A stretch of 64,000 nt of DNA from Huiozyma naganishii CBS 8797 (lineage: Eukaryota > Ascomycota > Saccharomycetes > Saccharomycetales > Saccharomycetaceae): the NCBI RefSeq assembly GCF_000348985.1, contig NC_035923.1, positions 372,001 to 436,000 of the forward strand, in the 5' to 3' direction. Below the pieces are notes generated by a model, which did not search any database, was not told where the DNA came from, and was given only the letters and a program-made list of their open reading frames with translations. The stretch's first letter is position 1. Each line of letters opens with the position of its first letter. Below, in pieces: positions 1-64,000 of this stretch. Position numbers and translations under genes: made by a program.

Positions 1-532
1 TCGTGGAAGATGTAGTCGTAGCAGCAATCAGAGGCATAACATTGTCTCCGAATTCACCAGACCAATTACCAGGAGGGTCGTATTCACAAACAACGTACTT
101 ACCGCTGGGACAAACTCTCAACGCACAACCAACGGAGGTGGTATCTTTCCAAACAACCTGGGTGAAATGACCCCAACTCTTTGAGAACCCTGGCTTGGAG
201 AAATCGTACAAACTGATTTCGTTGTACCAGGCATCCACGGCACCAGTAAGAGAATAGCCAAAAGCCAAGTTCTCACCGTAGTCTTCACCATTCGAGTGGT
301 CCATATCAGCCATCACACAGTCGAATTTAGCGGCATAATTTTCGGCGTATGTAGCGGCAGCTGGACTCCACGAAAGTGGTGGAGTGTCAACGTGGCGAGC
401 TCTAAGCTTGTTGTGTTCGTTGACTACGGCCTGTTGGTCTGCTGGAGACAACGCATATGGAGACGTGTCTGCCTTGGCAGTGGCAGCCAAAAACGAAGCG
501 AATGTAAGAGCAACGGAGTTACTCAATTTCAT
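1..532 (-). CDS. PRY3: PRY3-like secreted CAP/SCP-family protein, 3' end outside window
   Basis: The first 177 codons are present and the C-terminus lies beyond base 1. The ATG at 532-530 starts a hydrophobic signal peptide of about 20 residues ending near TAKA. A CAP domain follows directly, with the hallmarks NEHNKLRARH, YGENLAF, HFTQVVWK and CEYDPPGNW. Yeast Pry proteins are secreted or wall-bound and bind and export sterols and fatty acids. In Pry1 and Pry2 a serine-rich stretch precedes the CAP domain. Here the domain follows the signal peptide at once and a Thr/Ser-rich stretch begins just before the edge, which is the layout of Pry3, usually a long GPI-anchored wall protein. Family assignment is firm; the PRY3 choice is an inference from architecture. 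The neighbouring genes do not match the S. cerevisiae PRY loci. Confidence 0.88.
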   Translation of the reverse strand, partial: MKLSNSVALTFASFLAATAKADTSPYALSPADQQAVVNEHNKLRARHVDTPPLSWSPAAATYAENYAAKFDCVMADMDHSNGEDYGENLAFGYSLTGAVDAWYNEISLYDFSKPGFSKSWGHFTQVVWKDTTSVGCALRVCPSGKYVVCEYDPPGNWSGEFGDNVMPLIAATTTSST

Positions 533-661
533 CTTTTCGCGTTTATATGGGGGTTTTTTTTCGAAAAAGCAATGGGCAAAAAGTGAAATTCGTTATGTAG
601 CATTTCCAAACAAAGGCGATGAAGATATGAAACAGATTGCAGGAATGTACTAAGATCTTGG

Positions 662-669
662 TATATATA
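662..669 (-). promoter_or_regulatory. TATA-like element upstream of the PRY3-like gene
   Basis: An uninterrupted TATATATA lies about 130 bp upstream of the ATG at 532, within the usual TATA distance for yeast genes. It was identified by sequence and position only. Confidence 0.45.
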
Positions 670-820
670 CGTACGGAGGCACGCGGGAGAGAAGGAAAGT
701 ATTGCTGAACTTTTCGGGACAACTGGACTTGTTGGACAAACACATCATATCCAGCAGTGCCTCCCGGCGGGACTGTGACCTTATTTTTCTTTCGAGACTC
801 AGCCGACTCGACCCAAAACC

Positions 821-850
821 AGCGGAAACCAGCGGAAACCAGCGGAAACC
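821..850. repeat. Tandem repeat, three copies of a 10-bp unit
   Basis: The unit AGCGGAAACC occurs three times head to tail without mismatch at 821-830, 831-840 and 841-850. The next bases (GGGAAACGGG) look like a decayed further copy. It sits about 290 bp upstream of the PRY3-like ATG. Confidence 0.95.
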
Positions 851-2500
851 GGGAAACGGGAAAAGGGGAACGGAAGCGGGTTCCGAAAGCGGCTTGTAGC
901 CCGCGGTATTGTCAGCTTGCAGATACTGCCCAGTAAAGAGATGCGGCGGTTCCCGATCGGGCGCAGGTAATATCAAAAGGGGGAGCAAACAAACAAGCGC
1001 AGTCCCAAAACGGGTAAAAAAAGCGGGAAAAAAGAAAAAAAAACTGTCCTATTTTGCCCTTCGAGAGTTTCTGTGCGCTAAATCTTTGAGCAAGTAAAAA
1101 AGAAAGAAAAAGCGGGAACAATGGCTGGTCCGATATATTTGTACACCCAGCCCAGAGCGGCAAGTGGGCTTATTTCTTAGACGGGAGACAATTGAAAACC
1201 CCGCTCAGCAAGCGTTTGTTGGGCTTGGGTGTGTCGGGTGGAAAACAAAAAAATAAAAGAAGCGGCGGGTAAGGTTTAGCAGTTCAGGTCTTGTTCAAGA
1301 TTCAGCATAGGCAGTACGCTACAGGGGCACAGTGTAGATGTATGTGCTCCAGATGACATCGCAATTGAGAAATTTATACCCCCCCCGGAAATTTTACACA
1401 CGAAATTCCGGATTAGGATGATCTTGGAGAGATAGCACCCCCGTCTATACAGAGCTACTTAGAAGAAGCTACCCCTATCATTGAGAAGGATCGCAATGGT
1501 TTAGTAGATATTTAGTTTATGGCCATGGTCTTGCCAAATTGGTTGCTAATGGCGTGATATTTGGTACTTTCATCATAACGTATCAGAAATTGAGATGCCG
1601 TAAGAGTCTAATAGTTTTTTTTTCTGATCCCTTATTGCCCGAAATGAACTGGGGGTGAACGTTATCGGATGATAAGTTGTGTCTGCCGTGGCTTTTGTCC
1701 CTCACAATACCATGTTGTAAACGACCGTCAAAAGTAAATAAACTTTTCTCTCCATCCATGTACGTAAGCAAGAAAAAAAGAAAAGAAAAGTCTCGTAAAA
1801 GAAAATGTCAAAGGACTTCTGGAGAATAAAACACAGAACCCCCCCACCTACTAGACGAAGACGCATCAAATCTCACGCATTACTAACTTTTTAAAGGTTT
1901 TCTAGACTATTGTTCTAAATCTTTTCCAGATCAATTCAAAAAAAAAAGAAAAAAAGGAACAATTGAAAGTTGAGGCATTTTGCTATTGTAGTTGCAAGAA
2001 ACACGCCCTTCGCCCACATTCCTACTCTTTGTACTAAGTTCTCGGGCTCTAGCTGTGTGAGGTGGGTAGGGTGAGATTAAGAAGTAGTTCAACACTACTC
2101 TTTTTCTTGATCTATTTCCTATTTCCTTACAGGTGTCGCTACGCCAGAATAGGAAATGAAAAAAAAAAACAAGATGTATGAGGTCATCAAACAGTTTGAT
2201 CTTTCCGTCCCAAAAGGGAAGGTTTCGTCTGTTTGTCCATTTTCCATAGTTTTCAAAGACGGGTTTTTGTCAAATCGGGCATGCAGGTGGCAACCCTCGT
2301 GTCTTTCTGCCAGATAATAGGCAATAGGGTGGTGCTCGTAAGCAGTAAAGTTATGGGTGTTCCTTAATCTTCAGGCAACCTTCGATAATTCTCCTCTTAA
2401 TCATTTCACTCGCTATGAAAATTGGTACAATATGCGCAGTGAATGTATAAACAGTGCAGCTAGACCGTGTGGCTAGACCTGTTTTACCCTTCAAAGGGAA

Positions 2501-2505
2501 TAATA

Positions 2506-2543
<38 letters not shown>
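2501..2543. repeat. TAA/AAT trinucleotide microsatellite
   Basis: About fourteen TAA units with one interruption near the start. It lies in non-coding DNA. Confidence 0.95.
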
Positions 2544-2544
<1 letters not shown>

Positions 2545-2688
2545 GCATACGTAAACGCACGACTTGTGACTCGGATTTAGAGTTGTTAGCTCCGCCGGGA
2601 CGTAGTCCATGGGCCTCAGGTTTTCCGACGGTTCATAGTTGGAAAGCAATATCGTTGGGTTTCGGGTCTTTTTTTGTGTAAACGGTAA

Positions 2689-3249
2689 GAACTTTACAAC
2701 CCCTTTACAGTGATTTGTGATCCAAACGCATCTTTTAACATCAAATTACTTGAAAAAACGTTACAGGATCAAAGTACCTCTGTCGTCCTGCTTGCGTCTC
2801 ATTTACTACGACGAACGCTTAATGCTCCAGGACGGGAAATCCTATATCGAGAATCTGGTAAAGTAATTGATACACGTAGCACCCATGTTAATGTAATAGT
2901 ACAAATAAATGGGCGTTTCATTAACCATAAAGAAGCACACTACTAGTAAGTATTTCTTTTCCCGAATTATCCTTTTTCTCTTAAACTGTATCTTTAGCAT
3001 AGGAGTGGCAAATTGTCCCTACTAAATCCAGTAAAAATAAATGAAGAATGGTTTCGTGAAAGTATTGAGTTTAATATCTATATTTTCAGTGATTTGGATG
3101 GCAAGGGCACCGCATTCGACATTTTCAGTAATGCATTTGCTATTGCCCATAGTCTTTCGGCGAATTTCTTTTCATTATCTTCAACGTCTCTTGTAAAAAC
3201 TAAAAGTTTATGTGAGGATAAAGTAAGAGCTAAAGCAGATTGTGATTGA
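2689..3249 (+). pseudogene. Unidentified reading frame broken by stops; possible gene relic
   Basis: One frame is open for about 85 codons (2689-2943) and again for about 83 codons (2998-3246), ending TGA at 3247-3249. The two parts are in the same frame and are separated by TAG-TAA at 2944-2949 and TAG at 2995-2997. The first part has no in-frame ATG. Its translation includes VVLLASHLLRR and VNVIVQINGRF; the second includes IYIFSDLDGKGTAFDIF. I recognise no family. A GTAAGT at 2946-2951 and an AG at 3004-3005 would form a 60-nt intron that joins the halves in frame, but there is no TACTAAC branch point and no start codon. A decayed gene next to a tRNA, or a chance open frame in AT-rich DNA, are both possible. 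Confidence 0.3.
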
Positions 3250-3699
3250 ATAAACTGTGTAAGGACTCTGAGATTGTGTATTTACGCCGTATACATAAAA
3301 TATGTAGTTATATCAGTTGTGCGTGCTTGTCTAAGACTGGTTCGTTCGTTGGGTCCCGGATTTAGAGACGGTCTTGAAAGATGTCGGTGCAGATACCTTG
3401 TGGCTTATATACGTTCCGGATAACGGGCCATCCGCATGCCTCGAGTTCGTATACTCACATGTCGGGTTTATAATAGTTCACGGTACTGTATTGGATAGGG
3501 TAACGGGTCATGAGTCCATTCCCAAAGGGAGTTCCCAATTTATCCTCACAAATACCTTAGAGTTTACTCAAAACATTAAATATCATCAGCGCTATTGTCC
3601 ACAATGCTTTATGATTCCATGTCCTGCGTCCAGGACATTGGACCGCATCTCCGAGTCACGTGTCTTATTTCTGGTCTTATATATTACAATTTTGTAGTT
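3250..3699. other. Gene-free region 5' of tRNA-Phe
   Basis: 450 bp with no recognised gene. An open frame covers 3374-3697 but begins with TTG, has no recognisable domain and runs up to the tRNA. No LTR ends (TGTTG...CAACA) were found despite the tRNA neighbourhood. An AT-rich TATATATTA lies about 20 bp before the tRNA. Confidence 0.6.
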
Positions 3700-3802
3700 G
3701 CGGATTTAGCTCAGTTGGGAGAGCGCCAGACTGAAGAATTAAAACTTCGGTCCAACAACATAAGTTATCTGGAGGTCCTGTGTTCGATCCACAGAATTCG
3801 CA
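3700..3802 (+). tRNA. tRNA-Phe(GAA): tRNA-Phe (anticodon GAA), with a 30-nt intron
   Basis: The gene begins GCGGATTTAGC and ends CACAGAATTCGCA, and the ends form the 7-bp acceptor stem. The T arm carries GTTCGATCC. The anticodon GAA is at 3733-3735. The mature anticodon arm CCAGACTGAAGATCTGG is interrupted after the base 3' of the anticodon. Exon 1 is 3700-3736, the intron 3737-3766 and exon 2 3767-3802. The intron contains CTTCGGTC, which pairs with GACTGAAG around the anticodon, as expected for precursor tRNA-Phe. The intron is longer than the 18-19 nt usual in S. cerevisiae. The gene lies where colinearity with the S. cerevisiae PCL5 neighbourhood ends. Confidence 0.98.
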
Positions 3803-3809
3803 TTTTTTT
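3803..3809 (+). terminator. RNA polymerase III terminator of tRNA-Phe
   Basis: Seven T residues directly follow the last base of the tRNA gene. Confidence 0.9.
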
Positions 3810-4105
3810 GGCTTTGAAATACGTCATTTATCTTTTTGCGGTATCGGAGTGATACCCCCAGTTTCTCGGAACGCCAGACATGTAATCTCATGTGTTATAA
3901 CATATCTTGACTGCATTTCTATTTTATTTTTCAGTTTTTCTCCACATAAGAATCACTCCATCTGATAAAGTATCGAAATGATATAGAAATGCTGCTGCCA
4001 GGTAGGGACACATTATTTCTCTGGTGTAAACGTACAAGTAAAGTTACAGGTTAGACCTAAACAAAAGTATAACACTTTAGAAATAACTATATAAAAATGG
4101 TTTTT

Positions 4106-4789
4106 TTACACAACTTTCACTTTTTTTGACGAGGCAATCAAATTGACGTCTTCCTGTTCTTCGTCCCTCCTATACCTTTTCAGGCCATGGGAAAGAGTAA
4201 TAGTTGTCTGAGATAGCAATTCTGTATTCCACTTGGTCATAGTTTCTGCTTCGACGAAAAGATTGTAGTCCAACTTTTTTAGAACCCATCTCTCCATGTC
4301 ACTGAGAGTTTTCTTTGGTAAGCCTGAGATTTTCGACCAGGTTTCAGCACTAAACGTATTATCCGTTAAGAACTTGTGGGCTAGAATAAGACAAATAAGG
4401 AATACTCTCTTAGCACATTGGGCAAATTCTGGTAACGCATCAAACTTTTCGGCTTGCATCAATCTTGTAAAATAGAAAGATGCCAATGATGTGGTATGTC
4501 TATTACTCTTGGATCTCTTTAACACTTCAACTAGAAATCCACTGATGGAACTGATGGAGTTATTGATTCTTTTGTTTTGAGGATGCAGTGTCAATTTCGA
4601 CACTAAAGCGGTAACGTTATGGTTTAATGCAGATGAAGAGTTGGAGGATGCTTTAATGACGCATGCTTTACGAACCAGTCCTTCATGAGGTGGGGTTTGA
4701 TAAATATCGCGGCAATGTTGTTTCTGCTGATGTAGATAGGGTCCACTACATTTCAGCTCACACGCCTGGAAATCGGGAGTAACCTGCAT
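4106..4789 (-). CDS. PCL5: Pho85 cyclin Pcl5
   Basis: 227 codons, close to the 229 of S. cerevisiae Pcl5. A cyclin box spans roughly residues 90-185, with SNRHTTSLASFYFTRLMQ, a hydrophobic helix containing FLICLILAHKFL, and LPKKTLSDMERWVLKKLDY. A basic tail ends the protein. Pcl5 directs the kinase Pho85 to phosphorylate Gcn4 and so triggers its degradation. TRM5 lies upstream on the same strand, as in S. cerevisiae (YHR070W-YHR071W), which separates this gene from other Pcl cyclins. Two perfect Gcn4 sites occur in the 828-bp upstream region, suggesting that the Gcn4-PCL5 feedback is kept. Downstream synteny is lost: ERG7 is not next. Confidence 0.9.
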   Translation of the reverse strand: MQVTPDFQACELKCSGPYLHQQKQHCRDIYQTPPHEGLVRKACVIKASSNSSSALNHNVTALVSKLTLHPQNKRINNSISSISGFLVEVLKRSKSNRHTTSLASFYFTRLMQAEKFDALPEFAQCAKRVFLICLILAHKFLTDNTFSAETWSKISGLPKKTLSDMERWVLKKLDYNLFVEAETMTKWNTELLSQTTITLSHGLKRYRRDEEQEDVNLIASSKKVKVV

Positions 4790-5362
4790 TTTCTAGGAAA
4801 AGATATACAGATTCAGTCAACCGAACCTAAAGGCACAGTAGATAAAGCGTACAACGGTACGAATATTAATGTGGTAGAGCCTTCTTCAGTTTCCTAAACA
4901 CTTTCAAGAAAAGCAAATGCTTTACTTGGAAATAGAAACCATATTTGCCAAATAGGTTATTGTGTGTTTATTTCTAGTAGGCCTTTATGCTATGACTTAA
5001 ATGCAAAATTGTTCAGTAAGGTAGTCCAGGCTTATTTGAAAGGACTTAATGATGTTGATGACGGACACACGACACAAGTATGGGAAGGTCCTTATTTTTT
5101 TGGTCGTGCAATTCAAACAGAATGATTCAGAATCACTATATTTGATCCGAACCCACCTATTCGGATTGGTTGGTGGATTCTTCTACGTGATAAGTAGAAG
5201 AAACTATAAACGAAAAGGAAAGGGAGAGAAACGGTGACAACTCAGATGCTTCGAAGTTTCCAATCTTAAATACAGTATTGGCTGTAGAAACCTTCTGCGT
5301 CACAACACCCGTGCTTCACTGCAGTTGTTGCACCGCCCCAAAAATTTGGGAAGTGGCGACGA

Positions 5363-5369
5363 TGAGTCA
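5363..5369. promoter_or_regulatory. Gcn4-type site TGAGTCA upstream of PCL5
   Basis: A perfect TGASTCA match 574 bp upstream of the PCL5 ATG. PCL5 is a known Gcn4 target in S. cerevisiae; binding here is inferred. Confidence 0.5.
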
Positions 5370-5564
5370 AACTTTCACGGAACAAAAAAAATGGACGGGA
5401 AATTTCTTTTCTCGGTTTTCATGTACGGAATTTCGATTATTCCGTATCTGGGAAGATAATGTATGTAGAAGGAGGACTTGGAGGAAGGGCCGATGCCGGG
5501 TCGGTGAGAGGGGGTGGCCGGCATGATTAGATCAGTAAGTGTGTCGGTACGCCGGGAGCGGCGC

Positions 5565-5571
5565 TGAGTCA
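5565..5571. promoter_or_regulatory. Second Gcn4-type site TGAGTCA upstream of PCL5
   Basis: A second perfect match 776 bp upstream of PCL5 and only about 50 bp from the TRM5 stop. Its distance makes a role less certain than for the first site. Confidence 0.4.
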
Positions 5572-5617
5572 AAATTACACACCTATGACTATTTTTCTAC
5601 TTTCTAGTTTACTAGTA

Positions 5618-7111
5618 TCAAGTTGATAACTTTTTTGGTAGCTTGAAGCTCACGCAGAACATCGGCTTTGTGGGAGACACTTTCCGTACCAACTGAAATG
5701 ACAGGGTTTCAAACGGTAAAACATCTTGCGTAGTTCCCATCGAATTTAGAATTCTCGAGTGTACTCTTGCGTATAGCTCCTCCATACTTGGGTCCTCATC
5801 GTTCTCGTACTTTTCAAAGCAATGGACATGAATCCACGGCATTTTACGGTTTACATTGGGTGACTCGAAGTATAGGCCGACAAAGCTGCCCAAAAAATCG
5901 ATTGCACTGTCGGGCAGGTTCATGACAAAATGACTGATCTCATTTGGTATCTGGATTACCTTTGGCGCCGTTGGCTGAGGGCTGGTAGTTGGCGTCTCGG
6001 GCAAATTCGATTGCTCATCTTGCTTCTTTTGTTTTTTCCTATGACGGTTACTGACCTTGATTGGTAATATGATATTTCCTCCCTCGTGCGACTCAATTAG
6101 GTCCTGTAGCAACTGAGGACATTTTTTTATGAACACTGCCCCGTCGAGATTAAAAGGTTTGACAAAAAGTTCCACTTTGTTCCGCTTTATATTCTCCTCC
6201 AGATACTTAAAACTTTCTGGATTTAAATCATTAGCAAGCACAATGACGTCTTTCTTACCCGCTGGAACAGCGAATGGGCCGACACCGGCAAACACATCAC
6301 ACACTACCTCGCCGGGCTTGAAATACTGTGATACTAATCTATCGTGTTCTGTATGTAATCGAGAGTTCCAGTAAACTTTACTGAAGTCGAACTTGAAGAT
6401 ACAATCCGATTCCTTTTGTTCCACCACAAGCGAGTCTGTGCGACCGGCTATAACTTTCATGGGGAAAGTCCTGAACTTGGTTGCAATGGAACTGACTTTA
6501 TCGACAACACATTCTATCTTCTTGTTTTTGTCAAGGATAACCTGGCCAATAAGGGCATCGTACGGTTTGAACTCTTTGCGTAAATTTAGATGAGCAACGT
6601 GGCCAGTCATGGTAAACCCAGTGGGGGTTTCATCTAGAAACTCTTCTGGCAACACACTACGTAAAATATCTTCCGCCTTCCAGTAGTTATAATCTAAAGT
6701 GTAGTTGTAAGGCAAAATCTCAGCTTCTGTATCCTTCAAAAACTGCACGGCCTCCTCTGGAAGTTTTTCATTGACCTGGTCAGGACACTGAATTGAATCC
6801 GTCAATAATACTCCTTTTGTGATAACCTTGTTATCGTATGCTAAAGGTTTTTGTTCATCCGAATCAGTTCTATTGTCTTGCAGTTTTATGACATGTGGGA
6901 TTCTGGGAACACGCAGGATACACTGATTAAATTGTTTGGAAAACAGACTAATGTTTCTTGGATCTGGAAATTTAACCACACACAGCGGTACTTTTGTTAC
7001 AAACAGGGAGCGATCCAACTTCGTAAGGCCTCGATGGACTGGTGGCTGGTATGTAGAAATCATGATGCTCCTCGAAATTCTAATCAATGTACCAATTGGA
7101 TTTCTGTACAT
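5618..7111 (-). CDS. TRM5: tRNA (guanine-37-N1)-methyltransferase Trm5
   Basis: 497 codons from the ATG at 7111, against 499 in S. cerevisiae. The AdoMet motif VCDVFAGVGPFAVPAGKK lies near residue 270, followed by ANDLNPESFKYLEENI. Residues 20-70 carry the Trm5-specific LDRSLFVTKVPLCVVKFPDP and CILRVPRIPHV. The enzyme methylates G37 of tRNAs in cytosol and mitochondria and prevents frameshifting. A second in-frame ATG at 7063 (MISTYQPP) follows a basic 16-residue leader. The first ATG has T at -3 (weak context) and the second has A (strong), so leaky scanning could give mitochondrial and cytosolic forms. A low-complexity insert near residues 350-385 is rich in K, Q, T and P. In S. cerevisiae RRP4 is next to this gene; here OMS1 is. 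Confidence 0.96.
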   Translation of the reverse strand: MYRNPIGTLIRISRSIMISTYQPPVHRGLTKLDRSLFVTKVPLCVVKFPDPRNISLFSKQFNQCILRVPRIPHVIKLQDNRTDSDEQKPLAYDNKVITKGVLLTDSIQCPDQVNEKLPEEAVQFLKDTEAEILPYNYTLDYNYWKAEDILRSVLPEEFLDETPTGFTMTGHVAHLNLRKEFKPYDALIGQVILDKNKKIECVVDKVSSIATKFRTFPMKVIAGRTDSLVVEQKESDCIFKFDFSKVYWNSRLHTEHDRLVSQYFKPGEVVCDVFAGVGPFAVPAGKKDVIVLANDLNPESFKYLEENIKRNKVELFVKPFNLDGAVFIKKCPQLLQDLIESHEGGNIILPIKVSNRHRKKQKKQDEQSNLPETPTTSPQPTAPKVIQIPNEISHFVMNLPDSAIDFLGSFVGLYFESPNVNRKMPWIHVHCFEKYENDEDPSMEELYARVHSRILNSMGTTQDVLPFETLSFQLVRKVSPTKPMFCVSFKLPKKLST

Positions 7112-7226
7112 CAATACACACTCTAAAATTCAAATTAACCGAAGTCTTCACTCGGAAAATTATTTCATGCTCAACGAATAAGTTTTTGATGTAGTTTCCG
7201 GATCTTTGACACCTGGCTGTTTTGGG

Positions 7227-7232
7227 CACGTG
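7227..7232. promoter_or_regulatory. CACGTG box (Cbf1-type ATCACGTG) upstream of TRM5
   Basis: The 8-bp form on the minus strand matches the Cbf1/CDEI consensus RTCACRTG. It lies 116 bp upstream of the TRM5 ATG. Confidence 0.4.
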
Positions 7233-7359
7233 ATATCGTCTTTTTTACATTAAATATTTACATGCAAACTGTAGACATATGTGATTAGACAGTTGGTGGG
7301 TCATGTAGGACACATCTTAAACCCAAATGTATCAAAAAAACGATTGCATGTAAAGCTCG

Positions 7360-8673
7360 CTAATTTTTCTCGTCCTCCTTTTCAAATGCTTGCATTCTCC
7401 CCTTGACGCTGGAGCCAATGTACTTTTCAAAGAAGCCGATTTCGTCCTTTTTCTTGACGTCGCCTTTCCTCTTCGCTACAATACACCAAGTGGTGCCCAT
7501 ATGAGTTCTTTTTTCCTCCACTATCTCTAGATCTGAGTCATCGAGTATCTCTCCAATGTCTAAGTTCCACCTACAACCCCAAGTTTCTAATCTTTTCTCT
7601 GCACGCTTATCCAGGATGTTGTTTATCAGGTGATGTTCACTCCTACCGTGCTCCAACAAAACAATTCTACCATCAGGTTTTAGCAAATTACCAAAATTCT
7701 TTAGCGCACTGACAGGATCCTCGTGAGAGCAAATCCCGAAAGCTTCGACGATGGTGTCGTACTTTACTCTTTTTCTGTCAGATACTAGTTTAGGTAAGTC
7801 CTCCGCTCTTCCAACGACAAATGCTGCGTTCTTGTAGGAGGGGAACTTTTGTCGAAATTTTTTGTTGGTTTTCTCCATCATCGGTTCCGAAGAGTCCAGG
7901 AAAGTGATCGACTTGACCCGATCAATGTTAAGATATGGAATATTTCGACCAGTACCACATGAAACCTCAAGAACATCTCCATGGCAATGTCTCATCAACC
8001 ATTTCCTTCTCTTCCCCATTCTAATCATTTTCTCCTCAAAATTAATATCTGAATCGTACTCTTCGGCTTTCTTGTCATAGAATGGCGTTGTATCGGTGGG
8101 GGCCAGGATGCTCTTATTCTGTTTATTCTGGTCGTTGTTAGGTAAAAAGATTCCATCAAAGTTCTCTTTCCCATCCTGCTCTTGCATCTTCCGGTACTCT
8201 TCTAGCTTGAGCTCATCTCTTCTGCGTAATTTTCCTTTCAATTCCTTAATTCTTAAAGTCTCGTATTCATTGATAGTACCCTCGTCCCGCTTCTTCTCTA
8301 ATGCCTCCAATTCTTTCTCCTTATGATACAGTTTCTTCATGAAAAACATCCCGTATATCAAAAAGGCTACATACATCAATATCAAATACTTGGTCATACC
8401 TTTTGAGAATTCTTCAGATCTAGCAATCGCACCCCATCTGATCAGTCGGTTGGGAGACTTCAAAAGTTCCTCAAACTGTTCTTTGGCCAGCTCCTCCTTT
8501 GTTTTAAGCTTTTTAACTGTCGAGGTTTTGTCTGATCTCCGCACGAAGGGGGTCGATTTCGTACTGGTCGATCTAATGCATAATGTTGGTGTAATTAGGG
8601 ATGTTTGCTTTGTTGTTAAAGTGTTCTTAACTGTTAGTTTTAAAGAAGATGGTCGTAATTTGAGCTTCAACAT
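7360..8673 (-). CDS. OMS1: Oms1, mitochondrial inner-membrane methyltransferase-like protein
   Basis: 437 codons from the ATG at 8673. An upstream in-frame extension to 8724 starts with GTG and was discarded. The N-terminus is basic and rich in S, T and L, as for a mitochondrial presequence. A single membrane segment near residues 105-125 (YLILMYVAFLIYGMFFM) is followed by a highly charged coiled-coil-like stretch. A class I AdoMet methyltransferase domain begins with LEVSCGTGRNIPYLN near residue 235. In S. cerevisiae Oms1 is a mitochondrial membrane protein whose overexpression suppresses loss of Oxa1; its substrate is not established. The S. cerevisiae copy is YDR316W beside IPK1, and IPK1 is two genes away here, which supports the assignment. 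Confidence 0.9.
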   Translation of the reverse strand: MLKLKLRPSSLKLTVKNTLTTKQTSLITPTLCIRSTSTKSTPFVRRSDKTSTVKKLKTKEELAKEQFEELLKSPNRLIRWGAIARSEEFSKGMTKYLILMYVAFLIYGMFFMKKLYHKEKELEALEKKRDEGTINEYETLRIKELKGKLRRRDELKLEEYRKMQEQDGKENFDGIFLPNNDQNKQNKSILAPTDTTPFYDKKAEEYDSDINFEEKMIRMGKRRKWLMRHCHGDVLEVSCGTGRNIPYLNIDRVKSITFLDSSEPMMEKTNKKFRQKFPSYKNAAFVVGRAEDLPKLVSDRKRVKYDTIVEAFGICSHEDPVSALKNFGNLLKPDGRIVLLEHGRSEHHLINNILDKRAEKRLETWGCRWNLDIGEILDDSDLEIVEEKRTHMGTTWCIVAKRKGDVKKKDEIGFFEKYIGSSVKGRMQAFEKEDEKN

Positions 8674-9041
8674 ATATGTTTGATCTGTTTTGTTCGGTGG
8701 ACTGCTAGCTCTCTCGTATCGCACCCCTCCTTAGCTTCAGCAAATTCCAGTTGTTCCTGCCATTTTTTAGGTAAAAAAAAAAGAAGTTTCCAATCTCTCT
8801 TTAGAAAAGATTGGCAAGTTTTCAAGTGAGAACATGAGAAGTCTATAAAATGAGTATCATGGTAATATATCATTTAATAAAATATAATCTAGTGAACTTC
8901 AGAACGAGAACAAAAGAGGAGAAGGAATAATCTAGTGAATTTGGGACAGAAAGTAGTTTGGGGTTTTTTGTCCCATAATCGTAACATCGTAAGTGTAGGG
9001 CATCCAAAGACTTTTTTTCCACTTTGTCACAAGAGTATCGC
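8674..9041. other. OMS1 upstream region
   Basis: 368 bp between the OMS1 ATG and the DYS1 stop codon. It is AT-rich, with an A run near 8773. No recognisable gene or distinctive site was seen. Confidence 0.5.
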
Positions 9042-10205
9042 TTAGTCGTGGGTTTTGGCCAGTTTTTTGCCAGACGCAAAAGTGGCAGCAACGATTAATG
9101 GAAGAACTAGGGAGACTTCAGCGTACAGTTTAACTGAGCTAGCGTCAGCCTTGATCTTACCCCAGGAAACTGCTTCATCTGGTCTAGCACCGGCGTCTGA
9201 CCCATCATATTCTTGGGCAGTGTTGATGTACACCGCAAAGTCAGCACCGTTCCTCATCAAGCAGGCGTTGGCGATGTGGTGCTTGATTAAACCACCACCC
9301 AAAATCAACATACCGGCCTTAGACGCCTCCATGGACATCGAGTTTATTTTACGGATGTCAGATACAATGTCTAGTCTCAATTGCTTTGGAGAAGCTTTGA
9401 AGGTGTGGAAGAACAACATGTCACCGATAGACCCATCAGTGATAGAAGGGCAAAAGATTGGAATGTTGTTTTTGTGCGCCCAGTAGATAACAGAGGATTC
9501 GTCGTTAATTTCTTTACCTAATCTGTTAATCAATTTGGAAGGAGTCCAAATTGGAGATTCAACATCATGGTTAGCATCCAAGCAGCCGGCACCGTTCTTC
9601 TTGACGTACTCTTCTTGTTCTTCTAGCATCGTGTCCAAAATTGGAACGATCCACTCCTCAAACTTACAATAGTTGTCATTTGGCACCAGCAGATTACCAA
9701 TTCTGTTCATACCTTCGTCACGTAGCTTGCTACCCTTCAAGGAAAATTCACCCATATAGGTAGGCGCCAAACATTTAATAATATCTTCCTCAATACCACC
9801 TGCAGTGGTTACAAGAGCGTCCACCATTTTATGTTGAACCAAATATCTCAAGGTTTCCCTAACACCAGAACTGATCAAGTTGGAAGTGTACCCCATGAAA
9901 ATTGTGGTCTTTTGGTAACCATCATCGTCAAAAGAACCCTTTTGCTGATGGGACTGAAGTTTGTCCTTGTGCTCACCTCTCCAGGATCTCATATTGTCAA
10001 TGATATCACATGCTTTACCTAGATTGCTTGCCTGGAACCCCATCACTTTCATAGAGTTAACCAAGTCTGAAGCACGCATGTCGGTAGCTTCCGGCTTTGA
10101 ATAATCTATACCGTGAACCTCGACAAAATCTTCTGGCACTGGGACAGATGCCTTTAGAACCGCATCCTGCAGTAATTCTGGTAGCTTTTTGTTGATCTCA
10201 GACAT
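9042..10205 (-). CDS. DYS1: Deoxyhypusine synthase
   Basis: 387 codons, the same length as S. cerevisiae Dys1. The enzyme transfers the aminobutyl group of spermidine to a lysine of eIF5A, the first step of hypusine formation, in the cytosol. The C-terminal half contains [20 protein letters not shown] with the catalytic lysine near residue 308, then [20 protein letters not shown], both diagnostic. NAD-binding segments include [16 protein letters not shown]. The gene is complete and well conserved. It is divergent from IPK1 with 213 bp between the start codons. In S. cerevisiae its neighbours are HTD2 and RRP4, neither of which is here. Confidence 0.98.
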
Positions 10206-10418
10206 GTATTGAATTGTTGCTATGGTTTCAATTGAACGTTCTGGGGCACCGTATTTCGAAACCTGGAGATAAGGTAGACAACGAACAGTTTTGACGTATC
10301 TTTTATGACATCTTCAGATTAAATAAGAAAAAATTTTCAGCTTGAGGGTAATGACTTCTTAACGTAGTGAACTGATGGCAGGTGAGTCTGCAATGTCACA
10401 AACCTTGTTCCAGATTCG

Positions 10419-11246
10419 ATGCGAATCGTGGGGAAAGGGAAAGCTAACATACTTGTAGCCCTAGAGGAAGAAGCTATATTGTACCGGATATGTATCAGGT
10501 TTTCAAATTCTTTGCTCAAGGGGAATGAATATACCCTAAAGAACTACCAGTACATCTATCAGAAAGTAGAGCCTTTGTTGGGGGATCTACTATGTAATTT
10601 CAGCCTATCCGAATTGCAACTAACCCCAAAACTACAGCAACTGTTGCACGATTATGTGTCCGGTTCAACTTGTAACAACAAAGTGTTTGCGTTTTCGATG
10701 CCTAATTTTAAGTCGGCATCGATGTACCCCCTCGTGTTGTTCAGTGACCATTTCACAAGTTTGTACAGCAATGTCCAGCACACCAAGTTGGTTCTGGAAA
10801 TGAAACCAAAATGGTTATATAATCCGACTAGGTACTGCAGAAACTGCACTGCAAACAGATTTAAGGGTCGGGACGATATGTCATATTGCTATTCTAAGTT
10901 ACTGCGGGATAGCGAGCATTTATTTCATGTAATAGGATCTCATACCCTGCCCAGATGGCTTGTTTTGAGGATGTGCCAGTATTTTCGGACTCGAGATAAT
11001 GTTTTACAGGTCCTCCATGATATCCAGAAAAAGCTATATTGCAAAGGGGATATGATTGATTTACCATTATTGATGACGTTAAGGGATGTTACGTGTTTTG
11101 TTTCCTGGGACTTCTCCCAATCTGATGCTGCGTCTGATGTTAATATTGTGGATGTTGACCTGAAACCCGAAGAGAAAAGAGACTTCTGGAATAAAACGCA
11201 AATGGAGCTAGATAGTTTTGAAAACAAATGTTACCATGATTATTGA
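10419..11246 (+). CDS. IPK1: Inositol pentakisphosphate 2-kinase Ipk1
   Basis: 275 codons, against 281 in S. cerevisiae. The protein makes phytate (InsP6) from Ins(1,3,4,5,6)P5, which supports nuclear mRNA export. Family motifs are clear: an N-terminal GKGKANILV nucleotide-binding loop, LVLEMKPKWLYNPTRYCRNC near residue 126, FKGRDDMSYCY, MTLRDVTCFVSW, and the metal-binding VNIVDVDLKPEEK near the C-terminus. RAD34 follows on the same strand after 114 bp, the same pairing as S. cerevisiae YDR314C-YDR315C. Confidence 0.96.
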   Translation: MRIVGKGKANILVALEEEAILYRICIRFSNSLLKGNEYTLKNYQYIYQKVEPLLGDLLCNFSLSELQLTPKLQQLLHDYVSGSTCNNKVFAFSMPNFKSASMYPLVLFSDHFTSLYSNVQHTKLVLEMKPKWLYNPTRYCRNCTANRFKGRDDMSYCYSKLLRDSEHLFHVIGSHTLPRWLVLRMCQYFRTRDNVLQVLHDIQKKLYCKGDMIDLPLLMTLRDVTCFVSWDFSQSDAASDVNIVDVDLKPEEKRDFWNKTQMELDSFENKCYHDY

Positions 11247-11360
11247 CGCATGGTATATTGACTTGACACTGTTATGTACTTTTCATATGTTTCTACTATA
11301 TTTAATAATATTATTACTCTTGATTTTATTGAGAAGAGAAAAAACGAACTCAGGTGAAGA

Positions 11361-13403
11361 ATGGCAACGGATTCAATGGAGAGCCAGGATAACAGCTTTG
11401 AAAATGAAATATTAGACCAGGGAGATAATAACGATATATTTTTCAACTCAGGTTCCGATTTGGAATCTCATGTAGACGACCGGCAGGAGGACAGTGATAC
11501 AGAAGAGAATTTTAGTGATACTGAATGGGAGGAGGTACCCCTACATCAGGATAGGAATAGTAATGTGACTGTCACTATCGATGCAGAACACCTCATTAGA
11601 TCAGGACCGAAAAGAAAAAGAAGACTGCCGTCTATCTCTGCCAAGAGCAGGAAGGAGAATCAGCAGATTAAGAAATTATGCTTTGGCCTAAGCATTGTTA
11701 TGATCCCAGTGATGTTGAACACTTTGAAGGAGAGGGCATATTGGGCAGATGATATCAGACTGAATCGAAGGTTGAGACGCTCAGTACCAAAAATAATTGT
11801 TCAGAAATTTGGTCATTTGAATGAGTCCAAAGAAATGGGTAAATCTTTACCGACTCTCCTACTTGGACTGGTTTCCTGGTTTAGGTCAAACTACAAGATA
11901 AATAGTAACGGTTTTCGTCAAAATGCAAAAAGGCTCAAATACCTCTTGAAACATCCGAGCAGCGATCACTATTCCTATATCCTGAATAACCCGGAAACTT
12001 TCTATGGAGTACGACCAGCATTGGATTCGAAGAATATACTAGAAGGTATTCGAAACATGGCAAAAATGAAAATGGCTAATCGCGATATTCTGGCCGTGTT
12101 TTTTGCAGTGATACTGCAAAATCTGATAAGAACAGATGACGATAGTGCAAGAATATCAATATGTTTTGCATTTCCGCTGATACAGTACGATCAAGCTGTT
12201 CCAAACGGAAACGATACGATAGATCATGTACCGAATAGATTTGATACTGACCTTCTTCAACCATATTTCTGGATCCAGTTAGAGATATTGGATGATCTCT
12301 ACACGATTGATCCAATAGTCCATTTAAAAGACGATGAGATTGTTTCCAAACATAAGGCAGGTGGCATAATACGTATTTTTGAACCGAAACAGCAGCAACA
12401 ACAGCATAATTTTAGTTATGTTGTCGCTATTAACTTGAAAAACAAAATAGTTGAAGATGTATCTCCAAGATACCTTTCAAATCTAGCATATCGTTATTTT
12501 AATTTCATTCCCTTCCGAAATCCTTGGGGAAGATCGCTGAGCAGAAAGCAATATGAGCGGTTTTTAGGATTCTTAAATCAGGCTAATCATTTTGATCAAG
12601 CACTTTTAGAAACATCTCAAGGAATGAGTTTATTGGCATTCCAGAATTTCAACCCGCCACTCAATGTCAAGGATATGTATACCTCCGAATCATTCGCTAT
12701 AAAAAGCTTTTTGAGGGCCAATGAAGTGATCGATCCTTCAGCCAAGCCCGTTTTCATATGGAAATGTGGGAAATTCAATGAACCTGTTTACTGGAAAGGG
12801 GATATTTTATTGTTGAAGAGTAGGCAGCATTGGAACATGTTAGGAAGAGCGGTGGAAAGAGAAGCACAGCCGCTCAAACGGAAGAAATTTGCACCATTGA
12901 AAAGCAAACAACTCGGGAAGTTTTATGCAGAGTACGAAATAAGAGACCTTTTTTCTGTCGATCAAACCTATCTGACACCAAAACTGCCAAATTCCAAAGT
13001 TGGCGATGATGGGTTGCTAATCACTATTACTGATGTCGAAGAATTCAAAAACAAATTTGGAAATGTCGAGATATACTATGAAGCGGTGAAGCCGGATGGA
13101 TTCGAAATTTTTCCACTGTCGGATCAAGATCTTAACGTAAAAGGGCTCATTCGTAAGTACAATAAGAGTAAAAAGCACGTAAGGAAGATCAAGTACGTCG
13201 ACGTTGTGAGTGGGTTTGACTTTAAGGAAAAGCGTGGATATGCAATTCCCGTGGTAAAATCCATACTCGTGAACAAGGTTGATTACACAATATTGCAAGG
13301 GCTGGTTAAAAAACACCTAGAATTGAGGAACTTGCAATATTGGAACACTCTACTTAAAAAATTAGCAATAAAAGAACGGCTTGATAGCACTTACGGTGAG
13401 TGA
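11361..13403 (+). CDS. RAD34: Rad34, Rad4/XPC-family nucleotide excision repair protein
   Basis: 680 codons (S. cerevisiae 692). An acidic N-terminus rich in D and E is followed by a basic patch GPKRKRRLPS, a transglutaminase-fold region (about residues 150-400, including YFWIQLEILD), and the Rad4 beta-hairpin domains. These carry VKDMYTSESFAIKSFL, YWKGDILLLKSRQHWNMLGR and VVSGFDFKEKRGYAIPV. Rad34 is needed for repair of transcribed ribosomal DNA by RNA polymerase I in S. cerevisiae. Position next to IPK1 favours RAD34 over RAD4. It converges on SSF1 with 96 bp between stops. Confidence 0.94.
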   Translation: MATDSMESQDNSFENEILDQGDNNDIFFNSGSDLESHVDDRQEDSDTEENFSDTEWEEVPLHQDRNSNVTVTIDAEHLIRSGPKRKRRLPSISAKSRKENQQIKKLCFGLSIVMIPVMLNTLKERAYWADDIRLNRRLRRSVPKIIVQKFGHLNESKEMGKSLPTLLLGLVSWFRSNYKINSNGFRQNAKRLKYLLKHPSSDHYSYILNNPETFYGVRPALDSKNILEGIRNMAKMKMANRDILAVFFAVILQNLIRTDDDSARISICFAFPLIQYDQAVPNGNDTIDHVPNRFDTDLLQPYFWIQLEILDDLYTIDPIVHLKDDEIVSKHKAGGIIRIFEPKQQQQQHNFSYVVAINLKNKIVEDVSPRYLSNLAYRYFNFIPFRNPWGRSLSRKQYERFLGFLNQANHFDQALLETSQGMSLLAFQNFNPPLNVKDMYTSESFAIKSFLRANEVIDPSAKPVFIWKCGKFNEPVYWKGDILLLKSRQHWNMLGRAVEREAQPLKRKKFAPLKSKQLGKFYAEYEIRDLFSVDQTYLTPKLPNSKVGDDGLLITITDVEEFKNKFGNVEIYYEAVKPDGFEIFPLSDQDLNVKGLIRKYNKSKKHVRKIKYVDVVSGFDFKEKRGYAIPVVKSILVNKVDYTILQGLVKKHLELRNLQYWNTLLKKLAIKERLDSTYGE

Positions 13404-13499
13404 TGCATGTTAGTAAGAGATGTTACATAATGAATACATTCGAGGGAACTCAACTGGTAATATACAAATATAATGAGGGCGTGGATGGAGCGCGTTTGC

Positions 13500-14870
13500 T
13501 CAAACAGCGTCCTCAACTTCGCTCAGCAAGTCACTGTCGATATCTTCAGGGACGTCATCATAGTTCTCACTTTCGCTCTCACTTGAGCCTTCTGAAGAGT
13601 CGTTGTCGGCTTTACCGTCGGCCTCCGCTTGTTCCTTCCTTAACCTCCTTCTCTCCAGTTTTCTTTCCTTCTTAGCATCCTTGACTGCCTTCTTTTTAGA
13701 AATGTTTGCCTCTTGTTCTTTCCTTCTCTGTTCCTTCAGTCTCATCTTAGCAGCATGTTTCCTTTCCAACATTTTAATCTCTTGATCGGTCTTATGGACA
13801 TACTCATGGTGCAAGATTTTACCCGCGCAGATACCTTCCTCGATTTTCACCAGTTTCAAGTTCATTCTTGGGCCCACTTCTGTCAGTCTGATAGCCTTCT
13901 TTCTGGGCAAAGCTTCAGGTTGGGCGGCGTCCCTCGTGGCCGCTTCCTCCATCTCGACATCCAGCTCATCCTTTTCCAGCCCGGTTTCCAAGTCGATCGC
14001 TGGTTTCTCTTTCTTCCGTTTCTCGACAGATATCTGGCCGTTTTTATTCTTCCCATAGCTCTCATTAATGTTGACAATAGCCTCCTCGTCATCAACCTCG
14101 GATTCGGATGTGTATGCGCCCAGATCGTGGTCTAAGATCAACGACGATATATCCTTCTTTCTGTTCAGATTGGGGACGGTCTTATTCAAGTGGCTCTTGG
14201 CGGTGTAAAGTTTCCTTAGGTTTCTCGAGATGTCGACGTCCTTCACGTCGATGAAATAATGACGTAGAGAGATCTCCTTCGTCACGGGATCTTTGTTCAA
14301 CATCATCACTCTCTTTATAGAATTCAACTGTGTTGTCTGCGGGTTCAACGGAGGAAAAATGTTTTGAAACATGGAGATTATAATCTTTTCCACGTTAGCA
14401 TTCGGGTCGTCCTCGTTCTTATTCTTGGTGCTAAATCCATTCAGAACCAGTAACGGTGGGTTCAGCAGATCCTCGTTGTTCAGCGACTTTGGTCTCTTCA
14501 AAAACTTCTTGATATCTTTGCCCAGCGAGTAATCTATCACGTTGAAAGTGATGGTGGGACCCTGTGGTGTTCTAGCAACTTTCAAAGAAACGTTCCCGGT
14601 CTTTTCCGACTGGGTGAAAATGAAAAGATGCGAAACAGCCAGCGGACCACACATGACCACAAAATCCTTCAACTTATTGGACTTCCTCTCCTTCAACTTG
14701 ATGGCGGTGTGAGGCTGCATAATGTTACGGAAATCTTTCACCAGCTGGTTCAAAGAGTGATTGGCAAGCGACGTCTGGCCAACTCTAATCACCATAGACT
14801 TAGGAATCCCCTTTTGGGATTCCGGAGTAGGCGCAACGTGTGTTCTTTTCTTGGATCTTCTCTTCGCCAT
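13500..14870 (-). CDS. SSF1: Ribosome assembly factor Ssf1/Ssf2 (Brix domain)
   Basis: 456 codons from the ATG at 14870 (MAKRRSKKRTH), close to the 453 of S. cerevisiae. An in-frame extension upstream to 15086 was rejected because it does not resemble the family. The Brix domain covers about residues 25-350, with PKSMVIRVGQTSLANHSL, VVMCGPLAVSHLFIFTQS and the C-terminal RMNLKLVKIEEGICAGKIL. A long coiled, lysine-rich and then acidic tail follows. The protein acts in the nucleolus in pre-60S assembly and 27S pre-rRNA processing. The ancestor gave SSF1 (YHR066W) and SSF2 (YDR312W); this locus mixes both neighbourhoods, so the symbol is arbitrary between them. The promoter carries PAC- and RRPE-like boxes. 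Confidence 0.95.
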   Translation of the reverse strand: MAKRRSKKRTHVAPTPESQKGIPKSMVIRVGQTSLANHSLNQLVKDFRNIMQPHTAIKLKERKSNKLKDFVVMCGPLAVSHLFIFTQSEKTGNVSLKVARTPQGPTITFNVIDYSLGKDIKKFLKRPKSLNNEDLLNPPLLVLNGFSTKNKNEDDPNANVEKIIISMFQNIFPPLNPQTTQLNSIKRVMMLNKDPVTKEISLRHYFIDVKDVDISRNLRKLYTAKSHLNKTVPNLNRKKDISSLILDHDLGAYTSESEVDDEEAIVNINESYGKNKNGQISVEKRKKEKPAIDLETGLEKDELDVEMEEAATRDAAQPEALPRKKAIRLTEVGPRMNLKLVKIEEGICAGKILHHEYVHKTDQEIKMLERKHAAKMRLKEQRRKEQEANISKKKAVKDAKKERKLERRRLRKEQAEADGKADNDSSEGSSESESENYDDVPEDIDSDLLSEVEDAV

Positions 14871-14923
14871 ATTTTTCGCGATTGGTACTTTCCTAAATAT
14901 GAGACCTACCGCAAGAATGTTAA

Positions 14924-14931
14924 GCGATGAG
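14924..14931. promoter_or_regulatory. PAC box GCGATGAG upstream of SSF1
   Basis: A perfect PAC core 54 bp upstream of the SSF1 ATG; a near match CTCATCGA follows at 14955. PAC is bound by Dot6/Tod6 in ribosome-biogenesis promoters. Confidence 0.6.
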
Positions 14932-15001
14932 CTAGCTATACATCTGCTTCCAAGCTCATCGACTACATTTATTTTTTTCCAGCTGAGAGGAGAAGTGACA
15001 G

Positions 15002-15014
15002 TGAAAAAAAATTT
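15002..15014. promoter_or_regulatory. RRPE-like element upstream of SSF1
   Basis: TGAAAAAAAATTT resembles the RRPE consensus TGAAAAATTTT and lies about 70 bp beyond the PAC box, the usual partner arrangement. Confidence 0.45.
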
Positions 15015-15738
15015 GCTCCTCGTCGATAGTGATTCAGACACTTCCCCAAAAAAACGTCTCAAACTCAAAAATTGGAAAATAAACACACAGAAACTGCGAC
15101 TGAAACTTGAAAGGCGTGTGTTCTATTCGTATTGAAGAGCGCCTCCAAAGCTGAACGTCTACGGATTATAGAGTGGGGGTTCGTATACTAGTTGCAGTCT
15201 TCACACTTTACCAAAAAAATAAACCAATTAGATTAATAAAACTGCCCCTACTTGGCAAGTAACTTTTATCGTGTCATATTGTCATCAAGTGGGTGTGTTT
15301 TTTTTCTGGCATTCTATCCCTTACCGATTTGGATTCGTTGCGACACAGACGCACCTTTTTAGTAGTCCTTTTTTTACCTACAGTTGTTAATTTTTTTTTC
15401 TCTTTTAAAGAAAAAAAAGTGGTTTGTTTCAGTTGAAGCTTTCTCTTCCGATCTGTTCGTACCCGTTGATCTGTCTGTCTCGGTGCTCGGTGGTTGATTT
15501 TTAATTGTTATATTTTTATTTTTTTTCCTTAGTTATTTATTTGCTCCATTCTGTCACTTGGACTGGAAACTAATTGTCTCGGGTTGACATATCAAGTGGG
15601 TACATCGTGGGGAAGACGGAAGTATCGTTGCCCCAAAAAAAAATATTCTCAGTCGAGAAAGGTTATTTTTCGACAAGGCCAATTGTTGCTACTGGCACAT
15701 AGTCGTTTGGTTTTTTCTTTTTGATCATACACGAGAAA

Positions 15739-18700
15739 ATGGAGGGCGACACTGTCAATAATAATGTTGTTCCCGTGGATGATAAGAGTTCCGTAAAACT
15801 TGTCGAGATCAAGAGTGAACTGGAAGAGACAAAGACACAGTTTCAGGAGTTGGAGGCGTTGATAATAAACTCCACTACAAGAAGTAATAGTACCACGCAT
15901 GATTTTTTCAATTCTTTGAAGACGTTGTCCCACAATCAAACTGTGTTGGAAAATAAGCTGGAGGACGCTATGAAAAATCAAATGAATACGGATATTTTGG
16001 TGAACGATATTAACAAACGTTTGAACACACTGGCTAGTGTACTGGACTCCAAGAATTTTAAAAGGCTTCTCAGTGCGAACGATTTGCAGAGAGCGGGACT
16101 TCGAGACTCAAATGGGGAATCCAAGAGTACCCTACAGTCTAATACAAATGGGTTAATTACAGCCAACGCTGGTAAAGAGGTTTCAACAATGCCTGTCAAG
16201 AGAGGCCCGGGTAGACCAAGAAAGGATCAAAACTCAGTAAACAATTCAGGGAGCGCTGCCAAATCAAATGATGGACCATCCGGTCTGTTGTCACAGGTGA
16301 AAGTGTCCTTACCCCATGGAACCGTTCAACTACCCAAATCAAGAAGGTATTTTATCCACCCCTTGGAGTCAGTGAATGGGAACGGCAATCATCAACTTTC
16401 ATCTATCTTATCGCATCAAAGTTTATCCGGACCTGACCTTAAGGGCACCGTTGGCACAGGGGCAAGTGTTTCGTCTTCACACCATGGCAGCGATTTAGAT
16501 GACTACAACAGTGATACTCCCTTGGAGAGGTACCGTTTACAAGGACGTCCTAGAACCAGACAGAGAAGACCTGCATCGACCTCTACCAAAAGGGAAGATT
16601 CAGATTCTGAAACCGATCTCGATGGTGCGCAAGCCTTGCTTTCTCGTAATCCAACTGGCAAAAAGAAGGTAGGTCGCAAACGTCGCCCTAAAGCTGTGAT
16701 TCTCAGCAGAAGAAGGGGCCGGCCACCCAAAATCAAAAGGGTTGAAACTATACTAACAAACGAACCTGGTGTTAATGATGCAGAGGCTCCTGAAACAGAG
16801 GAGAAGAACAGTCAAGACGGATTAAAGAACACAATTTCTCAAAAAGAACAAGACGATTTGGAATCAAGTAAAATAGCAGAGGTTCCATCAGGGCGGTCGT
16901 TGCGTTCGCGTAAATCATCCTCCGCTGAACCGAGCGAGGAAATTGAGGAGCACGAGACTGTTGTAAATCCAGCAGACGACAAACCCAATGCAGAAAAGAC
17001 TGAGAATGCTGCTCTCGATGCCACAAAAGAAAATGTCGGTTTTTTGCTCAATACTAAAGGTTTTGCATCCGGTAAAGCGCATAAGATGATTTATGAAGAC
17101 CCTGTTTATAATGAGCTGGAGAAACAGGGGACAAAAATGAACGAACAACTAGAGAAGTTGCGAGATCCGCGCGAAAAAATGCTAGTGAGTTTGAAATATA
17201 ATGATCGGGACAGCGCAAAATCATTCATAGAATCAAACAAAGAGCTTCTTAAAGCATTACGCGAGGATGAACGAAGAAGAAAATTAGAAGCGCATAATTC
17301 AAAAGAAGGGCTCGATGGGGAAAAACCGAAACAGCGAAGAGAAAGGCTACCAAAACCAAAGGAAATGGGATTGATGGGCCATTATAAGAATCTAGGGATT
17401 CCCAAAGACTCAAAGCCCACACATCCTGACCATATTGCTGCTCAATCTGAGATTCCGCAGGTACTTCCAGCTGCTACTTTAGGAGCAGATCGTCAAGAAG
17501 GAGGTACCGCGAAAGTAGATGAAAATACTGAAAATTCGCATACAAGTCGCAGTGTTCCTGCTGGACCAAAAGAAGACATACCCGCTGATGAACAAAAGAG
17601 GAATGAATTTTTGAGGGAAAACTTAGAGATATTACTGAAGGTCAAGTCAGCCAAAAATGGAGTAGGTCAAACCAAAGATGAAGAGGGAAAGGCGAAAAAA
17701 AGCACAGAAGAAATGGGGCATGGCTTTAACTTTGGAAAATTGCCGTATCAGAGTGCAGGTGAGTTAATAAATGAAACACTCAATGCTGATCCGTTAGAAA
17801 AACTTAAACACCCGATTCGCGGTGCAGGAGCCACAGTTCGCAACGAGAAGATACGGACTTTAAAAACAGGCACCGATAACACTGCAGATAAGGCACAGAA
17901 TAATAATCTCTGCATCATTCCTTCGAACAAACAGTATGATCCTTCTCGAAACGCAGAGAACCAAGGTCAGGGTAGTCAGCCCCAACATGCAACACGAATA
18001 AAAAATGGTGCTGAAAATGAGATGAACAGTTCTCAGCATTTTAACAAAGCGACAAACATCGCTATACAAGTGAGTGGTAGTGGAGAAGGAGACGCTCCTC
18101 TTAAAGCTAATGACACAGATCCTCCTACCAAAGAAGGTGAAGAGACCACGGTACTCGCTCACCATAATCCAGAAGACAAGAAAGAATCTACTCCAAATGA
18201 AACAGAAGAAAGCCAAGTAGAACCTGTAACTCCAAATGGAGATGGTAGGCTACTCAGAAAAAGGAAGCACAAGGAATCAGAACCTGTGCAAGGGGAAAAA
18301 ATCAAGCAGCAACGATTTTCAAGGAATCCTTCCGAAGGAGCAAAACGAAGTATTCAGACAAAACCTTCGACGAAAAATGGTCGATCTTCAAAAAAGTCTG
18401 TGGGTTCCGCCACTTCGTCCATCGTTAGTCCAAATACTGAAACGAACGAGGAAAGCGGAGAACTGCGGACCGGTTTAATATCATCTGCACCTATCGAGCT
18501 GCTTTGTAGGGACGGTTTCTTTTATCAAAGAGATGCTCCTCAGGTGCCCATAACTACAGGCACGTATTTGCAATTCAAATTTGATTCAAAGGAGACTGAA
18601 CTGATGGACCTTAAAAAGGTTGACCGATCGCTCAAGGGTACTGTTGAATCTACTGGTGGATGTAATCCAATATCGTCTACGAAGGTAGAGCGCACAAATG

Positions 18701-19281
18701 CGTACTCCTTGAATCCAGTCGTGGACCAAGAAGCAGCACAAGCTTTCAGTGTGTTGAGTAATACCACATTAACAGAAAGATATGTGAACTCTTTGGAATA
18801 CTTTCTGATGGAATTTAGATGGGAGAACAAGTTGGTGGCGCTTGGATTAAAGTTACGAGAATCAAAGAGAACGTGGCAAAGGCGCAAGGCTTTGTTCACA
18901 CTGTTCGAGTTTTGGAGAGATCAATCTGTGGAGAAAAGAAACTTAAAAAATTACTCTATTCTACACGCCGTGAAAGAAATGGAGAACTATCGAATCTTTA
19001 TCAACCGGTCTGTTTCGTGGTTCTATAACCATATTACTTTGCTCAAAATGATACTTTATGATCTCTGCGACCATGTGGGCACGCAGAGAAGGGAGTGGAT
19101 GTTTTCCGATGACCAACCTTTGCCTGCTGTAGGTGTGTACAACAGAGAATTGGGCATACTGTACACTGTGAAGAATATCAACGCGATACTGGACAGTATG
19201 CTGACCTTCGACAAGCTCGACGATGGTACTGAGAACAGCCAAGTGAAGCAATCCCAAGTCCATGCACCCGAAAGCAGTTGA
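15739..19281 (+). CDS. SUM1: Sum1, repressor of middle-sporulation genes and silencing protein
   Basis: 1180 codons from the ATG at 15739 (S. cerevisiae 1062). The frame is open upstream to 15721 but without an ATG. AT-hook motifs occur at about residues 153-163 (KRGPGRPRKDQ) and 324-333 (RRRGRPPKIKR), with a looser one at 267-277 (QGRPRTRQRR). The central 700 residues are charged and low in complexity. The C-terminal 250 residues (IELLCRDGFFYQRD, YVNSLEYFLMEFRWENKL, HAVKEMENYRIFINRSVSWF) look ordered and conserved. Sum1 binds middle sporulation elements with Rfm1 and Hst1 to repress genes in mitosis. GIC2 follows on the same strand, matching S. cerevisiae YDR309C-YDR310C. The identification leans on this synteny and the AT-hooks. 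Confidence 0.85.
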   Translation: MEGDTVNNNVVPVDDKSSVKLVEIKSELEETKTQFQELEALIINSTTRSNSTTHDFFNSLKTLSHNQTVLENKLEDAMKNQMNTDILVNDINKRLNTLASVLDSKNFKRLLSANDLQRAGLRDSNGESKSTLQSNTNGLITANAGKEVSTMPVKRGPGRPRKDQNSVNNSGSAAKSNDGPSGLLSQVKVSLPHGTVQLPKSRRYFIHPLESVNGNGNHQLSSILSHQSLSGPDLKGTVGTGASVSSSHHGSDLDDYNSDTPLERYRLQGRPRTRQRRPASTSTKREDSDSETDLDGAQALLSRNPTGKKKVGRKRRPKAVILSRRRGRPPKIKRVETILTNEPGVNDAEAPETEEKNSQDGLKNTISQKEQDDLESSKIAEVPSGRSLRSRKSSSAEPSEEIEEHETVVNPADDKPNAEKTENAALDATKENVGFLLNTKGFASGKAHKMIYEDPVYNELEKQGTKMNEQLEKLRDPREKMLVSLKYNDRDSAKSFIESNKELLKALREDERRRKLEAHNSKEGLDGEKPKQRRERLPKPKEMGLMGHYKNLGIPKDSKPTHPDHIAAQSEIPQVLPAATLGADRQEGGTAKVDENTENSHTSRSVPAGPKEDIPADEQKRNEFLRENLEILLKVKSAKNGVGQTKDEEGKAKKSTEEMGHGFNFGKLPYQSAGELINETLNADPLEKLKHPIRGAGATVRNEKIRTLKTGTDNTADKAQNNNLCIIPSNKQYDPSRNAENQGQGSQPQHATRIKNGAENEMNSSQHFNKATNIAIQVSGSGEGDAPLKANDTDPPTKEGEETTVLAHHNPEDKKESTPNETEESQVEPVTPNGDGRLLRKRKHKESEPVQGEKIKQQRFSRNPSEGAKRSIQTKPSTKNGRSSKKSVGSATSSIVSPNTETNEESGELRTGLISSAPIELLCRDGFFYQRDAPQVPITTGTYLQFKFDSKETELMDLKKVDRSLKGTVESTGGCNPISSTKVERTNAYSLNPVVDQEAAQAFSVLSNTTLTERYVNSLEYFLMEFRWENKLVALGLKLRESKRTWQRRKALFTLFEFWRDQSVEKRNLKNYSILHAVKEMENYRIFINRSVSWFYNHITLLKMILYDLCDHVGTQRREWMFSDDQPLPAVGVYNRELGILYTVKNINAILDSMLTFDKLDDGTENSQVKQSQVHAPESS

Positions 19282-19864
19282 ACGGTGCGGATCAACCTAT
19301 AAAGCACAAGCTTATGTAAAGGAGAACCGTCCCCCCTTTCGCGTTATTGATTCCCGTCCAGCATTTCCGTGTACCCTGAATGGATCTGGGCCACAAACCT
19401 CACAAACGGCTCAATAAACTGCTGGCGGAGCACACGTGGAAATCTCTTGCCAAAATTTTCCTCGAGGCGGGAACCTCGTTTGTATTCTATTGTTTGATAA
19501 GCCCTATTTAGTAGTTATATACCCGTTTTAGGAAAGTACACGTTCACATCGCAGAAAGAAAAATTCGACGATTACTAGATACGGCGTGTGGTCGCGATGG
19601 GGAAGTCTCGCTGCAAGTTAAAGTGTGTTACGTGGGGTTCGAGCAGACTTGCAGTTTAGTCAAAAGACTGAAAACTTACTCTGCACTGTTTTTCTTCGCA
19701 TTGTCTTTTCAATACGCAAACATTATATCTCCATTTCAACTTTTCAGTGCTTATATAAGCTCGCCGAATTCTTACGTCATGAGCTTCGTATGTTTTATCA
19801 GAGTGGGTTAAATTGATTCTTTAAAGTTGAAGACTTGAAAAACCTCCTTCAACTCTTCTTCCCA
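19282..19864. other. Region between SUM1 and GIC2
   Basis: 583 bp without a gene. TTTCGCG at 19337-19343 is an SCB-type (CGCGAAA) site on the minus strand, of interest because GIC genes are cell-cycle regulated, but it is 520 bp from the start codon. A TATATA is present near 19515. Confidence 0.5.
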
Positions 19865-20585
19865 ATGCGCTCCGCGAGGACTGTACCACACATGCAGTCC
19901 ATCTGGATAGATCAGAACCAATACATGGAGAAACTGTATGGATGTCAAATGGATCAGTTGTTCGATGCCACCACGACTGTATCTGGAACTAAAATAATTA
20001 GGCTGGATGCCTTTGACGACCATGAGACCGATATACATATACTGAACAGCAGCATACCTATACTAGGTAGTAACACAAACTTTATCGACCTGTCTGCCTC
20101 ACACCGTCTGATTCCACAACCGAAAAATCCAGCAAGAAAGGGTTCTACTCCAGTGAAGACCCCAATCATTCAATGGGATAAAATACGGAGAGTCGCAAAG
20201 GAGTGCCAGAAATTCATCACCAACCCAAAGGTCAAGCTGGGAAACAAGAAAGGCAAACATTCAAAAACTGTATCAAAAACCTTATGCATTTCATCACATA
20301 TCGCATGCAGAAACCTGTGTAGACTACACAGAGAGGGATCGTTCTTCATTTTCGACCCTACGGGAATCAAGATATCCACAGCAAGAGATACTTTTACCTT
20401 ACGAGAGCCACGGGTTAACGCTCGACCCGGACAAGTTTGCACCGCATACACCACCTCCACTGTGTAGAGCGTTTTGTACTCCCAAATTAGAGCTCGACAC
20501 AGTCTCAGCTTCAGCCTCGTTGTTTGAACTGGATCGGTCGCCGCAGACCCTCGTGAGATCTCGTTTCACCGATGACTCGTATTAG
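19865..20585 (+). CDS. GIC2: GIC2-like Cdc42 effector, reading frame broken inside the CRIB motif
   Basis: The ATG at 19865 opens a frame whose start (HMQSIWIDQNQYMEKLYG) resembles the N-terminus of Gic1/Gic2, which bind Cdc42-GTP at the bud site. Read straight, the frame loses family character after about residue 138 and ends at 20467. Moving +1 at the A5 run 20275-20279 gives VSKPYAFHHISHAE, a good CRIB match (consensus I/V-S-x-P-x-x-F-x-H-x-x-H), and the new frame stays open to TAG at 20583-20585, ending RSRFTDDSY. The two parts together make about 239 residues. Position beside SUM1 matches S. cerevisiae GIC2 (YDR309C). Either one extra A (sequence error or real mutation) or a second A5 run at 20263-20267 explains the shift. 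No known +1 frameshift signal was seen. Confidence 0.75.
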
Positions 20586-20827
20586 TCGTGAAAGAGAGAG
20601 AAAAAAAAAGAAGAAGGGATCCAGTTTTTCTTTATCTTCTTAATGATTAATCCGAATTGAGTCGGATGTTCGTTGATAAGCATGTTTTGGATTGTGGATA
20701 GTTCAGTTTAGTTTAGTTTATGGTAATATCGTCATTTTAATATCCCATCGAAATAATATATACTAGTTTTCTGGTTTATATTTGAAGTTGACTCATCTGG
20801 GAGGAAAAAGATATATAGGAAGCAGCG

Positions 20828-21289
20828 ATGGCCTCTGACAGCATAGCGATTAGATACGTCACTGACGGTGACAAAGAGGAATGGACCAGGTTATGGCTTG
20901 GATTCAGGGCCCATTATGATATTCCAATCCCCGATGGTCTCGGGGACGCCAATTTCAAGAGAATCATGGACGATTCCGTGGATATGTGGTCAGCGTTCGC
21001 CGTTGACACTTCAAGGGACGACAAGCCGATCGGTCTTGTCAATTGGGTGAGTCGACCATCCACATGGGACCTGACTGATATTGTATACCTTCACGATCTG
21101 TACGTGGACGAAAACGAGCGTGTTCGCGGCGTCGGACGCAAATTGATTGAGTTTGTCTACTCTGAAGCGGACAAGAGAGGCACCCCGCTGGTTTATTGGA
21201 CCACTGACCATTACAACCACAGGGCACAGCTCCTGTACACGAAGGTAGCCAAGAAGACCAGCAAGGTGATCTACGAGAGGGAGTTATGA
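20828..21289 (+). CDS. GNAT acetyltransferase, HPA2/HPA3-type, copy 1
   Basis: 153 codons. A GNAT domain covers the whole protein: IAIRYVTDGDKEEW at the N-terminus, DIVYLHDLYVDENERVRGVG (acetyl-CoA loop R-V-R-G-V-G) near residues 85-103, and DHYNHRAQLLYTKVAKKTSK before the end. S. cerevisiae Hpa2 acetylates histones in vitro and Hpa3 acetylates D-amino acids. The short uniform size fits this group. A paralogue follows 257 bp downstream on the same strand, and the two differ throughout, so the duplication is not recent. In S. cerevisiae the HPA genes are subtelomeric, so the position here is not syntenic. Substrate unknown. Confidence 0.9.
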   Translation: MASDSIAIRYVTDGDKEEWTRLWLGFRAHYDIPIPDGLGDANFKRIMDDSVDMWSAFAVDTSRDDKPIGLVNWVSRPSTWDLTDIVYLHDLYVDENERVRGVGRKLIEFVYSEADKRGTPLVYWTTDHYNHRAQLLYTKVAKKTSKVIYEREL

Positions 21290-21546
21290 GACGTACTAAA
21301 ATATACTTATATACACTTACGCACGCGCAGTCTTTCTAGAGCATCCGTAACTATGTTGAGTTGAAATATTTGGTGGTACCGATAAAAAACAGTTGCACAT
21401 ATGACTCACCATTTCGCTTTATTTTATTTACTGTTATCGTAATATTTCCAGATGATGCAATTAGCAGTAGCATATATAAGCAAGGGCCATTTTTTCCCTT
21501 CCCTGATATTGCCGATGAGTTTTGATGGATCAAGGACGTTAACAAT

Positions 21547-22011
21547 ATGGGATCTTCTGTGGAGGTGAGATACGTTCAGCCTGGTGACAGGGAGGAATTG
21601 GCTCGTCTCTTCACGCTGTACTTGAACTTCTACAAGTCGTTGGATAAAGTCCCCGCCACGCAGTTTGATTTGAACTTCAAGAGGTTCCTGGACCCGAAGG
21701 AGCGAATGTGGGCAGCTGTGGCAATTGACACGTCCACTGGGAAGCACATCGGTATGGTGCAGTGGTTCCACCACACGAGCACCTGGGAACCGGAGGGCTG
21801 TATCCTGTTGAACGATCTGTACGTGGATGAAGATTCACGGCTGGGCGGTGTAGGGCGGGCATTGATGGAGTTTGTATTTTCGGAAGGGGACAAGATTGGT
21901 GTCGGGAATGTGTATTGGCACACGGATACCTCTAACCACAGGGCACAATTGCTGTACACGAAAGTCGGGTATTTGTCTTCCCAGTGCAGGTACGTAAGAA
22001 ACGGTTACTGA
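21547..22011 (+). CDS. GNAT acetyltransferase, HPA2/HPA3-type, copy 2
   Basis: 154 codons. It starts VEVRYVQPGDREEL and carries CILLNDLYVDEDSRLGGVG (acetyl-CoA loop R-L-G-G-V-G) and NHRAQLLYTKVGYLSS. It is clearly homologous along its whole length to the gene just upstream, but the C-terminal strand differs (VGYLSSQCRYVRNGY against VAKKTSKVIYEREL), and the substrate-side segment near residues 30-60 is also changed. The two may have diverged in substrate. Assignment to HPA2 or HPA3 individually is not possible from sequence alone. Confidence 0.9.
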   Translation: MGSSVEVRYVQPGDREELARLFTLYLNFYKSLDKVPATQFDLNFKRFLDPKERMWAAVAIDTSTGKHIGMVQWFHHTSTWEPEGCILLNDLYVDEDSRLGGVGRALMEFVFSEGDKIGVGNVYWHTDTSNHRAQLLYTKVGYLSSQCRYVRNGY

Positions 22012-22202
22012 TATACGTATTTGTCGTATCGAGGTCAGATGTATACCGTTGCATAATTATACATAGTATTATCTGACACATACTTGATTATTTCATCTCT
22101 CTTTTTCCTCGAAGAAAGTGCAAGAAAATAATATCGAACAAAACTTTTAGAGGATAAGAACGGTATAAAGAAGTGGCCAGCTGTGGATATATAAGCGGGA
22201 CG

Positions 22203-22775
22203 ATGGCCCCCCGAATACTGAGCAGGTTCAATGTAGTGAGGCTAGTCAGTATCCTGTCACTGCTGTGTCTGTGGTTATTCTTTTCTAGCATCGAGATTTC
22301 GTTTGCGACGTCGATCTCACACATGAAGGACCCCAATGTGATCATTGACAGCGACATACGGTTTTCCGAGGACTACAAGATGGTCTCTGTGTATTCTGAC
22401 AAGCGCTCGAGCCAGTTAGGCCAGTCCGCGTGGTTGCTGTTCCACTCGTACCTGAACGGTACTGAGGATCATTTAAATGAGAAAGAGTGTCACCGCGTGA
22501 AACGGTTTGTCCGGATATTTGCAGAGGAGTACCCACTGTGCCGAGGAGATGTCAACGTGTTCAACGAGCTAGTACAGAGTGACCCAATACCGACCTCTTG
22601 TGGCAACCGGTTTCTGCTCAAGCTGTGGGGGTGTCACGTGCACAACCGAATGAACGTTGAGTTGGGCAAGCAAGAGTACGACTGTTCCTTGCTTTTCACT
22701 GATGACGAACTGAGTGATAACAGTGTCAAATTCAACAAAGTGAGTATTTCTAACGAGGGCGAGCAACCTGGTTGA
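22203..22775 (+). CDS. ERV2: Erv2-like ER sulfhydryl oxidase homologue lacking the active-site CxxC
   Basis: 190 codons from the ATG at 22203; the frame is open further up, but only with GTG. An N-terminal membrane anchor (about residues 12-35, VSILSLLCLWLFFSS) is followed by an Erv/ALR fold: LGQSAWLLFHSYL (FAD-site W and H), FVRIFAEEYPLC, and KLWGCHVHNRMNVELGKQ then YDC. Erv2 oxidises thiols in the ER lumen through a YPCxxC dithiol next to FAD. Here the motif reads YPLCRGDVNVF, with a single displaced cysteine, and the C-terminal Cys-x-Cys shuttle of yeast Erv2 is also missing. FAD-contacting residues remain. SPO24 and VMA13 follow as in S. cerevisiae YPR037C-YPR036W, so this is the syntenic ERV2. 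It may be a pseudoenzyme or have another role. Confidence 0.85.
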   Translation: MAPRILSRFNVVRLVSILSLLCLWLFFSSIEISFATSISHMKDPNVIIDSDIRFSEDYKMVSVYSDKRSSQLGQSAWLLFHSYLNGTEDHLNEKECHRVKRFVRIFAEEYPLCRGDVNVFNELVQSDPIPTSCGNRFLLKLWGCHVHNRMNVELGKQEYDCSLLFTDDELSDNSVKFNKVSISNEGEQPG

Positions 22776-22995
22776 GGTAGAGAGAGATTTTATCTAGAAT
22801 ATGCCTTATTACTGTATATAAAGTTATAGAGGTATGAAAACGGGTAGAGAGAATAGTAAAATGTTTCTATATTATCCAACCGGTGGACAATGTAAGAGCG
22901 CCTAAAAAGAATATGCGATTGTTCGATGCAGAGAAAGGGGAGGGGTCTTTCCCTCCCCGAGTTTATCAGTGTTTTTGAGTCATGTGCTGTACGAA

Positions 22996-23244
22996 TCACA
23001 GCAACGTCAAAGAACCTTTTCTGCCTCTTGCGGGAGCATCGCCGACAGCAGAGGCCGTGTTGGCCTCCACGAGTTCCATGTTCTTGCCCAGGGCGGCGTT
23101 GATGGCCAGCGCGGTGTCCAGGGCGTCCAATTGGGTGCAGTACGCGTCTGAGTTCTTCCTCGAGGCCTGTGGCGTCACAGGGGACAAGTGAGGAATAACA
23201 AAGGGTTCTGAAGTTTCAGCGTTCAATAGTGGTAGGAAAGCCAT
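22996..23244 (-). CDS. SPO24: Small Spo24-like protein (YPR036W-A family)
   Basis: 82 codons from the ATG at 23244. No known domain; residues 38-62 (QLDALDTALAINAALGKNME) form a likely amphipathic helix and are the most conserved-looking part. In S. cerevisiae a small protein gene, YPR036W-A/SPO24, lies between VMA13 and ERV2, exactly the position here, and its transcription has been reported to respond to Pdr1. The frame, position and a Pdr1-type site upstream agree. It converges on the ERV2-like gene. Function unknown. Identification rests mainly on synteny. Confidence 0.75.
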   Translation of the reverse strand: MAFLPLLNAETSEPFVIPHLSPVTPQASRKNSDAYCTQLDALDTALAINAALGKNMELVEANTASAVGDAPARGRKGSLTLL

Positions 23245-23762
23245 TTCTGTGTGTGTGTGTGTGTGTTGGTGTGTTCCTGTGAACAGGAGAATGTTACAGA
23301 GAAGAAGTAGCGTCGAGTGCCTCTCAACACTCCATTCGACCGACCCTTATATACCGTTCCCTCGGGCGGCCACCGCAGCGTCTTCCGGTCGTCCGCGCAG
23401 AAGGCCAAGCGTCATCCACATCTGCCGCAATCCGGGAAAATCGTAGCACCGAGAAGGACGTGACGCTCCGCAGACGGAAGGGCTGTGCACTGCTCAAAAG
23501 GGGAGCAGCAGCGTCATTCATTCACCCGTCGGTCATCCACGCAGAAACTTCTGCGTTCTTCTTTCGCGGTGTGTGGGTGTGCGTGATGGCCCGCTCTTCA
23601 GATAAGAACGCGCGGTGCGTTCCGCGGGGAATGACGCCCGTTCCGTGGATATATTGATTGCACGCACGTGACTGCGCTGTGCAGTGAGTCCGCTCTTATT
23701 ACACAGTTATACACACAGCGTGGTTTTCTCGCTTTAGGGGGGCCGGGCTCATGCTGACCACG
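23245..23762. other. SPO24 promoter region
   Basis: 518 bp between VMA13 and SPO24, GC-rich for an intergenic region. It contains a GT tract at 23249-23266 in the presumed 5' leader, a STRE-type AGGGG at 23499-23503, and Pdr1-type sites near 23621-23649. Confidence 0.6.
23642..23649. promoter_or_regulatory. Pleiotropic drug response element TCCGTGGA upstream of SPO24
   Basis: A perfect match to the Pdr1/Pdr3 consensus TCCRYGGA, 398 bp upstream of the SPO24 ATG. A one-mismatch copy, TCCGCGGG, lies at 23621-23628. Confidence 0.5.
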
Positions 23763-25253
23763 CTACTTGAAAGTATACCCGATGATGGACTGTGTGGCCT
23801 TCAGTGCTTCGTACTTCACGCGGGAATCGCTGTGGTTGAGCAACTGCATGATGACCACTTTACCGTTCATTTTGTTGAGAACGTCCACGCTCTCGTCAGG
23901 AAGCAACTCGATTACGTGCGTGATGTCGTTCAACAGCACCTGTATCACCAGCCTATCCCTTGTCTTCTTGCCGTCCCTCTCGTTTGCTGTGTCGTCATCC
24001 GTCGTCGTCGTAGCGGTGGTCTGCGCCTCGATCAAAAGACTGATCAGTCTCTTGAACAGTTTCCAGTTATCCTGCTTGAATCTATCAATGTTGTCCACCC
24101 AGAATGAACTGTCCACATGCGGTGGCGTCCAGCTTATCAGCCTCGAATTTATCTCAGCTAAGTACTCATCAAAGGAGGTCAGTTCCTTGTACTCCGCCTC
24201 GAGGATTTCCCGCAGAGAAGCAATATCCTGCCGAAGTTCCTGGTCGGAGTACTTCCGCTCGCTGAGGCTGTCCAGCGTCGCGATCCCGTTCCCAAGCAAG
24301 ATCAACTCCTTGATAAACGTCTTGTGGCCTCGAACGTGGCTCGAACAGCATTGCAACAGGATCCCAATGCAGACACGCGATATCTTCTCCTTGATAGTGA
24401 TCTTCACAAGTCTCAAGAGACCCAGAAGCTCCTTCAAGTGCTTCGATTCCAATTCACTCGCAATGTCGCAGTTGAAAGTCAATAACCATACGAGCAGCAG
24501 GGAGTAGTACTGCAATTGGATCCCCAGGTTGTTCGAGTTCGTGTTCATCAGCACAGCGTTTGTAGCACCGCCGTTGGTCCCGGAACTGCGATTGCTGCCA
24601 ATGATCTCAAACACGGTGGGGAGCACTTGCGACTCGTTCGCCCATACGAGACTCTTGTAACTCTGCACGGTGCACAGTTCTTGCAGCAACCGTATGCACA
24701 CGTAACATGTGTCCATCTGCTTTGTGTTGGTCAAGATCCGTAGGAACTTCTCGTTGTTCAAGAACTGCTCAACGAGCTTATCGTTGGTGAGCCCGCGTTG
24801 GATCAGCAACGAGACTATATTGAAGGAAGAGATCAGCACGGTCTGCAAGTCGTCATTCGGCTTGAAGGAGACCGCGTACAACTCCACGAGCTGTTCAGGG
24901 TGGTCCCTGAAGTACTCGACCGTGTCGTCAGACACGGTGGCCCTCTGACAGGAGAGCAACTCGGAGACAAGATTCTGTGCGGATTTGATCGAATCGTTGT
25001 TGCTAGAGTTGCCCAATAGGTGGATCAGGGGCTCGACGACGTTCGCATCGACTTTCAACTGCGCAAGCTCCTCGTCAGAGGCGGAGCCCCTCACGAGCAG
25101 GTTCTCCAGCCGCTTCGCCACGGACGCATCCAGCTCGCTCAACTCCGAGGCCCGTGCCAGCGCATCCCACGCAACAGACCGCGACCTTATTATGCTGCGT
25201 ATCTCACTGAAATGCGTGCTGTCCAGCAGAATCTTCCTGTTCCCAGTGCTCAT
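23763..25253 (-). CDS. VMA13: V-ATPase V1 subunit H
   Basis: 496 codons (S. cerevisiae 478). Subunit H joins V1 to Vo and silences ATP hydrolysis by free V1. The protein is an all-helical repeat protein. Recognisable stretches include SVAWDALARASELSELDASV near the N-terminus, LQYYSLLLVWLLTF in the middle and LLNHSDSRVKYEALKATQSI at the C-terminus. A short insert around residues 410-430 is rich in T and D. GLN1 lies upstream on the same strand, as in S. cerevisiae YPR035W-YPR036W. Confidence 0.96.
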   Translation of the reverse strand: MSTGNRKILLDSTHFSEIRSIIRSRSVAWDALARASELSELDASVAKRLENLLVRGSASDEELAQLKVDANVVEPLIHLLGNSSNNDSIKSAQNLVSELLSCQRATVSDDTVEYFRDHPEQLVELYAVSFKPNDDLQTVLISSFNIVSLLIQRGLTNDKLVEQFLNNEKFLRILTNTKQMDTCYVCIRLLQELCTVQSYKSLVWANESQVLPTVFEIIGSNRSSGTNGGATNAVLMNTNSNNLGIQLQYYSLLLVWLLTFNCDIASELESKHLKELLGLLRLVKITIKEKISRVCIGILLQCCSSHVRGHKTFIKELILLGNGIATLDSLSERKYSDQELRQDIASLREILEAEYKELTSFDEYLAEINSRLISWTPPHVDSSFWVDNIDRFKQDNWKLFKRLISLLIEAQTTATTTTDDDTANERDGKKTRDRLVIQVLLNDITHVIELLPDESVDVLNKMNGKVVIMQLLNHSDSRVKYEALKATQSIIGYTFK

Positions 25254-25696
25254 CGTGTATTGGGATTCTCAGCGTGGGGAGGGTTGCACAGGGTACGCAA
25301 AGCGGTCTTATCCTGTCAAATTGCAGTATCTTTCTTTACAACTGGGTCCTTTGTCGCCTGTTTTTTTTTCCTAAATATCTTCCCGTCGTTGTTACTTTTG
25401 AACCGTATCGTGTGATAACTGTGCAAGAGGTCGAGGGCGAGTCTGTCAGTTCGGTTGCTTGGGATTGTCGGTTTGTGTCTTTGTTATGATTTGGGATGGA
25501 TAAACTATACAATATATGTTCTATTAAAGGAGATGTAAGGGAGGGCTAGTAAAAGCCCTCGGTTCGGTTGTTTCATTAAGAGAGGGCGGGAGACGGGAGT
25601 ATGGGAGTCACCGTGACTCGACTCCCCCTCAGCTCCGGCCGACTTTGTTTGTTGCCATTAGAGATAAATTTGAGTTGTGAGGGTATGCACCCCGAC
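25254..25696. other. VMA13 upstream and GLN1 downstream region
   Basis: 443 bp with no gene. It holds T-rich stretches near 25370. Nothing distinctive was seen. Confidence 0.5.
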
Positions 25697-26812
25697 TTAG
25701 GAGGATTCCCTGTCGAACTCTTTGCTCATGTCGGCATCGTCGATGGCACCGCAGACGGTTTCACACATGATACCGGTGACCAAGTATGGGTCGATGTTGG
25801 AAGCCGGTCTACGGTCCTCGAAGTAGCCGTACCCCTCTCTTGCGACTGCTCTTGGGATTCTGATGGATGCGCCTCTGTTGGCGACACCTGCAGAGAAGGC
25901 GGTCATTGAGGCGGTCTCGTGTCTCCCCGTGAGCCTCAATTCGTTATCGGCACCGTACAACTTGATGTGTTCTAGATGTCTCTTGGACAATTTCTCGATC
26001 GCTTCGTCGATGTACTTCATCCCGCCTGGGGCTCTCATGTTCTTCGTGGAGACGTTAGTGTGGCACCCGGCACCGTTCCAGTCGCCCTTCAAAGGTTTTG
26101 GATGGAACGAGATCTTGACACCGAACTCCTCGGCGACTCTATGCAAGAAGTATCTTGCCATCCACAATTGGTCACCCATGGCGATCCCAGTACATGGACC
26201 GACTTGGAACTCCCATTGCGAGGGCATCACCTCCGCGTTGATCCCGGACAAGTTAATCCCCGCGTACAGACAGGCTCTGTAGTGAGCCTCGATGACGTCT
26301 CTTGCGTAGACTTTCCCAGCACCGACACCACAGTAGTAAGGTCCCTGTGGCGCAGGGAACCCGCCCTTTGGCCACCCGTAGACGTTGTCGTACATGTCGA
26401 ACAGCGTGTACTCCTGTTCCAGCCCGAACCAGATCTCTTCGTCCTTGTGTGCGTTGAACAGCTTAGCGGCCTCGTGTCTGTGGTTGAACTTGTTTGGAGT
26501 GCCGTCGTTGTTGAAACACTCGGCAAGCACGACGATGTTGTCACCGCCTCTGAAGGGGTCAGGGTACAGAGCGACGGGCTTCAGGTAGATGTCCGAGTCG
26601 TGGCCTGGGGCCTGGTTGGTCGAGGACCCGTCGAAGTTCCACTCTGGGAGCTGTTCCACCGAGGTGATCTTCTTGTTCAGAGTTCTGCCCTTGGAACGCA
26701 TGTTACCGGTCCCGTCGATCCACACGTACTCGGCGATAACTGAGCCCCTCTGGTCCAAATCGAGGAATTTCTGTAATATAGCAGTCTTTTGCATATGTTC
26801 TGTTTCAGCCAT
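25697..26812 (-). CDS. GLN1: Glutamine synthetase
   Basis: 371 codons, standard for eukaryotic type II glutamine synthetase, a cytosolic decamer that makes glutamine from glutamate, ammonia and ATP. Motifs: [20 protein letters not shown] near residue 64, [27 protein letters not shown] and [10 protein letters not shown]. Codon use is strongly biased and GC-rich, as expected for a highly expressed gene. Three GATA-factor core sites lie in the 930-bp upstream region, in keeping with nitrogen control by Gln3/Gat1 in S. cerevisiae. Complete and unremarkable. Confidence 0.99.
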
Positions 26813-27742
26813 TTTTTGTGTGTATGTGTGGAGAAGGAGTTAGCTAAGTAGATACCGGAATCCAGTGAAGAAAGCTTGGTTCTTTGAGGGAAGACTGCAG
26901 AAACAAGACGAACCACCACCTCATCAGTCCGTCAATCCATCTATATATATATATACATATATATATATTTAGATAAGAAACCCACGATTGCAGTATACGT
27001 CTCGACATGCACAAAAAAAGATGCAAAAAAAGCAATTAAAGTCAGTCACTCAGAAACCCCGCACGGACCCACCGTCCCAATTCCTTATCTCTCGGTCAAA
27101 ACAAACCGTCACCCACAGCGCGAGCGAGAGAGCGTTCGCAGCGGCGGTTCTCCCGCGCGCACTTCATTGCCCGCAACGGGTGACCCCCCCGCGGACAAAA
27201 AAGAAACGCGCGGCTGGGCGGGCGGGAGAAATTGCGGCAATTTCTCTCTGTGCTGGGAGCAGTCGGGGGCGCAGTGTGGGCTGCTCGGGGGGGGAGTCAC
27301 ACGTTATCGGGTGTGGGCGGGCGGGTTTCAATGTGCGCGTGTTGTGGGTGCCGGAGGGCTGGCCAGACGCGGAGGATTAGGGGACGGCGCGTTTGCAGCA
27401 GGAGGGAGTTTCTCCGAAGCCGTTGCCCCAAGTTCTCTTATCAGCGTGGGTGTTTACACTGTTTCCCGTTTGGGGGGGGAGTCATCTTCGTGTGTAGTGA
27501 CGGTGGGTGCCCGCTTACCCGGACAGCCCCGGTTCCGACAGATCTTTTAACGTTTGTGGTAAAGAGATGGGTTTGACAGGGATTAAAATATTGATTTGTT
27601 CCCAGTAAACAACAACGAATTGTCTTTGAGGGGACCGTCCGCTGTTTGTGTCAGAGATCTCTCTGCATGGGTACTACAAAGAACCGTTTCTTGTCTTCTT
27701 ATTTATATATATACACACATCTATGAGGGAAGGGGGGGGGGG
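26813..27742. other. GLN1 promoter region
   Basis: 930 bp between GLN1 and the ARP7 stop. It contains an AT tract (26942-26970) about 130 bp from the GLN1 ATG that includes TATA elements, GATAAG at 26972-26977, CTTATC at 27084-27089 and 27437-27442, a very GC-rich stretch from about 27110 to 27540, and an 11-G run at 27732-27742 abutting the ARP7 stop. Confidence 0.65.
26972..26977. promoter_or_regulatory. GATAAG site in the GLN1 promoter
   Basis: A GATA-factor core 160 bp upstream of GLN1. Two further copies occur in the reverse orientation at 27084-27089 and 27437-27442. Confidence 0.5.
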
Positions 27743-29200
27743 CTATCGCGATGGGTCCGTATTCCCCCCTTGTTTTGCTGCCTCGTAGTCCTCCTTCGTA
27801 TACCACTTGCCCAGTTCCCAGGAGGGTAGGTTCGCCATTGTCGCGGCACCCATCCAGCTTTGCAACTGTCTGTCCATCAGGTTTTGGTTGGCAAACGTGA
27901 CCAGCTTGTACTGCGGGAACCGTATCGATAACTCTCTGATGATCCGGGACTCGATCCCATCAATCAGCGAGGCGGCACCCGTTATAATGACGTTTGTGAG
28001 TAAAGACGTGTACACTTGCTCCGGTGTGGTGATCCCACTCTTGGCACCCGCATTGGGCATCGCAGTGTTGTTACTGTTGTTAGCACCGTTGTGGTTCCCC
28101 GAGTTGTGCGACGTGGAGGAGTTCCCAGGTGTCTTGCTGGGGAGTGTCATTGACGCGCCCATGCTCCCCAGTGAGTTCGCAGTGCTTCCAAGAGAGCTTA
28201 TACTCGCAGCGGCCTTCTTGATCGACTTCCCAATCAACTCACCGAGGCCGTCCTCCCTGTGGAACTTCTCGGAGACCCTTGATGGGTTGAACAGCGCCTC
28301 CGGGATCGCGTAACATTCTCTAGCAGTCAAAGGCACAGTCTTCCCCGTGGGTCTGTACAAGAAGTTCTTCGCCTGTTCAAGCGGGTTGTTAGTTTGGATC
28401 GTAGTAGGGCCCCCACCAAATTGCTGCATTTGCATCTGTTCATGTTGCCTTGCGAACATCTCCGCTTGCTCCCTGTAGAAAGTCTCCAACTCTGCAAGAT
28501 CCTTGTCAGCGACTTCAAGCATCGACGCTTTGAAATCCTGAATCCACGTGTTCGCCTCGTACCACACCTGCAGCGATGACCCGGAACCTTCTTGATCTTG
28601 CCCCAATTTCTCGGACATCTTCGTCTTGGCCAAGTAGTCCAGGAACGCACCGCCGTACTTGGACCGCACGCACCCTGTACGCACAACAACACCATCGTAC
28701 ACCGGTGTAACGGTGCATCCGTTGGTACCGATATCGATAACCAAGGCGGAACTTTTCCCCATCGACAACGCAATGGCCAACGGCTCAATCACAAACTGGA
28801 CCACGGGCACATTGAACCTGTAGAACGCCATGTCCATGTACCTCATCATCACGAGCCTCGCCCTCTCCGGTTTCGAAAACGCAGGCATCGTGACCACCAG
28901 CGGCACCTCGTTCGCCGTGCACTGCAGCACGCTTTCGTATATGTACCCCCACTGCTGCGCCAACGCGTCCCAATTGTACGGCACGTCGTTCTCGTCGAAA
29001 AGCGTGTACACCTCCGCACCAGCACCACTTTTCCCCATGCTCACCATCTCGTACTTGTCAAACACAAGCGTCTTGTCATCGCTCGATAGCTTGGCGTAAC
29101 CGGACGGGATAACGCCCTCGGGCACCTCCTTGTTGCTGAACCCAGCAACGGTATGCGACGCCTCATGGTGAATCACCGCGCATCTTTTATCCGTAGTCAT
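27743..29200 (-). CDS. ARP7: Actin-related protein Arp7 (SWI/SNF and RSC subunit)
   Basis: 485 codons (S. cerevisiae 477). Arp7 pairs with Arp9 on the HSA helix of Snf2 and Sth1. Actin-fold segments include ALVIDIGTNGCTVTPVYDGVVVR split by the phosphate-loop region, FVIEPLAIALSMGKSSALV, and a C-terminal VIITGAASLIDGIESRI. Typical actin ATP-site residues are partly replaced, as known for Arp7. A low-complexity insert rich in S, N and G lies near residues 330-395. It is divergent from HTS1, as in S. cerevisiae YPR034W-YPR033C, and the shared promoter carries the Rap1/CACGTG cluster. Confidence 0.94.
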   Translation of the reverse strand: MTTDKRCAVIHHEASHTVAGFSNKEVPEGVIPSGYAKLSSDDKTLVFDKYEMVSMGKSGAGAEVYTLFDENDVPYNWDALAQQWGYIYESVLQCTANEVPLVVTMPAFSKPERARLVMMRYMDMAFYRFNVPVVQFVIEPLAIALSMGKSSALVIDIGTNGCTVTPVYDGVVVRTGCVRSKYGGAFLDYLAKTKMSEKLGQDQEGSGSSLQVWYEANTWIQDFKASMLEVADKDLAELETFYREQAEMFARQHEQMQMQQFGGGPTTIQTNNPLEQAKNFLYRPTGKTVPLTARECYAIPEALFNPSRVSEKFHREDGLGELIGKSIKKAAASISSLGSTANSLGSMGASMTLPSKTPGNSSTSHNSGNHNGANNSNNTAMPNAGAKSGITTPEQVYTSLLTNVIITGAASLIDGIESRIIRELSIRFPQYKLVTFANQNLMDRQLQSWMGAATMANLPSWELGKWYTKEDYEAAKQGGNTDPSR

Positions 29201-29355
29201 CTGCCCGACACAGACACAACCTCACACACGCACAAACGTACAAATGCCAATTACAGCAACTTCAACCGCAGCGTCCTTCGCTTTGTATATATGCAACTTT
29301 TCAACTTTCCAAATCAATTCCAAAAAAAATCTGGACGATCACGTGAAAAAAACAG

Positions 29356-29391
29356 ACACCCATACATTAAATATTTTAAAAAGATCACGTG
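29356..29391 (+). promoter_or_regulatory. Rap1-type site plus CACGTG, module 1
   Basis: ACACCCATACATT (29356-29368) is a near-perfect Rap1 site. CACGTG follows at 29386-29391, with 18 bp between the T at 29367 and the box. Confidence 0.65.
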
Positions 29392-29426
29392 ATTTAAATT
29401 TGTTAGCACGTGACCCAAAAATTAAA

Positions 29427-29459
29427 ACACCCAGACATTTATTTTAATACTGTCACGTG
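29427..29459 (+). promoter_or_regulatory. Rap1-type site plus CACGTG, module 2
   Basis: ACACCCAGACAT (29427-29438), then a 15-bp AT-rich spacer, then CACGTG (29454-29459). Same orientation as module 1. Confidence 0.65.
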
Positions 29460-29489
29460 AAAATAAAATAAAAGCCACGTAATCTCAAA

Positions 29490-29525
29490 CACGTGATATT
29501 TTTAATAATTTTGATGTCTGGGTGT
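29490..29525 (-). promoter_or_regulatory. Rap1-type site plus CACGTG, module 3 (inverted)
   Basis: On the minus strand ACACCCAGACAT (29525-29514) is followed after 18 bp by CACGTG (29495-29490). Its 12-bp Rap1 part is an exact inverted copy of module 2. Confidence 0.65.
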
Positions 29526-29729
29526 GTCATGTGTCACAAAAACCGTGGAAATTGAAGAATGAAAAAATTTTCTGAGAGGAACGTCGATGCCGTCGAGAGA
29601 CGATGTGTAAGTAGTTTTGTAGATGTGTAAGTCGTGTTTGAGGTGTTGACAGAATAGGCTTCACTTTGTAGGGAAAAGGTCTTTTCTTGCACAGTTTCTT
29701 CATTTTTTGTCTTACCTTTGCCTCTTTGT

Positions 29730-31397
29730 ATGATCAGGAGGGCAATTGGCCGTATTATACCACAAGTAACAGCGTCGAGGTCGAATCATATCAAGAGAGT
29801 CATGTCGGAGATTTCCAATGCCAATGCTGAGAAGCCCGCGGCCGCAGTGGCCCCGCAGGAGGGTGAGAAGAAGAATAAGAAGAGCTCGAAGAAGGCGTCG
29901 AAGCTGCAGGTGCAGCTGAAGACCCCCAAAGGGACGAAGGACTGGGCGGATACGGATATGGTCATTAGAGAGGCCATTTTTGAGACGCTGTCTGGTATCT
30001 TTAAGAGACACGGTGGGGTCACGATTGACACTCCAGTGTTTGAGTTGCGCGAGATTCTGTCTGGGAAATACGGTGAGGATTCGAAATTGATTTACAACCT
30101 TGAGGACCAAGGTGGTGAGTTGACGTCACTGCGTTACGATCTAACAGTGCCATTTGCTAGGTTCGTCGCGATGAACAACGTACAGAACATCAAGCGGTAC
30201 CATATCGCGAAGGTGTACAGGAGGGACCAGCCGGCTATGACCAAGGGCAGAATGAGAGAATTTTACCAGTGTGACTTCGACGTCGCGGGTGCATACGAGG
30301 CACTTGTCCCGGATGCAGAGATCCTGTCCATCATCGTCGAGGGGCTAACCGCTCTCGGGATCAATGACTTCAAGATCAAACTCAACCACAGGAAGATCCT
30401 CGACGGGATATTTAAGATCGCAGGTGTCGCGGATGAGGACGTCAGGAAGATCTCCTCAGCGGTCGACAAACTGGACAAGAGCCCCTGGGAGGCAGTCAAG
30501 AGAGAAATGACCGAGGAGAAGGGACAGACGGAGGAAACAGACGGAAAGAATTGGGGGAGTACCGTCAAATTGAAGGGTTCCCTCAGCGAGGTCTACGAAA
30601 GCCTCGCCAAGGACGACGCCATTCTCAACAACGAGCTTGCAAAGCAGGGGCTCGACGAGATCAAGACGCTAATGGGCTACACTAGCGCCTTCAACATTGA
30701 CCAATTCATCTCGTTCGACCTTTCGCTTGCTAGAGGGCTGGACTACTACACGGGGCTCATCTACGAGGCTGTTACGGAAGCCTCCGCTCCTCCAGAGAAC
30801 GCAGTCGAATTGAAGAAGAAATCTAAGACCGCAGAGGACGCCTCAGAGTACGTGGGGGTCGGCTCGATTGCGGCCGGTGGTCGTTACGACAACCTTGTCA
30901 ACATGTTCGCCAAGGCGTCCGGGAAAAACTCAGCACAGATCCCCTGTGTCGGGATCTCTTTTGGTGTCGAGAGACTGTTCTCGCTCATCAAGCAGAGAAC
31001 ACACTTGACAAACACCATCAAACCATCGTCCACACAGGTGTACATCATGGCATTCGGTGGTGGGAAGGACTGGACGGGTTACCTCCCTGAAAGAATGCAG
31101 GTCGCCAAACAACTCTGGACCGAGGGCATCGAAGCGGAGTACGTGTACAAATCAAAGGCCAACCCAAGAAAACAATTTGAAGCTGCCGAGAAATCGGGTG
31201 CCTCGATTGCCGTTATTTTGGGTAAGGAGGAATTCGCTGACGGCCAAGTCCGGATTAAGAGACTAGGTCCCGAGTTTGCCGACGACGATGGCGAACTCGT
31301 TCCCACTGCGAACATGGTCGAAACTGTCAAGGAGAAACTGCTTACTGCTCAGAAGGACGGTGTCAATGACGTCACCCGCTTGTTGAGAGGGTTATAA
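29730..31397 (+). CDS. HTS1: Histidyl-tRNA synthetase, mitochondrial and cytosolic forms
   Basis: 555 codons from the ATG at 29730. A class II synthetase core carries [14 protein letters not shown] motif 2 ([15 protein letters not shown]), the histidine signature [14 protein letters not shown] and [11 protein letters not shown], and a C-terminal anticodon-binding domain ([25 protein letters not shown]). A second in-frame ATG at 29802 (MSEISNAN) follows a 24-residue basic, amphipathic leader typical of a mitochondrial presequence. The first ATG has T at -3 and the second G, so both proteins may come from one mRNA by leaky scanning. In S. cerevisiae one HTS1 gene also serves both compartments. 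The N-terminus after the second start is lysine-rich. Complete. Confidence 0.98.
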
Positions 31398-31614
31398 TCA
31401 ATAACGTAGCGTGTATACGAACAGTTTTCTTTTATAGAAAAACGCAACTACCTTGCCCATACCAACAAACTGGCAGAGCAGTATGAAAATAAGGAAATGG
31501 ATGACAACAACCAATTCTTAGACAATAAACGAGCACTATCCGTCTGCTTAAAAGAGAAAACTCAAAGTGTGAATATTAAAGAATGTACGCAGTTATCTGT
31601 ATCAGTATTTTTTT

Positions 31615-34600
31615 TTACATAAATGAGGACCTCACAACACCCTTGCCAGTATCTTGGACCATATCGTTGAGTCCTTCTCCCAAGTCAGTCGTGTAATCAT
31701 CAATTTTGTCCTCCACTGAGTCCCAATGACGTTCCATACGTCTAGAGGCCTTCCTAAACAAGTTGTTTGTTAAACTGTACCTCTTCGGAGTAGACGGAGA
31801 ACTCTTCTTCAAAATATCATTCGTTAGGGAGTATCTCTTAGTCGAATCGGCCCTGTTTAAGCCACGGTTCGTATTGCTCTCTCCACCGCCAAAAACTCCG
31901 ACCGCCGGCAGGAGTACCGGAGATTGACCACTATTGAATTGGCGCAATTTGACCGCAAACAGGTCGCTTATCTGTTTTTCAGTAATATACCCTGTCCCCC
32001 TCATCCACTGTAACGAATTAACCTGAGGTCGGTTAGGTAAAGAAGCATCGGCGGAGAAGATAATATCAGAATTACTTGGCACTTTTGTAATTTGATCCTC
32101 CGCAAAAATCGATAAAAGAGAGGCATGGTATCTGCCATTTCGTACCAGTATTTCTCCTGTATTGAGTATGGAGCTGTCTCTGATCCCGTCCAGCGATGAG
32201 GGATGTTGTAGAGTATTTATTAGCTTCATGTCAGGTAGGGAAAGGATTTTTAAGCTCCCATCAGTCAGCAGAAGCACAAATACGCTAATTTTCGTTGAAC
32301 CATTGTTAGTCCGTGTGGAACAAACTCCAGCGTCGCGAATAGGAACATCAAAGCTCTTCACAGTCTTTTTGGTTTTACCGACCCGGAAGAGACAGAGATC
32401 TTTTGCACCCAAAGCAATAATATATCCGTTGATCATTGGGCCCTGGACTAACTTAGACATGACCCACATTGTGGCATCGCAACTGTCAGATGTTATTTCA
32501 TTGAGTGTACAGATTTTTTTCACGCCTCCTGGCACTATGTTTTGAATTGCTTTAACGTAATCTTGCCTAAAGCTATCCTTATGGGGGAGCACTTTGAAAA
32601 CGGCGATGCTTCCAGTATTGGTACCACAAAGTAGTAGTATACTTGAGTAATTATCTTCTCCACACACCATAATGGAGAAATTGAGTGATGTAACATAGTT
32701 GCTTGTCTTGAGGTCATTCAACTCTTTCAACCTTTTATCGAATATTACTTCTGAGTTTCGTTGGTCAATGACTATCAGGGAGGAATCATCATAGGAAATC
32801 GCAAGAAACTCGATGTTGCTGATACACAACGCAGTCACATTTCTTTTCTGGGATTTGATTGCTATCTGGGGCATGAATCCAAATTTAAGTTGCAAAGGTG
32901 CTCTGTCACTGACATCAACAACAGATGCTGTGAAATCGTTCAACGAAAACCGCCGAAATTTTGTGGCCAATTTCTCATCTTGAAACCCATCGTCAACACT
33001 GTAATACTCGTTATCACCAAACTTATACACAACAACATCCCCTGTTTTAATCGCTACTGCCATCGATAAATTCTCAGGTGAAAAAGAAATCATTTCAACA
33101 CTTTTGGAATGGGCAGCGTTCAAAACATCTGCAGCATTTACCTCAAAGACAGTGTTATTGTCTCCAACACCTATCATGGTATTCCAGATACGCACAGACC
33201 CGTTCGAGTGGCCCGTAAATAACAGCGAGGAGGATTTCTTTCTGACTGGGACAACCTTTTTCGACGGTATGCCGCCCGTTAGAACGCAAGTTGAAGGTGG
33301 AGCGACGGCGGTCATATTCAGCCACGATTCTTCGGAAATGGAAACACCATATACTAGTGTTGAAATAGGTCTTACCCAGTCTAGCCCCTGTGGAAATAGG
33401 GATGTTGTACTTGCAAAGACCCCAATAGGATAAAATAATGTTTCTATTTCACCGTTTTCCAGTAAAACGGAAATAACTTTTGGATCGTGGGCCCCATTAA
33501 AAAAAGGCGAAGATGTAGCCATGGGTAGAATGTCTTTTACAGGGGAGCTGTTGAGGATGGGGAACAATTTCTGTCTCTTAGCGTTGATGAAATAGTTACT
33601 CACACTCTCATAAGAGTTTAAAGAGTAGAGCGGCGTTTTCCCAAAATCCATTAGTGTTAAACTTTGACTATTACTGTCTGTATCAGAAGGCCCGTTTGCA
33701 ATCAGCAAGGCCGTATACTCACTATCCCTTTCGCACAACCATGTCGCCTTTTTTATATGTGGTAGAGACGGTATTACGTCTTTCGATTGTAGCCCTGGGA
33801 CTGGAATATTTATGCCATCATCAAACAAAGTTCTAGCTTCTATTAGGGTCCCAGTATTTGCATCCCAAAATACCAAAGAGTTATCGCTGTGTATGGTAAG
33901 TATAAAGAGAGAGTTCGGATGAAACAATGATTGAATGACTTTAGGCGTTCTCTTGATTTTCACATTAGTGGAGTAGTCACCACCAGGTGCAAAGGGCGGT
34001 ATGTTGTAAATAAAATGCTGTTTTATCTTCCTCTCCGTTAAGGAGTATGTCATCGATACATGGCTGTACGATATCAAAATAGTGTTCAGGTCTCTTGGAT
34101 TCCATTGTAGCGAAATCACTTTGGAGCTTTTACTCTCTTTGAAAAACTTGATTACTTGCCAGTTTTTCACAATGTAGTTCGATAGTGTACATTCTGCAAC
34201 GTCGTATGGTATCACAGTGCCATCTTCCAACCCCAATAAAATCCACGTTAACATGGGGTCGGTTGCAATGCAGGACACACTGGCAGGTAGTAAGCTAGAC
34301 TTCAAGAAGGTCTTGGATTCCAATGATATTGTAATAATCCTATCTTTTGTGTCAACAAGTGTTAAGTAACGACCATTTACAAACACCATTTCTCTCGCCT
34401 GCGCCTCTCGATCTGTATTCAGCTTTACGTCTATTTGCTGTTGGCCAAAAATGTGAATCTCTCCTGCATCGGTCGCAGCGGCCATTAACCCCTGAACACT
34501 GTCATAAGCAAGTTTGATAACTTTCCCTCTAAGCCCGTACTGATTAACCGCAACAACTTTGAGTAAACCAGCCAAAGTACGGTCAGAACTATCTTCACCT

Positions 34601-34698
34601 CCGGTTATGGTCTCCGATGCTTTCCTTATTGTCTTTTCTGAGAATCTCCCCACTTTAAACATCTTGGATATGGGACTAAGGTCCCTTTTGTCTACCAT
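31615..34698 (-). CDS. SRO7: Sro7/Sro77, Lgl/tomosyn-family exocytosis protein
   Basis: 1027 codons (S. cerevisiae Sro7 1033, Sro77 1010). Two WD40 propellers fill about residues 40-900. Recognisable segments are LKVVAVNQYGLRGKVIKLAY, SLQWNPRDLNTILISYSHV, LLFTGHSNGSVRIWNT and VISVLLENGEIETLFYPIG. The C-terminal tail ends in an amphipathic, SNARE-like stretch (MERHWDSVEDKIDDYTTDLG). The protein binds Sec9 and the Rab Sec4 at the plasma membrane and affects salt tolerance. The flanks HTS1 and NTO1 match S. cerevisiae SRO7 (YPR032W); SRO77 is its duplicate near YBL106C, so the symbol follows neighbours. It converges on HTS1. Confidence 0.94.
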   Translation of the reverse strand: MVDKRDLSPISKMFKVGRFSEKTIRKASETITGGEDSSDRTLAGLLKVVAVNQYGLRGKVIKLAYDSVQGLMAAATDAGEIHIFGQQQIDVKLNTDREAQAREMVFVNGRYLTLVDTKDRIITISLESKTFLKSSLLPASVSCIATDPMLTWILLGLEDGTVIPYDVAECTLSNYIVKNWQVIKFFKESKSSKVISLQWNPRDLNTILISYSHVSMTYSLTERKIKQHFIYNIPPFAPGGDYSTNVKIKRTPKVIQSLFHPNSLFILTIHSDNSLVFWDANTGTLIEARTLFDDGINIPVPGLQSKDVIPSLPHIKKATWLCERDSEYTALLIANGPSDTDSNSQSLTLMDFGKTPLYSLNSYESVSNYFINAKRQKLFPILNSSPVKDILPMATSSPFFNGAHDPKVISVLLENGEIETLFYPIGVFASTTSLFPQGLDWVRPISTLVYGVSISEESWLNMTAVAPPSTCVLTGGIPSKKVVPVRKKSSSLLFTGHSNGSVRIWNTMIGVGDNNTVFEVNAADVLNAAHSKSVEMISFSPENLSMAVAIKTGDVVVYKFGDNEYYSVDDGFQDEKLATKFRRFSLNDFTASVVDVSDRAPLQLKFGFMPQIAIKSQKRNVTALCISNIEFLAISYDDSSLIVIDQRNSEVIFDKRLKELNDLKTSNYVTSLNFSIMVCGEDNYSSILLLCGTNTGSIAVFKVLPHKDSFRQDYVKAIQNIVPGGVKKICTLNEITSDSCDATMWVMSKLVQGPMINGYIIALGAKDLCLFRVGKTKKTVKSFDVPIRDAGVCSTRTNNGSTKISVFVLLLTDGSLKILSLPDMKLINTLQHPSSLDGIRDSSILNTGEILVRNGRYHASLLSIFAEDQITKVPSNSDIIFSADASLPNRPQVNSLQWMRGTGYITEKQISDLFAVKLRQFNSGQSPVLLPAVGVFGGGESNTNRGLNRADSTKRYSLTNDILKKSSPSTPKRYSLTNNLFRKASRRMERHWDSVEDKIDDYTTDLGEGLNDMVQDTGKGVVRSSFM

Positions 34699-35057
34699 CT
34701 TAATTAGTCTAGTAGGCTATAAAGTGCTGTCTCAGACCAAGCTAACTTGGCATACTACTTTCAGAAGCGCCTCTTAATCGGTGAGTGTAAACCTCAACTA
34801 GGACCCTTGTTCAACATTTGACAAACTAGTGCCAAATCGCAAATTAAACGAAAAAAAACAAAACAAACTGAAATAAACAAACAAACAAACGAATGAATGA
34901 ATGAATGAGTAAGAGAGTATTGGCGCCAGTCCAGTAACAATGTTAATTTTATGTAGGCGATAAATAGTTGGGTACTTGTAACTGTTCTCTTCAAACCATA
35001 GGGATCGGGGTCTTGCCTTTTCTTCTTATTCATTTTATTATTATATTTGCCATAAAG
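34699..35057. other. SRO7 upstream and NTO1 downstream region
   Basis: 359 bp with no gene. A short tandem stretch at about 34874-34908 consists of AAAC units running into AATG units. Confidence 0.6.
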
Positions 35058-37490
35058 TCAGTGTATTGATTTCGTCCCGGCCGGCTTTCGTGACAATTTG
35101 CTTTTGGGTTTCTGCTTCTCCCCACGTTCAATATTTCTGTGTTTCGAGGGCCCGCTGGGCTCCATACCCGTAGATTTGACAGTCGTTTTTCTCTTCGATG
35201 GGTCCGCAGAAAGAACGGCTTTGCTCTGTGGCTGCCGTGTAGCGGATCTCCTTTGAGTTAATTTCTTCTTTCCATTGTCTAATTTAGAATCTGGCCTGCT
35301 ACTTTTAAGAGCCTTAACACTCTTGGTAAGTTTTTGACGCTGGTTAGTCTTCGTGGGTTGTTTTCTCTTCAAAGTACGTTGTTCAGAAGGTGTGTTTTCG
35401 GTTATAGACGCAGACGATTCCGCATTTTCCCATATATCGCCGGTTAAAATGTGCACTTCGTTTTCAGTCAAGTCCTCTACGCTACTCAGTTCCTCTTCTC
35501 GTTGTAAAAATGGCCCGATCCACTCCCTTTCTTGCGTCGCAAATGGATTTTCCCGGTTCAAAACAAAATCTCTATCCAACATTCTATCAAAATCAGTCTT
35601 TTCTACCTTGGTAATCAGATTGATTAATGCATGTTCAGCCTTCAAGGCAGTAAAACGTAATGTTCTCGGGACATCAGTGGACTCAACCAAACGAAAGAAA
35701 CCATCCATTTCAATTTTTAATTCGTTTATATTAGCAAAATCACCAGTCTGACATCTCACTATGCTTTTAGACGGTTTACCGTCTTTTAAATATGTTTCCA
35801 GTGTCTTGAACTGCTCAGTTTGGAGAAATGGTCCCAGTATAAATTTTTGGATGCAGTACACTTCTCTATTAGTCACTATACTTTTTATTTTCTCCTCTAC
35901 TTCGCGTAAAGAGAGTATTTTTGCATCCCGTTCGCAAACTAGATCTGTCAGTTTCTGGATTTTTTGTAGATCGTGTAATAAGATATCAATAAACTCAAGC
36001 CTGTTCTCAATCTCCTTGTCTGTTAAAAGGTTGTATGAAAGATCAATAACTTCACTGGGAAGCGAAATAAGAGGCGCACCCTCGTTATTTTCTCTTTTGA
36101 GAGCCCAATATTTGCAGATCTGTACACTTACTGCAGTCGAAATTTGTTTATGTCCAATGGAATTGAAACTCAATACACACCTTTGTAGGGTTTCAGAAAA
36201 TGCTTGAGGGATAATTATTTTTTCATTTGGATGAACATCGCTCTGTCTTGTGCTGGAATAAAAGTTTCTTAAGTCTGCAATTGCAGCTTTGTAAGTGGAA
36301 GATGGAGATGCACAGTGTCTATCGCAGAAGCTTTCCAAGGATCGTTCACCATTGTTCAATGCCATCTCGGCAAGTGAACCTGTAACAAGCGGCGTCATGT
36401 CGAGACCAACACGCCTTGCACAACTAACATGATAAGCAACAAAACAGTTTCTATTACAGCACTGTATACAAGCGCCTGTTCGCTGCTTGCAAAGGTAGCA
36501 GTTTAGTCTCCAACGCGATAAGGGTATTCGATCGATGCCCTCTATGGGCTCTGCATAGTGCCAATTCCCAAAACAGAGTTCGTTGATCCAAACTGCACAT
36601 GAAACGTGAACCCAGCTACCACACGTGCTTTGTTTCAAAGCACCCCCTACTTCAGGACACACTGCACAGCGGGGTCTTTTTGACTCAAACTTTCCCTGTA
36701 GGCAAGCTCTGCAAAGCCAGGGCCCCGTAGGAATGAAAATCACACCATAACAATCCTGATGCACTGCAAGATTGCAACAATCACAAAAGACAATTGTGTT
36801 GTGCGTGGTCTCAACACCATTGCATATGGAACAAAGTTGATCTATGGTTGGTGGGGGTGGGGGTAATGTGGGCACATGTGACTGCGTAATTGCGTACCGT
36901 ATCTCCAAAATAGTCAAAAGGATTTCAAATTGAAGATCGGTCAAAGTTAGGGTGGGGAATTGTTTGCGTAAATATTGCATATACAGATAATCCTGCTCGT
37001 CCATATCATAGAGTGTTTTTATGCGGGTCAAAGTTGGTTCAATGATTTTCAGAGCATCCATATCAGGTAATATTTTCCTTTGATATAGTTTTGCTTTGTA
37101 TGCTGTTCCCTCCTGTGGACCTTCAATTCTTACTATGCGATTAATCTCTGATTTAGGACTTGGCTTCCATTTCTTTTTGTGAGAGAGATGTGCGTTTTTC
37201 TTTTCCTTTAACTTCCATAATTCAGTGGTGCATTTATGATAAGAGGAAAGTGGCTGTTCGATAATCAAAGGCTCTGTCGTCACTTTCCCATTAAAGATGA
37301 GCTGTTTGACTTGCGGTGGATGTCGTATTAAATCGGCCACCTCTTTAGTGCTGGATATACCGCTCGAATTGCAATGGCCATCGATAATGGGAAGCAACGT
37401 GTCTTCCTCCAACAGTGGGTAGAAATCTCTATATTGCTTCTCCTCCCTCAGTTTTGGACCATCGTCATTGGTGTTCCCAACAGATGCCAT
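35058..37490 (-). CDS. NTO1: Nto1, PHD-finger subunit of the NuA3 histone acetyltransferase
   Basis: 810 codons (S. cerevisiae 748). A PHD finger begins near residue 215 (LCSICNGVETTHNTIVFCDC) and is joined to an extended zinc-binding PHD region through about residue 365, with CGSWVHVSCAVWINELCFGN and CIQCCNRNCFVAYHVSCAR. This PHD-knuckle-PHD layout is that of the BRPF/Jade family, which links MYST acetyltransferases to histone H3 tails. Nto1 acts in NuA3 with Sas3, Yng1 and Taf14. Enhancer-of-polycomb-like text (FYPLLEEDTLLPIIDG) lies at residue 24. The C-terminus is long, lysine-rich and probably disordered, and explains the extra length. Same neighbours as S. cerevisiae YPR031W. Confidence 0.96.
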   Translation of the reverse strand: MASVGNTNDDGPKLREEKQYRDFYPLLEEDTLLPIIDGHCNSSGISSTKEVADLIRHPPQVKQLIFNGKVTTEPLIIEQPLSSYHKCTTELWKLKEKKNAHLSHKKKWKPSPKSEINRIVRIEGPQEGTAYKAKLYQRKILPDMDALKIIEPTLTRIKTLYDMDEQDYLYMQYLRKQFPTLTLTDLQFEILLTILEIRYAITQSHVPTLPPPPPTIDQLCSICNGVETTHNTIVFCDCCNLAVHQDCYGVIFIPTGPWLCRACLQGKFESKRPRCAVCPEVGGALKQSTCGSWVHVSCAVWINELCFGNWHYAEPIEGIDRIPLSRWRLNCYLCKQRTGACIQCCNRNCFVAYHVSCARRVGLDMTPLVTGSLAEMALNNGERSLESFCDRHCASPSSTYKAAIADLRNFYSSTRQSDVHPNEKIIIPQAFSETLQRCVLSFNSIGHKQISTAVSVQICKYWALKRENNEGAPLISLPSEVIDLSYNLLTDKEIENRLEFIDILLHDLQKIQKLTDLVCERDAKILSLREVEEKIKSIVTNREVYCIQKFILGPFLQTEQFKTLETYLKDGKPSKSIVRCQTGDFANINELKIEMDGFFRLVESTDVPRTLRFTALKAEHALINLITKVEKTDFDRMLDRDFVLNRENPFATQEREWIGPFLQREEELSSVEDLTENEVHILTGDIWENAESSASITENTPSEQRTLKRKQPTKTNQRQKLTKSVKALKSSRPDSKLDNGKKKLTQRRSATRQPQSKAVLSADPSKRKTTVKSTGMEPSGPSKHRNIERGEKQKPKSKLSRKPAGTKSIH

Positions 37491-37758
37491 TTGGTACTTC
37501 TTTCTGTGTGTATCGGCGATAATGACTACTGAAAAATCAGTTGTTTATACCTCTTTCTTTTTAAGGTCAAAAAAATAAAAAGTTCAAACAACAAAATACT
37601 GGAACTTTGGTAGATGATCTACGTAAAGGAAATAAAAATGTAAAATACACAAAACACTTCCATTTAACATTACCAAATTACAAACGTAGTTATGCCCAAT
37701 AGCTATATATGCAGAAACAGATCAGCATATTCTAGAGGAATAGATGAAACTGATTATT

Positions 37759-40700
37759 CTAAGATGCCTGCGAGGGAGGAATAATGTCCTCATATTTTGG
37801 GGGGGATGCTGTTGCCTTAGCCTGTTTCATACTAAATCCCTTCTTGAAGATGGACTTCGTATTTCCACTCGGGTGCAAATTTTCATGAGAACGATGCCAG
37901 AAGTTTTCCAAATATTTAGGTTTCCCGTCGAAAATCCTGCTCTGTGGTGCGGTGAGGGCTTCCTCGAAGGTGGGCAATCTTTCCCCCTTTGGCTCGTAGT
38001 ACGTCTCACCTTCTCTTTCATAAGTGGGTAGCTTTAGGTTTCCTCAAGGCACATTTCCGATATCAAGTATATTGGTGTGTTGATGACAACTTCGTATTGC
38101 TTCATTTCATTGTTCTCGCCAGGTTTGTTTACTCTTAAAATGATTTCCAGTTTGTGTTTGCACTTGATGTTGCGGAAATGTGTGCTGTCCAGATACAGCC
38201 CTCTCCTTAACTTGTTCTTTCTGACTTCAATACGCCCAACGTTTGGCTCATGTGGTAAGCTCAATTTGGACTTTACTGAGGTATCTTTAGGGAAAGAAGT
38301 CTTATCATTCTCAGACGACCCACTGAATTTGTTACTGTTGAAGAAAAATTGAATGAGGCCGTTTTTACGAGATTCAGATTCCTGGTGTGTAGTAGGAGGC
38401 GCCTGCTCTGCATAGTATGAGTCGATCCCATACGGCCTGAAGTTCTTATCTAAAATGTCCTCTTGTTCCTCTGAAAATTTGGGGAACTCTAATTCAGTCT
38501 CGATCTTCAACGGGTCGATGAGGTTTTGGTGGCATCCTGTCTGCGCATCGTATACTTTGTTAAAAGACAGTAAGTTATTGTCTAAAGTGTTCAGAACGGT
38601 ATCTTCCCTCAAAGCCCTGGACCCCCTGTTCTTGGTCCTCAGTTCGTACAATATCACCATCCTTTCCTTCTGTCTCTTGGATAAAAATATGTGGTAGTAC
38701 GAACTGTTCGTGTCCCTTAAACATTTATCAGTTTCTTTGAATTGGAATTTGTTGGTCTTGTTGGAGATTGTAATCTTTTCTGTGACACAAACGGCAACTT
38801 TGTTCACCTGGACATCTTTTATTAGTGGGGTTAACTTTATTTCGATTGGAATTTTAGATCCTAGGGGGATGAACTTGTGAGGTACGACGATCTCGTACGC
38901 CAGAGCACCGCCCCACACTTTGTTAATATAGACTGGTTTATCTGCCGTGGATACCGATATTTGAGGAGGAGTTCTTACTACGTTAATTGGGTATTCAAGG
39001 TATATCTCCTTTGGGGAAAGATGTTGGAAAGCGCTTTGTGCGGATGCTGGCGAGTTGCCGCCATATACGAATGACGGATCTGTTATATCTACCGAGGTGG
39101 GAATATTAGTACTACTATCGTTATCCTTTGCAACGTGGCCGGCGTCTTCTTGACCGAACGCCACCACTACGGTGTCAGCATTGCTGGTCTTTCTATGCAG
39201 ATGATTTTTAACTTTCTTGAAAATGGACTTGCTGTTCTGTGATTCTGTGCGCGAGTTGTTGTTCGCGACTGAATCATACGATGTTGATAAGGGTGAGCTG
39301 CTTGTATCAGAACCCTTGCCGTTTATATTTATCTTTGAGAGGTAGGAGCCCGATTTTTTCTGAGAGGTATCTGGTTCCTTCACGACGGCGGCTATTCTCA
39401 AACAGTACTCCACTTTCGCTGACGGGTAAAACAGTGTCTCAGGGATTCTGTTGTTGAAAATAATGGGGACAAGGTATATGTACTCCCCTGGTTTCATCCA
39501 CCCGCTTTTGCTGTACCCTGACCCAATCTTTTCAAACAATTCCCTTCTGAATTGTTCATCCGTGATGTACGTTCTGTCCGATCTTTGCTTATTTTTCCAA
39601 AATCTGAAATTTCTAATCCTTTGGAAATTCTCGTTGGTTTGGTCCAGTGACGAGACGTCCGTTGGGATGAAAAGGTTGTAGTTTGCTGCGTTTAGCTGCC
39701 AATCCATCTCGCTTACTTTGTAGGATTCTTTGTTGGTAATCTTCAGCGGTGGAGCACCGTCCGCCCACTCGGTCTGGACTCGGGAGCACAGTTCGAGTTC
39801 CACCGTGGAGAGGGGCACCTCCTTCTTGAGTGAGATGACCACTGCGATTTTGAAGTGAGCCATGGAGCTGTTGACCTCCACTGGCTGTGGAGCACTGTTT
39901 GGGATGGAACCTGCCGTTGAGCGGGACATGATCGAGCTGCACCTCCTCCTGGACCCGTTTATGCTGCTTGACGAGTCGTTGATGTTATCCAGCTGCTGCC
40001 ACTCGTTGATATCGGCGAGGTCACTACCGACGTCGTCACTTAGTACCGTATCCGAGTCGCCGTTCTCGCTGGTGAGTAGAGCAGTCGTCGTGTCCTCTGA
40101 GTGTGTCTCTGCCCCTGAACGTCTATGCGCGTTGATTCTCTCCAGGTACTCGTCCTCGTTGTTGGAGATTGTGGGCAAGAATACGGCGTTGCTGCTGGTA
40201 GCGACTGAGATTGCCATCCCCGCGGCGTGGTCGTGGTACAGTTGTGTTCTCGGTAGAAACCCGTTCGAGGAAAGGTACTTCTCCGTGATCTCTCTTCTCA
40301 GCTTGCCTGGTCGCTTGAACGCAGTCTCCTCTATCGCGAGGGACCCTATGCAGCTCTTCCCGTGTGAGATCGGGATCTGCAGACTCGTCGCCGCCTGGCT
40401 GGATCGCACACTGCTGTGTCTTCTTGTGAGTTCCGTGGGGAAGAGCAGCCTGTAATCCGAGCTTGCGGACGAGCTCCTCCTCATCATTGTTGAGTAGACG
40501 TAGTTATTCTTGTTCCCAGCAGGGTTTTCGAAGAAGATCGAGCTTGATCGCGGGGACGTAGGCATCTGCCCCGGCGACGTCACCCTCGTGGGCCAACTTT
40601 GCATGTTCCCAGCACCGGCACCCGCCGTTGCTACTGGGTTCCCCAGACTCATTCTTCTTGTACTGAATGGGTAACTGGAACGGTACACCAGCGAGGACGA

Positions 40701-40823
40701 CGCCGTGTCTGTGGAGTTGGCACTTGTCTCCAGCCCATCCTTCCATGAACAGGAGCTATCCTGCTCCATAATCACATCTGGGACCGCATTCATATAGTCT
40801 GTGTTAGCCATGCTAGTGTACAT
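37759..40823 (-). CDS. CSR2: Csr2/Ecm21-type alpha-arrestin, with a -1 frameshift before the PY motifs
   Basis: The main frame runs from ATG 40823 (a second ATG is at 40811) to TAA at 38036-38034, 929 codons. The N-terminal 300 residues are Ser-rich. The arrestin fold follows (FKIAVVISLKKEVPLSTVELE near residue 325; YEIVVPHKFIPLGSKIPIEI; TPIYLISEMCLEE at the end). In related arrestins the last strand is followed by N-x-x-LPxY. That sequence exists in the -1 frame from 38043: GNLKLPTYE, then LPTFEEAL and PPKYEDIIPP, open for 94 codons to TAG at 37761-37759. LPxY and PPxY motifs bind the ubiquitin ligase Rsp5, which is how such arrestins trigger endocytosis. One missing G would explain the break. 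Joined length is about 1020 residues against about 1120 in S. cerevisiae. Flanks match CSR2 (YPR030W) rather than its duplicate ECM21. Confidence 0.88.
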
Positions 40824-41052
40824 GTACCTGTATGAGTGCTTATGATATAACGCGTATCTCCCAATAAGTGCAAAAACGTAGATACAGGTTAAGGATCACG
40901 AAGATAATCTCTGCCTTTCTCTTGTTTTACGGTCAAGATATATACCGCAGATGGGGGGGGGGACAACAAATAAGATCAGACGGCTAATAAAGAAGCGAAG
41001 AACAAGAAACCCGGGGAAAACTATCGGGGGTTCGGCATTTCCCATAGCAAGT

Positions 41053-41083
41053 GAAGAAGAAGAAGAAGAAGAAGAAGAAGAAA
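41053..41083. repeat. GAA trinucleotide microsatellite
   Basis: About ten uninterrupted GAA units about 230 bp upstream of CSR2. Confidence 0.95.
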
Positions 41084-41320
41084 AATATATATCTACAATA
41101 GGGATGCCCCATACGGCTCGCGAGATACGCTGGGAACGTAGGGGGAAGGAGTACAGGGAGTCGACAAACAGAGAACTGGCAGTGACCAGCGCTACTTTCG
41201 CAAGTTCTGAAGTGCAGAAAGGGATACACGAGCGCAGCCCTCGGCCGGCCCCGGCTCCTTAGCTCATCGCGGAGCCTACGAATGACAGCGGCAGGTGCAT
41301 CCCTCAATAGGAGACCGTGA

Positions 41321-41360
41321 GCGTGTGTATGATGCGTATGTGACACACGCATACACACGC
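41321..41360. repeat. Perfect 11-bp inverted repeat with 18-bp loop
   Basis: GCGTGTGTATG (41321-41331) and CATACACACGC (41350-41360) are exact reverse complements. The loop itself contains GCGTATGTG and CACACGC, related to the arms. Confidence 0.85.
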
Positions 41361-42139
41361 TCGATCATTCTTGCTTACCTCATGGGGGGCTGTAGCCGGT
41401 TGGTGGTTAGTACCGCTGGCGCCTGTCGCTGGCACTCGGGGAGCTTAAAGTCCGTTCGTGCTCCGGGCTGGCCGGTGCTTGCGACTACGTGTTCTGCGGT
41501 CACCGGCGTCCGTATCTCCGTGTTCGCGGTAAATAATAGGGTGCTATTAGGAGAGGTGCGCTGCGGGGGTTTCTCCGGGCAGAGTGCGCCCTCCGCTTTT
41601 GGGGTTGGGGGGAGCCTGGGGTAGTTTGGGCGGGGTGTGTGGGTGCAGCGCGTTGATCCGTGTCACGTGACTGTGGGGAGGTGTTCGAGACGCGTGCGTG
41701 CCTCTTACGCGGGTGAGCGTGGATCTGCTCTGTCTCTCCTGCTGGCAGTCACAGAAGCTTGACAGCGCGAGAGTGCTCTACTCTCTCTCTGGTAAATATG
41801 TATTGTATGTAGTGTGGAACGGGTGCTTGGTGGTTGCCCCGCCTTCAGCACGACCTGTTGCATCGTGGTAAAGGAGAACTGGATTGAGAGAACATGTACA
41901 GGAGAGTGTTTTGAGATGCACTAGGAGCCTCTGCCCCAGTAGGTGCTATTAGGTGACACTGGGTGGTCTCTTTTTCCAAGGTTTCATGCTTATTACCCGG
42001 ATTCTTCATATTCTTTTCATATTTTTCCATCTCTATGCAAACCTTGTAACGTTGGGCTTTAAATTGAGAGCTTAAACTTGTGCACTTTCTAAGGTACACT
42101 GCTACCACGTCCACACACACGTAAGGGGTGGTTTGAAAC

Positions 42140-44560
42140 ATGGCTGCATCGTCTTTGCGCTCGTTTATAAAAGATGTCAGGGCAGCTAAGACACTCGCAG
42201 ACGAGAGGTCGATTGTCACCAAACAGTCTGCAAAAGTGAGGACGAAACTTAGAGATGACCATCTGCCACATTCGAAGAGAAGAACAAACATCCAGAAACT
42301 GCTGTACTTGTACATCCTCGGTGAAAAGACCCATTTTGGACAAGTCGAATGTATTAACTTGATTGCATCGGACCAATTTGTCGATAAGAGACTAGGGTAC
42401 CTGGCGACGAACTTGCTCCTGGATGAACAGCAGGATCTACTGACTTTGTTGACCAACATGTTGAACAACGACTTGACGCACCTAAATAAGTACATCGTCT
42501 CACTGGCATTGATGACCCTTGGATCCCTGAGCTCCAACGAGCTGGCAAGAGATCTGTACCCGGACGTCGAGGCGATCATGCAATCGAGTAAAGATCCGTT
42601 CCTTTTGAAAAAGGCGTTGCAAGTAGTCGCAAAACTGATCTGTAAAGACGCTTCACTGTTGGAGATTTTCCCACTCGGGTTTTTGACCACAAATATACTG
42701 TCCAGTGGTCTCCTACCAACACACGGTGTATGGCTAGGCGTGTGCAAAGTGCTGACAGCAATCCTTTCAAATATAACCAGCGAGGTACCAGAGCCCACAA
42801 TAAACGAGATAGTGCAGCAGTTGAAAGTGCTCACACCGCAACTGCTTAGCAAGTTATCCAGTTTGAACACGAAGAACTTGGAACCCGCATTCGACGTTCA
42901 AGGTGTCCAGGACCCGTTCCTACAATGCGAATTGATATCGACTTTGAAATGGATTTTCAAAATATCCACAGAATTGGACGCCAAAGATGTGCTCTCGTTC
43001 ACGGACAAATTTAGTGATCTGTTGACCCAGTTGGCAACAAATACAGACACGCATAAAAATCCAGGACAAGCTGTTCTGTACGAGATCACACGTACCATCT
43101 TCGACCTCAACATGTCTCAACCTCTACGTATCCTGGGGATCAATATTCTGGGCAATTTCTTAAAGACAGGCAAAGGTGTCAAATTAAACAACAACATCAA
43201 GTATGTCGCATTGAACACGCTGATTGACGTCGTGAAGAGGGAACCAGACGCCGTACAACGACACAGAACTTTTATCTCGTCGTGTCTGTACGATCCAGAT
43301 ATCTCCATCAAATTCAGATCGCTGGAACTCACTTTCGCAATTTTGAACGAGGATAACCTGTTGGAACTGGTCAAAGAGATCATCTGTTTCTTGGAAAAAA
43401 TTGCAAACCCGAACTTCGACCGTTTATCCCCCTACGTCGACATAGACGATTCCAAGGACTTGATAGTTTACTCTGTAGACCACCTGATAGAAAAGTTTGA
43501 CCTGTACCCTGAAAGCAAAGAGAGTGAGAAATTGAGGAACTTGTTCAAGATCCTAGGTGTTGTCGGGGGAATAATCAACCTGGATACGATCAATGAGTTT
43601 CTCATCACAATCAACAATATAACCAAATGGGCAGACAAGATAGGTATCTTGTTCGAAATGCTGCAGGCAACAATTTCCAACGATAGAGCGAACATTGGAA
43701 GCCAATTAGTGAGTATCTGGTGCATTGGTGAGTATGCGGATATCTTACTGAAGTTTGAGAGCAATGATAAAGTAATCAATGAAATATCAATGGCCAACTA
43801 CTTGTTAAAACTGGACTCGGGCTCGAGGATATCGAATAACTGCTTGCTGATCCACTACGTAATGACCGCGGCTTTGAAGCTGTCTAGCAAAATTAGTGAG
43901 CCCGCTGCCGTCGAGAGGCTGAGACAAATTATCAAGTCTCACTCCAAGGATCCAAACTTGAGTATCCAAACCAAGAGTATCCAATATGAGCTCATTTTCA
44001 ACCAGCCAAACAACGTTAAAAGATTGATGCTGACCGCTATGCCGAAATTCAATAGAAACAGGGTCGTCAATAACGATGAACAGACACAATTGCGGAAGTT
44101 ACAGCATCAACAAGAGAATGCAAAATCAAATACCACAGCAGACTTATTGTTGGACTTGCTAAGCGAACCAGCACCAACGAAGAACAAGAACAAAGCGCCC
44201 GCCCAGCACGTGGTGTTACCGGAAAACAGCACTCTGATCAACGAAAGTAACCAACTAGAAGTGTACTCTTTCCCAGTATCCATTGTCGAGGGGAATGCCC
44301 ATTTTGAGCTGTACTTCAAGAACAAGGGACCAGAAGTAACGAACTTGCAATCGCTTTGTGCGGTACCAAAGACTCAAAAGCTGATTCTGGGTCAAATACA
44401 CCCTTCGCACAATGACATTGGGATTAACCAATTCGTGAAACAGTCATTGAAGATATCCGGTTCTGGAAATCTAAAGTTGAGAGTGAAGCTGTCGTACACA
44501 TCACGCGATGGAGGTCCTATGACGGAACAGTTTGACCATAAATTCAATCACTCGATTTGA
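42140..44560 (+). CDS. APL4: Gamma-adaptin Apl4, AP-1 clathrin adaptor large subunit
   Basis: 806 codons (S. cerevisiae 832). An N-terminal adaptin trunk of helical repeats (LRSFIKDVRAAKTLADERSI, RRTNIQKLLYLYILGEKTHF, KRLGYLATNLLLDEQQDLL) runs to about residue 600. A hinge rich in N, K and Q contains LLLDLLSEPAP, which resembles a clathrin-box-type motif. The appendage (ear) domain spans about residues 695-806. Apl4 works with Apl2, Apm1 and Aps1 at the trans-Golgi and endosomes. It converges on YOP1, as in S. cerevisiae YPR029C-YPR028W. The opposite strand has a 341-codon open frame overlapping the start, judged spurious. Confidence 0.97.
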   Translation: MAASSLRSFIKDVRAAKTLADERSIVTKQSAKVRTKLRDDHLPHSKRRTNIQKLLYLYILGEKTHFGQVECINLIASDQFVDKRLGYLATNLLLDEQQDLLTLLTNMLNNDLTHLNKYIVSLALMTLGSLSSNELARDLYPDVEAIMQSSKDPFLLKKALQVVAKLICKDASLLEIFPLGFLTTNILSSGLLPTHGVWLGVCKVLTAILSNITSEVPEPTINEIVQQLKVLTPQLLSKLSSLNTKNLEPAFDVQGVQDPFLQCELISTLKWIFKISTELDAKDVLSFTDKFSDLLTQLATNTDTHKNPGQAVLYEITRTIFDLNMSQPLRILGINILGNFLKTGKGVKLNNNIKYVALNTLIDVVKREPDAVQRHRTFISSCLYDPDISIKFRSLELTFAILNEDNLLELVKEIICFLEKIANPNFDRLSPYVDIDDSKDLIVYSVDHLIEKFDLYPESKESEKLRNLFKILGVVGGIINLDTINEFLITINNITKWADKIGILFEMLQATISNDRANIGSQLVSIWCIGEYADILLKFESNDKVINEISMANYLLKLDSGSRISNNCLLIHYVMTAALKLSSKISEPAAVERLRQIIKSHSKDPNLSIQTKSIQYELIFNQPNNVKRLMLTAMPKFNRNRVVNNDEQTQLRKLQHQQENAKSNTTADLLLDLLSEPAPTKNKNKAPAQHVVLPENSTLINESNQLEVYSFPVSIVEGNAHFELYFKNKGPEVTNLQSLCAVPKTQKLILGQIHPSHNDIGINQFVKQSLKISGSGNLKLRVKLSYTSRDGGPMTEQFDHKFNHSI

Positions 44561-44580
44561 AGAAAACAGGGGGGTTATTA

Positions 44581-44596
44581 CATATATATATATATG
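44581..44596. repeat. AT-dinucleotide palindrome between APL4 and YOP1
   Basis: CATATATATATATATG is a 16-bp perfect palindrome just after the APL4 stop, between convergent genes. Such TA-repeats often serve as yeast polyadenylation efficiency elements. Confidence 0.6.
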
Positions 44597-44701
44597 TGGG
44601 TGAACAGAAATGAGCTTTATATAGAGACTCGACACAACAACACATAGTAGTCAGAACATACATTGTGATCATGTAGCATTTCAGTCCCGCGTGTATTCTG
44701 T

Positions 44702-45405
44702 TCAATGTTGGGAGGTGCCGCTGGAGAAACCGCTGGAGACCTTCTTACCAGTGTTTTCGACTGATTCCTTCACGCCGTCCTTCTTGTTCACGGAAATCTT
44801 GGAGAAACATTGGTCATACACTGGTTCGATCAATTTGCCATAGACGAAAACAGCACCGCCTGTAGCTGGGATCCCGATGTAGATCAAGAACAGAACTTTG
44901 ATGAACCAGTAAAAGGGAACCAAGTACAAGATTGCACCGGACCAGAATTCAATGACGTTCATGAAGCCGAACACAATCCAGTACGCCAACAACACGGAGT
45001 CGTCATCCTTAGTCTTTGTCTTCAACGCTTTAATAGAGTACAACGTTGGGATTACAAACCCTAAGAAGTTGGACAATATTTCACCGAGGCCACCGACGTT
45101 GAAAAAAGTCAGCAACAAGTAACCGATAGTCAGCGATAGAGTCCAGTAGGTTCTTGGAATCTTGGTTTGTTGTTCCAACTGCTGGAAAACTTTGAATTGG
45201 CCCAAGTTCTAATTGGAAAAGGGATTTAGAGAAGAGTAAGGATACATCTTCTTTTTTTCACGGGTTGTTAGTGAATTGTCCTACAGGTTAGCACACATGG
45301 ATTTGACTGTCCGAAAAGGGACCAGAAACCCAAACACAAATCAATTATACATACTGCATCTAGGTGACCAAATTGGGTCTGTGCAATAGAAGCTAGGTTC
45401 GACAT
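44702..45405 (-). CDS. YOP1: Yop1, ER-tubule-shaping reticulon-like protein (two exons)
   Basis: Exon 1 is 45405-45355 (17 codons, MSNLASIAQTQFGHLDA). The intron, 45354-45209 (146 nt), has donor GTATGT at 45354-45349, branch candidates CACTAAC and TGCTAAC, and acceptor TTAG. Exon 2 is 45208-44702. The spliced protein has about 185 residues (S. cerevisiae 180). It contains the DP1/REEP hairpin segments: WTLSLTIGYLLLTFFNVGG, GEILSNFLGFVIPTLYSIKA, LLAYWIVFGFMNVIEFW and ILYLVPFYWFIKVLFLIYIG. Yop1 curves ER membrane with the reticulons. The S. cerevisiae gene also has an intron near its start. Without exon 1 the frame would begin only with TTG, which supports splicing. Confidence 0.94.
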
Positions 45406-45738
45406 ATTAGTAGTTTCTTGCCGATCTTCTTCCATAGAAAGGCTGAAAGTAACAGTTCATCGTCATCTTCCTCCTTTCTTGTTCCCTCTTTTTCTTAAAT
45501 ACCAGGAAAAAAAAATTAAAGGTTTCTCGGATAAAAAGAAAATTATCGGAAGAGTCTTATAGTGAAGTGAGAGCTTGAGGAACGAGCGGCTGTCAAGTGA
45601 CACATCGCAAGTAAATGTTAACATACATGTCTATATGCGTATTCTTGGAACAATCAACATTTCAATACATTGACTCCGTTACATAATATACGAGCCCATG
45701 ATGAACCCGGGAATACAATCAGGGAAGCTTCTCCCTCT
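45406..45738. other. YOP1 upstream and SCS2 downstream region
   Basis: 333 bp with no gene. An A run lies near 45507. Nothing distinctive was seen. Confidence 0.5.
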
Positions 45739-46608
45739 TCAGTAGTAGAGCCAGCCAAGAGCAAGTGCGATCAGAACGAAAAACAGGAAAGTAGTCGAGC
45801 TGGGGGAAGAACTCTCGCTGATTTCCGCAGTTGGGGCAATGGGTGGGTCGTAAGACTTGATGTTCTTCGATGGACCACTTTTCTGTCTTGGTTCTTGAGT
45901 AGGCTTGACAGGTTCAGTCACTGGTTTTGTTTCGCTCTTCAAGGTGTCAGGTAGAGGGGTCTTCAAATCGGGTGTATCTGTTGAAGTCTCAATTGGAGCA
46001 GATTTGACGGCGGGTGCAGACTCGGCTGCGTCAGATGCAGGCGTTTCGTCTACTACGTGTTCCACTCTCAGTTTCTTCGAGACCGTTTGGTCCCTGAATT
46101 CTGCCTCTAAATCAGACCAGACGTCCGCAACGGTGGTATTCTGATTCAACTTGTAGGGAGCAGGCAGACTAACCACGAGGAACTTGTCCTTACACTTGTT
46201 GTCTGCGGTCATATTGGCATCCGACGACAAGCCAAGGAAGATGACCGACACCTTCACAGAGCCACCTTTAGCAACAGTAGCAGCATTGGGCCTCACACAA
46301 TACAATTTGGGAGCGGTGGTTTTCACTTTAAACGCAATTGTTTCGTCAGACTTGTTGGTGATGGTAATGTAATCAGTGGATTGTGTCTTTGACTGCGCTG
46401 AAAAAACCAAACAAAAGAGGCCGATGGGGCCAGAGGGGGGAGTACTTCATGTTAGTAACAAAAGACATGAGCTAGTCGGTAAACCGAGGAAACAATTCCA
46501 CTCAACAGGAAGAAAAGGGGCCCCAGCGGTGGTATAACGGGGGATTCAATACATACAATGAAATCTCAGCACATCAGGGCTTATCTCTACAGACTCGCTG
46601 GACATCAT
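45739..46608 (-). CDS. SCS2: VAP-family ER protein Scs2/Scs22 (two exons)
   Basis: Exon 1 spans 46608-46557; ATGs at 46608 and 46605 give (M)MSSESVEISPDVLRFH. The intron, 46556-46398 (159 nt), has donor GTATGT, a perfect TACTAAC branch point (minus strand, near 46453) and acceptor TTTTTTCAG. Exon 2, 46397-45739, restores the frame as SQSKTQSTDYITITN. The major sperm protein domain (about residues 6-130) includes TIAFKVKTTAPKLYCVRPNA and the strand KDKFLVVSLPAPY. A Pro/Thr/Ser linker and a C-terminal membrane anchor (TTFLFFVLIALALGWLYY) follow. The protein tethers ER to plasma membrane and binds FFAT motifs of lipid regulators. In S. cerevisiae SCS22 is spliced and short and SCS2 is unspliced and long; this gene combines the intron with the long form. 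Confidence 0.93.
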
Positions 46609-46851
46609 TGTTTCAACTGATCCAAGAAACACACAGAGAAGTGAGCAAGACACACGATCCAGGAATCGACTGCTGCGTCAAACAGAAAGTGAAAAATCCT
46701 TTGAAATCGTTGTTTTTCCCTCGACTTCAAAGGCAAAGTCCTTCTAAATTTCGTCATTTTCTTATGGAAGCAGAAATCGATTGATAGCAGAAGGGGACGC
46801 GTAGCTGTTCAGTGCTCTGTTCGAGGTGTCTTCTGTTGCTATAACCCTACA

Positions 46852-48237
46852 ATGCCATTGACTGTGCGCTCAGGTGTGATTACACTACTGCATACAGCCT
46901 GCGGAGCAGGCATTTTGGCGATGCCGTTCGCCTTTAAACCCTTCGGACTCGTCTTGGGGCTCACAATGATAACGTGGTGCGGTCTGTGTGCGTTTGCTGG
47001 GCTGCTATTACAGTGCCGAGTGAGTCGGTACGCCCCCGAGAAAGGTGTATCGTTTTTCGTACTGTCGTCGTTGATCAACAGGAACCTGTCCGTTGTATTC
47101 GATTGTGCGATCGCCGTCAAGTGCTTCGGTGTCGGCGTATCCTACATGATCGTCGTTGGTGACTTGCTGCCACAGATCTGGTCTGTTTGGACCTCTAATA
47201 AGCTGTTGCTCAACAGGGATTTCCATATCACTATGGTCATGATCTTTATTGTCGCGCCGCTCTGCTTCATGAAGAAGCTGAACTCGCTGAGGTACGCCTC
47301 CATGATCGCCATATCCGCGGTCGCATACCTCTGCGTTCTTGTCATCTACCACTTCATTTTCCAAGACCCGAACGACACTCATTTCCAGGATCTCAAGGGC
47401 CGCATCTCAATTGGACTGCCAAGAGACGAACCCCCAATCCTAACGACTCTGCCTATATTCGTGTTCGCCTACACATGCCACCACAACATGTTCTCCGTCA
47501 TCAACGAGCAAGTGGACCAGAAGTTTAACGTTATCACTAAGATTGCCAAATACTCCATGTCTTTGGCGTTCTTGCTCTACATTGTGATCGGTTATTCAGG
47601 GTACCTGACGTTCGGGGATAAAATTGTCGGGAATATCGTCACATTGTACCCAAATAACGCATCAAGCACCATTGGGAGAATAGCCATTGCCATCCTTGTT
47701 ACTCTAACTTTCCCCTTACAGTGCCACCCGGCAAGGGCGTCAATCCACCATATTATCCATTTTTTCCAAGCCAGATCGGCAGAGAATGGGAACGGTAGTG
47801 CGATGGTTTTAAACCAGATGGAAGGAGTGTCACCAGAACTTGAAACTACCCCACTGACAGACGCGGCAAACTGCGCCGAGGTGGACACCGCTATAGAGGA
47901 AGGTTCCCCAGAAGAACTCCAGGTAATGCCGCTGGAGGGGAAAAGGTTCATTTTTATTACATGCACCATTCTTTTCTGTTCATACTTGCTGGCCGTATCT
48001 GTGACATCTCTGGCGAAGGTTCTTGCCATAGTTGGAGCCACCGGATCAACCTCCATATCCTTCATCTTACCTGGTATTTTTGGGTATAAATTAATTGGAT
48101 CAGAGTGTGAAACAGGTGCAGAATTGCCATTTCAAACTAAAATGTTCAAGTACCTAGGACTATGCTTGGCAGTCTGGGGACTTGTCGTGATGGTGGCATC
48201 GTTAACTGCGACTTTCTTCTTCAACGCAGGCCACTAG
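46852..48237 (+). CDS. AVT6: Vacuolar amino acid transporter, Avt5/Avt6 type
   Basis: 461 codons (S. cerevisiae Avt5 459, Avt6 448). An AAAP/SLC38-type transporter with about eleven membrane segments. The first contains the hallmark VITLLHTACGAGILAMPFAF, and the last lies near AVWGLVVMVASLTATFFF. A hydrophilic loop of about 50 acidic residues separates segments 8 and 9 (about 315-365). Avt6 exports acidic amino acids from the vacuole; the role of Avt5 is unclear. The divergent partner is SCS2/22, as for AVT5 and AVT6 in S. cerevisiae, so both symbols fit; AVT6 is given because SCS2 is its partner. Confidence 0.92.
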   Translation: MPLTVRSGVITLLHTACGAGILAMPFAFKPFGLVLGLTMITWCGLCAFAGLLLQCRVSRYAPEKGVSFFVLSSLINRNLSVVFDCAIAVKCFGVGVSYMIVVGDLLPQIWSVWTSNKLLLNRDFHITMVMIFIVAPLCFMKKLNSLRYASMIAISAVAYLCVLVIYHFIFQDPNDTHFQDLKGRISIGLPRDEPPILTTLPIFVFAYTCHHNMFSVINEQVDQKFNVITKIAKYSMSLAFLLYIVIGYSGYLTFGDKIVGNIVTLYPNNASSTIGRIAIAILVTLTFPLQCHPARASIHHIIHFFQARSAENGNGSAMVLNQMEGVSPELETTPLTDAANCAEVDTAIEEGSPEELQVMPLEGKRFIFITCTILFCSYLLAVSVTSLAKVLAIVGATGSTSISFILPGIFGYKLIGSECETGAELPFQTKMFKYLGLCLAVWGLVVMVASLTATFFFNAGH

Positions 48238-48337
48238 TACCATAATACTCAAGTCAACGACCAATTTTTACATATTCTATAACCGTGACACCAACATAAT
48301 TGAAAAATATTAATTTTTTCTATTTGAGTACTTACAA

Positions 48338-51300
48338 TTAGTAAAATGGAGACCATCCCATGTAAATAACGGAAAGCTTAGCAGGATCCATTGCCTGTTG
48401 GATCAATTCTTGTACGGTAGCTTCAATGCTTAAGCCCGACCCTACCAGTTTGTCTTCGACGCCCTTCAACGCCTTATACGACTCTTGATTTCTATTTTCA
48501 TCGACGAATAAAGAAAGCTTGGCACTGCTCCCTTCATTTTGTGCAAACGCAGCGTCATTGTACAATTCGCTTTCTTCCTCATCTTCTAGAAGATGCTTGT
48601 GCTTTTTCACTGGTGATAAGGTCCACGAGTATAAGGGATCCCATTTCAAGATGTTCAATACACACATAACTTTTCCAGAGTCGCTTCGCAAAAGTTGGTA
48701 GACACGCTCACAATTTCTGCGGAATAGACCTTCTACCCCCGTGACCCCCAAACCATCGACAATATCCCTTGTCAATCTGAACGGCACTAGCTCTGGAATA
48801 GGTAACAAACGACCTTGATCAAACGCAACCCCCAGGTCAATGTGAATTGGTTCCCCATTTGTGGAGTCAATCAAAATGTTATTCAAGTGACGGTCCCCAA
48901 GCCCAAGAATATACCCGACAATAGAACTTGTTGCGAGACTTTTCGCGTATTTGCTTTTCGCATCAAACCAGCGCTCAGAATCTAGGAAAGAATTGAAGAA
49001 GAAATGTTTTAGCTGGGGGTTTATCATCCCAGTGATTTTCTTGTACGTTTTTAACCGTTCCTGAGGGGACTTCGCCTGTACCGATTTCATCATCCTTCTT
49101 GCTTCATCAAAACCCAAGGCGTCAGGTTTGTGAAGATCACCCAATATCCTGTGCAGCGAGACTGAATTTGCCACAAATTCAATAATGCCTGCTCTAGGAC
49201 CCAGCGGAATAACAGTATAGGTTCGAATGCCTAACCCTGATTTACGAAGTGATTTGTCGTGCTTCAATATGTTATTGACCTGTTGGAAAACCTGTTCCAT
49301 AATCGCGTCCTGTCTCAAATCGTCATTACCGTCTTTCAGTAATATTTTTTGCATCAAACCATCTGATTGCCAAACTGTTAGTACCTTCGGTAAAGAAATA
49401 CCTGTAGTAGTGACATCAATACACTCCTTAACCTTAACTATATAGGGCCGCTGCTTCCGGCCATCTTGAGAATGAGTTATCGGAAATCGAATTGTGGGTA
49501 GAGGCAATTCGACACCTGGGAGTTGTTCCAGCCAGTATCTACCAATCTTCAAATTGGACAAATTGATTTGCTTTGATCGCGCGTCTGGTTTCAAACTCGC
49601 CAGTTCTAAACATTTCTCGCAGAATTTCTGAATAGGAATGACGTACGTTTTGTAATACGCAGGGTCGTGACAAACCTGTAAATCCTTTAAAATCGTGTTG
49701 ATTACGCTCACTTTTTGAAGGATTGAACTATCACCGTCCACTGGATAGTTAGAATATAGTTTAATACTCATAACAGAGTATAGCGATTCATATGGGAGTT
49801 TGAATAATATTCTTTTCATTGTCTTTTGAAGGGTTCTTTGAAACGACGTGGGTGCCTGTGACAATTTGGATGCTATTTGATTAATCCAAGGTAAAAATTT
49901 CCAACTTGGAATGCTAGCAATTTCTTGCTGTAGTTTTTCGTTTGTGAAGATATCCTTATCATGTTCAAACCACAAACCACAAAATTTATCAAGGACATCG
50001 TTATCGAAACGATCAGAGTATACCAAAACGCTAACATAGAAGTGCAATGTTTCTTTTACCAAGTTCTCTTTTCTCTTCAATAGATCATTAAGGGTAGCAT
50101 TATTACGTTCCACTTCTATGTTCAGCCGGGAAAAATGTCGTCTTGCATCCTTTCGCTCCCGCTCAGAAATTGTGTTGCTCTTTATAATTATCTTGAGTTG
50201 CTGTTGATCCTTACTGTGCACGATTTGTTGACGTTGTCTCTCGTTGATTTCATCACTTGCTACCAAACTATGCAGCTCAGAATTTAGGAAGTCACCCATA
50301 ATGCATGAAATTTTGGCTCTTGTGTGGAGATCAGAGATAGAAAAATCAAATTCCCGAATGTAATTGTCATATATGTCAAATCCCGACTCAAATCGAGATT
50401 CGGATAGCCATTTAATCAAGTGTGCACTTATCTCGTCATTCGAAACCATGATAAGTGGTCTGGATAAATCAGTTTGCTTTAAAACACTAACATCCTGACG
50501 TTGTTGTGATAGCAAATCCTTCAATATAACAATTGGGGTTTTGATCTCATTTGCCGACCAAAGAGCCATCGCGTTGGAGAATGCCACTGTCCGTAATAAA
50601 TCTGAGTCTGCCCAATCGCATTCTGTCAAAATTCGGTCCTCTCTTTTTAGAAATCCTTCAAGCATGAACGAATTTCTGAGAGCTTCTTGTGAAAGCTTTT
50701 CTGCTACTGCAAGTTTCGAACCGATCAAAAGTTGTGATATGGAGACAAGACAGAGATTTTCTCTCTCTGACCTCTTTAAAAGTATATCATTGGGAATCAG
50801 CATATTGCAGAACATATATCTGCTTTGAAGATTTATTTTATAGTCTCTGAAAGAAAGAGTTTCTAAAAGCTGTTGATCTTTCAGATTTTGACTCTCTATT
50901 AATTCGCAAAGCCTTTCCTTATCGGATATATTATCTGCAATATCTTTCAAAAAAGATACTTCTGTGAGAGTAGACAGCCACTCATCATCACTCTGAAATT
51001 GTGTCCTTTCATCAAATATTCCTATCATTGACTGTTCTAGTGCTGTTGGAAGATTGTTTAAAGATAATGTCAAACTTTTCAGGGTGGAGTAGAGACTTTT
51101 CGGTTTATCATTTATGGTTTCGGGTATGGGGAGATCCCACTTCCCCAGCTGCAAAGCCCACTCGTACGCATCATCGGAAATGTAAAAGTTTTTCGCAACA
51201 ATACTGCTCAACCCATAGAACCCCATTGCTTCTGTTGAACGAACCAATGAAGAATCTAAGTTGCCTGATCCAAGAAAATAGCCTGAATCAAATTTTGCAT

Positions 51301-54300
51301 TGAGAAAGGAATGACTTTTCCAAGTGGCCCATTCCAATTTACTTACCGTGTCGGCAGTTTGAGTCAAAGTGCGTGAGGGTGGTAAGCCCGATAATAGATC
51401 AATGTCACCTATTGCTTCGTAAATTCCTTCCAACGAGTTCTGGTCAACCACTGGTGTTTCCATATTCACTTCCTCAAAAAGCATATATCCGAATTTCACA
51501 TGGCTGGTCCGGATGGCAGTTTCATAAATCCACTTCAAATCTAACTTTGAATAAACCTTGCTGCAGTTTTGAATACTCCTTCGGGAGCCAATGCGCAGTA
51601 GTAGTATCATTTTGAATAAAAGCGTAAACTTATTTTGGTGATCTATCATTTCTGGAGAAAACTCGCGAAAGCCTTCAAGTAGTTGTAAAAACCAAGGTGC
51701 CACTCTTTTAACGTCTGAGTACAAAGAAATGGAAAACAGAGGAAGAATAGCTGCTTCTGAAAACTGGACTGAACTTTGGCACAAAGGATAAAAAATATGC
51801 AGATACGGGTGTGTCATTTCCAGGCCGTCCAATAGAGTTTTTATAATACTTAATAACCAATTGTTGTAAGATGAAGTGTTCATAATAAGTCCACCCATAC
51901 ACGAGCTGTCGGCAGTTAAATAACCACCAACATCCTTTTCAATAATTTTGAATATCTCATCATCAATATCAATGATAAAGGGGTGATTGTTTAGAGACTC
52001 TTTAGTTAGAGAGTCACATACTGGTATTGCTTCATGTGTACTGAAATACGACATTATGGCAACACACAACATAGCACTACGAGACGATTTAATGATGTTT
52101 GAATCTTGCATAAAAGCATAGAAATTTCGGTAAAGTGGTCCAAAAGAACCCATTTCAGCGAGGTCTTCAATAATCACGGCAGCTAGAGACTCAAACTCAA
52201 CATCGTCCCGAGTAAGAAGAACATATGGAATCAGTTTGCAGTAATCGATAAGCCACAATTTAAACTGAACCGTTATGTACTCATTTGGTACGGGATTGTT
52301 GAGGACATTGCGAAGACAAGGTATAGAGGGTTTGAATGTACTATCGAACCTACAAGGTTGCTCTATATTGGAAAACAATAGTGATATCACAGTAGCGCGC
52401 TCCTTGCTGCATCCCTTGGCTGAGAGAAAGTCATTCACTTGATATGCATTCTCTGAAACAGACTCTCCTCGCAAAGCGTCAATGCAATACCCCCATATAT
52501 GCATATTTTTCAAATCCCAGTTTTTTATCAAAAGTATTTTGGAAAGATACAATGGATCAATTTCTTTCTTGAGAGTATATTGGCGTATTAGCAAATTCTG
52601 AAATATTCTAATCAAGGCAGGCTCAAAATCATGTTCTTGTGCATGAAGTTCATCAATCAGGAGTATGGCCAGTGAAAACAGCTCATCATGTATAACATCT
52701 TTTGATAATTGTGTCATTAATCTGACAGCTAGTTGGCTCAAAAATGAGTAATCGTCTAGTTCTTCTTTGTAAATCACAAATAGCAGTTTTATTTCCCGAA
52801 TGCATTGGAGTTGTTGAAACAAATCGTTACTTTGCTCTAAATCATTAATAACCCATAATGTTAAAGCGTTAAAGTCAGAAGTGGCTGCGGCATTTTTGTA
52901 GTAATATGAATTGATAATTCTCAAACCATCTGGGAAGTCAATTCTTAGCTCGTTCTGATATCTTCGCAATTTATCTGAAGGACCAAAAAGATCGTCAATA
53001 AAACTACAACCAGGGAAGCTATCCTTAACAATATCCATGCATTGAGCAGGAGTACCCAAGTCTAAAAAACTCAGAAAATATTTGTATGAGAGAAGACGGT
53101 ACTTCTCATTAAAATATGAAGTTTTCGTACCCAACAGCTGAATTGCGACCTCAAATATTGAATCACCAATCCCATATGGAAGGAATGAAAATGGAACCAC
53201 CAGATGATAACTGTGCAAAAAGAGGGTTGCTTCATCCTCTGCTTTAACTTGACACAACTTTCTCAAAAAATTAGGATTATTCAAGCCCCTCGAAAAGTAT
53301 GCAGCTGCATACTCGATAGAGTATTTTTTGAGTACCATATCGGTATCGTCGATGTCAAAAAGAATGGGATCCCATGTTGCGAATATGTTCCCAGAGTCTT
53401 TTAGATCCATGCAACTCAGAATAATCAAGTCATTCCGACAATAATGAAAAAGTTCAAGCCTGCTGCCCAGCCCAACATTTTCAGAGACCTCATTCAACAC
53501 AGATACAATGTAACTTCTCATATGATTAAACCTCGAAAGAGGTAACAAAGATGCAATGACAGCAACCATAACTGAGTATGAAACAACCGAAAATTGACAG
53601 AGCATCATTGTGTAAAAAGCGGAACTTTCAATTTTTTGTTGAGGAGCATTGTACAACTCTTTTAGTTCCCATATAATAACGTTCTGATTTCTGTAGCCAA
53701 CCTTTGACATATACTTGAGCAACTTCCTTGCATGCTTTGATCGGGCAGCAAAATCTAACTTACTTATACCTTTGATTAAGGTGGAAAATACCCGCTGCTT
53801 TCCACCATTGACAATTCCATGTGAAAGATCATGGCCTATTAGGAGGTTTAGCAAAAAATCCACCAGCTCTTCTATGGGTTTTCGGCCGCTATATTGTACA
53901 TCATTGAATCTTTCAACTATCCAATCCATAATATCTTTACAATCACTATTTAATGGAGTGTCAGGAGCCGCGATCCAGACTGACGCAATGGAGTTCAGGT
54001 AGTATATGAGGGCAGATATGGTCTCATTAGAAGTATTATGTTTTGATCCAAGTAGTTTTTCAGCAGTTCGTTGAGTTAACCATTGCAGCATATCAACTTT
54101 CTCCACTTTATTTAGACAGTTATTCTTCTTGAAAAAGTCACCTAAGCAGGCCAGGCACAAAATTATGTCATCAGCACTCGCAATTTTGATAATTCTTTTC
54201 AAATATGGATAGAAAGCTGTGGAGTCACTCTTTTGGTATATCGACATTAGGGCTTGAACAGCTACTGCAAGTATACCGGAACTCTGTGTTGGAGGTGCAT

Positions 54301-56695
54301 TTACAAACTTAAAATCTTCGTTGAATGATTTATTGAATGAAGTATTACCAACTTCGTCACCATAATCATCGTCGTCGTTCTTTTTGTCATTTTTCTTTAC
54401 CAGCAACGGATTAATTATGACTGAAAGATCAAAGAATTCAGGTAAGATCCCCCCAATATTTTCAATACGAACGAACAAGATTTCTTTCAAAAGCATTACA
54501 TGGATTTCTTTATCATGGAGGTCTAATGATCGTAAAGCTTTTTGAAATACAATTTTAGAATTGTAACTGAAGGTTGAGTAATTTGAGTTCCCTGAAATTT
54601 TATCGACTATCATGAGAAGCTCAAATGACCGCATTATCCGATTAAGGGGTGCTGCTTCATTGCTACTTTCAAATCCTTCCAGAAATTTTGAAAGTAAATT
54701 GTTTGATTCCTCGTTGTCTAGTTGGATTTTTTTTATACCTCGAGCTCTATCTTCAGGCTTGGACAGCCGCTTAGTGTTATTTTTTTGAAGCATAAAAATA
54801 CGTTGTATTTCATAGTCTTTCCACAGCTTGTACATTGTTGCAAGACCTGTTTTTCCTGACAGTGTTAGCGTGTTGGTAGAATTGGTAACCTTTGCATATT
54901 CGTTTATATTTTTCCCACATAACCATGACACAAATGTGCTCAACCCGCTTGGACTAAAGGCCCCCAGTTCATTCCACCGTGCTTTTAACCAGTAAAGAAC
55001 TTTGCTTTCAGCCGTTTCATTTTCTCTGAGATTGACGTTAGAGAAATGATGAAGATTCTCCCAAAATTCAAACGCCTCGTCGCATATTGATATTGGACCA
55101 TTTATATCCGAAAACTCATATATATCACAGATATCCGCTCTGAGTTTCGAATCAAATGGTATTTCTGAAGAGTCCTTAATAATTTTTGCAAGCAGCGCAC
55201 ATGCAAACCTGGAGGTCGCTGAGTATTTTATCAACGGCAGGGACACCTTGAAGATTTTGATCTGATCCTTCATGGTTAAGACGTTCCTTGAGGCTGCTAT
55301 AGGAATCAATGCTATCAATGCCCAGTCCATATGTGCATCATTCTCGAGCTTGCGGATTGTAGCTGATTTCAGATCTTTTAGCAATGCTTTATCAATGTTT
55401 ACTGAAATCAAATACATTGTGGCCAATTGCAAGCCGAACCTTACGTAATTCTCACTTTCCTGGTCATCCAAACAATACTGGATGAAAGATACCATATTGT
55501 CGGACAGTCTAAGTATAGAGCTAAAATTGCGTCTGTTTTTGGCCTTCTTATAACTTAACAAGTTACCTTCATGTTTTTTTGACTGTTCGAAGTATGCAGA
55601 CAATAATTTTACAGATGACAACAATTTCAACCAAGGCAAAACCCTTGTGTGATCTGTCATTTGTATATCCTGAAATTCAAATAATCCAAAAAAAGTGGAC
55701 CCTTCGTCATATTCCTTGAAAGATAATGCACTGGCAGGAACAAACATTGAATCAAATTTGCCCAACTTGTGAAGTAGGTACTCCGTGAAGAGGTCATAGG
55801 AAACTTCATGAGCGGCGTCTTCTGCGGCTGCCCCCTCCATAAGGGGCAAATTATTGCAAACCAACTCGCTCGCAAAAACATCCAATAGCGTGGCTTCTAA
55901 CTGTAGGGATTCGCTATTAAAATCACCTACTGTGAGTTGATACTTCCATGCTTCTTTAATTAGCTGTATGGAATCCATGATATTAAGACAGTGGGTTTCT
56001 ACTATCAGAGTATTCATCAAATTAAAAATCAGCTTTGTATTACTCGTCTCCTTTTCGCTCATTTTGATGAGTCTTAAAATTGTCCTGTGTAAATTGATAC
56101 TCACGCTGTACAACCCCACCGTATCTCGTCTCAACAACGATACTAAAGTAGCTAAAAGATTGAAAGTGGTTTTGTCCTCGCTCGCTTGATGGTCAAGAAT
56201 TTCACAAACTTTATCCACGAGAAAGATCCATTTGGTCTCTACAAATTTCAGTTTGAATAGCTTTGAGTTTACCAGCGACAGGAGACCAAAGGTCAAATTT
56301 AGTGCCACTGCAGGGATCAATCTTATAGTACCTTCGTGAACTATCAATGTTGGTATTGCATTTAAAAGGAAATTTAAAGTTCTCAGTTTCAGCTTGTTAT
56401 TAAACTTCTCTATGAAAAGTCTAAGAACGTATGCGCTCGATGACAACCTCTCTTCGAGCAGGCTTAATTTATTCCCTCGAGCAGCAGCATCCGTATCGAG
56501 AAGGGTACAGTATTGTATATGTTCAGAAGTAAGTAGCTCCACAAGGCTCTCACTGATGCCCTGATACGCCTTTATGGGCACATTCGCGGGTTGAGATTTC
56601 AGCAGATCTGTCAGATCATCTAGCCCGAGCTTCTTATCCCTTATTTTGTTGGAAGATAGCAGAATAAGTATACCATCAATGTTATAGTTATCCAT
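48338..56695 (-). CDS. TEL1: Tel1, ATM-family checkpoint kinase
   Basis: 2785 codons (S. cerevisiae 2787), one uninterrupted frame of 8.4 kb. The N-terminal 1700 residues are HEAT-like helical repeats, followed by a FAT domain and a PI3K-like kinase domain from about residue 2440. GLGDRHLNNILID (about 2597) is the catalytic loop and HIDLGVAFDQG carries the metal-binding DxG-type motif. The FATC tail ends DPAKLSVIYMGWSPFY. Tel1 is recruited by Mre11-Rad50-Xrs2 to DNA ends, promotes telomerase action at short telomeres and signals double-strand breaks. The N-terminal TAN motif region (KIRDKKLGLDDLTDLL) is visible near residue 17. Downstream convergent partner AVT5/6 and upstream RPL23 match S. 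cerevisiae YBL088C. Confidence 0.99.
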   Translation of the reverse strand: MDNYNIDGILILLSSNKIRDKKLGLDDLTDLLKSQPANVPIKAYQGISESLVELLTSEHIQYCTLLDTDAAARGNKLSLLEERLSSSAYVLRLFIEKFNNKLKLRTLNFLLNAIPTLIVHEGTIRLIPAVALNLTFGLLSLVNSKLFKLKFVETKWIFLVDKVCEILDHQASEDKTTFNLLATLVSLLRRDTVGLYSVSINLHRTILRLIKMSEKETSNTKLIFNLMNTLIVETHCLNIMDSIQLIKEAWKYQLTVGDFNSESLQLEATLLDVFASELVCNNLPLMEGAAAEDAAHEVSYDLFTEYLLHKLGKFDSMFVPASALSFKEYDEGSTFFGLFEFQDIQMTDHTRVLPWLKLLSSVKLLSAYFEQSKKHEGNLLSYKKAKNRRNFSSILRLSDNMVSFIQYCLDDQESENYVRFGLQLATMYLISVNIDKALLKDLKSATIRKLENDAHMDWALIALIPIAASRNVLTMKDQIKIFKVSLPLIKYSATSRFACALLAKIIKDSSEIPFDSKLRADICDIYEFSDINGPISICDEAFEFWENLHHFSNVNLRENETAESKVLYWLKARWNELGAFSPSGLSTFVSWLCGKNINEYAKVTNSTNTLTLSGKTGLATMYKLWKDYEIQRIFMLQKNNTKRLSKPEDRARGIKKIQLDNEESNNLLSKFLEGFESSNEAAPLNRIMRSFELLMIVDKISGNSNYSTFSYNSKIVFQKALRSLDLHDKEIHVMLLKEILFVRIENIGGILPEFFDLSVIINPLLVKKNDKKNDDDDYGDEVGNTSFNKSFNEDFKFVNAPPTQSSGILAVAVQALMSIYQKSDSTAFYPYLKRIIKIASADDIILCLACLGDFFKKNNCLNKVEKVDMLQWLTQRTAEKLLGSKHNTSNETISALIYYLNSIASVWIAAPDTPLNSDCKDIMDWIVERFNDVQYSGRKPIEELVDFLLNLLIGHDLSHGIVNGGKQRVFSTLIKGISKLDFAARSKHARKLLKYMSKVGYRNQNVIIWELKELYNAPQQKIESSAFYTMMLCQFSVVSYSVMVAVIASLLPLSRFNHMRSYIVSVLNEVSENVGLGSRLELFHYCRNDLIILSCMDLKDSGNIFATWDPILFDIDDTDMVLKKYSIEYAAAYFSRGLNNPNFLRKLCQVKAEDEATLFLHSYHLVVPFSFLPYGIGDSIFEVAIQLLGTKTSYFNEKYRLLSYKYFLSFLDLGTPAQCMDIVKDSFPGCSFIDDLFGPSDKLRRYQNELRIDFPDGLRIINSYYYKNAAATSDFNALTLWVINDLEQSNDLFQQLQCIREIKLLFVIYKEELDDYSFLSQLAVRLMTQLSKDVIHDELFSLAILLIDELHAQEHDFEPALIRIFQNLLIRQYTLKKEIDPLYLSKILLIKNWDLKNMHIWGYCIDALRGESVSENAYQVNDFLSAKGCSKERATVISLLFSNIEQPCRFDSTFKPSIPCLRNVLNNPVPNEYITVQFKLWLIDYCKLIPYVLLTRDDVEFESLAAVIIEDLAEMGSFGPLYRNFYAFMQDSNIIKSSRSAMLCVAIMSYFSTHEAIPVCDSLTKESLNNHPFIIDIDDEIFKIIEKDVGGYLTADSSCMGGLIMNTSSYNNWLLSIIKTLLDGLEMTHPYLHIFYPLCQSSVQFSEAAILPLFSISLYSDVKRVAPWFLQLLEGFREFSPEMIDHQNKFTLLFKMILLLRIGSRRSIQNCSKVYSKLDLKWIYETAIRTSHVKFGYMLFEEVNMETPVVDQNSLEGIYEAIGDIDLLSGLPPSRTLTQTADTVSKLEWATWKSHSFLNAKFDSGYFLGSGNLDSSLVRSTEAMGFYGLSSIVAKNFYISDDAYEWALQLGKWDLPIPETINDKPKSLYSTLKSLTLSLNNLPTALEQSMIGIFDERTQFQSDDEWLSTLTEVSFLKDIADNISDKERLCELIESQNLKDQQLLETLSFRDYKINLQSRYMFCNMLIPNDILLKRSERENLCLVSISQLLIGSKLAVAEKLSQEALRNSFMLEGFLKREDRILTECDWADSDLLRTVAFSNAMALWSANEIKTPIVILKDLLSQQRQDVSVLKQTDLSRPLIMVSNDEISAHLIKWLSESRFESGFDIYDNYIREFDFSISDLHTRAKISCIMGDFLNSELHSLVASDEINERQRQQIVHSKDQQQLKIIIKSNTISERERKDARRHFSRLNIEVERNNATLNDLLKRKENLVKETLHFYVSVLVYSDRFDNDVLDKFCGLWFEHDKDIFTNEKLQQEIASIPSWKFLPWINQIASKLSQAPTSFQRTLQKTMKRILFKLPYESLYSVMSIKLYSNYPVDGDSSILQKVSVINTILKDLQVCHDPAYYKTYVIPIQKFCEKCLELASLKPDARSKQINLSNLKIGRYWLEQLPGVELPLPTIRFPITHSQDGRKQRPYIVKVKECIDVTTTGISLPKVLTVWQSDGLMQKILLKDGNDDLRQDAIMEQVFQQVNNILKHDKSLRKSGLGIRTYTVIPLGPRAGIIEFVANSVSLHRILGDLHKPDALGFDEARRMMKSVQAKSPQERLKTYKKITGMINPQLKHFFFNSFLDSERWFDAKSKYAKSLATSSIVGYILGLGDRHLNNILIDSTNGEPIHIDLGVAFDQGRLLPIPELVPFRLTRDIVDGLGVTGVEGLFRRNCERVYQLLRSDSGKVMCVLNILKWDPLYSWTLSPVKKHKHLLEDEEESELYNDAAFAQNEGSSAKLSLFVDENRNQESYKALKGVEDKLVGSGLSIEATVQELIQQAMDPAKLSVIYMGWSPFY

Positions 56696-56980
56696 GTATG
56701 ACTATACGAGGACAATTTTACTGCAATATCTGCTGCAGCCCTTAACTTGAACTATCTCCTCTTCTCCAGCTTTTTCTTCGCTAAAGCAAAATTTAGAAGA
56801 AGAACAAAGAAAAAAAGATTGAATCGAAGACGAATAAATGAAAACATAAACAAATATTAATAGATGACTTTTATATCTTATGAATGTTATGAATGATGAT
56901 GATAATGATGATTATGATTGTTATTACTATGTAAAGTAATTTTCTAATCCTCCTGCAAAAGTGAAGCCATTGTGACCCGT

Positions 56981-57394
56981 TTAGACAACAACACCAGAGT
57001 TGGATGCGACTCTTGGCCACAAGTCAGCACATTCCTTACCGACTGGACCAGTGATTGCAGAACCCTTCATTTCACCCTTTGGATTAGCGATGACACCGGC
57101 GTTGTCTTCGAAGTATAGGAAGACACCGTCCTTTCTTCTCCAGGACTTGGCTTGTCTGACCACAATAGCTGGCATGACCTTCTTTCTCAATTCAGGCTTA
57201 CCCTTCTTAACAGTAGCCATAACCATGTCACCCAAAGAGGCGGCTGGTAGTCTGTTCAATCTGGAACCAGAGCCCTTGACAGCTATGATGTACAAGTTTC
57301 TGGCACCTGTGTTGTCAGCACAGTTCATGATGGCACCAGTTGGCAAACCGAGGGAAATTCTAAACTTTGTACCTTGAGCACCGTTACCAGACAT
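56981..57394 (-). CDS. RPL23A: 60S ribosomal protein uL14 (Rpl23), intronless
   Basis: 137 codons, the same length as S. cerevisiae Rpl23 and nearly identical: [57 protein letters not shown], and the end [12 protein letters not shown]. uL14 sits at the subunit interface near the sarcin-ricin loop. Both S. cerevisiae copies carry an intron after about 14 codons; here the frame runs through that position without interruption. Codon bias is strong. A Rap1/HOMOL1 site lies 275 bp upstream. The position next to TEL1 and YBL086C matches RPL23A; RPL23B is in the sister region. Confidence 0.98.
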
Positions 57395-57697
57395 TGCTTA
57401 CTTGACGAGGTGGGGGGTTCTTGAAATTGGTTCCAAACACTAGAGGCGCCTAAGCAAATACACTATCCAAAAGGTTCATCCACCACCTTGTGACTGTCAA
57501 CGCATCGAGTTCACCAATTTCTTCAATTAATTTTTCACGAAAAAAAAAAGAGGCCTCGACCCATAATTTTTGTGGTGAAAAAACGATAAAATTACCGGAA
57601 ACAGAATATTTTCAGTAGCCTCCCAGAATCTTTTTTCTTTCTTAAAAAAATTACAAAACAGAAAAAAAATGTACGGATGTTGCACAGTCACGCGATT
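57395..57697. other. RPL23 promoter and YBL086C 3' region
   Basis: 303 bp. Besides the Rap1 site, several A/T runs at 57540-57670 are seen. No TACTAAC branch point is present, so a 5' leader intron is unlikely. Confidence 0.6.
57669..57681 (-). promoter_or_regulatory. Rap1/HOMOL1 site of the RPL23 promoter
   Basis: On the minus strand AACATCCGTACAT, the classic HOMOL1 form of the Rap1 site, lies 275-287 bp upstream of the RPL23 ATG. T-rich DNA follows toward the gene, as in many ribosomal-protein promoters. Confidence 0.75.
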
Positions 57698-59077
57698 TTA
57701 CACAACGGGAGTAGTGATGGTCCAGCTTTTGGCGTCCCTGACGATCGGGTCTGCGATCCTCTCGTCTTGGTCCTCGTAGTGCTTCTCATGTTCACTTTGA
57801 GAACCGTTTCTCATTCTTTGTCTCTGATTCGACGATAGGTGTGACCAATCGTGCCCCGCGGAGTTAGTCTTCATCTCCAGGAACTCCCTGTTGTTCATGT
57901 TATCCCACGCGGTGTCATTGGAGTCGCAGCTGGGCCCGTTCGAGACAAAGCCGGCGCTGTTCTCGACAAGGTCCTTCAACTTCAAAGCCTGGATGTCTAT
58001 TAGGTTGACGCCGTTCTCGTTCTTGGCCCAGCCGTTCCCGCCCTTAAGAATGTTCTCGACACATTCTGCTGGTGTAAGTTCGTTTGGGCGTGGGTCCCAT
58101 GTTAGCTGGAAAGTCCTGTCATGGAGTGTGTTGATGAGCGGGTTCAAGTGGCCCGCAATCGTCGTGATACCCCTCGAGGACACGTATGTAGCACCCGTTG
58201 CTAAACCAGATGCCCCACCGGCCATGGAGGGCAAATCCGAACCAGTGGTGCTCCCGCCGCTCGTGATGGAGCTGTTTCTCTCAAAGATCTTCGAGATACC
58301 GTTTTGGTAGCTGCTCGACAGTTGCCCTGTGCTGAAGTCGGATGGGATCTTGAAGTCCCTGTAAGTACCTCTGATCACCTTCAGTTGGAAAGTGACACTC
58401 AGGATGGAGTTTACTTTCGACTGTTTCAGCAGAAACCTGTTGGTGATCGGTTCCTCCTCCTTACGCACGTACTCGGCAACATTTACGGTGACCGTCCCCA
58501 GTAAGAGTGTCCCCGTCACCCGCTGCGTGTATGAATTCTTGCGTGAACCGTTTGCCTGCGGCGAGAATGACGACACACTGTTCCTGTTCGACAGCTCGAA
58601 ACTCTGAGACGACCTCAGCGACGGCGTGCGAAGTATACTCTTCCGCGGGGAACTGACGGCGCTGCTGCTCGTATCAGAGGAGCTGCTCGCACCAGTGACA
58701 CCCGCAACAGGCTTATCAGTCCTGGAGGGCGTGCTTACCGCTTCAAAATAAATCTGCAGGACTAGATCCTTCTCGCAGAGTTTCCCATCCCTATTAATTT
58801 GTAGCTTAATCTGGACAGGCTTGTCCAGCCTATAGTTCCACTGCGCCCGGTGGTGCTTAAGGGGCACATGGGCGGTCACACCTTTGCTCTGCGTGGAATA
58901 GTCGCCTCGAGAGTCACCAGATAAACCTACAGTCCTCGACGTCCCCGTTCCATCCTTGAACGACCATTTCACGTAGCAGTACCCAGAGGACTGCGGGACG
59001 TTCACCAGCTCGTTAATCTGCAAATTCAGTAGAAACTTCGGATGCTTACCCTTGCTACCACCGCCAAACTTCGTCAT
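57698..59077 (-). CDS. YBL086C: YBL086C-type protein with N-terminal C2 (NT-C2) domain
   Basis: 459 codons from the ATG at 59077. A further 14 in-frame codons upstream start with TTG and were left out. S. cerevisiae YBL086C has 466. An NT-C2 domain of the EEIG1/EHBP1 kind covers about residues 1-245: KHPKFLLNLQINELVNVPQ, GYCYVKWSFKDG, HRAQWNYRLDKPVQIKLQ, and KVNSILSVTFQLKVIRGTYR. A serine-rich insert (about 130-190) splits it. The C-terminal half has ERTFQLTWDPRPNE-like text (DRTFQLTWDPRPNELTPAEC). The molecular function is not known to me. Its position between RPL23 and BOI1 matches S. cerevisiae. Confidence 0.9.
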   Translation of the reverse strand: MTKFGGGSKGKHPKFLLNLQINELVNVPQSSGYCYVKWSFKDGTGTSRTVGLSGDSRGDYSTQSKGVTAHVPLKHHRAQWNYRLDKPVQIKLQINRDGKLCEKDLVLQIYFEAVSTPSRTDKPVAGVTGASSSSDTSSSAVSSPRKSILRTPSLRSSQSFELSNRNSVSSFSPQANGSRKNSYTQRVTGTLLLGTVTVNVAEYVRKEEEPITNRFLLKQSKVNSILSVTFQLKVIRGTYRDFKIPSDFSTGQLSSSYQNGISKIFERNSSITSGGSTTGSDLPSMAGGASGLATGATYVSSRGITTIAGHLNPLINTLHDRTFQLTWDPRPNELTPAECVENILKGGNGWAKNENGVNLIDIQALKLKDLVENSAGFVSNGPSCDSNDTAWDNMNNREFLEMKTNSAGHDWSHLSSNQRQRMRNGSQSEHEKHYEDQDERIADPIVRDAKSWTITTPVV

Positions 59078-59523
59078 GCAAACCTTATTTACACCTCCAA
59101 GCGAACCAGTACAGACCAAAGGTTCCTCACTTCCACTTTCTCATCCCTCAGTTAATATATGCAGATTTGCAAAATTTCACTCTTTTTCCATCCCTATTCT
59201 GTGAAATGAGCGCGTTTAACGCCTGTTTAAGCGTCTGAATGGGCTATATATCCCCAGACCCAAGGATACAGTGTCCCTGACCACACACAAAGTACCCATC
59301 GACCGTGGAGACACGAGCAATTGGTCGCTGCTGCTGTTGGCCACCTCTGACACACAGTTTTTGGCGACTTCCCGTGTTTTGTTTACTGTTTTGTTTCTTC
59401 TTTGAAGAATTTTCTGATTTTTGGTGTTTTGGGAACCGTCGTTTTGGCCAAGCCTTGAGAGCAAGGCTGCTACTACTACTGCTGCTACTGCTGCTGTGTG
59501 GACGTGTGACGTGAGTGTCCACT
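59078..59523. other. Divergent YBL086C-BOI1 promoter region
   Basis: 446 bp. A CTG/CTA-rich trinucleotide tract lies at 59466-59498, just upstream of BOI1. TATATA is at 59245. Nothing else distinctive was seen. Confidence 0.6.
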
Positions 59524-62238
59524 ATGCAAGATGACACGAGGAGAATGAGTCGTTTGGGTGGCCAGATGGCGAAGACGTACCCGAGAAGAGTGGTGATCAA
59601 CAGGTACGCGAAACGGATGGAGGATGAGCTGGACCTGGTACCTGGCGACAGAATCGAGGTGCTCGAGGCCGATGAGTTGTATGGGGACGGCTGGTACACG
59701 GGGAAGAATCTGTCCCGCGGAAGCCAGGTCGGGCTGTTCCCGGAGGTTTTCACGAAAGTGGTCGACGCTGAAGAACCGTTCCCGGGAACGAAACTGGACA
59801 ATGCGCGGAACAGCAGCCTCAATGCTATCAGCGACACCATGAACGATATTGATAAGGCGCTCAATGACTTGCAGAACGACAATCGGCCGCTACAGGATCA
59901 GACCGCCAGCGGTGCCGTTTCTGGGGAAGAGTCCCCCGCGTCGCTGAGTTTTTGGATGACTATTCCAGCGTTAACCAGGGGTCAAGTTTTACATTTCCGA
60001 GGGGGACGCCTCGCAGACAATACCTCCGTTGATACATTGACCAATTTCGATCTTTCGAATGTAACGAACTGGACTTCAAGCGAAGTGGCCGGGTACTTTT
60101 GTGCCAGAGGGGTGGATAGGGCAAATGCTGCTCAATTTGACAAGCACAACATTACAGGCGCCATACTAATGGAGCTGGAATTATCACATCTGAAGGAAAT
60201 ACAGATTGAGCCCTTTGGAACAAGATTTGAAGTCTTCAAAGAGATAACTCGCATCAAAAACGAGCCGAAAGTTCCTATAATATCTGCTGGGAGTATCCCC
60301 AGCTTGTCCAGTGGGGTGAACCATCTGATGCCTGCCCCGTCGGTGTCACCTTGGTCTATGAGTAGTAACGAACAGCGCCAAGGTCCAAGCCAAGTGCTGA
60401 TTTCTAACGGATCCTATAGCAGTGGCACGAGAGTAGACGAGCGTCATCTGAGAACTGCATCGGAGAAACTGGCCGGATTGGCAATATCTTCGAACGAACA
60501 TATCTTCGACGAACCAGGCATAGCCCCGAAACCACCCTCATACCCAAGTCCTGTTCAGCCACCACTATCTCCAGTCTCCAGAGGAAATGGCAGCTCCCAC
60601 TCAAGCAGCCCGATTTTCCCACAACAGCAGTTTCAGAAATCGATCAACAATTCAAATGTTTTACATGAAAGCTTCAGCGATAGTAGAGACACTAGACAGC
60701 CGTCATCTCAATCCTCAGGCGACTACGATGGGCAACATCAGTCTTTTACTCTAAAAGATTTCAAAGTACGTAACATGAACAGGAAACTCGCAGGGCACGA
60801 GAGACATGATAGCCGAACCGGTACAACACCACCTTTAGATGCTGTTACACAGATGGGCTATGCTTCAAGAGCCACTATAACTCCGTCTGAGTCTACAAGT
60901 CTGAAAAGAAATTCTGTGGTGTACACGCACAGGAAGTCCGTATCCGGTGGATCGTTTGTCGATCTTTTTGATAGAATATCGTCTCTATCCCCGAGCAGAA
61001 ATAGTATGATAGATAATACGACAGGTCACAGGGATATCTCGCATTCGCATTCTAGATCGTTGTCAGGAACGAAAACACTACCGCAATCGAGGAGACCATC
61101 AACTGCTAACGCAAACATGGCATCGCATTCACGGAACGCCTCCTGGCAGAACAACACTAATAGTATTGATGCTTGGAAGAGGAAACATAGAAGAAACTCG
61201 TCCATGTTATCGTTCTTGTCCCCCAGTGAAAAGATGGTCTTTTCGCCCACTCAAATTTTGAGAAAAAACAACACTGGAGGCTCCAATGACAACTCCCCGA
61301 AACCATCCCACTCTAGGAATGGCTCTGTTAGCAGTCCTCTCAAATCAGAATACACAGAACTCCCAATGACGCTACGTTCACCAACGCAACAAAAACACAA
61401 AACGCCAAGGAAGAAAAACAGACACTCTACTCTAATAGACCCATCTGCAGTGGCATCTAAGGCACCACCTCAACAGACGGCTAGCCATCATAGGCGCTCC
61501 TCTACAAGCAACAGTCAATCAAAACCCATGACAAGACCTAAGCTGGAAAATGCTGAAACCCAGAACGCAACTTCGAGCTCATCATCAAAATCGAAGATCA
61601 AGTTTCCTGGATCCAAAAAACAGCAAACATCAGCGTTTCAAGAGGGAATCCGAACCATCAGTGTAGATGATGCGATAGAAAATGCGGATTGTTCTGGTTG
61701 GATGAGAAAGAAGGGCAGTGGCACAGTGGGTACTTGGAAAAAGAGGTTCTTTACTTTACACGGTACAAGACTATCATACTTTGTTAGCCTATCCGATGTC
61801 AAAGAAAGGGGTCTAATCGATATCACAAGTCATCGCGTGGTTCCAGTTGATGACGATGACAATATACTCTCTCTCGCAGCAACTTCAATGGGGAAAGGTA
61901 AATACTGCTTTAAATTGGTCCCACCACAACCGGGCTCCAAGAAAGGTCTTACGTTCACCCAACCCCGTGTCCATTATTTTGCAGTGGATTCTAAGGATGA
62001 AATGAAGGTTTGGTTATCTGCTCTAATCAAGGCCAGTATAGATGTCGACAGCGACGTTCCCGTAATCAGCTCATATGCAATGCCAACGATATCTTTATCC
62101 AATGCCCAGCAGATGTTGAAGGATGCTAAGACCGAATTGGTTCTGCGAGACCACCAACGCCTTAAAGAAAAGGATGATGGCCGGTTGATGTGGGAACAGC
62201 AACAGAAAGAAAACGACAAAAGAAAATCTGCATTTTAA
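59524..62238 (+). CDS. BOI1: Boi1, SH3-SAM-PH polarity protein
   Basis: 904 codons from the ATG at 59524 (S. cerevisiae Boi1 980). The frame is open to GTG 59515 but that codon is not used. Order of domains: SH3 near residues 22-80 (VVINRYAKRMEDELDLVPGD, GWYTGKNL, GLFPEVF); SAM near 178-245 (NVTNWTSSEVAGYFCARG, ILMELELSHLKEIQIEPFG); a proline stretch near 335 (PKPPSYPSPVQPPLSP) that binds Bem1; a Ser/His-rich region; and a PH domain near 722-840 (SGWMRKKGSGTVGTWKKRFF, FKLVPPQPGSKKGLTF). Boi1 and Boi2 act at bud sites in exocytosis. TEL1, RPL23 and CDC27 as neighbours favour BOI1 over BOI2. A 63-bp stretch (59938-60000) reads better in another frame. Confidence 0.95.
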   Translation: MQDDTRRMSRLGGQMAKTYPRRVVINRYAKRMEDELDLVPGDRIEVLEADELYGDGWYTGKNLSRGSQVGLFPEVFTKVVDAEEPFPGTKLDNARNSSLNAISDTMNDIDKALNDLQNDNRPLQDQTASGAVSGEESPASLSFWMTIPALTRGQVLHFRGGRLADNTSVDTLTNFDLSNVTNWTSSEVAGYFCARGVDRANAAQFDKHNITGAILMELELSHLKEIQIEPFGTRFEVFKEITRIKNEPKVPIISAGSIPSLSSGVNHLMPAPSVSPWSMSSNEQRQGPSQVLISNGSYSSGTRVDERHLRTASEKLAGLAISSNEHIFDEPGIAPKPPSYPSPVQPPLSPVSRGNGSSHSSSPIFPQQQFQKSINNSNVLHESFSDSRDTRQPSSQSSGDYDGQHQSFTLKDFKVRNMNRKLAGHERHDSRTGTTPPLDAVTQMGYASRATITPSESTSLKRNSVVYTHRKSVSGGSFVDLFDRISSLSPSRNSMIDNTTGHRDISHSHSRSLSGTKTLPQSRRPSTANANMASHSRNASWQNNTNSIDAWKRKHRRNSSMLSFLSPSEKMVFSPTQILRKNNTGGSNDNSPKPSHSRNGSVSSPLKSEYTELPMTLRSPTQQKHKTPRKKNRHSTLIDPSAVASKAPPQQTASHHRRSSTSNSQSKPMTRPKLENAETQNATSSSSSKSKIKFPGSKKQQTSAFQEGIRTISVDDAIENADCSGWMRKKGSGTVGTWKKRFFTLHGTRLSYFVSLSDVKERGLIDITSHRVVPVDDDDNILSLAATSMGKGKYCFKLVPPQPGSKKGLTFTQPRVHYFAVDSKDEMKVWLSALIKASIDVDSDVPVISSYAMPTISLSNAQQMLKDAKTELVLRDHQRLKEKDDGRLMWEQQQKENDKRKSAF

Positions 62239-62465
62239 CGCTCCAAATTTGCATACAGTCTAATTATGTAGATTATTTATATTCGTTATATGAGTTTTCC
62301 CTTTAATTTTTAATACGTTTCTAAGAAACATTTGCTACCTCGTTACGTATCTCCCATGAATATTGTTACAACAAACAGTTATGTTACTCCATCAACCATT
62401 TTCTTCTTTTTCCTTGATTATTTGATTGTCCGTAATAATCCCCGTGCACCCCCAAACAACATTTA

Positions 62466-64000
62466 TTATTCTTGAATATGACACTTTTGTAAAGCATCAA
62501 TAATGACCTGGTTACCCATTGGATCCAAGTTCAGCGCAATCGTGTACTCCTTTATTGCATCCTTCTTTCTTCCCATTGTTTGATATATTTGTCCCAGCAT
62601 AAAATGAACCGTCACTTCCTCCGGGCTGAGTTTTGTCAGACTCTCAAAAATGTACATCGCTGAACTAAACTTCCCCAACGAGAAGAGTAATTGGGCCTTT
62701 TTGTACTTTGGAATCGTCATTTCGGGTTGTAATTTCTCAGCTAGCTCATAATAGGTCAGTGCTTGATCCGGTAGATTCAACTTTTCCAGAGAATGCCCAC
62801 AGCAGCATATTAGTATCGCGTTGACCGGATTGATGACTCTTGCCTTTTCGAAATACAGCAAGGCTTTGTCGTATTTCCCCAACCGTGATGCACAGTCTCC
62901 AAGACCGTAATAAGCGTTATAATGCTGCGGATCACAGGCAATGGCCTTCCTATACATTATCTTTGCAGTATCATATGTTTCATTGGCCGCATGTTCGTGC
63001 CCCTGTAGCGTGTATGCATAGGCAAATTTCCGATCCAAACTCGTCGCTTTCTCAAATGCCTTGATCGCCTCACCATGATCTTTGATTAGCGAGAAATAAT
63101 TACCCACAACACACCATGTTTCTGGAGCTTCCGGAAACGAGTTCATCAGCTCATCTGATAAGTTGAAAAGCGTGAACTTGTCCCTTAGATGCCACAACAG
63201 TAGTTGAAAAAAATTTCCAGGTCCTTCATTCTCGTAGGTTGGAAATTTCGTAAGTTCTGGAAGTATTTCAGCGACTATCCCGTAATTTGAAATCTCATAA
63301 TGAAGTTTCCCCATCTGAGCCTGACACCAGGGCATATTGTTCAAGATATGTGCCGGTAGTTGGTCGTTCATAATCCTGATAGCATTATGAGAATTGAACT
63401 GTGACGACCTTTTCAAAACTTTTGTAAATGTGTAGAAAAGATCCTTAAAAGCACTGGAAGACCCAGAATTTGACGTGAATGCAACCTCCTCAGAATTATT
63501 CGCTCGAAATTGATTTACATCAATTAATGACCTCGCGTTAGGGTTGCCCAACTTATTCATATGGCTATAAGTGTTGGTGGATGTCAATGACTCACCGAGG
63601 TTATATTTCCTCCTTGCAGAGCTTCCAAGGGTGTGACTTGGATGAGAAACGTTTTTAGGAGTCTTGAAAGCCATTTTTGCATCAGCGGAAGCAAACAGTT
63701 TAGACGGTGGGGTTGTAACAATTTTATTTCTGTTATTATACCGAGCCAGCGATCCTACCTTTGGCTGTTTGACAGCGGGCAGCGTAAAATTAGCAGTGTC
63801 TACTATTCCCGCAGTCTTGTCATATCCGAGAGGTTGCTGATGTTGCTGCGATCTTGCAGTTGTGCTTTTAAAAGTGCCGCTATTTGAGTGTGCTTGTGAA
63901 CGAGGGTATGACACATTCCCACTTGCATGGGTGTACATACCTTTCTTAGCATCCGACTTATTGATATAAGTCTGTCTTCCGTCAAACTTAGCATTGGCAC
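62466..64000 (-). CDS. CDC27: Cdc27, anaphase-promoting complex TPR subunit, 5' end outside window
   Basis: About 510 C-terminal codons; the frame is open through base 64000, so the start lies beyond the edge. (An internal ATG at 63938 is not the start, since S. cerevisiae Cdc27 has 758 residues.) The first 170 visible residues are polar and low in complexity. From about 63290 down to 62470 runs a chain of tetratricopeptide repeats: NSFPEAPETWCVVGNYFSL, AYTLQGHEHAANETYDTAKI, NAYYGLGDCASRLGKYDKAL, VHFMLGQIYQTMGRKKDAI. Cdc27 (APC3) binds the activators Cdc20 and Cdh1. It converges on BOI1, as in S. cerevisiae YBL085W-YBL084C. Confidence 0.97.
   Translation of the reverse strand, partial: ANAKFDGRQTYINKSDAKKGMYTHASGNVSYPRSQAHSNSGTFKSTTARSQQHQQPLGYDKTAGIVDTANFTLPAVKQPKVGSLARYNNRNKIVTTPPSKLFASADAKMAFKTPKNVSHPSHTLGSSARRKYNLGESLTSTNTYSHMNKLGNPNARSLIDVNQFRANNSEEVAFTSNSGSSSAFKDLFYTFTKVLKRSSQFNSHNAIRIMNDQLPAHILNNMPWCQAQMGKLHYEISNYGIVAEILPELTKFPTYENEGPGNFFQLLLWHLRDKFTLFNLSDELMNSFPEAPETWCVVGNYFSLIKDHGEAIKAFEKATSLDRKFAYAYTLQGHEHAANETYDTAKIMYRKAIACDPQHYNAYYGLGDCASRLGKYDKALLYFEKARVINPVNAILICCCGHSLEKLNLPDQALTYYELAEKLQPEMTIPKYKKAQLLFSLGKFSSAMYIFESLTKLSPEEVTVHFMLGQIYQTMGRKKDAIKEYTIALNLDPMGNQVIIDALQKCHIQE

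Follow-up and report, generated by a model that had tools for sequence, protein, structure and literature searches.

Promoters with several Cbf1 sites, or with Rap1 sites placed beside those of a partner, have been described in yeasts. The divergent IDH1-NCE103 promoter of S. cerevisiae possesses three Cbf1 sites, and cooperative Cbf1 binding was shown there; in vivo, the cooperativity of Cbf1 in this species follows a 10.65-bp period with peaks at 11, 22, 32, and 41 bp (PMC7229839). Rap1 contacts TFIID, and Rap1-Mcm1 pairs are found at 33 non-ribosomal genes of Ka. naganishii (PMC6173580). Nucleosomes are displaced and chromatin is invaded by Rap1 (PMC7005674). Divergent noncoding transcription can be restrained by general regulatory factors, for which one of the reporters assayed carried a Cbf1 site (PMC9481977). 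Depletion of nucleosomes over CACGTG was seen in most pre-WGD yeasts and in C. glabrata, whereas the remaining post-WGD species studied did not show it (PMC2897762).

In this study, the divergent promoter between ARP7 and HTS1 was analyzed within a 64-kb window (the whole stretch of DNA presented, C2:372001-436000), and motifs were searched in the genome of 10,845,821 bases (10.85 Mb) in 13 contigs. We hold with moderate confidence that a dense array of sites in this promoter is a two-way core kept nucleosome-free by Rap1 and Cbf1, where the binding, the depletion and the direction of the effect are predicted from the DNA sequence. An earlier note on this DNA knew of no described Rap1-Cbf1 module at this promoter, and we also found no Rap1-Cbf1 sites at HTS1-ARP7 in the titles and abstract openings surveyed.

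Organization of the ARP7-HTS1 promoter

The actin-related protein ARP7 is encoded on the minus strand (27743..29200) with 50% identity to Saccharomyces uvarum Arp7, and the histidyl-tRNA synthetase HTS1 on the plus strand (29730..31397) with a tRNA-synt_His match at E 4.1e-35. The two genes diverge from a gap of 529 bp (29201-29729). A glutamine synthetase gene lies beyond ARP7 on the minus strand (25697-26812), and the order HTS1-ARP7-GLN1 is also that of S. cerevisiae. ARP7 is a subunit of RSC and SWI/SNF. Two in-frame ATGs stand 72 bp apart at the start of HTS1 with a basic leader between them (29730-29804), as expected for mitochondrial and cytosolic forms, and the architecture of the promoter could set the mitochondrial/cytosolic ratio through the choice of start site. 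Elsewhere in the window, two adjacent genes of GNAT-family acetyltransferases on the same strand (20828-21289 and 21547-22011) are likely a tandem duplicate pair.

Five CACGTG boxes are located within 156 bp of the gap (29340-29495), with starts at 29340, 29386, 29407, 29454, and 29490, and constitute 5 of the 14 CACGTG in the window. The earlier note placed each of them within an RTCACRTG match, which was confirmed, all five sitting in RTCACGTG on at least one strand. Box 1 (29340..29345) belongs to ATCACGTG at 29338-29345, box 2 (29386..29391) reads RTCACGTG on both strands, box 3 (29407..29412) belongs to GTCACGTG on the minus strand, box 4 (29454..29459) to GTCACGTG, and box 5 (29490..29495) to ATCACGTG on the minus strand. 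The boxes are interleaved with three candidate Rap1-type sites, all of them full RMACCCANNCAYY matches: site 1, ACACCCATACATT, on the plus strand (29356..29368), site 2, ACACCCAGACATT, also on the plus strand (29427..29439), and the inverted site 3, ACACCCAGACATC, on the minus strand (29513..29525). A degenerate CACGT (CACGTA) is read on the plus strand between boxes 4 and 5 (29476..29480), and a weak E-box, CATGTG, without an RTCACRTG match adjoins site 3 (29528..29533, plus strand). The surrounding sequence is AT-rich, with a GC content of 30% in 29340-29525 against 44% in the whole window. A TATATAT on the ARP7 side (29286..29292) is a possible TATA element, and an A8 tract on the plus strand adjoins the array (29322..29329). 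A tracts of this kind disfavour nucleosomes.

The spacers from the 12-mer ACACCCANACAT of sites 1, 2, and 3 to boxes 2, 4, and 5 are 18, 15, and 18 bp, respectively, or 17, 14, and 17 bp if counted from the end of the 13-letter Rap1 consensus. Two modules are direct and one is inverted, as previously claimed, and the pattern ACACCCANACAT-N10-25-CACGTG has two forward matches and one reverse match in this promoter, which are the only three in the genome; the same pattern read backwards has no match in the 10.85 Mb. The claim of a fixed order stood only in part. A CACGTG does follow each Rap1-type site at these distances, but two of the three sites also have a box 12 or 16 bp upstream of ACCCA. 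Because CACGTG is thus present on both sides of these two sites, the layout is better described as two sandwiches and an inverted half-sandwich. The first sandwich of CACGTG, Rap1-type site and CACGTG spans 29340-29391 with boxes 46 bp apart from start to start, the second spans 29407-29459 with boxes 47 bp apart, and their facing boxes 2 and 3 are 21 bp apart, start to start. The half-sandwich (29490-29525) is composed of a CACGTG and the inverted site, with the weak CATGTG beyond. The neighbouring boxes are therefore spaced by 46, 21, 47, and 36 bp, and when the units are aligned, their motifs and some of their AT-rich spacer sequence coincide.

Chance occurrence in AT-rich DNA was rejected, since at most three boxes appeared in dinucleotide shuffles of the 529-bp gap against the real five. 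The mean was 0.18 CACGTG per shuffle, five boxes were reached in 0 of 5000 shuffles, and the strict Rap1-type site had a mean of 0.0006 per shuffle (n=5000). The array is real and statistically strong, and it is probably functional.

The similar order and spacing might also be a relic, functionless in itself, of a single module that was duplicated locally in tandem and in inverted form, which we consider rather unlikely. Over 45 nt that include the motifs, the arm 29356-29400 is 80% complementary to the arm 29481-29525, and the spacers of modules 1 and 2 and of modules 1 and 3 resemble each other more than shuffled spacers do (p 0.018 and 0.011). Against this, the spacers of modules 2 and 3 are not alike (p 0.22), and no likeness exists beyond the modules either, in six of six flank comparisons (p >0.25). 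Since the likeness of the spacers is modest and ends at the module edges, local duplication is no more than a possible origin; it would account for how the array arose but not for how its five boxes have stayed intact.

CACGTG clusters in the genome

With gaps of 12-42 bp, 32 CACGTG triples were detected in the genome, every one of them on both strands, against none for the reversed pattern. They were merged by hand into 20 clusters, including ARP7-HTS1, a count valid for one gap pattern only, since clusters with closer or wider gaps exist outside it (C1:854040-854080 and C5:392040-392173). The number of boxes is five in ARP7-HTS1, six at C2:1169028, and five at C11:254387. Fifteen of the 20 clusters lie between divergent genes and five in tandem gaps (L057, L060, L061, L064, and L065), where the flanking genes were identified solely as open reading frames; part of the left flank is masked at L065, and at L057 that flank consists of a short fragment. 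The divergent fraction is 14/19 without ARP7-HTS1, and 11/16 if three repeat-bearing clusters (L030, L031, and L043) are also left out. By comparison, 6 of the 21 other promoter-holding gaps in the window are divergent, one of the six resting on a doubtful frame of 119 aa. The excess has p values of 6e-5 (14/19) and 0.001 (11/16) against this rate, and of 4e-4 and 0.004 against one third.

The genes flanking the clusters are diverse. They include FBPase and SecY families, a Ras-family GTPase with tubulin, SUI1 with an ANTH protein, adenosine deaminase with a kinase, RAI1 with glutamyl-tRNA synthetase, CPDase with SDA1, and MMS19. RTCACGTG is present on a side in 75 of the 80 boxes of the 19 other arrays, compared with 5 of the 9 isolated boxes in the window. 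The ARP7-HTS1 array is extreme but not isolated. Because similar arrays exist in the same genome, it is probably a strong example of the known open two-way promoter kind and not a one-off: the genome uses this promoter type repeatedly, ARP7-HTS1 is a dense member of it, and it does not represent a new kind of system.

Close CACGTG pairs are likewise abundant, with 117 in the genome against 11 in the control. Spacing was analyzed in 49 of the 117, and 38 were left after 11 repeat-type pairs were set apart. A spacing of exactly 11 bp was found in 9 of the 38 pairs, among the matches listed, and the remaining listed pairs show no significant period without these nine. In the 19 other arrays, the three repeat-bearing ones included, 22 of the 47 spacings of 18-48 bp are 20-22 bp (binomial 6e-11). 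These peaks in the native sequence of another genome, at 11 and 20-22 bp, are close to the 11 and 22 bp of the helical-phase cooperativity of Cbf1 that was determined in S. cerevisiae with synthetic as well as native promoters (PMC7229839). At ARP7-HTS1, only the 21-bp step matches the in-phase peaks, and the steps of 46, 47, and 36 bp are off. The arrays suggest that in one post-duplication yeast lineage Cbf1 kept or regained general-regulatory functions, often close to Rap1-type sites.

A dispersed repeat was also observed, in which CACGTG boxes surround a CTGCGGRATTG-like core within a longer, variably recurring stretch. It disperses CACGTG pairs with distances of 18 or 21 bp and is present at L030, L031, L043, and L076-L080, for example at C1:928564-928695, C3:302699, and C5:28892. 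The exact pattern CTGCGGRATTGCACGTG was found in one of the 75 loci examined. This repeat may be the remnant of a mobile element.

Rap1-type sites close to CACGTG

The strict 12-mer ACACCCANACAT occurs 12 times in the genome against six for the backwards pattern, and three of the 12 are in the ARP7-HTS1 promoter. Four of the other nine precede genes of ribosomal proteins, at a distance of 0.7-1.1 kb to the main exon. CACCCANACA, a consensus narrower than ACCCANNCAYY, has 200 matches against 165 backwards; by both counts the Rap1-type motif shows little enrichment in the genome, so that a large part of its matches at other loci may be something other than Rap1 sites. Whether the module has other genomic copies, as the earlier note asked, depends on the motif: none exist with the strict motif, but they are present with a wider Rap1 consensus. 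ACCCANNCAYY has a CACGTG 0-30 bp downstream in 23 rows against two in the control, 31-61 bp downstream in nine rows against three, and 0-30 bp upstream in 23 rows against one. The combination of CACCCANACA and CACGTG with gaps of 5-35 gave 16 matches against 0 in the control for the downstream order and 10 against 2 for the upstream order.

Near and far boxes were compared for the downstream order only. Outside ARP7-HTS1, 19 sites have a near box and three have a box only at 31-61 bp (binomial p 0.0004); the numbers become 19 and 5 (p 0.003) if two sites with boxes in both ranges are also counted as far, and 20 and 6 (p 0.005) by rows. The gap between the Rap1-type site and CACGTG is 3-9 bp at 12 of the 19 sites, 12 and 14-17 bp at six, and 22 bp at one. 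The proximity of the two motifs is supported by these counts, and the helical phase is no more than suggestive, with p 0.011 at 10.5 bp but 0.07 once the period is scanned, and no phase signal in the upstream order.

Among the loci examined, the nearest analogue to ARP7-HTS1 is C5:392040-392173 (locus C5:391900-392300), a tandem gap with the promoter of a COX4/COX5-family gene, where five CACGTG, one CATGTG, and two Rap1-type sites are interleaved in 134 bp. Four boxes and two Rap1-type sites are found both in the divergent Ras-family/tubulin promoter at C5:619330-619433, presumably YPT1-TUB2, and at C3:727661-727747. In the window, a Rap1-type site CACCCACACACC with CACGTG 18-19 bp away (41634-41669) was observed in a divergent gap upstream of an adaptin-family gene.

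These counts bear on a dedicated Rap1-Cbf1 composite element, in which the two factors would bind jointly at a preferred distance and cooperate, here and at other genes. The downstream proximity (19 near sites against three far-only) and the Rap1-Mcm1 pairs at non-ribosomal Ka. naganishii genes argue for it, yet we regard it as unlikely. Outside ARP7-HTS1 the two orders are about equally common, with 20 rows downstream and 21 upstream, so the order is not fixed, and joint binding through a fixed module, which the earlier note suggested as one option, is at most hypothetical. Nor is it established by the spacing, given the p of 0.07 for the scanned phase and a likeness of the spacers that may partly be due to duplication. 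The four strict Rap1-type sites of ribosomal genes also lack a CACGTG within 700 bp. In addition, a large S. cerevisiae binding assay reported that 36 of 1917 motif pairs were cooperative and that motifs of general regulatory factors hardly influenced the binding next to them (PMC11551769), and this rarity, together with the unfixed order here, counts against a specific Rap1-Cbf1 cooperation.

A further reading can be proposed only tentatively, namely that the lineage evolved a Rap1-Cbf1 grammar outside the ribosomal genes, with the two kinds of sites kept no more than about 20 bp apart and the boxes often helically phased among themselves. The targets of the generalist factors Rap1 and Cbf1 were rewired between S. 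cerevisiae and C. albicans (PMC2834713), which along with the Rap1-Mcm1 pairs of Ka. naganishii gives rewiring around Rap1 a precedent in the lineage. If such a grammar is true, ARP7-HTS1 would be its densest member among the loci examined, with C5:392040-392173 and C5:619330-619433 as further members, and it would be the second case, after Rap1-Mcm1, of Rap1 sites channelling the gain of partner sites.

Putative function of the array

Both factors are encoded in the genome. One match to the Rap1 DNA-binding domain was found, which is very like S. cerevisiae Rap1 in that domain. Eight HLH matches are encoded, and one of them is Cbf1 according to its match to the solved centromere-binding protein 1. 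Others presumably resemble Tye7, Pho4, Rtg1, and Rtg3. With eight HLH matches in the genome, the boxes could also be recognized by proteins other than Cbf1.

In the two-way promoter core that we favour, the array would act as the common nucleosome-depleted core of the divergent ARP7-HTS1 promoter and feed both genes. Rap1 would occupy the three ACACCCANACAT sites and Cbf1, as a bHLH dimer, the five RTCACGTG boxes. As general regulatory (pioneer) factors, both would evict nucleosomes and position the +1 nucleosome on either side, and Rap1 would also recruit TFIID. The Cbf1 dimers at boxes 2 and 3 may cooperate, because these boxes are two helical turns apart. The mutual help of Rap1 and Cbf1 would probably be indirect, arising from competition with one common nucleosome and not from a dedicated contact. 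The earlier interpretation is partly supported in this respect, as a nucleosome-free platform between two housekeeping genes fits the array and the published biology. On the other side, the host is a post-duplication yeast, and the reported non-depletion of CACGTG in such species other than C. glabrata (PMC2897762) counts against the proposal. As ARP7 itself is a subunit of remodellers with which these factors act, one may speculate about a feedback loop.

The E-boxes might instead be read by Tye7, not Cbf1, within the Tye7/Gcr1/Gcr2/Rap1 collective, as at glycolytic promoters. Tye7 acts with Gcr1, Gcr2, and Rap1 in S. cerevisiae (PMC7229839). Two of the bHLH proteins encoded here (L068 and L069) presumably resemble Tye7, but neither ARP7 nor HTS1 is glycolytic, and Gcr1 was rejected because its motif, CTTCC or CWTCC, is absent from the 529-bp promoter; we find this reading quite improbable. 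A centromere-like CDEI cluster, or boxes derived from the dispersed repeat, is extremely improbable and was rejected in both forms, for although RTCACRTG is also CDEI and the repeat core is found in 3 of the 20 clusters, the promoter has no CCGAA, the core of CDEIII, and the GCGGRATTG core is absent from the 64-kb window.

Comparison with known systems

The ARP7-HTS1 promoter resembles the Tye7/Gcr1/Gcr2/Rap1 collective in having E-boxes and Rap1 sites together (PMC7229839), but it possesses no Gcr1 motif. Like the Rap1-Mcm1 element of Ka. naganishii, probably the same species as the present host, which is found at ribosomal and 33 other genes (PMC6173580), it couples Rap1-type sites to those of a second factor at a preferred distance, also beyond ribosomal genes. 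The partner here is CACGTG, mostly 3-17 bp away, whereas Mcm1 sites lie 54-74 bp from the Rap1 site; no CC-N6-GG Mcm1 core was found in 29201-29729.

A likeness is also seen to the promoters governed by the general regulatory factors Cbf1, Reb1, Rap1, and Abf1, whose sites lie in the nucleosome-depleted region of housekeeping promoters (PMC2897762 and PMC9481977), a region that is predicted here. Three full RMACCCANNCAYY matches and five RTCACGTG boxes are present, with both factors encoded. The simple consensus sites of Reb1, Abf1, and Tbf1, and likewise those of Mcm1 and Gcn4, are absent from the 529-bp promoter, which differs in carrying multiple sites for each of two factors.

IDH1-NCE103 (PMC7229839) and ARP7-HTS1 are both divergent promoters with multiple Cbf1 boxes, putative ones in the case of ARP7-HTS1. 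The ARP7-HTS1 promoter differs from IDH1-NCE103 by five boxes that are interleaved with three Rap1-type sites.
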